A stretch of 39,983 nucleotides of DNA from Kutzneria sp. 744 (GTDB lineage: Bacteria > Actinomycetota > Actinomycetes > Mycobacteriales > Pseudonocardiaceae). Below the pieces are notes generated by a model. It made no database searches. It was given only the letters and a program-made list of their open reading frames with translations, and was not told where the DNA came from. Location of the stretch: the NCBI RefSeq assembly GCF_000568255.1, contig NZ_KK037166.1, positions 4,169,982 through 4,209,964 on the forward strand. Direction: 5' to 3'. Each line of letters begins with the position of its first letter. Position 1 is the stretch's first letter. The position numbers and the translations under genes were made by a program. Shown one piece after another: positions 1 through 39,983 of this stretch.

Positions 1-30
1 TAAGCACAGCACCGGTCACGAGCGGCCTCG

Positions 31-54
31 CCGCGACGCCGAAGGCGGCGCCAA
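31..54. repeat. Dispersed hairpin repeat, left copy
   Basis: A 24-nt sequence whose reverse complement begins TTGGCGCCGCC is found again, perfectly, at 39901-39924 at the other end of the window. It contains a short GC-rich hairpin (GCCGCC / GGCGGC type). Both copies are intergenic. It is most simply a dispersed intergenic hairpin that may serve as a terminator; no coding function is seen. Confidence 0.6.
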
Positions 55-80
55 CAAGCACGGCACAGACACATCTGGGT

Positions 81-104
81 GGCTACCGGCCGCGTCCGGT
101 AGCC
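81..104. terminator. GC-rich hairpin upstream of the LCP gene
   Basis: Perfect 9-bp stem GGCTACCGG / CCGGTAGCC (81-89 with 96-104) and a 6-nt loop. There is no T-tract. It probably ends an upstream transcript lying outside the window. A TATAGA -10-like box follows at 121-126 and could serve the LCP gene at 216. Confidence 0.4.
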
Positions 105-215
105 GATCTTCCCGACCGGGTATAGAACCGGTGCGGGCCGGTCGGCAACCTCCCTGGCTATGTCACGTCTTGGCAACGGGGGCACCGTGCGGCCCCGGCG
201 CGGGAAGGGGCAGGC

Positions 216-1709
216 GTGGACAACCGGTACCGGTACAGCGGCTCGTACCGCCGTCCGATTCGTGCCACCAACGGCCTGCGCAACGCCAAGATCGCCGTGA
301 CCATGGCCTCGGTGCTGACACTGGCGCTGACCTGGTTCGGCTGGACCCAGCTTCAGCAGATCACCAGCGGCCTGACCACCGCCGACGTCATCGAGTCCGG
401 GTCGAGCAGCGAGTCGCCGGCCGACGGGTCGGAGGACATCCTGCTGGTCGGCATGGACAGCCGGACCGACGCGCAGGGCAATCCGCTGTCGCCGGAGCTG
501 CTGGCCCAGCTGCACGCCGGCGGCGACGACGGCGAGTCCAACACCGACACCATGATCCTGGTGCACATCCCCAACGGCGGCGGCCGGGCGACCGCGATCT
601 CCATCCCGCGCGACTCGTTCGTGGACATCGCCGGCGGCCACGGCACCCACAAGATCAACTCGGCCTTCGCCCGGGGCAAGTACGACGTGGAGCCCAGCCT
701 CAAGCAGCAGGGGCTGGCCGGGGCGCCGCTCGAGGTGCGGTCCAACCAGGAGGGCGCCAAGACCGCCATCCGTACCGTGCAGAACCTCACCGGCGTCACC
801 ATCGACCACTACGCCCAGATCAACCTGGCCGGGTTCTACGACATCACCCAGGCCGTCGGCGGCGTGCAGGTGTGCCTGCGCAACGCCGTCGACGACGACT
901 ACTCCGGCGCCCACTTCCAGGCCGGGGAGCAGACCGTGTCCGGGGCGGCGGCGCTGTCCTTCGTGCGGCAGCGGCACGGGCTGCCCGAGGGCGACCTGGA
1001 CCGGATCCGCCGGCAGCAGGCGTTCATGGCCGGCATGGCCCAGAAGATCCTGTCGGCCGGCACCCTCACCGACACCGGCAAGCTGGCCGCGCTGGCCGAC
1101 GCCGTCAAGAAGTCCGTGGTGCTCGACCAGGGCTGGGATCTCGTGAGCTTCGCCCAGCAGCTGCGCGGGCTGACCGGCGGCAGCACCCAGTTCGCGACCA
1201 TCCCGGTCGAGAACATCTCGTACGAGACGCCCGAGGACGGCGACGCCGTCAAGGTCGACCCGTTCAAGGTGCTCAGCTTCGTGCGGGGGCTCACCGAGAC
1301 CACCACCACGAAGGCGCCGCCCGCGATCACCGTGGACGTGCTCAACGGGGCCGGGGTGGTCGGCCTGGCCGGTCGGGCCATGGACCTGCTCGCGGCCAAG
1401 GGCTACGGGCGTGGCGACACCGGCAACACCGCTGGGCGGTCGACCACCCTGGTCACCTACGGCTCCGGCGGCGAGGCCGGCGCGCGCAAGGTTGCCTCGG
1501 ACCTCGGGGGCAATGTCACCGTGTCCCAGGAACCCAGCCTGGCCGACGGCCATGTCGAGGTCTACCTGGGTAGCGACTACCGCGGTCCCGGGGCCCAGGG
1601 GTGGGCCGGTGGTGGTTCGCTCGCGCTGAACGGAGCAGCCCTCAGGGCCGCTCCTACCACCGCTTCCGACGCGCCGATCACGGCGGACGGCGTCACCTGC
1701 GTGAACTGA
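216..1709 (+). CDS. LCP-family (LytR-CpsA-Psr) cell-wall glycopolymer ligase with C-terminal LytR_C domain
   Basis: A 497-residue membrane-anchored protein. The GTG start at 216 is chosen for the purine-rich GGGAAGGGG ribosome site at 202-210. A basic N-terminus and one membrane segment (about residues 26-44) put the rest outside the cell. The LCP catalytic domain (about 72-285) shows the conserved acidic and arginine residues that bind the polyprenyl pyrophosphate: MDSR (80-83), NTDTM (109-113), IPRD (130-133) and the late RQR (251-253) and RIRRQ cluster. A LytR_C domain follows (about 367-460), then a Gly/Ala-rich tail. LCP proteins transfer secondary polymers such as arabinogalactan or teichoic-type chains from lipid carriers to peptidoglycan; the substrate here cannot be read. 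Convergent with tatA, 9 bp away. Confidence 0.93.
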   Translation: MDNRYRYSGSYRRPIRATNGLRNAKIAVTMASVLTLALTWFGWTQLQQITSGLTTADVIESGSSSESPADGSEDILLVGMDSRTDAQGNPLSPELLAQLHAGGDDGESNTDTMILVHIPNGGGRATAISIPRDSFVDIAGGHGTHKINSAFARGKYDVEPSLKQQGLAGAPLEVRSNQEGAKTAIRTVQNLTGVTIDHYAQINLAGFYDITQAVGGVQVCLRNAVDDDYSGAHFQAGEQTVSGAAALSFVRQRHGLPEGDLDRIRRQQAFMAGMAQKILSAGTLTDTGKLAALADAVKKSVVLDQGWDLVSFAQQLRGLTGGSTQFATIPVENISYETPEDGDAVKVDPFKVLSFVRGLTETTTTKAPPAITVDVLNGAGVVGLAGRAMDLLAAKGYGRGDTGNTAGRSTTLVTYGSGGEAGARKVASDLGGNVTVSQEPSLADGHVEVYLGSDYRGPGAQGWAGGGSLALNGAALRAAPTTASDAPITADGVTCVN

Positions 1710-1718
1710 CTCGCAGGC

Positions 1719-1979
1719 TCAGGACTGGACGTTGCCCTGCTGGGTCGTCGTGTTGTGCTGCTGGGCGCCGGGCTGCGGGGCCTGGTTGAGCTGCTGCGGC
1801 GGAGCCGGCGGGGCCGTGTCCTCGGCCTTGCCGTCCTTCGCACCCATCTCAGCCTTGAAGATCCGCAACGACTGGCCGATGCCGCGAGCGGCGGACGGCA
1901 GTTTCTTGGCGCCGAACAGCACCACGATCACCAGAAGGATGATGACCAGGTGTGTTGGGGTGAAAAAGTTGAATGGCAT
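1719..1979 (-). CDS. tatA: Sec-independent protein translocase subunit TatA
   Basis: An 86-residue TatA. The ATG at 1979 is chosen because translation then starts [11 protein letters not shown] directly before the single membrane helix (about residues 10-25), as in the family. The hinge FGAKKLP and the amphipathic helix follow, then a low-complexity Pro/Gln-rich cytoplasmic tail. TatA oligomers form the pore of the twin-arginine export system in the plasma membrane. No tatB or tatC is adjacent, so it works with subunits encoded elsewhere. A longer reading from 2036 would add an unlikely N-terminal extension. Confidence 0.93.
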
Positions 1980-2219
1980 CGCTGTCCAGCGTAACCCACC
2001 CGCCGCCGGGAACAAGCCTGCCAACCGGCCGTGCATCGAGTTGTCCCCACCCCGGCCACCATCCCCCCGATCCGGTGCTCCCCCGGCCCGCCATCACCGG
2101 CCCGGCACGACCGCCCGCCGACATCGGCGGGCCGGCTCGGTGGCGGCCGCTCGCCGTGGCCGTTCGACCACTGCTGTCGGCCCGGTGGGTCCTACCCTTG
2201 CCGCCCCTGAGCCGATCGG

Positions 2220-2579
2220 GTGACGGCCTCGTCCGAAAAGTTCTCGCGAAACCGCGTAATGAACCGCTCCGTGCACGCTCTCATCACCGTGCGGATCGAC
2301 CCGATGACATACCAGCGCGTGCTCGGTGACGAGCTACGCAAGCTGCGCAAGCAACGCGGCTGGACCAGGAAGGTGCTGCAGGGAAAGCTGCAGACCGAGG
2401 TCTCGCTGCAGACCCTGGCGACCTACGAACTCGGCACCCGGCAGTGCTCGGTGGTGCGGCTGGCGGAGATCTGCCTCGCCCTCGAAGCCCTGCCGCAGGG
2501 AATAGCGCCGCGCACATGCTTAGTTGGGCACCAACGGAATGCCACGAAAGTAGGTCAGACGCGTCTCTTCTGGAGATGA
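2220..2579 (+). CDS. XRE-type HTH regulator, probably truncated at the C-terminus
   Basis: A 119-residue frame with a clear Cro/C1-type helix-turn-helix: LGDELRKLRKQRGW, then SLQTLATYELGTRQCSVVR. The segment from about residue 28 to 92 looks intact. Actinobacterial proteins of this type that I know continue with roughly 80-100 further residues after the LEALPQ region. Here the frame runs at about base 2500 into low-GC sequence that adds an unrelated tail (GIAPRT...LFWR). I infer the 3' part was lost or replaced. Starts at ATG 2259 or GTG 2289 are also possible; no strong ribosome site decides. Target genes are unknown. Confidence 0.6.
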   Translation: MTASSEKFSRNRVMNRSVHALITVRIDPMTYQRVLGDELRKLRKQRGWTRKVLQGKLQTEVSLQTLATYELGTRQCSVVRLAEICLALEALPQGIAPRTCLVGHQRNATKVGQTRLFWR

Positions 2580-2960
2580 TAATGGTAGCATTCCGGAAGA
2601 CCGACAAAGAATATCGGCATCTTGACCCCTCTATTCTTGCTGAACGGATTTCGGTTAAACTCATATCTGTAGCCGGTAGGTGTGATCATCGTGGGGGTCA
2701 GCGTGAGCCAAAGTGTGTTGACCGATAGTCGCTCCCCTTGTTTGGCCCCATCGAAGTAAGGGACTCGCACTTAGCTAGACTTGCTGTGTTCCCCGCGAGG
2801 GCCGATCACCCAATCTGAGCTTGCAAGGAAAGCCCCAGCGAGGAGAAAAGCACTCCTTTTTTGAATGCCTTCGCGACGAGACGCATGTGCGCAACATTCC
2901 TAGCGACTGCCGGTTGGCCAGTCGATTTGAACCTGTTTGGAAAGTAAGCCGACAGCGATT
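2500..2960. other. Low-GC islet 1, no recognisable gene
   Basis: Composition falls abruptly after the XRE helix-turn-helix region. The lines 2581-2640 and 2641-2700 contain 28 and 29 G/C of 60 by hand count, against clearly GC-rich flanks. Short frames cross it in several phases but none has a ribosome site, codon bias or a recognised family. It contains a U-tailed hairpin at 2841-2862. From 2960 to about 3090 the sequence returns to GC-rich DNA in which I see no gene. Confidence 0.6.
2841..2862 (+). terminator. Hairpin with T-tract
   Basis: AGGAG (2841-2845), a 7-nt loop, CTCCT (2853-2857) and a run of T through 2862. This is a weak-stem intrinsic terminator shape with a true T-tail, uncommon in such GC-rich DNA. 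No transcript that it would end is identified. Confidence 0.4.
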
Positions 2961-3090
2961 TTCTGACGGCCCCACCCCGCCCACACGCCACACCCCCGTC
3001 ACATGCGGTCCGCACGTGACGTGTGGCGGCAAGTCCGACGCGCATATGACGGTCGGACCGCCCGACCGGTGGGCCCGTCAGGCAAGGCCC

Positions 3091-3136
3091 CGCGTGTCCC
3101 ACCACGCGAGGAATCCCGCGTGTCCCACCACGCGAG
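3091..3136. repeat. Tandem 20-bp repeat with internal palindrome
   Basis: Two identical copies of CGCGTGTCCCACCACGCGAG at 3091-3110 and 3117-3136, 6 bp apart. Each can fold on itself (CGCGTG / CACGCG). It lies just before a strong hairpin, in the space 3' of the flavoprotein gene. It looks like an intergenic repeat of this genome rather than a protein site. Confidence 0.7.
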
Positions 3137-3165
3137 AGCCGGCCGTGGACCCCACCACGGCCGGC
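3137..3165. terminator. Strong GC-rich hairpin, probable bidirectional terminator
   Basis: Perfect 12-bp stem AGCCGGCCGTGG (3137-3148) with CCACGGCCGGCT (3154-3165) and a 5-nt loop, followed by TCGTTTG. It lies 65 bp downstream of the stop of the minus-strand flavoprotein gene. Actinobacterial terminators often lack a T-tract, so it fits that role. Confidence 0.6.
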
Positions 3166-3229
3166 TTCGTTTGGGAGACCGATACCCCGACGATCCGTCT
3201 CCCAGCTCCTGGTCCCCCGAGTCCGTGCC

Positions 3230-4723
3230 TCAGCCGACCGGCGTCGTGGTGCGGGTGGCGGCCAGCAGCTCGTAGTCGGCCAGCTCGACCTTTCGGGTCC
3301 GCAGCACGTACTGCCACACGAACCCGGGCCAGACGGTGCGGTTCACGCCGGCCGAATCCAGGTACCAGCTGTTGCAGCCGCCGACGCTCCAGACGCCCTT
3401 GCGCAGCTTGCGCTGGATCTCCAGGTTGAACTTGCGCTGCGGGGCGGGGCGCACGTCCATCGCGGTGACGTCGTGGCTGGCGAGCAGCTGGAGGCACTGC
3501 AACACGTAGCGGGCCTGGGCCTCGATCATCAGGACGACCGAGTTGTGGCCGAGTCCGGTGTTGGGGCCGAGCAGGAAGAACAGGTTGGGGAAGCCGGAGA
3601 CGCCGATGCCGAGATAGGTCTCCAGGCCCTTCTCGCGCCACTGGCTGGTCAGGTCGACGCCGTTGCGGCCCTTGATGTCGAGGTAGTCGAAGGCGTCGGT
3701 GACGTGGAAGCCGGTGCCGAAGATGATGGCGTCGACCTCGTGCTCGACCCCGTCGGCGGTGACGACGGATTGTTCCCGCACCTCGGTGATGCCCTCGGTG
3801 ACCAGGTCGACGTTGGGCCGGTTGAAGGTCGGGTAGTAGTCGTTGGAGATCAGCACCCGCTTGCAGCCCATGGTGTAGTCGGGCGTCAGCTTGCGCCGCA
3901 GCTCCGGGTCGTGCACCTGCTCCTTGATCTGCTTGCGCACGGGCTGGGAGGCGAACTTCATCAGCTTCGGGTTGAAGGTGAAGGCCAGGGCCCGGGAGTC
4001 CAGCGCCCAGAACAGCGCGGTGCGGCGCAGCCACTGGGTGGCGGGCAGGTTGCGGAAGAAGGTCTTCTCGACCTTGCTGACGGGACGGTCGGCCTTCGGC
4101 ATCACCCACGCCGGCGTGCGCTGGAACAGGGTGAGCTGCTCGACCTGCTTGGCGATCTCCGGCACGAACTGGATGGCGCTGGCCCCGGTGCCGACGACAG
4201 CCACCCGCTTGCCGGTGAGGTCGTAGTCGTGGTTCCACTGCGCCGAGTGGAAGCTCTCGCCCTGGAAGCGCTCCATGCCGGGCAGGTCGGGAATGGACGG
4301 GATGTGCAGGGCGCCGATGCCGGCGACCATGGCGTCGGCGGTGTAGGTGTCGCCGCTCTCGGTCCGAACGGTCCAGCGCAAGGTGGCGTCGTCGAAGGCG
4401 GCGCCGGTGACCTTCACGCCGAACCGGATGTGCTCGCGCAGGTTGTGCTTGTCGGCGCAGATCCGCAGGTAGTCCCAGATCTCCCGCTGGCCCGCGTAGA
4501 GCCGGCTCCACTCCGGGTTCTGCTCGTACGAGAAGGAGTACAGGTGCGACGGGATGTCGCAGGCGCAGCCCGGGTAGGTGTTGTCCCGCCACGTGCCGCC
4601 GACGTCCTCGGCCTTCTCCAGGATGACGAAGTCGTGCCGGCCGGCCTGCTTGAGCTGGATGGCCATGCCGAGCCCGGAGAACCCGGTGCCGATGATGACG
4701 ACGCTGGTGTCCTGCCCGCCCAT
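3230..4723 (-). CDS. Flavin-binding monooxygenase of the Baeyer-Villiger type
   Basis: A 497-residue FAD- and NADPH-dependent monooxygenase. ATG 4723 is chosen because GGAGGG lies just upstream on the minus strand; a GTG 30 bp further out is less likely. The FAD fold starts with GTGFSG (12-17), followed by GGTWRDNTYPG (42-52). The Baeyer-Villiger fingerprint FxGxxxHxxxW is present as FQGESFHSAQW (153-163). The NADPH fold has GTGASA (178-183), and FGTGFHVTD lies near the middle of the second half. Such enzymes insert oxygen next to a ketone or oxidise heteroatoms; the substrate is not predictable. It is divergent from the TetR gene at 4810, which probably controls it. Confidence 0.9.
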   Translation of the reverse strand: MGGQDTSVVIIGTGFSGLGMAIQLKQAGRHDFVILEKAEDVGGTWRDNTYPGCACDIPSHLYSFSYEQNPEWSRLYAGQREIWDYLRICADKHNLREHIRFGVKVTGAAFDDATLRWTVRTESGDTYTADAMVAGIGALHIPSIPDLPGMERFQGESFHSAQWNHDYDLTGKRVAVVGTGASAIQFVPEIAKQVEQLTLFQRTPAWVMPKADRPVSKVEKTFFRNLPATQWLRRTALFWALDSRALAFTFNPKLMKFASQPVRKQIKEQVHDPELRRKLTPDYTMGCKRVLISNDYYPTFNRPNVDLVTEGITEVREQSVVTADGVEHEVDAIIFGTGFHVTDAFDYLDIKGRNGVDLTSQWREKGLETYLGIGVSGFPNLFFLLGPNTGLGHNSVVLMIEAQARYVLQCLQLLASHDVTAMDVRPAPQRKFNLEIQRKLRKGVWSVGGCNSWYLDSAGVNRTVWPGFVWQYVLRTRKVELADYELLAATRTTTPVG

Positions 4724-4767
4724 GTCCGAATTCCCTCCGTAGACCCTGCTCACGACCTTAACTCGCC

Positions 4768-4791
4768 AGTAGGTTACTACGAGTAGGTTAC
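4768..4791. promoter_or_regulatory. Direct repeats AGTAGGTTAC, candidate TetR operator
   Basis: AGTAGGTTAC occurs at 4768-4777 and again at 4782-4791, a 14-bp period, in the 86-bp gap between the divergent flavoprotein and TetR genes. A partial third GGGTAGAC follows. TetR proteins usually bind inverted repeats, so this direct-repeat layout is unusual. Regulation of both genes from here is inferred. Confidence 0.4.
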
Positions 4792-4797
4792 CTTGGG

Positions 4798-4803
4798 TAG
4801 ACT
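4798..4803 (+). promoter_or_regulatory. -10-like box of a leaderless TetR transcript
   Basis: TAGACT sits 6 nt before the GTG at 4810 and no ribosome site is present. This is the spacing expected when transcription starts at the initiation codon, common in actinobacteria. Confidence 0.45.
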
Positions 4804-4809
4804 GGTGTC

Positions 4810-5424
4810 GTGACGAGCGCAGCCGACACCGGCCGACGCAGGCGGATGCCCCGGGCGGCCCGCAAGGCCCAGATGCTGGCCGTGGCCGAGGAGGTCTTCG
4901 CCGAACGCGGCTACCTCGCCGCGTCCATGGACGAGATCGCCGAACGGGTCGGGGTGTCCAAGCCCATGCTGTACGAGTACTTCGGCTCCAAGGAGGGCCT
5001 GCTCGTCGGCTGCATCGACAAGGCCCGCACCGAGCTGCGCGAGGCCACCGAGCAGGCCGTCATCGGCGCCGACAGCCCCGAGAGCATGCTGCGCCTCGGC
5101 CTGCTGGCCTTCTTCCGCTTCATCGCCGAGCGCCGCCAGTCCTACGGCCTGCTCCGCCACGAGGCGGCGGTGACCGTGCCGTCCGCAGTCGAGGAGATCG
5201 AGGCCATCCGCCGCCAGCAGACCGACCTGATGATCGGCTGGATGGGCCTGTCCCTGCCCGGCGCCGACGCCCTGGAGCTCGAGGCCGCCGCCGAGATCCT
5301 CGTCGGCTCCTGCGAGCGCCTGGCCCAGTGGTGCGAGCGCCGCCCCGAGGTCACCCCGGAGCGCGCCACCGACCTGCTCATGACGGCGGTGTGGACCGGC
5401 CTGGCCTCCCGCGCCGGCGACTGA
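4810..5424 (+). CDS. TetR-family transcriptional regulator
   Basis: A 204-residue TetR protein. The N-terminal DNA-binding domain (about 17-63) reads MLAVAEEVFAERGY, then ERVGVSKPMLYEYFGSKEGL, the usual helix-turn-helix with the YxYFxSKE end. The remaining helical ligand-binding domain is not diagnostic. The GTG at 4810 is likely leaderless. Divergent from the flavin monooxygenase, with candidate operator repeats between them, so it likely senses the substrate of that enzyme and represses both genes. Confidence 0.92.
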   Translation: MTSAADTGRRRRMPRAARKAQMLAVAEEVFAERGYLAASMDEIAERVGVSKPMLYEYFGSKEGLLVGCIDKARTELREATEQAVIGADSPESMLRLGLLAFFRFIAERRQSYGLLRHEAAVTVPSAVEEIEAIRRQQTDLMIGWMGLSLPGADALELEAAAEILVGSCERLAQWCERRPEVTPERATDLLMTAVWTGLASRAGD

Positions 5425-5436
5425 GCACGCGGTGGG

Positions 5437-6531
5437 TCAGCGCGGGTGGTCGACCGACCAGCCGGTGCGGTCGGCCCATTCGCGGGCCCGGCCGAGGATC
5501 TCGTCGATCAGGCCGCCCTTGGCCTCGGCGTACTGGTTCATGTCGAACCAGTCGCGGGTGGCGAGGTCCCGCTTGAGCTTCTCGTAGGCGTCGCGGTCGG
5601 CGGGGGTGGCCCGGAGCCAGTCGCCGAACAACAGGTGGTCGCGTTCCCACTTGCCGCCGGACGGGCAGATGTGGACGTGCACGTCGAGCTGCTCGGTGCG
5701 GACCATGCGGTGGTCGGGCTGGCGCACCCGGAGGTGGTAGCCGGCGGCTTCGAGTTGGGGCAGATAGGTCTCCTCTCGGTTGGCGTCGGCGACGCTGACC
5801 TGGATGTCGACGACGGGCTTGGCGGCCAGCCCGGGCACGGCGGTGGAGCCGACGTGGTCGATGCGGATCGCGTTGTCCCCCAAGGCCTTGCGGATGCGGG
5901 ACCGCTCGGCCCGAAAGCGCTCGGCCCACGTGGGGTCGTGCTCGACGATGGTGATGTCACGCTTCTCGCGGCCGCCGATGAGGCTCTCGCCGACCAACTG
6001 CTCGCGGACGGCCATGAGCACGAACCCGAGCAGGTTGGCGCCGAGCCACGTGCGTGGTGACGTGGTGCGCTCGTCGCCGGCGGCGAGGCCGATGCCCCAG
6101 ATCGGGTCCAGGGGCGAAGCCTCGACCAGCACGCGGTCACTGGTGCCGAGCAGGTAGCGGCCCAACAGGGCGTGCTGCCCGAACTTGGCCAGGTTGCCGG
6201 CGACGACGATGTCGAAGCGGTGGGCGGCCCAGACCTCGTCCTCGTAGCCGCGCACCTCGCGGCCGAGGTTCTTGGCCTCGTTCGGGTGCCGGGCGCGCAG
6301 GATCCGCGCCGCCGTCTCCCCGTCGCCGAACAGCAGTGCCTTGCGGTGCATCATGTAGTGCTCGGCGGTCGGGAACACCAGGTCGTCGACGGTGAACTCG
6401 GCCGGCCACCACTGGCTCAGGCACGAGGCGCCGATCCGGCCGTCACGACGCGGCTCGTGGCCCCAGAACCACACGTACTTGAGCCGCCGTCCCGCGTCTT
6501 CGGCGCGAATCAGGTCCTCGACACTGCGCAT
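5437..6531 (-). CDS. NADAR (DUF1768) - GrpB (UPF0157) fusion protein
   Basis: A 364-residue two-domain protein. Residues about 18-180 are a complete NADAR domain: CLSQWWP (38-43), FPTAEHYMMHRKALLF (53-68), NEAKNLGR (84-91), GNLAKFGQ (112-119) and LVEASPLDPIWGIGL (135-149). NADAR proteins are linked to NAD/ADP-ribose and RibA-pathway intermediates; some remove ADP-ribose from DNA guanine. Residues about 192-355 are a GrpB-like domain of the nucleotidyltransferase fold, with DHVGSTAVPGLAAKPVVDI (225-243). I know GrpB as a separate protein or fused to CoaE; this partner is unusual. The start is uncertain: ATG 6531 is chosen because it leaves a normal NADAR N-terminus, but a start at 6597 is possible. 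Same strand as the esterase upstream. Confidence 0.88.
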   Translation of the reverse strand: MRSVEDLIRAEDAGRRLKYVWFWGHEPRRDGRIGASCLSQWWPAEFTVDDLVFPTAEHYMMHRKALLFGDGETAARILRARHPNEAKNLGREVRGYEDEVWAAHRFDIVVAGNLAKFGQHALLGRYLLGTSDRVLVEASPLDPIWGIGLAAGDERTTSPRTWLGANLLGFVLMAVREQLVGESLIGGREKRDITIVEHDPTWAERFRAERSRIRKALGDNAIRIDHVGSTAVPGLAAKPVVDIQVSVADANREETYLPQLEAAGYHLRVRQPDHRMVRTEQLDVHVHICPSGGKWERDHLLFGDWLRATPADRDAYEKLKRDLATRDWFDMNQYAEAKGGLIDEILGRAREWADRTGWSVDHPR

Positions 6532-6615
6532 CACCACAAGTGCTGTCCTACCAGCAACCGACGGCCGGGTCCCGCGCTTTTGCGGTACTCGTGCCATCGT
6601 CCACTTCGGACGGCA

Positions 6616-7602
6616 TCAGGTCATGGGCGTCACCCCGATCGCGGACATCAGCATCGGGAACGACACGTGCAGCTCCCGCTGCCAGTACGGCCAGCTGTGC
6701 GTGCCGGGCCCGTACATGTCGAGCGTGGCCGGGATGTGCAGTAGCCGTAACCGGTCGATCAGCGCGGACGTCTCCGCGCCGTGCAGGGCTTCGCTCTGGT
6801 TGAACCCCGTCCCGGGCGGGTCGAGCGGGCCTGGCTGCCCGTTGCCGGAGGCGATGAACAGCTTGGTGCCGCGCAGCGCGAAAGCCAGGTCGACCGGATT
6901 GTGCGCGGCCCACACGATCCGCTGCTTCACCGGGTCGCCCCACAGGGCGTTCGGATCATGACCGTTGCTCGTCACGACCGAGGTGACCTGGGTGATCGCC
7001 TCCTGGGACAGCAGGGTGTCCAGCGCCCCGCTGTAGGAGGCGGCCGCCTGGAACATCCCGGGATGGCGGGCCGAGTAGTCGAACGCGCCCAGCCCGCCCA
7101 TCGACAGGCCGGCGATGGCCCGGCGCTGCCCGGCCCGGTAGCCGCGTTCCAGCAGCTGCCGCAACTCGACGGTGTGGAAGGTCTCCCAGGCCGGTCCGCT
7201 CAGCCAGTTCGAGTAGTAGCCGTCCGGTCCGGCCTCGGGCATCACGACCAGCACGTCCGTGCCGGCGGTGAGGTCCGCGACGTCGGTCTGGCGGGTCCAG
7301 GACGTGTAGTCGTCGCAGCACCCGTGCAGCAGGTACAGCACCGGCCATCGGGTGTTCGGCCGGGCGTCCCAGTCCGGCGGTAACAGCAGCCGGGCCCTCG
7401 CGGTGCGCCCCAGAGCGGGCGACTGGATCGTCAGATCCAGTGTCCTCGGGCCGACCATGGTCTGGTCGACGACCGTCGCACCGTCGTCGGCCGTCACCTG
7501 TTGCGCCGCCCCAGCGTTCGAGGCGACCGAGCCGGCCACGAGGCCGACCACCACCAGCGCCACCCCGGTCAGGAGGCGCCAGATCACCGCACGTGTCCGC
7601 AT
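6616..7602 (-). CDS. Secreted alpha/beta-hydrolase of the esterase D / antigen 85-like family
   Basis: A 328-residue exported hydrolase with a typical signal peptide (basic MRTR, hydrophobic stretch to about residue 30, Ala-rich cleavage region). The oxyanion region LLHGCCDD (91-98) and the nucleophile elbow GLSMGG with Ser167 are clear; the acid is probably in the middle and the His in THSWPYW near the end. The fold is shared by mycolyltransferases and carboxyl esterases, so it may act on acyl esters outside the cell. A start further downstream is not supported. It precedes the NADAR-GrpB gene on the same strand. Confidence 0.88.
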   Translation of the reverse strand: MRTRAVIWRLLTGVALVVVGLVAGSVASNAGAAQQVTADDGATVVDQTMVGPRTLDLTIQSPALGRTARARLLLPPDWDARPNTRWPVLYLLHGCCDDYTSWTRQTDVADLTAGTDVLVVMPEAGPDGYYSNWLSGPAWETFHTVELRQLLERGYRAGQRRAIAGLSMGGLGAFDYSARHPGMFQAAASYSGALDTLLSQEAITQVTSVVTSNGHDPNALWGDPVKQRIVWAAHNPVDLAFALRGTKLFIASGNGQPGPLDPPGTGFNQSEALHGAETSALIDRLRLLHIPATLDMYGPGTHSWPYWQRELHVSFPMLMSAIGVTPMT

Positions 7603-7630
7603 GGCTACACCGTGGCACAGCCCTCCCCAC

Positions 7631-7726
7631 GCAGGGAAGGACGCCTTACCTGCGTTGGCCGCAATGGCCGCATGCGGGTAAGGCGTCCTTCACTGCGTTC
7701 AACGAGGGTAAGGCGTCCTTCCCTGC
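7631..7726. repeat. Cluster of three 19-bp AAGGACGCC repeats, hairpin-forming
   Basis: GCAGGGAAGGACGCCTTAC at 7631-7649 is inverted perfectly as GTAAGGCGTCCTTCCCTGC at 7708-7726, with a one-mismatch inverted copy at 7678-7696. It fills the gap between the 5' end of the esterase gene and the 3' end of the alpha-galactosidase gene, both on the minus strand. The copies can form alternative long hairpins, so it may terminate the alpha-galactosidase transcript. Confidence 0.85.
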
Positions 7727-7737
7727 ATAAGCCGGGG

Positions 7738-8910
7738 TCAGTGGACGCGGTAGACGACCGTGCCGTGGGCCGGCACGGAGGCGCTGATGGTGCCGGAGGT
7801 CGTCGACTTGGCCTTGGACCAGAGGTCGGTGAGGGTGCGGGTGCCGGCGGGGGCGCCGATGGCCGACAGGGTGGTGGAGATCTTGGCGGTCTTGTCGGTC
7901 TCGTTGAACAGGGCGACAGCGGTGTCGCCGTTGGCCAGGGGCTTGCGGATCACGTGCAGGCCGTTGGACGAGGAGATCTCGTTGCCCTGCACGCCCTTGG
8001 TGTCCTGATCGAGGGCGACGACGTCGGCGTTGCGCAGGATGGTGAGGGTGGCCGAGGAGGCCTTGCGGATGTCCGAGCCGATGAGCAGCGGGGCGGCCAT
8101 CATGGCCCACAGGGTGAAGTGGCTGCGGTACTCGGTGTCGGACATCTTGCCGTTGCCGACCTCGAGCATGTCGGGGTCGTTCCAGTGCCCGGGCCCGGCG
8201 TACTTGCCGAGCTTGATGTTGGCCTTGTAGATGGACAGCATCTTCGAGTACGAGTCGTTGATGTCACCGGTGGTGCGCCAGGAGTTGCCGACCGGCGCGG
8301 CCCAGGTCCACGGCTGGTTCTGGCCCCACTCGCAGATCGAGTACAGGATCGGCCGGCCGGTGGCGGCCAGCGCGTCGCGCATGGCGGTGTAGCGCTTCTT
8401 GGCGTCCTGGCCCTGGTTGTTGCAGTTGTCGTACTTCAGGTAGTCCACGCCCCACGACGCCCACAGCGCGGCGTCCTGCTTCTCGTGGCCGAGCGCGCCG
8501 GGGAAGCCGGCCTTGTTGCACGTCTTGGTGCCGGCGCTGGTGTACAGCCCGAACTTGAGGCCCTTGGAGTGCACGTAGTCGGCGACGGCCTTGATGCCGT
8601 GCGGGAAGCGGTTCTTGTCGGGCACCAGGTTGCCCTTGCTGTCCCGGCTCGACTGCGCCCAGCAGTCGTCCAGGTTGACGTACTGGTAGCCGGCGTCCTT
8701 GAGGCCGGTCGACACCAGGGTGTCGGCGATGCCCTCGACGAACGCCTCGTTGAACTGGGACCCGCACTGGGTCAGGTTCCAGTTGTTGAAGCCCATCTGC
8801 GGGGTGAGGGCCAGGCCGTTGTCCAGGGCCAGCGCCGGGGTGGCCCCCAGCACCCCCGACCCGACCAGGGCCACGACCGCGGCCAGCGCGGTCAACACAG
8901 TCCTGCGCAC
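7738..8910 (-). CDS. Secreted alpha-galactosidase, glycoside hydrolase family 27
   Basis: A 390-residue exported enzyme. GTG 8910 is chosen because GGAGG lies at good distance and the protein then begins with a signal peptide (VRRTVLTALAAVVALVG to about residue 28). The GH27 barrel follows: PQMGFNNWN (37-45), VNLDDCW (78-84), the nucleophile in YLKYDNC (Asp161) and the acid/base in RTTGDIND (Asp216), then GHWNDPDML and the C-terminal beta-domain (about 310-390). It removes terminal alpha-linked galactose from oligosaccharides or galactomannan outside the cell. There is no carbohydrate-binding module. No sugar transporter or regulator is adjacent. Confidence 0.94.
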   Translation of the reverse strand: MRRTVLTALAAVVALVGSGVLGATPALALDNGLALTPQMGFNNWNLTQCGSQFNEAFVEGIADTLVSTGLKDAGYQYVNLDDCWAQSSRDSKGNLVPDKNRFPHGIKAVADYVHSKGLKFGLYTSAGTKTCNKAGFPGALGHEKQDAALWASWGVDYLKYDNCNNQGQDAKKRYTAMRDALAATGRPILYSICEWGQNQPWTWAAPVGNSWRTTGDINDSYSKMLSIYKANIKLGKYAGPGHWNDPDMLEVGNGKMSDTEYRSHFTLWAMMAAPLLIGSDIRKASSATLTILRNADVVALDQDTKGVQGNEISSSNGLHVIRKPLANGDTAVALFNETDKTAKISTTLSAIGAPAGTRTLTDLWSKAKSTTSGTISASVPAHGTVVYRVH

Positions 8911-8989
8911 GTTTCGTTCCTCCAGCTTGTCGGCTTCGGCGTGCGCGGCGGCGACGGGCGACCGGGTCAAAACGTAGGAGGTCCACACC

Positions 8990-9121
8990 ATGAACACAAG
9001 GACTCATAGCCGATATGCCACCTTTCGCCGTCAGACATCGGATCTTCGACTGCTCCGGTCGGTCTACTCTCCGGTAGTTACGACGGATCCGAACGACTGG
9101 GCCGAACGGGTGGCACCGTGA
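8990..9121 (+). CDS. Possible 43-residue small ORF with a perfect ribosome site
   Basis: ATG 8990 is preceded by AGGAGG at 8976-8981, 8 nt away. The product begins MNTRTHSRY and ends DWAERVAP. Codon use is not strongly GC-rich in third positions and no family is recognised. The same DNA lies upstream of the divergent alpha-galactosidase, so the sequence may instead be its promoter region. Confidence 0.25.
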   Translation: MNTRTHSRYATFRRQTSDLRLLRSVYSPVVTTDPNDWAERVAP

Positions 9122-9296
9122 ACGCGCACGGTGACGCTACGCGTTCGCTTCGTGGTCAAACCCCGTGCTACTACCCCGATGAGTTAGTTGTCCCTTAACG
9201 AAATGGAGTATTGAGGACGCCGCCGTCTGGTGGCTCAATGAACCCGACACGGATCCGCTCGTCGGACCGCTCCAACTCGAAAGGGTGACACGCGCC

Positions 9297-9392
9297 ATGC
9301 CACTGGCCCCGCCGGACATCGACCTCGTCGATCTCCCGATCGGGACGGCTGCTCACCTTTCGGTTAACACCACCCTTCGCCTTCTCGGGTGA
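9297..9392 (+). CDS. Possible 31-residue small ORF
   Basis: ATG 9297 to TGA 9392. Its stop overlaps a GTG by the GTGA pattern that the real genes here use for coupling. Only a weak AAAGGG lies upstream. No family is recognised. Bases 9122-9296 hold nothing I can identify. Confidence 0.15.
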   Translation: MPLAPPDIDLVDLPIGTAAHLSVNTTLRLLG

Positions 9393-9412
9393 CGAATGTG
9401 TCCTCACCGCGC

Positions 9413-9456
9413 CGCGGGGTTACCCCGCGCAGCAGCCCCCCGCCATGCCTGGCGGG
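9413..9456 (+). promoter_or_regulatory. Two consecutive hairpins before a small ORF
   Basis: CGCGGG / CCCGCG (9413-9418 with 9424-9429, loop GTTA) is followed by CCCGCCA / TGGCGGG (9439-9445 with 9450-9456, 4-nt loop). They precede GGAGGT and ATG 9479. They could be a leader structure or simply transcription-terminating hairpins. Confidence 0.3.
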
Positions 9457-9478
9457 AACCGCTAACACTGGAGGTGCT

Positions 9479-9592
9479 ATGACAGCAGACAAGGACCCGA
9501 GGCTGACGGAACCATCGACTCGAGGCCGCGACGGCGGACTCAGACGGACGGCTTCCACCGCACACCGGACGGCAGTCGATCCCAACGGCTGA
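9479..9592 (+). CDS. Possible 37-residue small ORF
   Basis: ATG 9479 has GGAGGT at 9470-9475. The product MTADKDPRLTEPSTR... is polar and Thr/Arg-rich, with no cysteine and no signal peptide. A longer in-frame version starts at GTG 9389 and overlaps the stop of the preceding small ORF. Unrecognised; it may not be translated. Confidence 0.25.
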   Translation: MTADKDPRLTEPSTRGRDGGLRRTASTAHRTAVDPNG

Positions 9593-9607
9593 GCCGGCGC
9601 CGGCAGA

Positions 9608-10690
9608 TCAGCGCGCGTCCTGACTTCCGGTGGAGAGGGCCCCAGGGCCACGGTGGCCCTCTCCCCGGAAGCTCGACGCGAGCCCGATCGCCGCCGTGAT
9701 CAACACCACCGCCGACAAGGCCGCCGCGACCTGCGGCAATGCCGCCGGCCCGGCCGTGCCGAGCACCGCGCCGCCGACCACTCCGGACAGGCCGACACCG
9801 AGAAAACCGGCCGTCTCGTCGAGCACCGGGTCGGCGATGAGGCCCCGCATCGAGGCGTCCGCCGCCCCGGCCGAGGCACCCCAGAGCGTGAGCACCGCCG
9901 CGACGCCGGCCACCGAGCCGTGAGCCAGCGGCAGCGCCGCCGCGAAGGCGGCACTGGTCGCGACTGACGCAAGCAAAGCCGCCCTCGCACCACGTCCCCG
10001 CGCCACCAGGGCACCGACGACCGCCCCCAGGCCGAAGGCCAGGAACAGCGCGCCGACGGCCGGGCCGTGCATGCCGCCGACGGCGGCCAGAACCGTCGTG
10101 AACAGCGTGAACGCGGCGAGCACGCCGGCTCGGAAGATCACCTTCAGCCCGGCGGCCAGCAACACTTGTGGATCACTGATCGGGTGACGATCGATCGTGG
10201 GCCCCGGCACGCCGAGTAGCGCGTCGGCAACGCCGATCGCGGCCAGCACGGCCAGCAGCACGAACACGGCCCGATAACCGGCCTGGTCCGCGATCACGGC
10301 GGCCAGCGGTGCGCCGAGAACGGCCCCGAAAGCCGTCCCGCCGGCCAGGCCGCGACCACCGGCCCGCACGACACACGCCGCGCCGACCGCGAGCACAATT
10401 CGACCGGCGAGAAGCAGGAAAAAATGGTCGACGAATACCGAAAACCCGTTTCCGATGGTCAGAACGGCCAGGCCGATCGGCAGCAGCCGACGGGGATCGA
10501 CCCGGCCGATGAATGGCAGCACAATCGCGCACGTCAATCCGAAAACGGTGAGCAGTTGTGCGACCTCGGCATCGGAAACGTCGAGTTCGATGGTGAGCGA
10601 CGGCATCAGCCCGGCGATGGAGAACATGCCCGCGCCGACGACAAAACCGCCGAGCACGGCCGCCGCGCGGCGAATCGGGATGTCCGACAT
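9608..10690 (-). CDS. Major facilitator superfamily transporter (AraJ-like)
   Basis: A 360-residue membrane protein with about ten to twelve hydrophobic segments through its length. ATG 10690 is chosen because translation then begins MSDIPIRRAAAVLGGFVVG, directly before helix 1, with GGAG upstream; the open frame runs much further but in unlikely sequence. The pattern resembles short MFS efflux carriers of the AraJ/CynX type, and the loop after helix 2 has a reduced version of the MFS motif (GRVDPRRL). The substrate is unknown. Divergent from the TetR gene at 10826; the box at 10719 lies between them. Confidence 0.85.
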   Translation of the reverse strand: MSDIPIRRAAAVLGGFVVGAGMFSIAGLMPSLTIELDVSDAEVAQLLTVFGLTCAIVLPFIGRVDPRRLLPIGLAVLTIGNGFSVFVDHFFLLLAGRIVLAVGAACVVRAGGRGLAGGTAFGAVLGAPLAAVIADQAGYRAVFVLLAVLAAIGVADALLGVPGPTIDRHPISDPQVLLAAGLKVIFRAGVLAAFTLFTTVLAAVGGMHGPAVGALFLAFGLGAVVGALVARGRGARAALLASVATSAAFAAALPLAHGSVAGVAAVLTLWGASAGAADASMRGLIADPVLDETAGFLGVGLSGVVGGAVLGTAGPAALPQVAAALSAVVLITAAIGLASSFRGEGHRGPGALSTGSQDAR

Positions 10691-10718
10691 GGCGGCAATG
10701 GGCTCCGTCGCGGTAATT

Positions 10719-10727
10719 GAACTGTTC
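10719..10727. promoter_or_regulatory. GAACTGTTC palindrome, candidate operator
   Basis: The 9-bp palindrome GAACTGTTC lies between the divergent MFS and TetR genes. The same 9-mer forms the core of the larger palindrome at 11430-11444 on the other side of the TetR gene. That pairing suggests one TetR dimer binds both sites. Confidence 0.45.
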
Positions 10728-10812
10728 GGGTGACCGATCTCCGTCCACGCTACGCCGAACGGGCCGCCCCGGAGCGGGCTCGACCGCGAGGCCGAGACCG
10801 CGGGCCTGGAAG

Positions 10813-10818
10813 TACTGT
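10813..10818 (+). promoter_or_regulatory. -10-like box for leaderless TetR mRNA
   Basis: TACTGT is 7 nt upstream of ATG 10826, with no ribosome site. It supports the start at 10826 rather than the open-frame start at 10730. Confidence 0.4.
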
Positions 10819-10825
10819 CCCCGGA

Positions 10826-11428
10826 ATGTCGTCCCCGTCGCGCAGACGCGTCCCCCTCGACACCCCGGAGCGCCTGGCCGAGGTGCTGACCGCGGCCCTC
10901 GACGTGGTGGCCGAGGTCGGTTACGAGCGGTTCAACATGGACCTCGTCGCGCAACGGGCACACGTCAGCAAGGGCAGCCTCTACCAGCGCTGGCCGTCCA
11001 AGGCGCATCTGATCGTGGCGGCGGTGGACGCCAACCGGGTCGAGGTGCAGGCCCCGGACACCGGCTCGTACCTGGGTGACGTGCGGGAGCTGGCCAAGCA
11101 GTGGCTGCGCACCGAGGCACCGGGAGACCGGCGCGGCCTGCTGCTGGCCCTGCTGGAGGGCAGCCGCCGGGACCCCGAGCTGGCCCGGCTGATGGGCGAG
11201 CAGCTCGGTCAGGGCGGCATCAGCCCGATGTCCGTGGTGCTGGACGCCGCCAAGGCCCGCGACGAGCTGCCGCCCGGCGTGGACCTGGAGCTGCTGGGCG
11301 AGCTGCCGATGTCGCTGGCCATCACGACCCTGCTGTTCCGGGACCAGCCCCTGAACGACGCCCTGGTCGACCGGATCGTGGACGGTCTGCTGGCGCCGCT
11401 GCTGGGTCAGCGGGATCACAACCGATAG
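10826..11428 (+). CDS. TetR-family regulator of the flanking MFS genes
   Basis: A 200-residue TetR protein starting MSSPSRRRVPLDT. The helix-turn-helix (about 16-62) reads LTAALDVVAEVGYERFNMD, then QRAHVSKGSLYQRWPSKAHL, with W in place of the common F (the YxRW subtype). A TetR_C-type all-helical domain follows. It stands between two drug-efflux-type genes, divergent from one and codirectional with the other, with a GAACTGTTC palindrome on each side. I infer that it represses both pumps and itself and is released by a toxic ligand. Confidence 0.92.
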   Translation: MSSPSRRRVPLDTPERLAEVLTAALDVVAEVGYERFNMDLVAQRAHVSKGSLYQRWPSKAHLIVAAVDANRVEVQAPDTGSYLGDVRELAKQWLRTEAPGDRRGLLLALLEGSRRDPELARLMGEQLGQGGISPMSVVLDAAKARDELPPGVDLELLGELPMSLAITTLLFRDQPLNDALVDRIVDGLLAPLLGQRDHNR

Positions 11429-11429
11429 A

Positions 11430-11444
11430 ACAGAACTGTTCTGT
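11430..11444. promoter_or_regulatory. ACAGAACTGTTCTGT palindrome, probable TetR operator
   Basis: A perfect 7-1-7 inverted repeat placed immediately after the TetR stop codon and about 97 bp before the DHA2 pump gene. It shares the GAACTGTTC core with 10719-10727. Length and symmetry are typical for a TetR dimer. Confidence 0.65.
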
Positions 11445-11540
11445 ACGCTCGAACCCGGGAGATCACCTCTCCGGGTGACGTCCGCTGCGGCGGACGGCTC
11501 GGTGCGGTGAAGTCGGAACCGACCGGGACGAGGGGGCGAC

Positions 11541-13574
11541 ATGGCTGCCACCACCGCAGTCGAGCCGGACACCGCGAGCGTGAGCCGCGGCCGGACGAAC
11601 GCGATCTTCGGTGTGGTGCTGCTCGGCGTGCTGCTGGCGGCGCTGGACCAGACCATCGTGGGCACGGCACTGCCCACGATCGTCGGCGACCTCGGCGGGG
11701 CCGGCCACCTGTCCTGGGTGGTCACGGCCTACCTGCTGGCCGAGACGATCATGACGGTGGTCGTCGGCAAGTTCGGCGACCTGTTCGGCCGCAAGCTGAT
11801 GTTCCAGCTGTCGGTGGTGATCTTCGGCGTCGGCTCCTTCTTCAGCGGCTTCGCCGACTCCATGACCTGGCTGATCATCTGGCGGGCCGTGCAGGGCATC
11901 GGCGGCGGCGGACTGCTGGTGACGGCCACCGCGCTCATCGCCGACTTCATCCCGTTGCGCGACCGCGGCAAGTACCAGGGCCTGCTGGGCTCGGTGTTCG
12001 GCGTGGTGACGGTGGTCGGCCCGATGCTGGGCGGCCTGTTCGTGGACCACCTGTCCTGGCGCTGGGCGTTCTACGTGAACATCCCGCTGGTCGTGGTGGT
12101 CCTCATCGTCGCGGCGGTGGCCATGCCGTCGGTGAAGGCGGCCCTCAAGCCGGTCGTCGACTACATGGGCATCGTGCTGATCGGCCTGGCCGTCACCGGG
12201 CTGACGCTGGTCACCAGCTGGGGCGGCTCGACCTACGCCTGGAACTCGCCGGAGATCATCTGGATGTCGGTCGGCTCGGTCGTGCTGCTGGCCCTGTTCG
12301 TCCTGGTCGAGCTGCGGGCCAAGGAACCGATGCTGCCCATGCGGCTGTTCGGCAACCCGGTGTTCACGGTGGCCGGCATCCTCAGCTTCATCGTCGGCTT
12401 CGCCATGCTGGGCGCCCTGTCGTTCCTGCCGACGTACATGCAGTACGTGGAGGGCACGTCCGCCACCTCGTCCGGCATCCGGCTGCTGCCGATGGTGCTC
12501 GGCCTGCTGGTGGCCTCGATCTTCTCCGGCAACGTGGTGAGCCGGACCGGGCGGTACAAGATCTTCCCGATCCTGGGCAGCTTCGGCATCAGCGCCGGCC
12601 TCTACCTGCTGTCGCTGCTCACGCCGGGGACCGGGCTCGTGCTGTCCTCGGTCTACATGCTGGTGCTGGGCGTCGGCATCGGCCTGGCCATGCAGGTGCT
12701 GACGATCGCCGTGCAGAACACCGTCGACTACGCCGACCTGGGCGTGGCCACCTCGGGCGTGACGTTCCTGCGCTCCATCGGCAGCTCGTTCGGCGCCGCC
12801 ATCTTCGGCTCGATCTACTCCAGCCAGCTCACCGCCAACCTGACGTCGACGCTGGCCGCGCATCCGCTGCCGCAGGGTGTCGACCCGCACGTGACGGCCG
12901 TGCCGTCGCTGCTGCACGCCCTGCCGGACGTGCTGTCGGCGCCGATCGTGCAGGCCTACTCCGACTCGCTGCACACGGTGTTCCTGTACGCGGTGCCGGT
13001 CGGCGTGCTGGCGCTGCTGGTGTCGTTCTTCCTCAAGGAGATGCCGCTGCGCGACACGTCACGGGCCAGCGCGCCGGAGATGGGCGAGGGCTTCGCCATG
13101 CCGGAGGCCCGGGATTCCGACCGCGAGCTGGAGCGGGCCATCGCCACCCTGCTGTACCGGGAGCGCCGGCAGGCCGCGCCGGAGATCCTCGGCCGGTCCG
13201 GCACGAGCCTGGACGAAGGCGGCGTCTGGTGCCTCATGCGCGTCAAGTTCCAGCACAAGCTGCACCGGCCGGCCACCGTCGCCGCCATCGCGGAGCGGCA
13301 CCGGATCCCGGGCAAGGTGTTCGAGCCGGCGTTCTTCGCGCTGGAGTTCAGCGGCTACCTGGAGCGCCGCGGCGAGGAGTTGGAGCTGACCGAGCGCGGG
13401 CACGCCGAGTTCGAGCGGCTGGCCCACGCCTGGCGGGACTGGATCGTGGAGCGGCTGGCCGACTGGCGGCCCGACGGCCGGGCCGACCTGGACGCGGCCA
13501 TCGACCGGGTGGCCGCCCGGATGATCGAACAAGCGGGCGATGAACAGCGACAAGGTAGGCACGCTTTGGTGTAA
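11541..13574 (+). CDS. EmrB/QacA-type (DHA2) MFS multidrug exporter with C-terminal cytoplasmic domain
   Basis: A 677-residue proton-driven drug exporter. Fourteen membrane helices fill about residues 20-525, with the DHA2 signatures LDQTIVGTALPTI (35-47), GKFGDLFGRK (76-85) and WRWAFYVNIP (168-177). The last about 150 residues are soluble. They contain charged helices and a winged-helix-like pattern (AAPEILGRSG, then LERRGEELELTERGHAEF), an addition seen in some actinobacterial pumps. ATG 11541 has a GAGGGGG ribosome site. The palindrome at 11430-11444 places it under the upstream TetR protein. It probably exports hydrophobic antibiotics or dyes. Confidence 0.93.
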   Translation: MAATTAVEPDTASVSRGRTNAIFGVVLLGVLLAALDQTIVGTALPTIVGDLGGAGHLSWVVTAYLLAETIMTVVVGKFGDLFGRKLMFQLSVVIFGVGSFFSGFADSMTWLIIWRAVQGIGGGGLLVTATALIADFIPLRDRGKYQGLLGSVFGVVTVVGPMLGGLFVDHLSWRWAFYVNIPLVVVVLIVAAVAMPSVKAALKPVVDYMGIVLIGLAVTGLTLVTSWGGSTYAWNSPEIIWMSVGSVVLLALFVLVELRAKEPMLPMRLFGNPVFTVAGILSFIVGFAMLGALSFLPTYMQYVEGTSATSSGIRLLPMVLGLLVASIFSGNVVSRTGRYKIFPILGSFGISAGLYLLSLLTPGTGLVLSSVYMLVLGVGIGLAMQVLTIAVQNTVDYADLGVATSGVTFLRSIGSSFGAAIFGSIYSSQLTANLTSTLAAHPLPQGVDPHVTAVPSLLHALPDVLSAPIVQAYSDSLHTVFLYAVPVGVLALLVSFFLKEMPLRDTSRASAPEMGEGFAMPEARDSDRELERAIATLLYRERRQAAPEILGRSGTSLDEGGVWCLMRVKFQHKLHRPATVAAIAERHRIPGKVFEPAFFALEFSGYLERRGEELELTERGHAEFERLAHAWRDWIVERLADWRPDGRADLDAAIDRVAARMIEQAGDEQRQGRHALV

Positions 13575-13693
13575 GACCCGGTTGGCGGTCACCCGATCGG
13601 TGTAGCGTCGTCATGCGTCCGACGGGTCCGCGTTTCACCTCCAGCGGCCCCGTCGACCGGGGAGGCCGCGTTGAACGGGGAGGGTGATCGAGG

Positions 13694-14074
13694 ATGGGCG
13701 CGACACCGATCTTGGTGAACTATCAGCCGCAGGGCGAGGACTGGACGGTCAACGTCCGGTCCGACGACACCGTGCTGACCGAGCAGGCGCCCGGCCTGAT
13801 CGCCGCGCGGGACCGCGCCGACCAGTTGGTCGAGCAGCTGACCGGCGCCGACACCGAGCGCAAGCCGACCGTCGTGCACCTGCTGGAGGGCGACGCCTTC
13901 GCCTTCACCACCGCCTATCTGCACGCCAGGCACGGCCTGAGCACGCCGTCCCTGCCGCAGCCCCAGCCGCCGGCGGCCGACACGCCGGCCGGCGACCCGC
14001 CCAAGGTCGGGGAGAACACGCAGGAGATGGATCTCTCCGAGTTGGCTGAAGAGGCGCTGGACGCGGAGATCTGA
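13694..14074 (+). CDS. Conserved-looking protein of unknown function
   Basis: A 126-residue soluble protein I cannot assign. ATG 13694 has GGGAGGGTGAT upstream. Residues 1-80 look like a compact alpha/beta domain (ILVNYQPQGEDWTVNV, then IAARDRADQLVEQL, then TVVHLLEGDAFAFT), reminiscent of HicB-like antitoxin folds, but with no linked HicA toxin. The C-terminus is Pro-rich and then acidic (ELAEEALDAEI). It lies between the DHA2 pump and a TetR gene. Codon use is typical of the neighbours, so it is probably a real gene. Confidence 0.65.
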   Translation: MGATPILVNYQPQGEDWTVNVRSDDTVLTEQAPGLIAARDRADQLVEQLTGADTERKPTVVHLLEGDAFAFTTAYLHARHGLSTPSLPQPQPPAADTPAGDPPKVGENTQEMDLSELAEEALDAEI

Positions 14075-14146
14075 GCCACCCGACCGGCTGATTGCACCTA
14101 GGATGATCCCCGAAAGGCGACCTGGTGCAGTATCGGGAGGCTGGTC

Positions 14147-14755
14147 TTGGCCACAACGTCGTACGCGGAGCAGGCAAACGCGGCTGCCCGCGGTCGGCCG
14201 AGGGACGCCACCCGCGACGAGGCGTTGCGCCGGGCGGCCCTTGAGGTGATGGCCGAGGTCGGCTACCGGGCGTTGACCATGGACGCCGTGGCGGCCAAGG
14301 CGCGCGCCGGCAAGGCGACCATCTACCGGCGCTGGGAGTCCAAGCTCGACCTGGTCATCGACACCGTGAACCAGTTGGTGCACCAGGAGATCCCGGAGCC
14401 CGACACCGGGTCGCTCACCGGCGACCTGCGGGAGTTCCTCAGCGCCTTCGCCGCGTTCCTGTCCGGCCCGACCGGCAAGGCGGCGCAGGCGCTGGTCGGC
14501 GAGCTCCCCCACGAGCCCGAGCTGGCCACGGCGTTCCGGGAGACGTTCCTGGTGGCGCAGCGGGATGTGCTGCGCGGCATCATCGACCGCGGCACCGCCC
14601 GTGGCGAGGTCCGCCTGGACGCCCCGCGCGGCATGGCGGTCGAGCTGGCCGGCGCGGCGCTGACCTACCGGCTGATGCTCACCGGCGACCCGCTCGACGA
14701 CACCTTCGTGGACCGGCTGGTCGACCAGGTGCTGCTGCCGCTGCTGAGACCCTGA
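14147..14755 (+). CDS. TetR-family transcriptional regulator
   Basis: A 202-residue TetR protein read from a TTG at 14147, chosen for GGGAGG at 14135-14140. The DNA-binding domain (about 23-70) reads RAALEVMAEVGYRALTMD, then AKARAGKATIYRRWESKLDL, the YRRW subtype like the gene at 10826. The C-terminal half is a TetR_C domain. A strong terminator follows 8 bp after the stop, so it is probably the last gene of its transcript. No obvious target lies beside it. Confidence 0.9.
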   Translation: MATTSYAEQANAAARGRPRDATRDEALRRAALEVMAEVGYRALTMDAVAAKARAGKATIYRRWESKLDLVIDTVNQLVHQEIPEPDTGSLTGDLREFLSAFAAFLSGPTGKAAQALVGELPHEPELATAFRETFLVAQRDVLRGIIDRGTARGEVRLDAPRGMAVELAGAALTYRLMLTGDPLDDTFVDRLVDQVLLPLLRP

Positions 14756-14763
14756 CACACGAA

Positions 14764-14785
14764 GACCCCCGCCGCGGCGGGGGTC
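14764..14785. terminator. 22-bp perfect palindrome, bidirectional terminator
   Basis: GACCCCCGCCG directly followed by its complement CGGCGGGGGTC. It lies between the convergent TetR gene (ends 14755) and DUF3618 gene (ends 14804) and probably ends both transcripts. Confidence 0.8.
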
Positions 14786-14803
14786 TCGCGTCAGCTCAGA
14801 TCG

Positions 14804-15025
14804 TCAGCGGAAAAGCTTGCGCACCACCAGGACACCGACCAGCACGCCGACGCCGATCAACGCGTACTTCACCCGCGGATCGGACAGCCGGGAGCGGACC
14901 GCGTCCTTGCCCTGGTCCACGTACTGCTTCGGGTTGGCCTTCACGGCCAACTCGTCCAGGGTGGCGGCCAGCGCGTCACGCGCCTGCTCGATCTCACGCT
15001 GGATGGTGTCGGGATCGCGGGCCAC
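14804..15025 (-). CDS. DUF3618 membrane protein
   Basis: A 73-residue protein matching DUF3618 in layout: MARDPDTIQREIEQARDALAATLDEL at the N-terminus, a PKQYVDQGKDAVRSRL segment, and a single C-terminal membrane helix (about 52-69) ending VRKLFR. GTG 15025 has GAGGAGGAA upstream. The family is common in actinobacteria and often sits with stress-related membrane proteins, but its function is not known. Convergent with the TetR gene; the tRNA at 15124 is on the other strand. Confidence 0.9.
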   Translation of the reverse strand: MARDPDTIQREIEQARDALAATLDELAVKANPKQYVDQGKDAVRSRLSDPRVKYALIGVGVLVGVLVVRKLFR

Positions 15026-15123
15026 TGTTCCTCCTCGCCGTGCGTGCCTGAACCACCGTAGTTGACCACGTTAAGGCCGGTTCGACAGGCCCGCCGGACG
15101 CCGCCCGCTAGGCTTACGGCGAG

Positions 15124-15197
15124 GGGGCCATAGCCCAATTGGCAGAGGCACACGGTTTAGGTCCGTGCCAGTGTCGGTTCGAGTCCGACTGGCCCTA
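15124..15197 (+). tRNA. Leu-like tRNA, anticodon UAG, class I (short variable loop)
   Basis: A 74-nt cloverleaf. Acceptor GGGGCCA pairs with TGGCCCT (one G-T pair) with discriminator A. The D-arm is GCC...GGC with loop CAATTGGCAGA, the anticodon stem CACGG/CCGTG with loop TTTAGGT (anticodon TAG), then a 5-nt variable segment CCAGT and T-arm GTCGG TTCGAGT CCGAC. CCA is not encoded. The D-loop, anticodon arm and A73 resemble tRNA-Leu(UAG), but the long variable arm that defines bacterial tRNA-Leu is absent. It reads CUA if functional. The charging enzyme is uncertain. Confidence 0.85.
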
Positions 15198-15252
15198 CGC
15201 GATGGGCGACCTGTGCTCGCGGAGAGCGCTCACCAGGTCGCTCCGGTTTTTG

Positions 15253-15276
15253 GTGTTGGGGGGCGACCCCCAACAC
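15253..15276 (+). terminator. Terminator hairpin after the tRNA
   Basis: Perfect 10-bp stem GTGTTGGGGG (15253-15262) with CCCCCAACAC (15267-15276) and a 4-nt loop GCGA, preceded by a T-run. It is 55 nt downstream of the tRNA and upstream of the AlkB-like gene. Confidence 0.75.
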
Positions 15277-15345
15277 ACCCGGGGCGTGCTGTGCCCCGCG
15301 GTCTGAGCTGCGGTTAGGGGGTTGCCGCCGGATGGCGGAGGCGTC

Positions 15346-15978
15346 ATGCAGGCAGACTCGATGTTCGGCCGGCCGCCGGTGGAGATCGCACCCGGCGCTG
15401 TGCACACACCCGACTGGCTGAACCTCGACGACCAGCGCCGCGTGGTCGCCGCGTGCCGGGAGTGGGCCGTTCCCCCGGCCGGCATGCGCCACACGACGCT
15501 GCCCAGCGGCGGCGTGATGTCCGTGCAGACGGTGTGCCTGGGCTGGCACTGGACGCCGTATCGCTACAGCCGCTTCACCGAGGACGGCTCTCCCGTGAAG
15601 CCGCTGCCGGACTGGTTGGCGGAGCTGGGCGCGCGGGCGGTCGGGGATCCCGGATACCGGCCGGACGTCGCCCTGGTCAACTTCTACGACCAGGACGCGA
15701 AGATGGGCATGCACCAGGACAAGGACGAGCGGAGCGAGGCGCCGGTCGTGTCGCTGAGCATCGGCGACAGCTGCGTGTTCCGCTTCGGCAACACCGAGCA
15801 CCGCAACCGGCCGTGGACCGACGTCGAACTGCGGTCCGGCGACCTGTTCGTCTTCGGTGGGCCGTCCCGGTTCGCGTATCACGGCGTGACGAAAACCCTG
15901 CCAGGGACCGGAGATCCGGCGACCGGGCTGACCGCCGGCCGCCTCAACATCACGCTTCGGGTGTCCGGACTGGACTGA
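15346..15978 (+). CDS. AlkB-like Fe(II)/2-oxoglutarate-dependent dioxygenase
   Basis: A 210-residue AlkB homologue, probably repairing alkylated bases by oxidative dealkylation. ATG 15346 is chosen for GCGGAGG just upstream. The iron ligands are His123 and Asp125 in MGMHQDKDE and His179 in RFAYHGV; the 2-oxoglutarate arginines are in RLNITLR (199-205). VNFYDQDAKMG before HxD is typical. The protein is about the size of E. coli AlkB. No ada gene is adjacent. Its last 29 bp overlap the convergent TetR gene tail to tail. Confidence 0.93.
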   Translation: MQADSMFGRPPVEIAPGAVHTPDWLNLDDQRRVVAACREWAVPPAGMRHTTLPSGGVMSVQTVCLGWHWTPYRYSRFTEDGSPVKPLPDWLAELGARAVGDPGYRPDVALVNFYDQDAKMGMHQDKDERSEAPVVSLSIGDSCVFRFGNTEHRNRPWTDVELRSGDLFVFGGPSRFAYHGVTKTLPGTGDPATGLTAGRLNITLRVSGLD

Positions 15979-16549
15979 CCGGCCGCATCCCGGCGCACAC
16001 CACACCGACCATCAGGCCCGGGTCGGCGGTGCCCTGTCGGGCCATGCTCAGGCAGCCCACTATGAGCGTCTTCACGTCGGCGGCCGTCAGGTCCGGCCGC
16101 ACCTCGCCGGCCTCCTGGGCCTTGGCCAGCAGGTCGCCGAGGCCGGTCATCATCACCTGCCGCGCCTCCGCCGTCAGCTCCTGGTTGAGGCCGCCGCCGG
16201 CCGCCAGCGCGTCGAACAGCGCCTTGTTCAGGCTGGCGTCGCGGACCATGCGCTCGAAGAAACCGAAGAACGCCCGGCCCGCGGCCGGCCCCTCGGCCAG
16301 CTTCCTGGCCACCTCCCCGACCGACCGCAGGCGCTCCTGGATGATCGCCACGAACAGCGCGTCCTTGGTCGGGAAGTGCCGGTAGACGGTGCCCACGCCG
16401 ACCCCCGCCCGCCGCGCGATCTCGTCGATCGGGACCGCGAGGCCCTCCTCGGCGAACACCTGCTGCGCCACCTCGAGCACCCGGGCCCGGTTGCGCCGGG
16501 CGTCGGCGCGCAACGGCCGGCCGGCGACGGTGGAATCGGCTGAAGTCAC
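15950..16549 (-). CDS. TetR-family regulator
   Basis: A 199-residue TetR protein on the minus strand. Its helix-turn-helix (about 23-69) reads VLEVAQQVFAEEGLAVP, then RRAGVGVGTVYRHFPTKDAL, the common YRHF subtype. The C-terminal domain resembles the SBD-like type (FFGFFERMV, then MMTGLGDLLAKAQEAGEVRPDL). The start is GTG 16549. The final residues are encoded in DNA shared with the convergent AlkB-like gene. No target can be named. Confidence 0.92.
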   Translation of the reverse strand: MTSADSTVAGRPLRADARRNRARVLEVAQQVFAEEGLAVPIDEIARRAGVGVGTVYRHFPTKDALFVAIIQERLRSVGEVARKLAEGPAAGRAFFGFFERMVRDASLNKALFDALAAGGGLNQELTAEARQVMMTGLGDLLAKAQEAGEVRPDLTAADVKTLIVGCLSMARQGTADPGLMVGVVCAGMRPVSPVRTPEA

Positions 16550-16686
16550 GCCCCCGACTGTAGGACGCCGGGTACCCCCAGGTCGCCTACCAGGAGGCCC
16601 GCGTCACCACTGTGGACCAATCGGACACCGGCTCCCGGTTCGGAAAATTCGACAAGAGCCTGTGGGCCCGCCCACACTCCGTCGTC

Positions 16687-16746
16687 AATCGGTTACGGCT
16701 TGGCCACGTCCTGGCACCAGGTGTGCCTCGACTGTCGTAACCGGTT
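16687..16746. promoter_or_regulatory. Nested inverted repeats upstream of the lipoprotein gene
   Basis: AATCGGTTACG (16687-16697) is mirrored by CGTAACCGGTT (16736-16746) with one mismatch, enclosing a second palindrome CCTGGCACCAGG (16710-16721). It lies in the 253-bp gap between the divergent TetR and lipoprotein genes. It could be a regulator binding region or a cruciform. Confidence 0.4.
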
Positions 16747-16802
16747 GGCCCGGACACCCGGATGGCGGCCAAGGTGGAGAGGTTTGCTGAGGGGAGTGAC
16801 AA

Positions 16803-17330
16803 GTGCGGATCGTCAGGCTGATCGGGGCGGCATGCCTCGCGGCGCTGCTGGCCGGGTGCGGCACGGCGGGCGGTCCCCAGCTGTCGGCCGTGCAGAGCAG
16901 CGCGAATCCGACGGTGAGCCAGGCCGCGAAGACCGTGGACGCGGCGTTCGGGGACCGGCGGACCTGGCCGAACGGGTTGGCGATCACCATCTCGCAGCCC
17001 CGGTCGCTCAAGCCGAGCAGCACCGCGTACCCGCAGGCGGCGCGGGCGGCGGTGTTCGAGCTGACGGTGGAGAACGGCACGGCCACCACGTACAAGCCGT
17101 CGCAGCTGGCCGTGAAGGCGACGGTCGGCGGCCAGCTGGCGCAGGAGGTAGTGGACCCCGCGCAGGGGCTCGGCGGCTACGTGGCCGCGCAGGAGGATCT
17201 CGCACCGGGCAGGACCGTGCAGCTGACGGTGGCCTTCGCCGTGCCGCAGCAACCGACCGACCTGCGGATCCTGGTGCAGCCGGACGTGGTCGACGCGGTG
17301 CCGGCGACGGCGTTCGCGGGGACCGCCTAG
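16803..17330 (+). CDS. Putative lipoprotein with DUF4352-like domain
   Basis: A 175-residue lipoprotein. GTG 16803 has GAGGGGAG upstream. The signal peptide MRIVRLIGAACLAALLAGC ends in the lipobox LAGC, so Cys19 would be lipidated and the protein held on the outer face of the membrane. The mature part looks like a DUF4352-type immunoglobulin-like beta fold: ITISQPRSLKPS, then FELTVENGTATTYKPSQLAVKAT, then ALPGRTVQLTVAF-like strands. Such domains are often telokin-like with unknown ligands. No partner is evident. Confidence 0.78.
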   Translation: MRIVRLIGAACLAALLAGCGTAGGPQLSAVQSSANPTVSQAAKTVDAAFGDRRTWPNGLAITISQPRSLKPSSTAYPQAARAAVFELTVENGTATTYKPSQLAVKATVGGQLAQEVVDPAQGLGGYVAAQEDLAPGRTVQLTVAFAVPQQPTDLRILVQPDVVDAVPATAFAGTA

Positions 17331-17352
17331 GCCGATTGTCGGTGGGGCACGC

Positions 17353-17358
17353 TACGTT
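17353..17358 (+). promoter_or_regulatory. -10-like box for bcp
   Basis: TACGTT ends 6 nt before ATG 17365, with no ribosome site, which suggests a leaderless bcp transcript. Confidence 0.35.
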
Positions 17359-17364
17359 CGCGCT

Positions 17365-17838
17365 ATGACTGAGCAGACGCGACTGGCGGTCGGCGACACG
17401 GCGCCGGACTTCACGCTCCTGGACAGCGAGGGCAACAAGGTCTCGCTGTCCGACTACCGCGGGCGCCAGGTCGTCGTGTACTTCTACCCGGCCGCCATGA
17501 CGCCGGGCTGCACCAAGCAGGCCTGCGACTTCCGGGACAACCTGGCCGAGTTCAACGACGCCGGTCTCGCGGTGCTGGGCATCTCCCCGGACAAGGTGGA
17601 GAAGCTGGCCAAGTTCCGTGACGCCGAGGGCCTGACCTTCCCGCTGCTCTCGGACGCCGACAAGGCCGTGATGCAGCGCTGGGCCGTCTTCGGCGAGAAG
17701 CAGAACTACGGGCGCACGGTGATGGGCGTGATCCGCTCCACGTTCGTCGTCGACGCCGACGGCAAGATCGCCAAGGCCTCGTACAACGTGCGGGCCACCG
17801 GGCACGTCGCCAAGCTGCGCAAGGACCTCGGCATCTGA
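17365..17838 (+). CDS. bcp: Thioredoxin-dependent peroxiredoxin (Bcp/PrxQ)
   Basis: A 157-residue peroxiredoxin that reduces hydrogen peroxide and organic peroxides with thioredoxin. The peroxidatic cysteine is Cys49 in MTPGCTKQAC and the resolving cysteine Cys54, the five-residue spacing typical of PrxQ. VGDTAPDFTLLD at the N-terminus and the R in GVIRSTFVVD match the family. The gene is full-length. Its stop overlaps a CTG that probably starts the next gene, so the two are likely co-translated. Confidence 0.96.
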   Translation: MTEQTRLAVGDTAPDFTLLDSEGNKVSLSDYRGRQVVVYFYPAAMTPGCTKQACDFRDNLAEFNDAGLAVLGISPDKVEKLAKFRDAEGLTFPLLSDADKAVMQRWAVFGEKQNYGRTVMGVIRSTFVVDADGKIAKASYNVRATGHVAKLRKDLGI

Positions 17839-18476
17839 GCCGGGCCGTAGCGGTATACGACCGGTCCGCCGATCGGGCGCTGCGCTGGGAGGGGCCGGAG
17901 CTGAGCTTCCGGTCCGCCTCACTGGTGAAGCTGCTGATCGCGCTGGACGTGCTGGGGCGGCGGCCCGACGAGCCGCCGCTGCGTGACGCGCTGTGGCGGA
18001 TGCTGTCGGCCAGCGACGACACCGTGGCCAACGAGCTGTGGGACGCCGACGGCGGCCCGGACATCGTCATGCGCACGGCGGAACGGCTGGCGCTGCCGGC
18101 GACCCGTCCGCCGGAGATCGTGGGCCGCTGGGGCGACACGATGCTGGGCATCGCCGATGTGGTGGCGATCTACCGGCACGTGCTGGAGTCGCCGTGGCGC
18201 GACCTGATCGTGAACGCGCTGGCCACCGCGCCGCGGCACGGATCGGACGGCTTCGACCAGTACTTCGGGATCCCGTCCCGGCTGCCGCGGCCGTGGGCGG
18301 TGAAACAGGGCTGGTCGCAGAGCCCGCGCGATGTGGTGTTGCACACCAGCGGCCTGGTCGGCGCCGGCTGGCGATTTGTCGTGGTCGTGCTGGCATCGTT
18401 CCCGGTCGGCACCGACTGGGCGGCGGCCACCGCGGCGGTGAACGACGAGGTCACGGCGCTCGCGCCCGGCCTGTGA
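17835..18476 (+). CDS. Beta-lactamase-like serine hydrolase, likely CTG start
   Basis: A 213-residue class A-like penicillin-recognising protein. The SxxK motif is present as S-L-V-K (residues 29-32), an SDN-like SDD lies at 60-62, and KQGW stands where KTG is expected. No ATG, GTG or TTG lies upstream of the SxxK in this frame; the first GTG (17925) would cut off the nucleophile. CTG 17835 overlaps the bcp stop as CTGA with AAGGAC upstream, so I take it as the start. There is no signal peptide, so it would be cytoplasmic and may not be a true resistance enzyme. Confidence 0.7.
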   Translation: MSRAVAVYDRSADRALRWEGPELSFRSASLVKLLIALDVLGRRPDEPPLRDALWRMLSASDDTVANELWDADGGPDIVMRTAERLALPATRPPEIVGRWGDTMLGIADVVAIYRHVLESPWRDLIVNALATAPRHGSDGFDQYFGIPSRLPRPWAVKQGWSQSPRDVVLHTSGLVGAGWRFVVVVLASFPVGTDWAAATAAVNDEVTALAPGL

Positions 18477-18755
18477 ACCCCCGATTGGGGTAAGCTCGGC
18501 CGTGAGGGCTGGCGAATGGCCGCCCCGGTTCAACGCAGAGGGTGATACGCCGTGTGTGGTTCCTCCACACCAAGCGGTCCTGAGCGTCCCTCCAAATTCG
18601 TCATGCGGGTCCACTTCCCGACCCGGGGCGGTTGAGTACGGGCTGACGGCCCCCCACTCCCGTAACCGCTGATCTTTCGGCGGCCCCTTTCGCGCGCCCC
18701 CGATCCGCCACCGGCGGACCGGCCGTCGGCGCGCGCCGGAAACCTGGAACCAGCA
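18477..18755 (+). promoter_or_regulatory. Long structured leader of the SMR exporter gene
   Basis: This 279-bp gap has several hairpins on the plus strand. ACCCC...GGGGT (18477-18491) probably ends the previous gene. GTGTGG/CCACAC encloses TTCCT near 18550. GGGTC/GACCC is near 18605-18622. A long helix pairs GCGGTT...ACGGG with CCCGT-AACCGC (about 18629-18670). SMR exporters are often under riboswitches, but I do not find the guanidine-I or guanidine-III core motifs. The ligand, if any, is unknown. Confidence 0.35.
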
Positions 18756-19091
18756 ATGCTGATGTGGATCCTGCTCGCCCTCGCCATCGTCGCCGAGGTG
18801 TTCGCGACGATCATGTTGAAACTGTCCGACGGCCTGAGCCACGCGCTGCCCGTGCTCGGCCTGATCGCCGGCTACGCGCTCGCCTTCTACCTGGAGTCAC
18901 AGGTGATCCGCATGGGCATGCCGATGCCGGTCACCTACGCGGTGTGGGCCGGCGGCGGCATCGCCCTGGTCGTCGTGGCCAACCGCGTGCTGTTCTCCGA
19001 GCCCGTCTCGGCGTGGACGATCGGCGGCATGGCGCTGATCCTGGCCGGCGTGCTGGTGGTGCAGATGTCGGTCACGCACCAGACGGCGTGA
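18756..19091 (+). CDS. Small multidrug resistance (SMR) exporter, EmrE/Qac type
   Basis: A 111-residue protein with four membrane helices. The essential acidic residue is Glu14 in AEVFAT, in helix 1; TYAVWAGGG in helix 3 is the family signature. The sequence after it (IALVVVANRVLFSEP) resembles the EmrE/Qac group more than the guanidine-exporting Gdx group. Dual-topology dimers export cationic compounds by proton antiport. ATG 18762 is an alternative start; no strong ribosome site decides. The 3' end overlaps the convergent HxlR gene by 20 bp. Confidence 0.9.
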   Translation: MLMWILLALAIVAEVFATIMLKLSDGLSHALPVLGLIAGYALAFYLESQVIRMGMPMPVTYAVWAGGGIALVVVANRVLFSEPVSAWTIGGMALILAGVLVVQMSVTHQTA

Positions 19092-19425
19092 CACCGGAGA
19101 CGTCGACGCCCGTTCGCTCGGCGCGGGCGAGACCCCAGTCGTACAGGCCTTGCAGCACCGGGGCCAGGGTCTCGCCCTCCGGGCTGAGCCGGTAGTCCGT
19201 GCGCAACTCGGGCTCCTGGCTGGCATCCCGCAGCACGAGACCGTCCGACTCCAGCTCACGCAGGCGCTGCGTCAGCATCTTCTCGCTGATGTCCGGGATG
19301 AGCCGGCGGAGCTGGCCGTAGCGCAGCGGGCCCTGCTTGAGGCGGGCCAGGATCAGGACCCGCCAGCGCCCGCCGACGACGTCCAGAGTGAGCTCGACCG
19401 GACAGTGGTACCGCTGCTGCGCCAT
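19072..19425 (-). CDS. HxlR-family winged-helix regulator
   Basis: A 117-residue HxlR-type regulator. The N-terminal Cys8 in YHCPVE is the redox-sensitive position of the family. GGRWRVLILARLKQGPLRYGQL and ISEKMLTQRLRELESDGLV form the winged helix, and YRLSPEGETL the wing. Members respond to electrophiles, aldehydes or oxidants. It is divergent from the truncated hemoglobin gene at 19533, with an AAGT-N4-ACTT palindrome between them, so it may control that gene. Confidence 0.92.
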   Translation of the reverse strand: MAQQRYHCPVELTLDVVGGRWRVLILARLKQGPLRYGQLRRLIPDISEKMLTQRLRELESDGLVLRDASQEPELRTDYRLSPEGETLAPVLQGLYDWGLARAERTGVDVSGVTPSGA

Positions 19426-19451
19426 GTTCAGCCCCCTGGGTGCCTACCGGA

Positions 19452-19463
19452 AAGTGCGTACTT
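19452..19463. promoter_or_regulatory. AAGT-GCGT-ACTT palindrome, candidate HxlR operator
   Basis: An inverted repeat in the 107-bp gap between the divergent HxlR and hemoglobin genes, 27 bp upstream of the HxlR start. Its AGT...ACT arms fit sites known for this family. Confidence 0.4.
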
Positions 19464-19532
19464 GTCGGCCCTGCCGGCTGACGGCCAGGGTAGCCACCGA
19501 CCGTCGCCGAGCGAGATCGACAAGGGGTGGAG

Positions 19533-20135
19533 ATGGGCAATCCGGAGCAGGACGGGCCGCCGACGCTGTACGACTGGGCCGGCGGCGAGAAGGCGCTGAC
19601 CGAGCTGACCGAGGCCTTCTACCGGGAGGTCCTCAAGGACGACCTGCTGGAGCCGATGTTCCGGGGCATGTCGTCGGACCACCCCCGGCGGGTGGCGCAC
19701 TGGCTGGGCGAGGTGTTCGGCGGGCCGACGACCTACACCGCGGAGCGCGGCGGCTATTCGACGATGCTGGGCATGCACCTGGGCAAGGCGATCACCGAAC
19801 CCCAGCGCCGCCGCTGGATCAGCCTGCTCCAGGACGCCGCCGACGAGGTCGGGCTGCCGGCCGATCCGGAGTTCCGGGCGGCCTTCACCGGCTACCTGGA
19901 GTGGGGCACGCGGATCGCGCTGGCCAATTCTCAGCCGGGCGCCGAGCCCGTGAAGCACGCGCCGGTGCCGCACTGGGGTTGGGGCGTGCACCGCCTACAC
20001 GCCCTGAACAGGGCCGATCACGCTTACGTCACCAGAAGAGTGATTAGATTACCCAACCGCGTGATAATGACGGGCCGTCGTGTATTCCATGTGATGCTCT
20101 TTCGCTTTGCCCTAGGTTTAGCTCGGTTCAGATAG
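19533..20135 (+). CDS. Group II truncated hemoglobin with altered C-terminus
   Basis: A 200-residue frame whose first about 150 residues are a 2/2 hemoglobin: AFYREVLKDDLLEPMF, HPRRVAHWLGEVFGGP, and the proximal His82 in MLGMHLGKAIT. ATG 19533 has AAGGGGTGGAG upstream. It probably binds oxygen or NO or detoxifies peroxide. After PHWGWGV the frame enters low-GC sequence and gains about 45 unrelated residues. In the family the protein normally stops a few residues later. Restoring two single bases here would read APPYTP and then stop at 20005-20007, so a small frameshift at the end is likely. Confidence 0.8.
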   Translation: MGNPEQDGPPTLYDWAGGEKALTELTEAFYREVLKDDLLEPMFRGMSSDHPRRVAHWLGEVFGGPTTYTAERGGYSTMLGMHLGKAITEPQRRRWISLLQDAADEVGLPADPEFRAAFTGYLEWGTRIALANSQPGAEPVKHAPVPHWGWGVHRLHALNRADHAYVTRRVIRLPNRVIMTGRRVFHVMLFRFALGLARFR

Positions 20136-20300
20136 ATGACTCTGGCACAACGCATTGGGTTCAGCGTAATCTAACGCGACGCATGTTAGCACGATTGGTT
20201 CCGGCAATGAAAGATAAGAGAATGAGGTCCGGGAAAACTGCTGTAGTAAAGAACTCTCAAGGTCGTCTAACGTACTGCTGCCTCGGGGTGGCACCTCCCC
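20008..20300. other. Low-GC islet 2, no recognisable gene
   Basis: After the hemoglobin region the base composition drops; lines 20041, 20101 and 20161 hold 29, 30 and 28 G/C of 60 by hand count. Stops are frequent in all frames. No RNA gene, insertion-sequence end or transposase is seen. It ends sharply just before the rdgB stop at 20316. Confidence 0.6.
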
Positions 20301-20315
20301 TGCATCAGGAGGGGT

Positions 20316-20921
20316 TCAGGTGAGGGCGGCGGTGATGTGGGGGAGCAACAAACGGAGGGCGCGGCCGCGGTGGGAGAGGGCGTCCTTCTCGGCCGGGGAC
20401 AGCTCCGCCGAGGTGCGGGTCTCGCCCTCCGGCACGAAGATCGGGTCGTACCCGAAACCGTTGGCGCCACGGGATTCCCGGATCAGGGTGCCCCGCCACT
20501 CCCCCCGCACGACAACCTCGGCCCCGCCCGGCAGCACCAGGGCGGCGGCGCTGACGAAGGCGGCGCCACGACGCTCGTCCGGCACGTCGCCGAGCTGGGC
20601 CAGCACGAGCTCCAGGTTGGCCAGGTCGTCGCCGTGCCGGCCCGACCAGCGGGCCGACAGCACGCCGGGCATGCCGTTCAACGCGTCGACGGCCAGCCCG
20701 GAGTCGTCGGCCACGGCCGGCAGACCGGTCGCGGCGACGGCGTCACGGGCCTTGGCCAGGGCGTTGCCCTCGAAGTCGGGCGCGGTCTCCGGGGCCTCCG
20801 GGAAAGCGGCCACAGCGTCGAGGCCGATGACCTCGACGCCTGTGACCTCCGCGGCGACCATGATGCGGTCCAGCTCCACCAGCTTCTTGGCGTTGCGGGT
20901 GGCCAGCAGCAGCTTGGTCAC
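20316..20921 (-). CDS. rdgB: RdgB/HAM1 non-canonical purine NTP pyrophosphatase
   Basis: A 201-residue enzyme that hydrolyses dITP, XTP and related nucleotides to monophosphates, keeping them out of DNA and RNA. Family motifs are [14 protein letters not shown] at the start, [28 protein letters not shown], and the base-specific end [21 protein letters not shown] with SHRGRAL. GTG 20921 overlaps the rph stop by GTGA, so the two are coupled. This rph-rdgB pair is conserved in actinobacteria. Confidence 0.97.
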
Positions 20922-21691
20922 GACTTGCGCCGCCCCTTGGGCGAGGGCTCCGGCAGCTGGCCCGGGTAGGGCAGCGCCAGTGCCTCGTTCTGCAGGCGGG
21001 TCAGCTCCGCGCAGCCGGCCAGCGCCAGGTCCAGCATCTGGTCCAGGGTGGAGCGGGCGAAGGTGGCGCCCTCGCCGGTGCCCTGCACCTCGACCAGGGT
21101 GCCGGCGTCGGTGGCGACCACGTTCATGTCGACCTCGGCCCGGGAGTCCTCCTCGTACGGCAGGTCCAACCGGACCCGGCCGTCGATCACGCCGACGCTG
21201 ACCGCCGACACCGAGCAGGACAGCGGCTTGGGGTCGGCCAGCCGGCCGGCCGCGTCCAGCCAGGTGATCGCGTCGGCCAGCGCCACGTACGCGCCGGTGA
21301 TGGCCGCGGTGCGGGTGCCGCCGTCGGCCTGGATCACGTCGCAGTCGATGACGATGGTGTTCTCGCCCAGCGCGGACAGGTCGATGCAGGCCCGCAGGGC
21401 CCGCCCGATCAGCCGGCTGATCTCGTGCGTGCGGCCGCCGATCCTGCCCTTGACCGACTCACGGTCGCCCCGGGTGTGGGTGGCCGAGGGCAGCATGGCG
21501 TACTCGGCGGTGACCCAGCCCAGCCCGGACCCGGCCCGCCAGCGCGGCACGCCCTCGGTCACGCTGGCCGCGCACAGCACCCGGGTGTTGCCGAACTCGA
21601 CCAGCACGGACCCCGCCGGCCACTGCTGGTAGCCACGGGTGATCTTGATCTCGCGGAGGGACTCGTCGCCTCGGCCGTCTGCTCTAACCAC
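20918..21691 (-). CDS. rph: Ribonuclease PH
   Basis: A 257-residue phosphate-dependent 3'-5' exoribonuclease that trims the 3' ends of tRNA precursors. It shows [18 protein letters not shown] at the N-terminus, [27 protein letters not shown] in the core, and [24 protein letters not shown] 21691 is probably leaderless. The gene is full-length and followed by rdgB with a 4-nt overlap. It is divergent from the DUF2231 gene. Confidence 0.98.
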
Positions 21692-21697
21692 GCGGCT

Positions 21698-21703
21698 AGC
21701 CTA
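21698..21703 (-). promoter_or_regulatory. -10-like box for leaderless rph
   Basis: On the minus strand TAGGCT lies 6 nt before the rph GTG, with no ribosome site. The same hexamer at the same kind of distance precedes pncB. Confidence 0.45.
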
Positions 21704-21761
21704 CGGGCACCGATCGACCCCCGGTTTTGAACCACTTGCTCGTTCCCAACGTGAGGTTGTC

Positions 21762-22388
21762 ATGACCCTTGCCGACAACTCGTTCACCATCAACGGGCTG
21801 CCGCTTCACCCGCTGCTGGTGCATGCCGTCGTCGTGCTGCTGCCCCTGGCCGCGGTCGGCAGCATCATCATCGCCGTGGTCCCGAAGTGGCGGCGGCGCT
21901 ACTGGCTGCCGGTGCTCGTGCTGGCCGTGCTGGGCATCGGCGCGGTGCCGATCACCCAGCAGGCCGGCGAGGCGCTGTACAACACCATCAAGGGCTCCCC
22001 ACCCGGGCTGGCCCACCACCGGGACCTCGGCAACGCTCTGCTGCCCTACGCCATCGCCTTCGGCGTGATGCTGCTCCTGCTGCTGGTCGTGGGCCGCATC
22101 GCCGACCGCGAGCGGGCCACCGGCGGCGTCCGGGCCCGGGTGGCCTCGGCGGCCCCGCGCCAGCAGCCGGTCGCCCCGGGCGTGCACAGCCTGGAGGAGC
22201 TCGACGAGGAGACCGCCGCCACGCCCGGCCTGGTCGAGGAGGATGGCCAGTCGTCGTCCCGGTTCTGGGGCGTGATCACGGTCATCGTCGCGATCGCGGT
22301 GATCGCCAGCGCGGTCGCCGTGTCGTACGAGATCTTCCTGATCGGCGACAGCGGCGCCTCGGCGGTGTGGAAGGGCGTGGGCGGCTGA
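21762..22388 (+). CDS. DUF2231 membrane protein
   Basis: A 208-residue protein beginning MTLADNSFTINGLPLHPLLVHAVVVLLP, the DUF2231 signature with its two conserved histidines at the membrane edge. Four hydrophobic segments follow, about residues 18-38, 47-65, 92-110 and 169-188, with an acidic linker (LEELDEETAA) before the last. The family may bind heme or iron, but its function is not known. It lies on the plus strand between the oppositely oriented rph and MBL genes, interrupting the otherwise conserved block. Confidence 0.85.
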   Translation: MTLADNSFTINGLPLHPLLVHAVVVLLPLAAVGSIIIAVVPKWRRRYWLPVLVLAVLGIGAVPITQQAGEALYNTIKGSPPGLAHHRDLGNALLPYAIAFGVMLLLLLVVGRIADRERATGGVRARVASAAPRQQPVAPGVHSLEELDEETAATPGLVEEDGQSSSRFWGVITVIVAIAVIASAVAVSYEIFLIGDSGASAVWKGVGG

Positions 22389-22405
22389 CCTAGGTCCCTT
22401 GTGGG

Positions 22406-23179
22406 TCAGACCTCGTAGGACCTGCCCTGCTCGGCGAGCAGCACCTCGCCGACGAACTCGCCCCGCGCCTCGGCCAGCACGACCTGTGCGTCGGTCCAGG
22501 GCGCGACATGGGTGAGCATGAGCCTGCCCACTCCGGCTCGGCACGCGGTCTGACCTGCCTGCCGGCCGGACATGTGCATGTCCGCGGGACGGGTCGGCAG
22601 GTCGGTCCAGGTGGCTTCGGCCAGCAGCAGGTCCACGCCGGCCGACAGGCTGTCCAGCGCGGGGCAGGCCGCGGTGTCGCCGGAGTAGACCAGCGACCGG
22701 CCGTCGTGCTCGATCCCGGAAGCCCGTAGGCCTCACACGGGTGCATGACACGGGCCGAGGTCACCTTGAGCGGCCCCGATCTGCACGGTCTCGCCGGTCA
22801 GCGGGTGGAAGTCGAACACGTCGGAGAAGTCCGTGACGAGCCGCTCGCCATCGTTCGGCGCGTACTGGGCGGCGAACCGCCGAGCCGTGTCGGACGGGCC
22901 GTGCACCGGCAGCCGCCGCTGCTCGGGCGGGTACGGCGGGTCCGGGTGGTAGCGGCGCAACACCGCCAGCGCGCTGAAGTCGGCGCAGTGGTCGGGGTGC
23001 AGGTGCGAGAAGGCCAGCGCGTCGACGTCGAACGTGCTGATCCGGGCCTGCAACTCGGCCAGGGCGCCGTTGCCCAGGTCCAGCACCAGCCGGAAGCCGT
23101 CCGCCTCGACCAGGTAGCACGGGGCGGGCGCGGCCGGCCCGGGCACGCTGCCCGAGCACCCGATGATGGTCAGCTTCAC
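22406..23179 (-). pseudogene. MBL-fold hydrolase (Rv1339-like) broken by two frameshifts
   Basis: A metallo-beta-lactamase-fold phosphodiesterase, the gene expected here next to murI; its M. tuberculosis counterpart Rv1339 is reported as a cAMP phosphodiesterase. The N-terminal part is intact: LTIIGCSGSVPGP, then metal motif HLHPDHCADF. The frame reaches a stop at 22733-22735. The family motif RVMHPCEAYGL is readable only in another frame (about 22722-22768). The C-terminal part (SLVYSGDTAACPALDSL, DLLLAEATW, then MLTHVAPW) returns to the first frame. So one extra base near 22768 and two near 22715-22720 would explain the break. Pseudogene or sequence error. Confidence 0.8.
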
Positions 23180-23994
23180 GGCGTAGAGGGTGACATGACG
23201 GCCCCGACCGCTCCTACCTGCGGACCGAGGAACCGGCGGGCCAATCGCCGGAACGGCTCGGCGGGGCCGGTGGCCAGGAACTCGTGTTCCGGGTACTCCT
23301 CGGCGGACTCCCGGAACAGGTCGCGCTCGGTGAGCACGCGGACCACGTCCTTGGCCGTCTCCTCGGCGCTGGACACCAGGGTCACCTGCTCGCCCATCAC
23401 GATCTGGATCACGCCCGTGAGCAGGGGGTAGTGGGTGCAGCCGAGGATGAGCGTGTCCACGTCGGCGCGGTGCAGCGGCTCCAGGTACATCTCGGTCAGG
23501 CCGAGGACCTGCCGGCCGGAGGTGATGCCGCGCTCCACGAAGTCCACGAACCGCGGGCAGGCCGCGCTGGTCAGCGTGACCTGCGGGGCGGCGGCGAACG
23601 CGTCGTCGTACGCCCGTGACTGCACGGTGCCCTGCGTGCCGATCAGGCCGATGCGGCCGGAGCGGCTGGTGGCCACGGCCCGGCGCACCGCCGGCAGGAC
23701 CACCTCGACCACCGGGATGTCGTAGCGCTCGCGAGCGTCGCGCAGGCAGGCGGCCGACGCCGTGTTGCAGGCGATGACCAGCATCTTCACGCCGCTGGCC
23801 ACCAGCTGGTCGAACGCCGCGAGGGCGTGCCGCCGGGCCTCGGCGATGGGCAGCGGGCCGTACGGGCAGTTCGCGGTGTCGCCTAGGTACCGGACGCGTT
23901 CGCCGGGCAGCTGGTCCATGATCGCGCGGGCGACCGTGAGGCCGCCCACTCCGGAGTCGAAGATCCCGATCGGTGCGTCGGCGGCGAGGCTCAC
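23176..23994 (-). CDS. murI: Glutamate racemase
   Basis: A 272-residue cofactor-independent racemase that makes D-glutamate for peptidoglycan. The two catalytic cysteines are in CNTASAAC and in [19 protein letters not shown] at the N-terminus and [13 protein letters not shown] are typical. GTG 23994 overlaps the rhomboid stop by 4 nt and its own stop overlaps the MBL start by 4 nt, so all three are translationally coupled. Confidence 0.98.
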
Positions 23995-24632
23995 GCTGCG
24001 AGACTACCGGCGGTGCGGGCCGGTCGGTTGGCCATCGCGACCAGCCAGGCGGCCAGCAGTCCGCCCAGCGCGCCGAAGGCGTGGGCCTGCCACGAGATCT
24101 CCGGATTCACGTTGGGCAGCAGGCCCCACAGCGCGCTGCCCCAGTAGAAGAACAGCACCACAGCCACCGCCAGCTGCTTGACGCTGCGGTTGAACAGGCC
24201 GCGCACCAACAGGAACATCAGCCAGCCGAACGCGATGCCCGACGCCCCCACCGTGGACACGCCGGTGTCCTCCGTCAGCCACACGCCCAGTCCGCTGATC
24301 AGCCAGATCGTCACCGTGACCGCGGCCCACTGCCTGATCCCCACCGCCATGGCCAGGAAGCCGAACAGCACCACCGGCAGGGTGTTGGAGACCAGGTGCT
24401 GCCAGCCCACGTGCAGCAGCGGCGCCCATATCACGCCGAGCAGGCCGGTCACCCGGTGCGACACGATGCCGTAGTCACTGAGCGTGCCGCGGAAGAACGC
24501 CAGGTTGACGAACTCCAGCACGTACAGCAGCGCGGTGAACGCGCCGATCACCACGGCCGCTTGCAGCGGTCTCGGCGGCAGAACCCGGTTGACGGGCTTG
24601 CCAGGCGCCGACGGTGCGGGAAGGGTAGCCAC
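23991..24632 (-). CDS. Rhomboid-family intramembrane serine protease (Rv1337-like)
   Basis: A 213-residue polytopic membrane protein of about six helices. The catalytic Ser is in [10 protein letters not shown] and the His in [15 protein letters not shown]; the loop motif [10 protein letters not shown] provides the oxyanion Asn/His. Rhomboids cleave single-pass membrane proteins inside the bilayer. GTG 24632 is chosen because a TACGCT box lies 7 nt upstream, giving a leaderless start; a TTG at 24656 is an alternative. It is the first gene of the rhomboid-murI-MBL unit and divergent from the SMP-30 gene. Confidence 0.92.
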
Positions 24633-24639
24633 GTAACCG

Positions 24640-24645
24640 AGCGTA
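24640..24645 (-). promoter_or_regulatory. -10-like box for the rhomboid operon
   Basis: Minus-strand TACGCT, 7 nt before GTG 24632. Confidence 0.35.
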
Positions 24646-24695
24646 AGGCCGGTCAACGGTCCAGGGCATCAGGAACAACCCTTAAGGTGGAGTTA

Positions 24696-25541
24696 GTGTT
24701 CGAGGTGGCGGTGCGCGGCGACGCGACGCTCGGCGAGGGCCCCACGTGGGACACGTCGACGTCGACGCTGCTGTGGGTGGACATTCTGGGTAGCGCGGTG
24801 CATCGGTACGACCCGGGGCGGGGCACGGACGACGTGCTGCCGACGCCGCAGCATGTGGGGGCGGCCAAGCCGCGGGCGGCGGGTGGGCTCGTCGCGAACC
24901 TGAAGGACGGCGTGGCGTTGTTGGACGCCGACGGTGGGCAGCGATGGCTGGTGTACTGGGAACGCGAAGGCGTGCGCGGCAACGACGCGGCGGTGGACGC
25001 CGCGGGGCGGCTGTGGGCCGGCACCATGCGCTACGACGCGGCCGAGGGCGGCGGGTGGCTGGCGCGGGTGGAACCGGACGGCGCGGCCAAGGTGCTGTTG
25101 GACGACGTGACCATCAGCAACGGGATCGCGTGGAGCCCGGACAGCACGCTGATGTACTACATCGACACCCCGACCGGTCGGGTCGACGTCTTCGACTACG
25201 ACCTGGCAACGGGTTCCGCCGCCGATCGCCGTCCACTGTGTACTGTCGAGGGCACGCCGGGCTCCCCCGACGGCATGTGTGTGGACGCCGACGGCTGCCT
25301 GTGGGTGGCGCTGTGGGGCGGGAACGCGATTCGGCGCTACACACCGGAGGGCAAGCTGGACCGTGAGGTGCCGATGCCGGTTTCGCAGCCGACCGCGTGC
25401 GCCTTCGGCGGCCACGACTTCACCGACCTGTACGTGACGACTGCTCGCGAAGGGCTCCAGGAGCCGGAGGAGCTGGCCGGATCCCTGTTGGTGTTGCCCG
25501 GTTTCGGCGTCGGGCTGCCGTCCACCGTGTTCGCCGGCTAG
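24696..25541 (+). CDS. SMP-30/gluconolactonase-like beta-propeller hydrolase
   Basis: A 281-residue SMP-30 family protein. GTG 24696 is chosen for AAGGTGGAG just upstream; GTG 24687 is possible. The divalent-metal ligands of the six-bladed propeller are seen: Glu in LGEGPTW, Asn in GNDAAVD, Asn in ISNGIAWSPD and Asp in GSPDGMCVD. Members open sugar-acid lactones such as gluconolactone; the true substrate is not known. Its last 4 bp overlap the convergent luciferase-like gene. Confidence 0.92.
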   Translation: MFEVAVRGDATLGEGPTWDTSTSTLLWVDILGSAVHRYDPGRGTDDVLPTPQHVGAAKPRAAGGLVANLKDGVALLDADGGQRWLVYWEREGVRGNDAAVDAAGRLWAGTMRYDAAEGGGWLARVEPDGAAKVLLDDVTISNGIAWSPDSTLMYYIDTPTGRVDVFDYDLATGSAADRRPLCTVEGTPGSPDGMCVDADGCLWVALWGGNAIRRYTPEGKLDREVPMPVSQPTACAFGGHDFTDLYVTTAREGLQEPEELAGSLLVLPGFGVGLPSTVFAG

Positions 25542-26780
25542 GGCACGATCTCGGCGAGCAGACGGTAGGAGTTGACCCGGTCCTCGGGGTCCGGCACGAG
25601 GGTGAGCGCCATCAGCTCGTCGGCGCCCGTCGCGGCGAGCAGCGCGGTCGCCTTCTGCCGGACCGTGTCGGGGCCGCCGACCAGCTGTGCGTCGGCGAAA
25701 CCCTGCACGTGGTCGCGCTCCTCCGACGAGAAGGAGTAGGCGTCGGCTTCCCGCTGGCCGGGGAAGGCGTCGAACCCGGTCCCGGCGCGCATCGACAGCC
25801 GCGACAGCAGGTAGGGACGCATGATCCGGTCGGCCTCCGCGTCCGTTTCGGCCACGGTGACCGCCGCGCCCACCATCGCGTACGGCTCAGCGAGGTCGGC
25901 GGAGGGCTGGAACCCGTCACGGTAGGCGCGCAGCGACTCCTCGGTGGTCGCCGGCTTGATCTGGTGGGCGTACGCGTACCGGAGCCCGAGGCGGGCGGCC
26001 GTCTTCGCGCTGGACGGACTCGAACCCAGTAGCCAGATCGGCGGCCGGTGCTCGGCGGCGGCGCCGGCCGAGAGGGGGCCGCCGCTCCCGAAATACCCGG
26101 CCAGCTCGGCCAGTTGCGCGGCGAACTCGTCCTCGCCCGGGTCGCCCGCGCGCCGCAACGCGGTGGCGACGCGCGCGTCATCGCCCGGGGGCGCGGCCGA
26201 CTCTCAAGGTCGATCCGTCCCGGATGGAACGCGGACAGCACGCCGAACCGTCTGCTTTTTCGCGGATTTAGCTAACGCGAACCTTGTGGGGTATCGTAGG
26301 AATTATCGCTGCATATGTCACTTGTAAGAGCAGAAGACCCATGATGTCGACTAACTAGCAAGATTACTCGACGGCCAAGGCTGCTTATCCTGATCTAGGC
26401 CGTTAAAACGTGCCTAATTGAGAACCTCTCTATGTTGTATCTCGAAGATCGATGACTAGTCCTCTTAGGACATTGTTCATGGTGCTTATCTCTTGGGGAA
26501 TGAGCTGAAGTGAGACGTGCCCGAAAGGTTTGCTAGGGGGAGCCACGGCAAGGGGGTACGTAAATAGGTCATTCATTTGATGGCAAATACCACCAAGTGC
26601 ATATACGTAATTGCCTCCGGGAGTCGTTCGACCCACGTCGTACGGGCTTTCCTTACGAATGCCTGCAAACGAGTGAGTTCGCTGATTGTTGCATAGACGC
26701 GACAATAGGATACGGCGCACCGTCCTACAGGTGACCGGGGCAACATCCAACACCGAGACCTTGATCCGCTTATCCCCCAT
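25538..26780 (-). pseudogene. LLM-class flavin-dependent oxidoreductase, disrupted
   Basis: Both ends of a luciferase-like monooxygenase are present. The start at ATG 26780 reads DKRIKVSVLDVAPVT, the family N-terminus. From about 26243 down, VLSAFHPGRIDL appears in one frame, VGRAPG in a second, and DDARVATALRRAG through to the end (WLLGSSPSSAKTAARLGL, HQIKPA, LVGGPDTV) in a third. The about 80 residues expected between the ends are not recognisable; instead there are about 490 bp of low-GC sequence. Two single-base insertions near 26188 and 26203 explain the frame changes. Nineteen bp downstream of the TauE gene on the same strand. Confidence 0.8.
26245..26728. other. Low-GC islet 3 inside the LLM gene
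   Basis: Lines 26341, 26401 and 26461 hold 29, 24 and 29 G/C of 60. No transposase, terminal inverted repeats, target duplication or RNA gene is found by eye. At the edge near 26250 traces of the lost gene may remain (AGCAG then TTCGGC, as expected for EQFG), so the change of composition looks gradual rather than a clean insertion edge. Confidence 0.6.
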
Positions 26781-26799
26781 GAGCCGATGGTAGCGCCGG

Positions 26800-27552
26800 T
26801 CAGAAGGTCCGCAGCAGCAGCGTGGACGCGGTGACCAGGCCGAGGACGCCGATCACCGAGCGCAGGGCGGTGGCCGGGAGGTAGCGGGAAATCCGGGCCC
26901 CGAGCGGGCCGCCGATCGCCGTGGTCGCGGCCAGCACGATCGCCGCCGGCCAGTTCACGGGGGCGGTGAAGGCGAAGATCACGCCGGCCACGCCGTTGGC
27001 CGCGGTCTGGAGCACGTTCTTGATGGCGTTCATCCTGTGCGCGTCGTCGGTGACCATGAGCCCCAGCAGCGCGGCGAAGATGATGCCGACACCGGCCCCG
27101 AAGTAACCGCCGTACGCGCCGTTGGCGAACATGCCGGCGATCAGGCCTTTGTTGTTGCGGTGCGGCGCACGGGCGCGCAATCGCTTGGCCAGCAACGGTT
27201 GCGTGAGCACCAGCACCGCGCCCAGCGCCAGCAGGCCGGGTGCCGCGTAGTCGAAAACCTTGCTGGGCAACGTGAACAGCAACGCCGCGCCGACGACGGA
27301 CCCGATCGCCGCCGGCGGCACCAGCTTGCGCAGGGTGGGTCCCTGGCCGCGCAGTTCCCTGCGGAAGCCGACGATCGCGGCCATCGAGCCCGGCACGACG
27401 CCGACGCAGTTGGTCACGTTGGCCGCCAGCGGGCTCAGGCCGAGCGCGACCATCAGCGGGAAGGTGAGCAGGGCTCCCGCGCCGGCCACGGCGTTGAGCA
27501 TGCCGACGATCAGGCCGGTCGCGGCGACGAGACCGAGCGCGAGTGGTGTCAC
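26800..27552 (-). CDS. TauE/SafE (TSUP) family permease
   Basis: A 250-residue membrane protein with about eight helices, the usual TSUP size. Family hallmarks are GMLNAVAGAGALLTFPLMVALG near the N-terminus and GMFANGAYGGYFGAGVGI in the middle of the protein. Members export or import sulfur-containing or organic acid anions such as sulfoacetate or sulfite. GTG 27552 is chosen for length; ATG 27603 would add 17 residues. Divergent from the LysR gene, so probably under its control, and upstream of the broken LLM gene. Confidence 0.88.
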   Translation of the reverse strand: MTPLALGLVAATGLIVGMLNAVAGAGALLTFPLMVALGLSPLAANVTNCVGVVPGSMAAIVGFRRELRGQGPTLRKLVPPAAIGSVVGAALLFTLPSKVFDYAAPGLLALGAVLVLTQPLLAKRLRARAPHRNNKGLIAGMFANGAYGGYFGAGVGIIFAALLGLMVTDDAHRMNAIKNVLQTAANGVAGVIFAFTAPVNWPAAIVLAATTAIGGPLGARISRYLPATALRSVIGVLGLVTASTLLLRTF

Positions 27553-27600
27553 TCCTTGAGGGTCGCCCCGGCGGCATTGATGCGTCCAATGAACATTCCC

Positions 27601-27613
27601 CATCGAAACGATG
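27601..27613. promoter_or_regulatory. CATCG-AAA-CGATG palindrome, candidate LysR site
   Basis: A perfect inverted repeat in the gap between the divergent TauE and LysR genes, 24 bp before ATG 27638. LysR proteins commonly bind such sites in shared promoter regions. Confidence 0.4.
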
Positions 27614-27637
27614 CGTGCTAGACATCGATTCGTGGAC

Positions 27638-28543
27638 ATGGACGAGCTGCGATGGTTCATCAGGGTCGCGGAGAGCCGGACGGTGACCGAGGCGGCCGAG
27701 ACGCTGCACCTGTCTCAGCCGGCGCTGTCTCGGGGCCTGGGCCGGCTGGAACGGGAGGTCGGGGCCCCGTTGTTCGACCGGGTCGGGCGGGTGCTGCGGC
27801 TCAACGCCAACGGGCAGGCGCTGCTGGAGGGGGCCCGCCGGGCCGTCACTGCGGTCGACGGCGCCCGGCGGTCCATCGGCGAGCTGGCTGATCCCGACCG
27901 CGGGACCGTGAACCTGGCGTTCCTGAACACCATGGGCCCGCTGGTCGTGCCGACGCTGCTCAGCGGATACCGGCCCCGGCGGCCCAACGTGCAGTTCCGG
28001 CTGCGGCAGGGCGGGACCGAGCGGATCGAGCAGTACCTGCTGGACGGCGTCGTCGACCTGCTGCTGATCTCGACGCCGGGGTCGCCGGGCATCATCTGGC
28101 AGCCGTTGCTGCGCGAGCCCTTGGTGCTCGTCGTGCCGGCTTATCACCGGTTGGCCGGGCGGTCGTCGGTGGAGTTGGCCGAGGTGCGCGACGAGCCGTT
28201 CGTGATCTTCTCCCGGGGCTTCGGGATGCGGCCGACGACCGAGCGGCTGTGCCGGGAGGCCGGTTTCGCGCCGCAGATCTCGTGCGAGGGCGAGGACGGC
28301 GCGACCCTGCGGGGATTGATCGGCGCCGGGTGCGGGGTCGGGTTGATGGGGCCGGGGCCCGCGCCGCTGCCCGATGTCGTCGAGCTGCCCGTCTCCGATC
28401 CGCCGTGTTTTCGCATGATCGGGCTCGCCTGGTGCGACCGCTTCATGCCGGCCGCCGCCGACGCCTTCCGCTCCTTCGCCCTCGCCGAGGCGAAACCCCC
28501 TGGCACCTGGCGTCCGTTCACGCTAGCGTTGAATACGGAGTGA
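27638..28543 (+). CDS. LysR-family transcriptional regulator
   Basis: A 301-residue LysR protein. ATG 27638 gives the usual start MDELRWFIRVAE; GTG 27632 is also possible. The N-terminal helix-turn-helix reads TVTEAAETLHLSQPALSRGLGRLEREVG, followed by LFDRVGRVLRLNANG. The C-terminal periplasmic-binding-like domain (about 85-290) holds the co-inducer. It is divergent from the TauE permease and likely regulates it in response to the transported anion. Confidence 0.94.
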   Translation: MDELRWFIRVAESRTVTEAAETLHLSQPALSRGLGRLEREVGAPLFDRVGRVLRLNANGQALLEGARRAVTAVDGARRSIGELADPDRGTVNLAFLNTMGPLVVPTLLSGYRPRRPNVQFRLRQGGTERIEQYLLDGVVDLLLISTPGSPGIIWQPLLREPLVLVVPAYHRLAGRSSVELAEVRDEPFVIFSRGFGMRPTTERLCREAGFAPQISCEGEDGATLRGLIGAGCGVGLMGPGPAPLPDVVELPVSDPPCFRMIGLAWCDRFMPAAADAFRSFALAEAKPPGTWRPFTLALNTE

Positions 28544-28568
28544 CCGTTCCGTTTAGGGGGTACCGCAG

Positions 28569-28934
28569 ATGACCACACCCGCAGAGGTGTTCCGGCAGCT
28601 GGTCGACGGCGTCGTCGGCCGCAAGTGGGACGAGCTGCCGTCGTTGTACGCCGAGGACGCCGTTGTCGTGCATCCGTTCAGCACCGACCCGGCGACCGCC
28701 CGCCTTGCCGGCCGCGACGCCATCCGTGAGCACTTCGCCCACGCCGCCGAGATGGGCGTCGACTTCCGGGCCGAAGACGTCGTCGTCCACGAGACCACCG
28801 ATCCGGAGGTCGTCATCGGCGAGTTCACCTACCGGGGTTCCTTGGGCGGCAAGGACATCACCATGCCGGCGATATTCGTTCTGCGCGTCCGCGACGGTCT
28901 CATAGTCTCGTCCCGTGACTACGCAGGACGATGA
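28569..28934 (+). CDS. SnoaL-like / NTF2-fold protein
   Basis: A 121-residue NTF2-like protein: FRQLVDGVVGRKWDELPSLYAEDAVVVHPF at the N-terminus, then REHFAHAAEMGVDFRAEDVVVHE and EFTYRGS, the cone-shaped ligand pocket fold of SnoaL-type cyclases and ketosteroid isomerases. The substrate is not predictable. The stop overlaps the start of the next gene as ATGA, so both are co-translated. Confidence 0.85.
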   Translation: MTTPAEVFRQLVDGVVGRKWDELPSLYAEDAVVVHPFSTDPATARLAGRDAIREHFAHAAEMGVDFRAEDVVVHETTDPEVVIGEFTYRGSLGGKDITMPAIFVLRVRDGLIVSSRDYAGR

Positions 28935-29542
28935 GTAACGGCTACGTGCGCCTGTACCGGCGGGACTGGACGCCGGAACAGGTGGCGCGTCGGGTGGATT
29001 CGCTGGCGGCGGCCGGCATGGTGCTGCCCCACGCCCGCACGAAGCGGATCACCGCGATCAGCGGCCAGTGGGAGACCATCGGCGAGCAGGTCGAGATGGA
29101 CCGCGACAGCCTGCTTGCCGCGATGGCCGCGGTGGGAGACGAGCACTTCACGTTCCAGTACTGGATGGCGGACGACGAGGATGCCGACGTCGCCACCTCG
29201 GTGCGGCGGGTCAACGACGAAGTCGTCGTCGAGGACTACGGCCTCGACGGCTTCGGCGGACCGGTCTACCGCAAGGGCGAGAACACGGTGATCCGCCCAC
29301 TGCTGGCCGAGTTCCAGGCCACCGGGACGTCGGCGGTCGGGCTGGTCGTCGACCGGTGGGGCACAACAGGCATCGACGACCAGGACGACATCGTCGTCGG
29401 CGGACCCTCGCGGGTGACGATCGTGCCGGAACTCTACGTGCTGCGGCCGGACATCGCGCTGCGTTATTGGGATCGGTCGGAGTTGGTGCCCTTCGGCGAC
29501 TTCCTGGCCCACGACACCGACAACATCCTCGCGCTGGCCTGA
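28931..29542 (+). CDS. Unknown protein coupled to the NTF2-like gene
   Basis: A 203-residue soluble, acidic protein I do not recognise. ATG 28931 overlaps the upstream stop (ATGA). There is no signal peptide, membrane helix or cysteine cluster. It opens YVRLYRRDWTPEQVARRVDSLAAAG and has many aromatic and acidic residues, a pattern shared by intracellular immunity-like or SMI1-like proteins, but I cannot show a match. Codon bias is normal. It is followed by a repeat hairpin that probably terminates it. Confidence 0.75.
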   Translation: MSNGYVRLYRRDWTPEQVARRVDSLAAAGMVLPHARTKRITAISGQWETIGEQVEMDRDSLLAAMAAVGDEHFTFQYWMADDEDADVATSVRRVNDEVVVEDYGLDGFGGPVYRKGENTVIRPLLAEFQATGTSAVGLVVDRWGTTGIDDQDDIVVGGPSRVTIVPELYVLRPDIALRYWDRSELVPFGDFLAHDTDNILALA

Positions 29543-29551
29543 CCGGCCGCT

Positions 29552-29634
29552 CCACGCGAGTGGCTCATTTCGCAGTGCCGGCCCCACGTGAGTGGCTCAG
29601 GTGGCCCACAAGGACAAATGAGCCACTCACGTGG
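29552..29634. repeat. CCACGTGAGTGGCTCATTT repeat hairpin
   Basis: CCACGCGAGTGGCTCATTT (29552-29570) and CCACGTGAGTGGCTCA (29584-29599) are matched by the inverted copy AAATGAGCCACTCACGTGG (29616-29634). It lies between the convergent gene ending 29542 and cysM ending 29644, so it can serve as a two-way terminator. Two alternative hairpins are possible. Confidence 0.85.
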
Positions 29635-29643
29635 AGAAAAGCC

Positions 29644-30880
<1,237 letters not shown>

Positions 30881-30940
30881 GTGCTGTGTTACCTCCGCTA
30901 TCGGCCTGGACTTCTTCGTGCGACGCCCGCTGGGGGCCGG

Positions 30941-31369
30941 TTATTCCCCGGGCGAGGACTCGTAGGACTCGACGACCGTCACCGGCTCCTCGGTGATCTC
31001 GCCGTCGACGATCCGGTAGGAGCGGAACTCGTGCGTGTCCGGCTCCCGGGTCGACACCAGCACGTAGTGCGCCTCCGGCTCGCCTGCGTAGGACACGTCG
31101 GTCCGCGAGGGGTATGCCTCGGTCGCGGTGTGCGAGTGGTAGACCACCGCCGGCACCTCGTCGTTGGCGTCCATCTCCCGGTACAGCCGCAGCAGGTCGC
31201 CCGACTCGAACTCGTAGAACGTGGGCGAGCGCGCGGCGTTGAGCATCGGCACAAAGCGCTCCGGCCGGTCGGCGGACGGGCCCGCGATCACCCCGCACGC
31301 CTCGTCGGGATGGTCCCGACGGGCGTGTTCGACGATGGCCTCGACCAGGTCACGGCGGATCACCAGCAC
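30941..31369 (-). CDS. mec: JAMM/MPN+ metalloprotease Mec (CysO-cysteine hydrolase)
   Basis: A 142-residue zinc peptidase that releases cysteine from the CysO-cysteine adduct. The JAMM residues are Glu23 (PDEACG), His78 and His80 (VVYHSHT), Ser88 and Asp91 (YPSRTD). It is the third enzyme of the CysO pathway, 60 bp upstream of cysO. The gap of 45 bp from the preceding DUF2017-like gene is the largest junction in the upstream part of the operon. It may also trim the Ser-Arg extension of CysO. Confidence 0.95.
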   Translation of the reverse strand: MLVIRRDLVEAIVEHARRDHPDEACGVIAGPSADRPERFVPMLNAARSPTFYEFESGDLLRLYREMDANDEVPAVVYHSHTATEAYPSRTDVSYAGEPEAHYVLVSTREPDTHEFRSYRIVDGEITEEPVTVVESYESSPGE

Positions 31370-31414
31370 GCCACCATCCTAGTAGGTGGCCGGGGTTGTC
31401 CCGCGGTGTGGGAA

Positions 31415-31936
31415 TCAGCCGGTCAGCTGGGCGGCCAGCTCCGGCCGCAGCGCCGTGACCAGCTGCCCCTGCAGCTCGGTGAACAGCCCGGCGTTGCGCA
31501 GCCGCGGGTCGCCCGACCGGCTGTCACCGGGGGTGCCGCGCGGCACCCACACCAGCCGGGCCTGGCCCAGCACCCGGATCCAGTCGTCCACGCCGGCCAG
31601 CTGGTAGCGCACGGGGCCGCTGTCCGGGATCGACGCCAGCACGCGCCGCGCCGCCTCCAGCAGCTCCACCAGCAGGTCGTTGCCCCGGCGGTCGATGAAC
31701 TCCTGCGCCATCGGCGAGTAGTCGGACACCCGCGGCAGCAGCCGGTCCAGCAGCTCCAGCCGCTCCCGCTTGAACATGAGGCGGTCCTTGAAGCCACCGC
31801 TCTGCTGCGGCCCGTCGTCCAGGTACCGGGCCAGCGTGCCGATGCCCTCACGCAGCGCCGACACCGTGTGCTCGGTCAGGTTGAGCAGCACCTGGCTCTC
31901 GCCGACGACCACGTCGAAGCCGTGCGACCAGCTCAT
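31415..31936 (-). CDS. DUF2017-like paralogue A
   Basis: A 173-residue protein related to the conserved DUF2017 gene of this operon. Shared points are the opening strand FDVVVGESQVLLNL followed by a long helix, LLDRLLPRVSDYS, then VDDWIRVLGQARLVW and the closing helix GLFTELQGQLVTAL. It is closest to paralogue B at 32169 (FDVVVGE, VSDY, VDDWIRVLGQ all shared). ATG 31936 overlaps the stop of ClpS-like A by ATGA. The function is unknown; the constant pairing with ClpS-type genes suggests that the two act together. Confidence 0.8.
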   Translation of the reverse strand: MSWSHGFDVVVGESQVLLNLTEHTVSALREGIGTLARYLDDGPQQSGGFKDRLMFKRERLELLDRLLPRVSDYSPMAQEFIDRRGNDLLVELLEAARRVLASIPDSGPVRYQLAGVDDWIRVLGQARLVWVPRGTPGDSRSGDPRLRNAGLFTELQGQLVTALRPELAAQLTG

Positions 31937-32172
31937 GGCGTGTTCCTCTCGATCACCGGCCGCAGCCCGAAGCCGATCATTCGCGCCGCGATCACCTCGG
32001 CATCGGCCCGCGTCTCCGCCAGCCCCACCGTCGCCTGCCCCGCCAGGTTGATCTGCCTGGTCAGCGCCACCGCGTCGGCGAGCGGCAGCCCGCACACCCG
32101 GTTCAGCACGTCGGCGACGACCGCGTCCTCGCTGTGCAGGTCGTTGTACGCGACAACCCGGAACGCCGTCAT
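31933..32172 (-). CDS. ClpS-like paralogue A, diverged pocket
   Basis: A 79-residue ClpS-fold protein (FRVVAYNDLHSEDAVVADVLNRV...). It is the bare core, without the N-terminal extension that canonical ClpS uses to deliver substrates to ClpA/ClpC. The Asn-Asp pair that binds the substrate alpha-amino group is kept (N10, D11). The pocket Met position is Asp16 and the essential His position is Asn42 (RQINLAG). It may not bind normal N-degrons. It overlaps its neighbours by 4 nt on both sides. Confidence 0.82.
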   Translation of the reverse strand: MTAFRVVAYNDLHSEDAVVADVLNRVCGLPLADAVALTRQINLAGQATVGLAETRADAEVIAARMIGFGLRPVIERNTP

Positions 32173-32687
32173 GTCCACGCCACCTCCGCCAGCTCCGGCC
32201 GCACGGCCACGATCACCTGCTGCTGCATCCACGTGTACACGCCGGCGGTGCGCAGCCGGAGGTCCTCGGACTCGACGTCGCCGGCGCTGGAGCGGTGCAT
32301 CCACAGCATGCGGGTCTGGCCGAGCACACGGATCCAGTCGTCGACGGCGTCCAGCGGGTAGGTGGCCGTGCCGTCGTCGGTGATCGAGGCCAGCACCCGG
32401 TGGCAGGCGGCGAAGAGCCCGGTGCGCAGGTGCTCGCCCCAGCGGACGTCGAACTCCTCGGCCAGCGGCGCGTAGTCGGAGACCGACGGGAACAGCCGGG
32501 CCAGCAGGGCCCGCTGGGTGCGCTCGAACCGCCGCCGTTCGAGCAGGCCGCGCTTGGGCTGGGCGTGGTCGATGTATGCGGCAAGCGCGCCGATGCCACT
32601 GCGCAGCACGGGAACGACGTCCTCGCCGAGCTTGATCAGCACCTGGTTCTCGCCGACGACCACGTCGAACTCGGAGGGCTCGGTCAC
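32169..32687 (-). CDS. DUF2017-like paralogue B
   Basis: A 172-residue protein, the closest relative of paralogue A, with FDVVVGENQVLIKL, LLARLFPSVSDYAPLAEEF, HRVLASITDDG, VDDWIRVLGQTRMLW and GVYTWMQQQVIVAV. GTG 32687 overlaps the stop of ClpS-like B by GTGA; its stop overlaps ClpS-like A by ATGA. The A and B modules are therefore tandem duplicates of one clpS-DUF2017 pair that have drifted far apart. Unknown function. Confidence 0.8.
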   Translation of the reverse strand: MTEPSEFDVVVGENQVLIKLGEDVVPVLRSGIGALAAYIDHAQPKRGLLERRRFERTQRALLARLFPSVSDYAPLAEEFDVRWGEHLRTGLFAACHRVLASITDDGTATYPLDAVDDWIRVLGQTRMLWMHRSSAGDVESEDLRLRTAGVYTWMQQQVIVAVRPELAEVAWT

Positions 32688-32920
32688 CGGTTGGCCTCGA
32701 CCTTCACCCGCAGCCCGAAGCCCAGCACCTGGGCGGCCATCTGCTCGGCGGCCTCGCGGGTCGGGGTCAGGCTCACGGTGGCCCGCCCCTCGGCGTGGAT
32801 CTGCCTGGTCATCGTCACGGCCTCGGGCAGCGGGACGCCGCAGGCCCGGTTGATCACGTCCGTGACCAGCGTCATCGTGTTCAGGTTGTCGTTGAGCACG
32901 ACAACGCGGTACACGCTCAT
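32684..32920 (-). CDS. ClpS-like paralogue B
   Basis: A 78-residue ClpS-fold core (YRVVVLNDNLNTMTLVTDVINRA...). It keeps N10-D11, the pocket Met16 and His42 (RQIHAEG), but the second pocket Met of canonical ClpS is Thr38. As in paralogue A the N-terminal delivery arm is missing. It is thus the more ClpS-like of the two extra copies and could still bind N-terminal residues. ATG 32920 overlaps the stop of the S58 peptidase by ATGA. Confidence 0.85.
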   Translation of the reverse strand: MSVYRVVVLNDNLNTMTLVTDVINRACGVPLPEAVTMTRQIHAEGRATVSLTPTREAAEQMAAQVLGFGLRVKVEANR

Positions 32921-33891
32921 CTTCCCCCCAACGCCTCCGGCCAGGCGTCACGGTACGCCGGAACGGAGCCGACGGTGGTGGCCGCGAGAATCCCGTGCAC
33001 GATGGCCCGGGCGAACACCTGCGCGCCGGCCTCGCACACCCGGTCCAGCGCCATGCCCCGCACCCCCGACAGGTCCTGCCGGCCGGTGGCCAGCGCGAAG
33101 ATGGTGTCGCCGTCGTACATCGCGTGCGCCGGCCGGATGGCGCGGGCGAGGCCGTCATGGGCGACGGCGGCGATCCGCTGGCACTCGGCCTTGGTCAGCA
33201 CGGCGTCGACGGCGACGACACCGATCGTGGTGTTCAACGCGGAACGCTTGGGTCGGAATTCCACGGCCGGCGAACCGGGGACGGAAAGGCCGAACTCGCC
33301 GTCCACCTCGTGATCGACAGCCCAGGGCATGCCGGCGGGATTCACGGCTTCCCCCATGGCGTTCACGGCGGCGATGGCGCCGACGGTGAGCCCGTCGACG
33401 ACCATGCTGGCGGTGCCGATCCCGCCCTTCAAGGACCCGCACCGGGCACCGGTTCCGGCACCGACACAGCCCTGCTCCACCGGCCCGTCGGACGCCGCCT
33501 CGCACGCCGCGTACCCGAAGGAGGCGTCCGGGCGGTTGCCCCAGTCGCTCAGCTTGAGGTCGAACAGCACGGCCGACGGCACGACCGGCACCACCTCGTG
33601 CGGCAACTCCCCCACCCTGACGCCGTGGTTGCGCTCGGCCAGCCACCGCATCACGCCATCGGCGGCGGCGAGGCCGTAGGCGCTACCGCCGGTCAGACAC
33701 ACGCCGTGGATCTCCTGCACCAGGCGGGAAGGCTCCAGCACATCGGTCTCCCGCGTGCCGGGAGCGCCGCCGCGCTGGTCCACACCGGCCACCGCGCCGC
33801 CCGGGGTCAGCACCACGGTCGTGCCGGTGGCCCAGCCGTCGCCCAGCCGCTGATACTGGCCGACCAGCACGCCCGGCACGTCGGTGATCAC
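32917..33891 (-). CDS. P1/S58 (DmpA-like) peptidase, Rv1333-type
   Basis: A 324-residue Ntn-type hydrolase of the S58 family, which self-cleaves and then uses the new N-terminal residue as nucleophile to remove N-terminal amino acids from peptides or beta-peptides. The motif LNTTIGVVAVDAVLTKAEC puts the likely cut before Thr221. The glycine-rich LTGGSAYGL (66-74) and GAGTGARCGSLKGGIGTAS (144-162) are typical. GTG 33891 overlaps the DUF2017 stop by GTGA. Its place downstream of clpS is conserved in actinobacteria. Confidence 0.92.
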   Translation of the reverse strand: MITDVPGVLVGQYQRLGDGWATGTTVVLTPGGAVAGVDQRGGAPGTRETDVLEPSRLVQEIHGVCLTGGSAYGLAAADGVMRWLAERNHGVRVGELPHEVVPVVPSAVLFDLKLSDWGNRPDASFGYAACEAASDGPVEQGCVGAGTGARCGSLKGGIGTASMVVDGLTVGAIAAVNAMGEAVNPAGMPWAVDHEVDGEFGLSVPGSPAVEFRPKRSALNTTIGVVAVDAVLTKAECQRIAAVAHDGLARAIRPAHAMYDGDTIFALATGRQDLSGVRGMALDRVCEAGAQVFARAIVHGILAATTVGSVPAYRDAWPEALGGR

Positions 33892-34445
33892 GACGACACC
33901 GCGTTGACCAGGCTCTCCTGCACCCAGGTCAGCCAGTGGTAGACGCCCAGATGCGAGGACCGGGGATCGTCCTCGGGCAGCTCGTCCGGCATGTCCTCGG
34001 TGACGTCCAACGCCGTGCCCAGGGCCAGCCGCACGTCGTTGATCGCCGACAGCCACGCCTCAGCCTGCTCCACGGACAGCAGGATCTGGCCGCCGTCGGG
34101 CGGGCAGGTGTCCATCACGATCTCCGCCACGCCCGTCTTGGCCGCCAGCAGCTCCGGCTCGTGCAGACTGCGCAACGCTGCCGCCGAGTCCAGGTCCTCC
34201 TTGGTCGGCTTGTCATCGTCCAACCGGTGGAAGTCCGGCAGCAGCCGGGACAGGATCGGGTCGTCGGGGGCCGTCGAGGGCCCCACCTTGATCCCGGTCA
34301 GCTCGGCCAGCTCGTCCTCGGGCGCGTCCTGCTCGCGGGCTGCCAGCATGTCCAGCACCTGGCCCACCAGCCCACGCAGGATGGCCGCCTCCTGCCGGTC
34401 CACCTCGGCGACGAGTTGATCGCCGCGCCGCCGCCAACCCCTCAC
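33888..34445 (-). CDS. DUF2017 protein (Rv1332-type)
   Basis: A 185-residue member of DUF2017, the conserved partner of actinobacterial clpS. It has an early helix ([15 protein letters not shown]), the acidic [11 protein letters not shown], a central helical part ([29 protein letters not shown]), [14 protein letters not shown] and the closing [17 protein letters not shown]. It is longer in the middle than the two paralogues. GTG 34445 overlaps the clpS stop by 4 nt. Biochemical role unknown. Confidence 0.9.
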
Positions 34446-34729
34446 GAGTCCTGCTGCATGGTCGCCCACAGGCCGGCGGCGTGCAGTTTCGCCACGTCCG
34501 TCTCCACCTTTTCCTTGCTCCCCGAGGACACGATCGCCCGGCCCTGGTGATGCACGTCGAGCATCAGCTTGGTGGCCTTCTCCCGGCTGTAGCCGAAGAT
34601 CTTCTGGAGCACGTACGTGACGTAGGACATCAGGTTGACCGGGTCGTTCCAGACGACGGTCAGCCACGGGTTGTCCTCGCTGCCGACCTGCTCAACCTCC
34701 GGCCGCTCCTGCTCGACGGGCGTGGTCAT
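34442..34729 (-). CDS. clpS: ATP-dependent Clp protease adaptor ClpS
   Basis: The canonical 95-residue ClpS. A 20-residue flexible N-terminal arm precedes the core. Substrate-binding residues are all present: N28, D29 (VVWNDP), M34, M56 and His60 (LMLDVHHQG). It presents proteins with bulky N-terminal residues to the ClpC/ClpA unfoldase. ATG 34729 is favoured over 34801. It is the first gene of the long minus-strand operon and only 43 bp from the divergent pncB start. Confidence 0.96.
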
Positions 34730-34746
34730 ACCGCCAATGGTGTCAT
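34726..34746 (-). promoter_or_regulatory. Possible six-codon leader ORF before clpS
   Basis: On the minus strand ATG 34746 starts MTPLAV and stops at 34726, the TGA overlapping the clpS ATG in ATGA form, with GGGGAAC upstream. It could couple clpS translation to a leader peptide, or be chance. Confidence 0.25.
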
Positions 34747-34758
34747 GCCGTTCCCCGT

Positions 34759-34764
34759 TAGGCT
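34759..34764 (+). promoter_or_regulatory. -10-like box for leaderless pncB
   Basis: TAGGCT is 8 nt before ATG 34773, which has no ribosome site. Confidence 0.45.
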
Positions 34765-34772
34765 GATCAGCT

Positions 34773-36056
34773 ATGACCAGTTCGAGCACCGCGCTGCTCA
34801 CCGACCACTACGAGCTGACGATGCTGTCCAGCGCGCTGGTGGACGACACCGCCGACCGCCCGTGCGTGTTCGAGGTGTTCGCCCGCCGGCTGCCCGACGG
34901 CCGCCGCTACGGCGTGGTCGGCGGCACCGCCCGGCTGCTGGACGCGATCACCCGGTTCCGGTTCGACCGGGCGGAGCTCGACCAGCTCGCGGCGGCCGAC
35001 GTGGTGGACGACCGGACCCTGTCGTGGCTGGCGGACTACGAGTTCACCGGGGACGTGGACGGCTACCCGGAGGGCGAGCTGTACTTCCCGGGCTCGCCCA
35101 TCCTGACCGTCCGCGCGCCGTTCGCGACCGGCGTGGTGCTGGAGACGCTGGCGCTGTCGATCCTCAACCACGACAGCGCGATCGCCTCGGCCGCGGCCCG
35201 CATGGTCACCGCGGCCAACGGCCGTCGCATGATCGAGATGGGCTCCCGGCGCACGCACGAGGAGGCGGCGGTGGCCTCGGCCCGCGTCTCCTACCTGGCC
35301 GGCTTCACGGCGACCTCGAACCTGGAGGCGGGCCGCCGCTTCGGCATCCCGACCGCCGGCACCTCGGCCCACGCCTTCACGCTGCTGCACGACACCGAGG
35401 CGGAGGCGTTCCGGGCCCAGGTGGAGCAGCTGGGCGCGAGCACGACGCTGCTGGTCGACACGTACGACATCACCCAGGGCATCCAGACCGCGGTGGAGGT
35501 GGCGGGCCCGGAGCTGGGCGCGATCCGCATCGACTCCGGCGACGTCGGCCCGCTGGCCCGGCAGGCCCGCGAGCAGCTGGACTCCCTCGGCGCCCGCAAC
35601 ACGAAGATCGTGGTTTCCGGCGACCTCGACGAGTACGCCATCGCGGCGCTGCGGGCGGAGCCGGTGGACGCCTACGGCGTCGGCACCTCGCTGGTGACCG
35701 GCTCGGGCGCGCCGACCGCGGGCATGGTCTACAAGCTGGTGGAGGTGGCCGGCAAGCCGGTGGCCAAGCGCAGCTCGCACAAGGAGTCGCGCGGCGGCCG
35801 CAAGGGCGCGCTGCGCCGCTACCGCGAGACGGGCACGGCCGTCGAGGAGGTCGTGTACACCGAGGGCCACCGGCCCGAGCCGCGGGAGCACGACCGCGAG
35901 CTCCAGATCCCCCTGCTGCGGGCTGGACAGCCCGTGCCCGACCTGCCGACCATCGAGCAGAGCCGCGAACGGCTGCGGCAGGCCCTGATCAGCGTGCCGT
36001 GGGAGGGCCTGAAGCTCTCGCACGGCGAGCCGGCGATCCCGACGACCTTCCTGTGA
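34773..36056 (+). CDS. pncB: Nicotinate phosphoribosyltransferase
   Basis: A 427-residue enzyme that joins nicotinate and phosphoribosyl pyrophosphate to nicotinate mononucleotide in NAD salvage. It shows [10 protein letters not shown] at the start, [12 protein letters not shown] around the phosphohistidine region, [28 protein letters not shown] and [10 protein letters not shown], all family hallmarks. The last part ([19 protein letters not shown]) binds phosphate. pncA follows 7 bp later, so nicotinamide is deamidated and the product used by PncB. Divergent from clpS. Confidence 0.98.
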
Positions 36057-36063
36057 GGCTGCG

Positions 36064-36633
36064 ATGACGACCGCTTTGATCGTGGTGGACGTGCAGAACG
36101 ACTTCTGCGAGGGCGGCTCGCTGCCGGTGGCGGGCGGCGCGGCCGTGGCGGCCGAGGTGTCCCGGCACATCGCGTCGGGCGGGTACGACCATGTGGTGGC
36201 CACCCGGGACTACCACCAGGATCCGGGCGCGCACTTCAGCTCCACGCCCGACTTCGTGCGGACCTGGCCGGTGCACTGCGTGGCCGGCACGCCGGGCGCG
36301 TCGTTCCATCCGGAACTGGACGTGGCCGGCGTGCAGGCGGTGTTCTCCAAGGGCGCGCACGCGGCCGCGTACTCCGGCTTCGAGGGCACCGGACCCGGCG
36401 GCCGCTCGCTGGCGGACTGGTTGCGGGACAACAATGTCGACCGGGTGGACGTGGTCGGCATCGCGACCGATCACTGCGTGCGGGCGACCGCGCTGGACGC
36501 CAGCAAGGCCGGATTCGCCACCACGGTGCTGCTCGACCTGACGGCCGGTGTGGCGGCGGAGACCACCGACCGGGCGCTGTCGGACCTGCGCTCGGCGGGC
36601 GTCACGCTCGTGGGATCCCCGAGGGTCGGCTGA
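36064..36633 (+). CDS. pncA: Nicotinamidase
   Basis: A 189-residue cysteine hydrolase that converts nicotinamide to nicotinate; the M. tuberculosis homologue activates pyrazinamide. The catalytic triad is Asp9 (VVDVQNDF), Lys96 (FSKGAHAAAYSGFE) and Cys138 (ATDHCVRATA). Metal ligands are Asp49, His51 and His57 in the TRDYHQDPGAHF region. The cis-peptide GIATDHC is intact. Coupled with pncB in one salvage operon. Confidence 0.96.
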   Translation: MTTALIVVDVQNDFCEGGSLPVAGGAAVAAEVSRHIASGGYDHVVATRDYHQDPGAHFSSTPDFVRTWPVHCVAGTPGASFHPELDVAGVQAVFSKGAHAAAYSGFEGTGPGGRSLADWLRDNNVDRVDVVGIATDHCVRATALDASKAGFATTVLLDLTAGVAAETTDRALSDLRSAGVTLVGSPRVG

Positions 36634-36649
36634 GAGCCCTCGGGGATCC
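36613..36649. terminator. 13-bp stem terminator between pncA and the next gene
   Basis: GGATCCCCGAGGG (36613-36625) pairs perfectly with CCCTCGGGGATCC (36637-36649) around an 11-nt loop that holds the pncA stop. It separates convergent genes and probably ends both. Confidence 0.8.
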
Positions 36650-36650
36650 G

Positions 36651-37298
36651 TCACGACACGGGCGAGCAGGCGGCGTGGCCCACGATGACCTCGCCGCTCA
36701 TCGGGCCGTCGCCGTCCGGGAACAGCTCGATGCGCAGCATGTTGATGGTCACGCTGCCGTCGTTGGGGTCGGCCTGGATCACCTCGTTGAAGGTGAGCCG
36801 GGCCTGCGGGTGGTCGGCCGGGCCGACCGTGGTGGTGTAGTTGACGGGGATCGGCTTCGGCGGCGTGACCCCCTGCAGACCGTGGAACTCGTAGTTCGCG
36901 GTCGTGCTGGTGGTCGTGGCCGCGCAGCTGGCCGTGTAGCTCGACAGCCTGATCTCCGGGCCGCCGTAGGCAACCAGCGCGGTCAGGTCGAAGCTGTCGC
37001 CGCTGGCCTGCATCTTGGCGGTCTTGGCCCCGGCGTCCTTGGTGCACGTGGTGGTGCCGGCGCCGAAGGTGGCCACGCCGTTGGCATGCGCGCCCTTGCT
37101 GGCATTCTGTTGGTCCGCGGTGACGTCACACGGCGCGATGGGCGGCACGGTGACGGCGTGCCCGGACTTGGTCACGTCGACCTCGCCGAGCGAGGTCTGG
37201 CCAAGCGGCGTCGCCCCGGCCGGAACCGCCGTGAGCGCCATCGCCGCGACCACCGCGACCGCTCCGGCTCCGACGCGCCGCGCGCTCCTGCTGAGCAT
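36651..37298 (-). CDS. Secreted protein, resembles choice-of-anchor P family
   Basis: A 215-residue exported protein. The second of two adjacent ATG codons (37298) is chosen for AAAGGA at the right distance. The signal peptide MLSRSARRVGAGAVAVVAAMALTAVPAGA ends in an Ala-x-Ala site. The mature part is beta-rich with paired cysteines (APCD, TTTCTK, ASCA, HAACSPV) likely in disulfides. TVGPADHPQARLTFNEVIQ and a late DGSVTINMLRIEL resemble the choice-of-anchor P group. The function is unknown, perhaps surface-bound. Confidence 0.72.
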   Translation of the reverse strand: MLSRSARRVGAGAVAVVAAMALTAVPAGATPLGQTSLGEVDVTKSGHAVTVPPIAPCDVTADQQNASKGAHANGVATFGAGTTTCTKDAGAKTAKMQASGDSFDLTALVAYGGPEIRLSSYTASCAATTTSTTANYEFHGLQGVTPPKPIPVNYTTTVGPADHPQARLTFNEVIQADPNDGSVTINMLRIELFPDGDGPMSGEVIVGHAACSPVS

Positions 37299-37399
37299 CA
37301 TCGTCCTTTCTGGAGTGAGCAACGTTGCGGTCCGATCATCTGCGCTCACGAGCGCTCATGTAACCCGACGGCGCGAGAGCCACCCGGTCGAGTGACACG

Positions 37400-38563
37400 T
37401 CAGCGGAGCGCGACCAATTCGGACGCGTGCGCGCCTACTCCGCCGGTGCCCAACAGCCGGTCGAGCGCGGCCACCACCCGATGGCTAGCCTGCCCGTCAC
37501 CGAACGGGTTCTGGCCGGCCGGCAGGCGCAGGTGCGAGCCGAGCAGCCAGTCGGCCTCGGCCACGATGCGGGTGTCGTCGGTGCCCACCACCCAGGCGTA
37601 GCCGGCGTCCACCGCCTCGGTGCGGTCGGTGTTGTCCCGCACCACCAGCACCGGCACGCCGAAGCTCGGCGCCTCCTCCTGGAGGCCGCCCGAGTCCGTC
37701 ACCACCAGCGCGGCCTGCCGGAGCGCACGGATGAGGTCGGGGTAGTCCAGGGGCTCGCTCAGCCAGACCCGGTCGTGGCCCTGCAGCGCGCCGGAGACCT
37801 GCGCCTGCACCGCCGGATTGGGATGCGCCGGCAGCAACACGTGAATGTCGGGGTGGCGGTCCACCATGGACCTCACGGCGGCGAGCACCCGGTCCAGCGG
37901 CTCGCCCCACGACTCACGGCGGTGGACGGTCACCAGCACGATCCGACCACCGCCGGCGTGGACGCGCGCCTCCAGGTCGAGCAGGGTCTTGCTGCGTGGC
38001 GGCAGTTCGGCCGCGGCGATGTGCTCCAACGCGTCGACGATCGTGTTGCCGGTGATCGTGATGCGTTTACCGGGCACGGCCTCGGCGAGCAGCGTCCGCG
38101 CGGCCGCCTCGGTCGGCGCGAGATGCAGTGCGGCGATTCGGGAGACCATCTGCCGGTTGCCCTCCTCCGGGAAGGGCGCGGCCAGGTCGCCGGTGCGCAG
38201 CCCCGCCCCCAGGTGCGCCACGGGCACGCCCCGCCAGAACGCCGCCAGCGCGCCGGCCAGTGCCGTGGACGTGTCGCCCTGAACCATCACGGCCGCCGGT
38301 CGGCGGCGCACGATCAGCTCGTCCAGTCGACGCAGCACGCCCGCGACCAGCTCGGCCTGGCTGCCGATCTCGCGGCGCAGCGGCACGAACGCGTCCGGGC
38401 GCAGGTCGAACGCGGACAGGGCCTGTTCGACCATGCCGACGTGCTGACCGCTGTGCACGATCATCGGCCGTAACAAGGGGTGACCGGACAACGCCCTGGC
38501 CACCGGCGCGACCTTGAGTGCCTCCGGCCGGGTCCCGGCCAGCAGCAGCACTTCGGTGCTCAC
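37400..38563 (-). CDS. wecB: UDP-N-acetylglucosamine 2-epimerase (non-hydrolysing)
   Basis: A 387-residue epimerase converting UDP-GlcNAc to UDP-ManNAc. Signatures are AGTRPEALKVAPV (9-21), VQGDTSTALAGALAAFW, HLGAGLRTGDLAAPFPEE, TVHRRESWG and DSGGLQEEAPSFGVPVLV. GTG 38563 has GAGGAG upstream. UDP-ManNAc feeds cell-wall polymer linkage units or surface polysaccharides, a possible link to the glycosyltransferase-like gene nearby. Divergent from the membrane protein at 38864. Confidence 0.94.
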   Translation of the reverse strand: MSTEVLLLAGTRPEALKVAPVARALSGHPLLRPMIVHSGQHVGMVEQALSAFDLRPDAFVPLRREIGSQAELVAGVLRRLDELIVRRRPAAVMVQGDTSTALAGALAAFWRGVPVAHLGAGLRTGDLAAPFPEEGNRQMVSRIAALHLAPTEAAARTLLAEAVPGKRITITGNTIVDALEHIAAAELPPRSKTLLDLEARVHAGGGRIVLVTVHRRESWGEPLDRVLAAVRSMVDRHPDIHVLLPAHPNPAVQAQVSGALQGHDRVWLSEPLDYPDLIRALRQAALVVTDSGGLQEEAPSFGVPVLVVRDNTDRTEAVDAGYAWVVGTDDTRIVAEADWLLGSHLRLPAGQNPFGDGQASHRVVAALDRLLGTGGVGAHASELVALR

Positions 38564-38863
38564 AGCTTCGACTCCTCACATGTCCCGTGTGGACGGACGC
38601 GTGCGTGCTCCGGACATGGTTTCGACCTCCGGGAAAAGGCGGGGCAGACGATCACCCGCAGCACTGGACTATCAACCTTCACCCGAAATAGGCAAAGCCC
38701 GGTGACCCGCACGAGGGACAACGTTCAGCCGTTTCGCCCATCTGCCGTTACTCAGGGTGCCGATCTCAGCCGGTCCAGCGTCACCTGGCCACCCGATCCG
38801 GCCGTTCAGCGGAACGGCGCAGGCTCCGATACCTCGCTGGACACGAACGTGAGAGGAATACGC
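38564..38863. other. Intergenic region upstream of wecB and the membrane protein
   Basis: A 300-bp divergent promoter region. I see the ribosome sites at both ends (GAGGAG for wecB, GAGAGGA for 38864) but no clear operator, repeat or conserved hairpin. An open frame crosses it without a ribosome site and is probably not coding. Confidence 0.5.
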
Positions 38864-39253
38864 GTGACAGCGGTGACAACCCCGCACGGCCGGGTTCCGG
38901 CCCGTGCCGTCGCGGTGCTGCTGGTCGCGGCGGCCGCCGCACTGGTGCTCGCCCACCGGCTCTACCAGGGCATCGAGCTCGCACTGGCCCGGCTGGCGAC
39001 CCCATCCGTCCACATAGGACAGTTGGGCTCGTCGGCCCAGGTGCTCGTGCCGCTGCTCCTGCTGACCTCGGTGCTGGTCGCACTGAGCCCCCGAACCACC
39101 CGGAAGGCGTTGGTGGCCCTGGGTTTCACCGCCGGCGCGCTGGCCGTGCTCGACCAGCTGACGGTGTGGCTGGGCCCCTCGGCCGACGTGCTCGGCGGCG
39201 TGGCCGCGGTGGTGTTGTTCTGCTGGTTGACCGTACGGCGGGAGAAGCCTTGA
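38864..39253 (+). CDS. Small membrane protein of unknown function
   Basis: A 129-residue protein with four hydrophobic segments (about 15-31, 60-77, 83-97 and 104-120). GTG 38864 is chosen for GAGAGGA 6 nt upstream. No family is recognised. Its stop overlaps the TTG start of the next gene in TTGA form, so it is probably co-expressed with the GT2-like protein and could anchor it. Confidence 0.7.
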   Translation: MTAVTTPHGRVPARAVAVLLVAAAAALVLAHRLYQGIELALARLATPSVHIGQLGSSAQVLVPLLLLTSVLVALSPRTTRKALVALGFTAGALAVLDQLTVWLGPSADVLGGVAAVVLFCWLTVRREKP

Positions 39254-39891
39254 GACTCGGTGATCCGACCAAGCTGGAGTGGCACTTCTTCGTGCCGTGC
39301 CGTGACGAGGAGGCCGCCATCGGCGGCACCGTGACGTACCTGCGGCAGCGCTTCCGTGCCGCGCATGTCTGGGTCGTCGACGACGACTCCGAGGACCGCA
39401 CCGCCACCGTGGTGCGGAACCTGCGGCGGGTCGACGGCCGCCACATCCACCTCGTGCAGCGCTACAGCCCGCAGGCGCGGACCGGGAAGGAGGACGCCCT
39501 CAACGCCGGCTACCGGGCCCTGAAGGCGTGGCAGGGCCGGCACGCGGCGCCGGAACGGGCCGTGGTCGTCGTGCTCGACGCCGGCGGCCGCCCGCTGTGG
39601 AACTGTCTCGGCATGACCGCCGCCCACTTCGAGGATCCGCGGGTCGGATCCGTGCAGGTGGACGTGCGGACCAGCGGCGCCGGCCGGGGCTGGTTCGGCT
39701 GGCTCGCCGCCCGTCGCAACGACACCAAACCCCTGTGCGGCAACGGCCAGTTCATCCGGCTGTCCGCACTCGACTCCATCGCCGGGCCCGAGGGCCGGCC
39801 GTGGCGCGGCGTCCCCCTGTCCGCCGCGTGGCACGCCGGCCTCACCCGGGACACCTTCGTCTACCAGCAGTCCTGGCCCCGGGCGGCGTGA
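39250..39891 (+). CDS. Degenerate family-2 glycosyltransferase-like protein
   Basis: A 213-residue GT2 relative from TTG 39250 (GGAGAAG upstream). The nucleotide-binding half is clear: FFVPCRDEEAAI, VWVVDDDSEDRT, RTGKEDALNAGY. The metal-binding DADG of the family is DAGG here (VVVVLDAGGRPLWN), the ED acid motif after GRPW is missing, and the usual QxxRW part and membrane helices are absent; the frame stops after FVYQQSWP. It is either a shortened non-catalytic protein or a decaying gene. Beyond it only a dispersed hairpin repeat is seen. Confidence 0.72.
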   Translation: MRLGDPTKLEWHFFVPCRDEEAAIGGTVTYLRQRFRAAHVWVVDDDSEDRTATVVRNLRRVDGRHIHLVQRYSPQARTGKEDALNAGYRALKAWQGRHAAPERAVVVVLDAGGRPLWNCLGMTAAHFEDPRVGSVQVDVRTSGAGRGWFGWLAARRNDTKPLCGNGQFIRLSALDSIAGPEGRPWRGVPLSAAWHAGLTRDTFVYQQSWPRAA

Positions 39892-39900
39892 GCAGTGCCT

Positions 39901-39924
39901 TTGGCGCCGCCTTCGGCGTCGCGG
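39901..39924. repeat. Dispersed hairpin repeat, right copy
   Basis: Perfect inverted copy of the 24-nt sequence at 31-54, starting 10 bp after the stop of the GT2-like gene, where it may act as terminator. From 39925 to the window end no gene is seen. Confidence 0.6.
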
Positions 39925-39983
39925 GCTCGGCCCCCGGGTAGCCGGTGCTTCGCCCTTGCTGGATTTCGACCGCCGCGTCGGCT

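Follow-up and report, generated by a model that had tools for sequence, protein, structure and literature searches.

Divergent ClpS-DUF2017 gene pairs between the S58 peptidase and mec genes of Kutzneria: a candidate two-protein unit of the Pseudonocardiaceae

Gene order and family membership

The stretch of DNA analysed here (the window; 39,983 nucleotides of Kutzneria sp. 744) carries an operon-like string of genes running from clpS to cysM (Table 1). Families and gene order are those of the canonical actinobacterial ClpS-DUF2017(AosR)-S58-Mec-CysO-CysM locus, except that two further, diverged pairs are inserted here between S58 and mec. The first-pass annotation had described three clpS-DUF2017 pairs within 31415-34729, and this holds in full: all six genes score above the Pfam cut-offs and lie in the order given. 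Overlaps of 4 bp mark six successive junctions from clpS through DUF2017-A, S58 included, a gap of 45 bp separates DUF2017-A from mec, and all four extra reading frames score as coding by codon usage in a purpose-made gene caller. The pairs had also been called fused to the CysO/Mec/CysM locus, which is apt for the operon-like string, but no protein fusion should be read into it.

Table 1. Genes and promoter-like match at the locus (positions in the window)
Feature	Position	Strand	Evidence
canonical clpS	34442-34729	minus	PF02617 88.9 bits; NCBIfam equivalog NF000668 151.8 bits (cut-off 86)
canonical DUF2017 (AosR-like)	33888-34445	minus	PF09438 183.5 bits; NF051854 AosR 228.9 bits (below cut-off 260)
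S58 family peptidase	32917-33891	minus	PF03576 233.7 bits
SigH-like match	about 33236-33262	minus	inside S58 coding sequence
clpS-like B	32684-32920	minus	PF02617 56.6 bits; pocket residues by alignment
DUF2017-like B, partner of clpS-like B	32169-32687	minus	PF09438 44.2 bits
clpS-like A	31933-32172	minus	PF02617 25.2 bits; pocket residues by alignment
DUF2017-like A, partner of clpS-like A	31415-31936	minus	PF09438 42.0 bits; zero cysteine
mec (JAB peptidase)	30941-31369	minus	PF14464 97.6 bits
cysO (sulfur carrier)	30602-30880	minus	PF02597 66.7 bits
cysM (cysteine synthase)	29644-30594	minus	PF00291 239.7 bits; cysKM subfamily 355.6 bits (cut-off 344.15)

How far do the extra genes belong to the families after which they are named? 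ClpS is the bacterial N-degron adaptor, DUF2017/AosR is a redox regulator, and AosR (Rv1332) is an oxidative stress regulator of M. tuberculosis. All three ClpS proteins exceed the curated Pfam cut-off of 23 bits, copy A barely so, and all three DUF2017 proteins exceed that of 25 bits. At the NCBIfam ClpS equivalogs, with cut-offs of 86 bits or more, the canonical protein passes, but the top scores of 14 bits for A and 39 bits for B fall short; a PDB sequence search with ClpS-B retrieves ClpS chains. AosR shares the DUF2017 family with the present proteins by Pfam, but the canonical copy stays below the cut-off of the NCBI AosR equivalog, and DUF2017-A and DUF2017-B have no match in NCBIfam at E 1, the AosR model included. 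Copies A and B are 51% identical to each other in ClpS and 53% in DUF2017; the canonical ClpS is 30% identical to ClpS-B, and the canonical DUF2017 23% identical to DUF2017-B across 120 residues (E 0.004). In quick trees built without bootstrap, the extra pairs form divergent clades outside the canonical clades, for ClpS and DUF2017 alike.

Occurrence, pairing and co-inheritance of the extra copies

Strong matches to the extra pairs occur in 82 of 390 genomes and in 18 of 46 genera, all within the Pseudonocardiaceae in a search that also took in samples outside the family; copy numbers are lower bounds, as 8 candidates were scored per genome (13 in one outside-family sample). A single clpS-DUF2017 pair is, as had been supposed, the usual state at this locus, with no extra pair at 66 of the 78 scored named loci (the relatives kept being the best 80 of 226). 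Of seven Kutzneria genomes, three have two extra pairs at the S58-mec locus, a state seen nowhere among the other 76 genomes with matches. Among 91 divergent DUF2017 copies, 53 sit at the cys locus and 38 lie away from S58 and mec, 14 of these 38 in one genus, g8. Neither PLSDB nor INPHARED gave a match to DUF2017-B by tblastn, and a plasmid or phage origin of the extra pairs was rejected on this result.

A ClpS-like gene adjoins 86 of the 91 divergent DUF2017 copies, as counted with ClpS and DUF2017 models built partly from copies that they later found, and 36 of the 38 away from the cys locus. Three of the remaining five border masked or unsequenced runs, and no ClpS was detected alongside the copies of L089 and L296. 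Gene starts in the fetched loci come from the purpose-made gene caller; for the overlap count, starts were picked nearest to a 4-bp overlap, so that 46 in 86 is an upper estimate. Seen from the other partner, each of 35 extra ClpS matches in 50 genomes, most of which were selected because they carry at least two DUF2017 copies, adjoins a DUF2017-like sequence (one broken, two partial). Outside the Pseudonocardiaceae, ClpS adjoins DUF2017 in all 19 loci examined, these being the best-scoring ones.

The partners are also co-inherited, although tight linkage alone yields co-inheritance without binding. After four of 42 pairs had been left out for short overlap, ClpS and DUF2017 distances correlate across 38 pairs (r 0.557; top of 2000 permutations 0.182), also given host distance (partial r 0.457, 29 pairs; highest permuted 0.223), and nearest relatives are concordant in 25 of 38 pairs (shuffled mean 1), all against permutations that ignore relatedness. 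Of the pairs located elsewhere than the cys locus, nine were usable; their correlation of 0.60 is below the highest permutation (0.72), and nearest relatives are concordant in two of the nine. The Kutzneria types A, B and C form identical sets in the two trees. Pairing and co-inheritance together bear out the idea of a ClpS-DUF2017 two-gene unit for the extra copies. The companion statement of the first-pass annotation, that DUF2017 always follows a clpS, proved false: a third DUF2017 class stands alone as a separate clade, near rpoBC in this genome, and thus DUF2017 does not always need ClpS. The fourth DUF2017 of this genome, at G000:C1:6583101, has no ClpS found alongside.

Away from the cys locus, no neighbour recurs across genera except large common families at varying positions, and neighbours were rejected as a clue to function, recurrence being mostly among loci of the same genus. 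In g8, a gene read from its sequence as subtilisin-like adjoins 11 loci.

Pocket residues, promoter pattern and evolutionary rates

Could the extra ClpS proteins be Clp adaptors with an altered substrate range, each docking on ClpC and delivering its own class of protein, with DUF2017 as a helper? They do belong to the ClpS sequence family (PF02617), and D35, E82 and other positions are kept. In E. coli numbering, N34, D35, M40 and H66 are residues of the N-degron pocket, and residue 84 is a Clp-docking position. Canonical ClpS has N34, D35, M40, M62 and H66 in 95 of 95 sequences each. Among 42 extra copies, N34 is found in 20, D35 in 41, M40 in 5, M62 in 5 and H66 in 19, with E82 and G92 kept in 41; N34, D35, M40 and H66 occur all together in one. 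M40, M62 and H66 are thus each lost in more than half of the copies, and position 84 has turned from charged to hydrophobic in most. Within the window, ClpS-B retains the equivalents of N34, D35, M40 and H66, with M62 replaced by T, as the canonical protein retains these four; ClpS-A, with D, T and N at the equivalents of M40, M62 and H66, does not have the set. The earlier suggestion of adaptors directing different substrates to Clp is thereby weakened for the class: as most of the pocket is lost, an N-end-rule adaptor role fits copy B at best, which, with four pocket residues kept, could be an ordinary N-degron adaptor. In cyanobacteria, according to PMC7966870, the N-terminal residues preferred by ClpS1 are not those preferred by ClpS2. 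Altered-range adaptors would, however, leave the constant pairing with DUF2017 unexplained, and we regard them as unlikely for the extra copies as a whole.

A second alternative starts from the other partner: the extra DUF2017 proteins would activate the cysteine operon in the manner of AosR, and translational coupling would keep the ClpS-like genes as hitchhikers. AosR reportedly has an intrasubunit disulfide, for which two cysteines are needed, binds SigH and activates mec-cysO-cysM. The canonical DUF2017 matches the AosR model, if below cut-off, and more than half of the divergent copies (53/91) sit at the cys locus. But the cysteines are too few for the reported disulfide, with one in the canonical protein, one in B and none in A; counted in the columns of the window's protein, 96 of 99 canonical DUF2017 proteins of the Pseudonocardiaceae have 0 or 1, so that an intrasubunit disulfide of the AosR type can hardly form. 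In M. tuberculosis, mec-cysO-cysM is directly controlled by SigH, as stated in PMC4803200. The SigH-type pattern GGAAY-N16-21-SGTT, scanned from the S58 start to mec in 99 locus rows (6 genomes twice), matches in nine, which is near chance by our own estimate, and a conserved promoter of this type in that region was rejected. Three of the nine matches are from Kutzneria (the window, L054 and L057), all inside S58 and upstream of the extra pairs. With 38 of 91 copies elsewhere, 36 of them paired, and with the SigH-type site not conserved, the proposed tie to the sulfur-carrier system is unsupported as a general rule, and AosR-type activation with hitchhiking ClpS appears improbable.

Amino-acid change is fast in several lineages. 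By pairwise Nei-Gojobori estimates, dN/dS in Kutzneria is about 0.6-1.0 for B-type and about 0.4-0.7 for A-type DUF2017, against 0.13-0.17 for the canonical protein in the same genome pairs; a slower lineage (L068/L069) shows about 0.25 for DUF2017 and 0.21 for ClpS. Values near 1 also fit relaxed constraint. It is nevertheless very doubtful that we are dealing with duplicates in decay, or under weak selection, that lack a distinct role. High dN/dS in some comparisons and patchy presence across genomes speak for this view, as do L084, where DUF2017 is broken, and L074, where ClpS is read in two frames, but an internal stop occurs in G131 alone among the matches listed, class-specific residues are conserved, and the pairs are kept in 18 of 46 genera.

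A candidate regulatory unit

What, then, could the extra pairs do? Our tentative preference, held at somewhat less than even confidence, is that the extra genes constitute a divergent, self-standing unit of a ClpS-family and an AosR/DUF2017-type protein, in which each ClpS-like protein is the dedicated partner of its DUF2017. The unit would be related to the clpS-DUF2017 pair widespread in the phylum and would have spread within the Pseudonocardiaceae, with the S58-mec junction as its commonest site. Each ClpS-like protein would bind its own DUF2017 partner and control its level or activity, either via ClpC-ClpP or by simple sequestration, making the pair a switch composed of an adaptor or anti-regulator and a regulator rather than a general adaptor of the N-end rule. 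A cell with several diverged pairs would then have parallel, mutually insulated switches. The near-constant company of the two genes suggests, as far as sequence can tell, a dedicated two-protein regulatory unit. The pairs in the cysteine-making operon probably share the expression of mec-cysO-cysM, and they may help to adjust the response to thiol or sulfur stress.

A bolder version is possible, if rather doubtful: in the Pseudonocardiaceae, the ClpS fold may have given up the role of N-degron receptor to become the dedicated partner of AosR-like regulators of RNA polymerase or sigma factors. The result would be a portable, rapidly diversifying adaptor-regulator switch, duplicated and swapped as a cassette, with up to three insulated versions per Kutzneria operon. 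A diverged pair that travels as a unit, its pocket lost in most copies, makes a functional link between ClpS and DUF2017 testable in a soil genus. Such a link would be a case of an adaptor fold taking on the control of a transcription regulator.

Our literature search found no account of why ClpS and DUF2017 are neighbours, and nothing on DUF2017 by name, on AosR with ClpS or on ClpS in Pseudonocardiaceae. The principle of ClpS partner proteins is known elsewhere, as seen in PMC7966870: ClpS has an associated protein in ClpF, is inhibited by the binding of HspQ, and has in MgtC a competitor for a regulator. Chloroplast ClpS1-ClpF is likewise a ClpS with a partner protein, but the domains of ClpF are UVR and YccV rather than DUF2017. 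Cyanobacteria likewise have a second ClpS with other preferences, ClpS2, but it is described there as an N-degron binder, whereas most of the present extra copies lack the pocket.

ClpI as partner unfoldase, an idea taken from PMC10149685, was rejected: Clp unfoldase numbers are no different between the 41 genomes with and the 34 without extra pairs, the mean number of AAA_lid_9 matches being 2.83 and 2.82, respectively. The window's genome has two such matches.

Organization and distribution of the extra ClpS-DUF2017 pairs

In the window, ten genes on the minus strand follow the order clpS, DUF2017, S58 peptidase, clpS-B, DUF2017-B, clpS-A, DUF2017-A, mec, cysO and cysM, and all families of this string exceed their curated Pfam cut-offs, ClpS-A narrowly so (25.2 bits versus 23). 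Six successive junctions are 4-bp overlaps, so that the genes concerned are probably translationally coupled, while 45 bp separate mec from the preceding gene. The A and B copies share about half of their residues, and both are distant from the canonical genes preceding the peptidase. The source genome is a single contig of 11.65 Mb.

The extra pairs are real and lineage-specific, and no prior description of them was found in the literature searched. A set of named loci was made up of the best 80 among 226 relatives of the canonical DUF2017, and 78 of these loci were scorable. Between S58 and mec, 66 lack an extra pair, 11 carry a single one, and only that of K. buriramensis carries two, with ClpS and DUF2017 equal in number in all 78. 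At E 1e-12, a divergent-DUF2017 model matched 82 of 390 Pseudonocardiaceae genomes, spread over 18 of 46 genera. Across 249 genomes of the order, scores above 120 bits are confined to this family, with none above 63.1 bits outside it; in a phylum sample of 396 genomes, the window's genome alone scored strongly, the runner-up reaching 67.7 bits. ClpS adjoins DUF2017 in all 19 of the best weaker phylum-wide matches, and the seven ClpS sequences printed among them all carry a canonical-type NLM motif. At the cys locus (the S58-mec-cysO-cysM neighbourhood), three of the seven Kutzneria genomes (G000, which is the window's, G001 and G005) hold two extra pairs. No other genome with divergent-DUF2017 matches was seen to do so, these counts being lower bounds.

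Locus L120 (JOAA01000003.1), titled Rhodococcus rhodnii, encodes a DUF2017 77% identical to the window's that ranks among Pseudonocardiaceae; its label may be wrong. At the S58-mec junction of loci L113-L192, 55 bp to about 5.3 kb lie between model matches, some gaps being inflated by partial S58 matches, and several contain other apparent, unannotated ORFs.

Pairing and joint divergence

Do the two genes form a unit, as the first-pass annotation had proposed? The 94 fetched stretches yielded 91 divergent copies of DUF2017. Of these, 53 are at the cys locus; the other 38 lie at different sites, and a single genus accounts for 14 of the 38. In 86 of the 91, the neighbouring gene is ClpS-like; three of the other five border masked or unsequenced runs, and none was detected next to the copies in L089 and L296. 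Likewise, all 35 extra ClpS matches in 50 genomes, selected mostly because they encode at least two DUF2017 proteins, adjoin DUF2017-like sequence. The pairs outside the cys locus, where no neighbour is common to several genera except large common families, show that the unit is independent of this location. For the pairs inside the cys operon, position suggests that they are expressed together with the genes of cysteine synthesis, which SigH controls directly in M. tuberculosis (PMC4803200).

In rapidly built trees, in which several branches are long and inner support is weak, 85 DUF2017 proteins fall into a canonical clade (27), a divergent one (38; 36 with an adjacent ClpS match, two counted as solo) and a third of unpaired proteins (20), and 63 ClpS proteins show the same canonical/extra split. 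Both trees contain identical Kutzneria sets, A (window, G005, G006), B (window, G001, G002) and C (G001, G005); a further copy occurs in G004, and the six Kutzneria genomes carrying any have one or two. ClpS and DUF2017 distances remain correlated once host relatedness is allowed for (partial r 0.457 for 29 pairs, against at most 0.223 in 2000 permutations), with no clear signal among the nine usable copies off the cys locus alone.

Between the window and G002 or G001, dN is 0.029 and 0.044 for canonical DUF2017 and 0.255 and 0.335 for the B type (dS 0.44 and 0.34); the A type gives dN 0.164 and 0.094 against its relatives (dS 0.23 and 0.25). Change is slower in other lineages (DUF2017 of L068/L069: dN 0.177, dS 0.70). 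In Amycolatopsis (group g16), the extra pair differs between G142 and G189 (L066, L067) by dS 0.72 and 0.64, but all eight flanking genes compared by only 0.04-0.24, an indication that either the whole pair was replaced at a fixed site or different paralogs were lost.

Residues and possible function

Residues N34, D35, M40, M62 and H66 (E. coli numbering), which we take to form the N-degron pocket of ClpS, are each present in 95 of 95 canonical proteins and in 20, 41, 5, 5 and 19, respectively, of 42 extra ones, where only window copy B combines N34, D35, M40 and H66. Selection on this old ligand pocket is largely released. E82 and G92 are retained in 41 of the 42, and position 84 is hydrophobic in most. 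Divergent DUF2017 proteins have class-specific Arg at positions 94, 100, 109 and 145 (37, 35, 41 and 32 of 44; window numbering) and Asp at 130 (35 of 44). M. tuberculosis AosR (Rv1332), a DUF2017 protein, is reported to be a disulfide switch; the cysteine counts of 99 canonical DUF2017 proteins, in the columns of the window's protein (none in 44, one in 52, two in 3), do not support such a switch.

Pairing at different genome sites, a pocket largely freed from selection and joint divergence of the partners are better explained by a dedicated partner pair than by a set of general Clp adaptors. Analogous cases in PMC7966870 are the association of ClpF with ClpS, the binding and inhibition of ClpS by HspQ, and the competition of MgtC with ClpS for a regulator. 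In a dedicated pair, the ClpS-like partner may lead DUF2017 to ClpC or may just hold it. The extra pairs are a variant of known families, and a new kind of system only if the proposed ClpS-DUF2017 switch proves true.

Locations of individual features
Feature	Locus coordinates	Genome
Two tandem ClpS-DUF2017 pairs outside the cys locus, first ClpS read in two frames	L074:9712-11292	G286
ClpS-like domain ending a 271-aa frame that has several hydrophobic segments	L085:1367-2179	G012
Third-class (unpaired) DUF2017	L093:10096 onward	G000:C1:6583101

The L085 protein, whose gene start is putative, is perhaps a membrane-anchored ClpS. The third-class DUF2017 genes of L092, L093, L094 and L097 immediately precede rpoB-rpoC or are separated from it by one gene (rpoC recognised by eye), and the adjacent rpoB is the only one found in G000, G002, G023 and G032, which hints at a link of DUF2017 to RNA polymerase.
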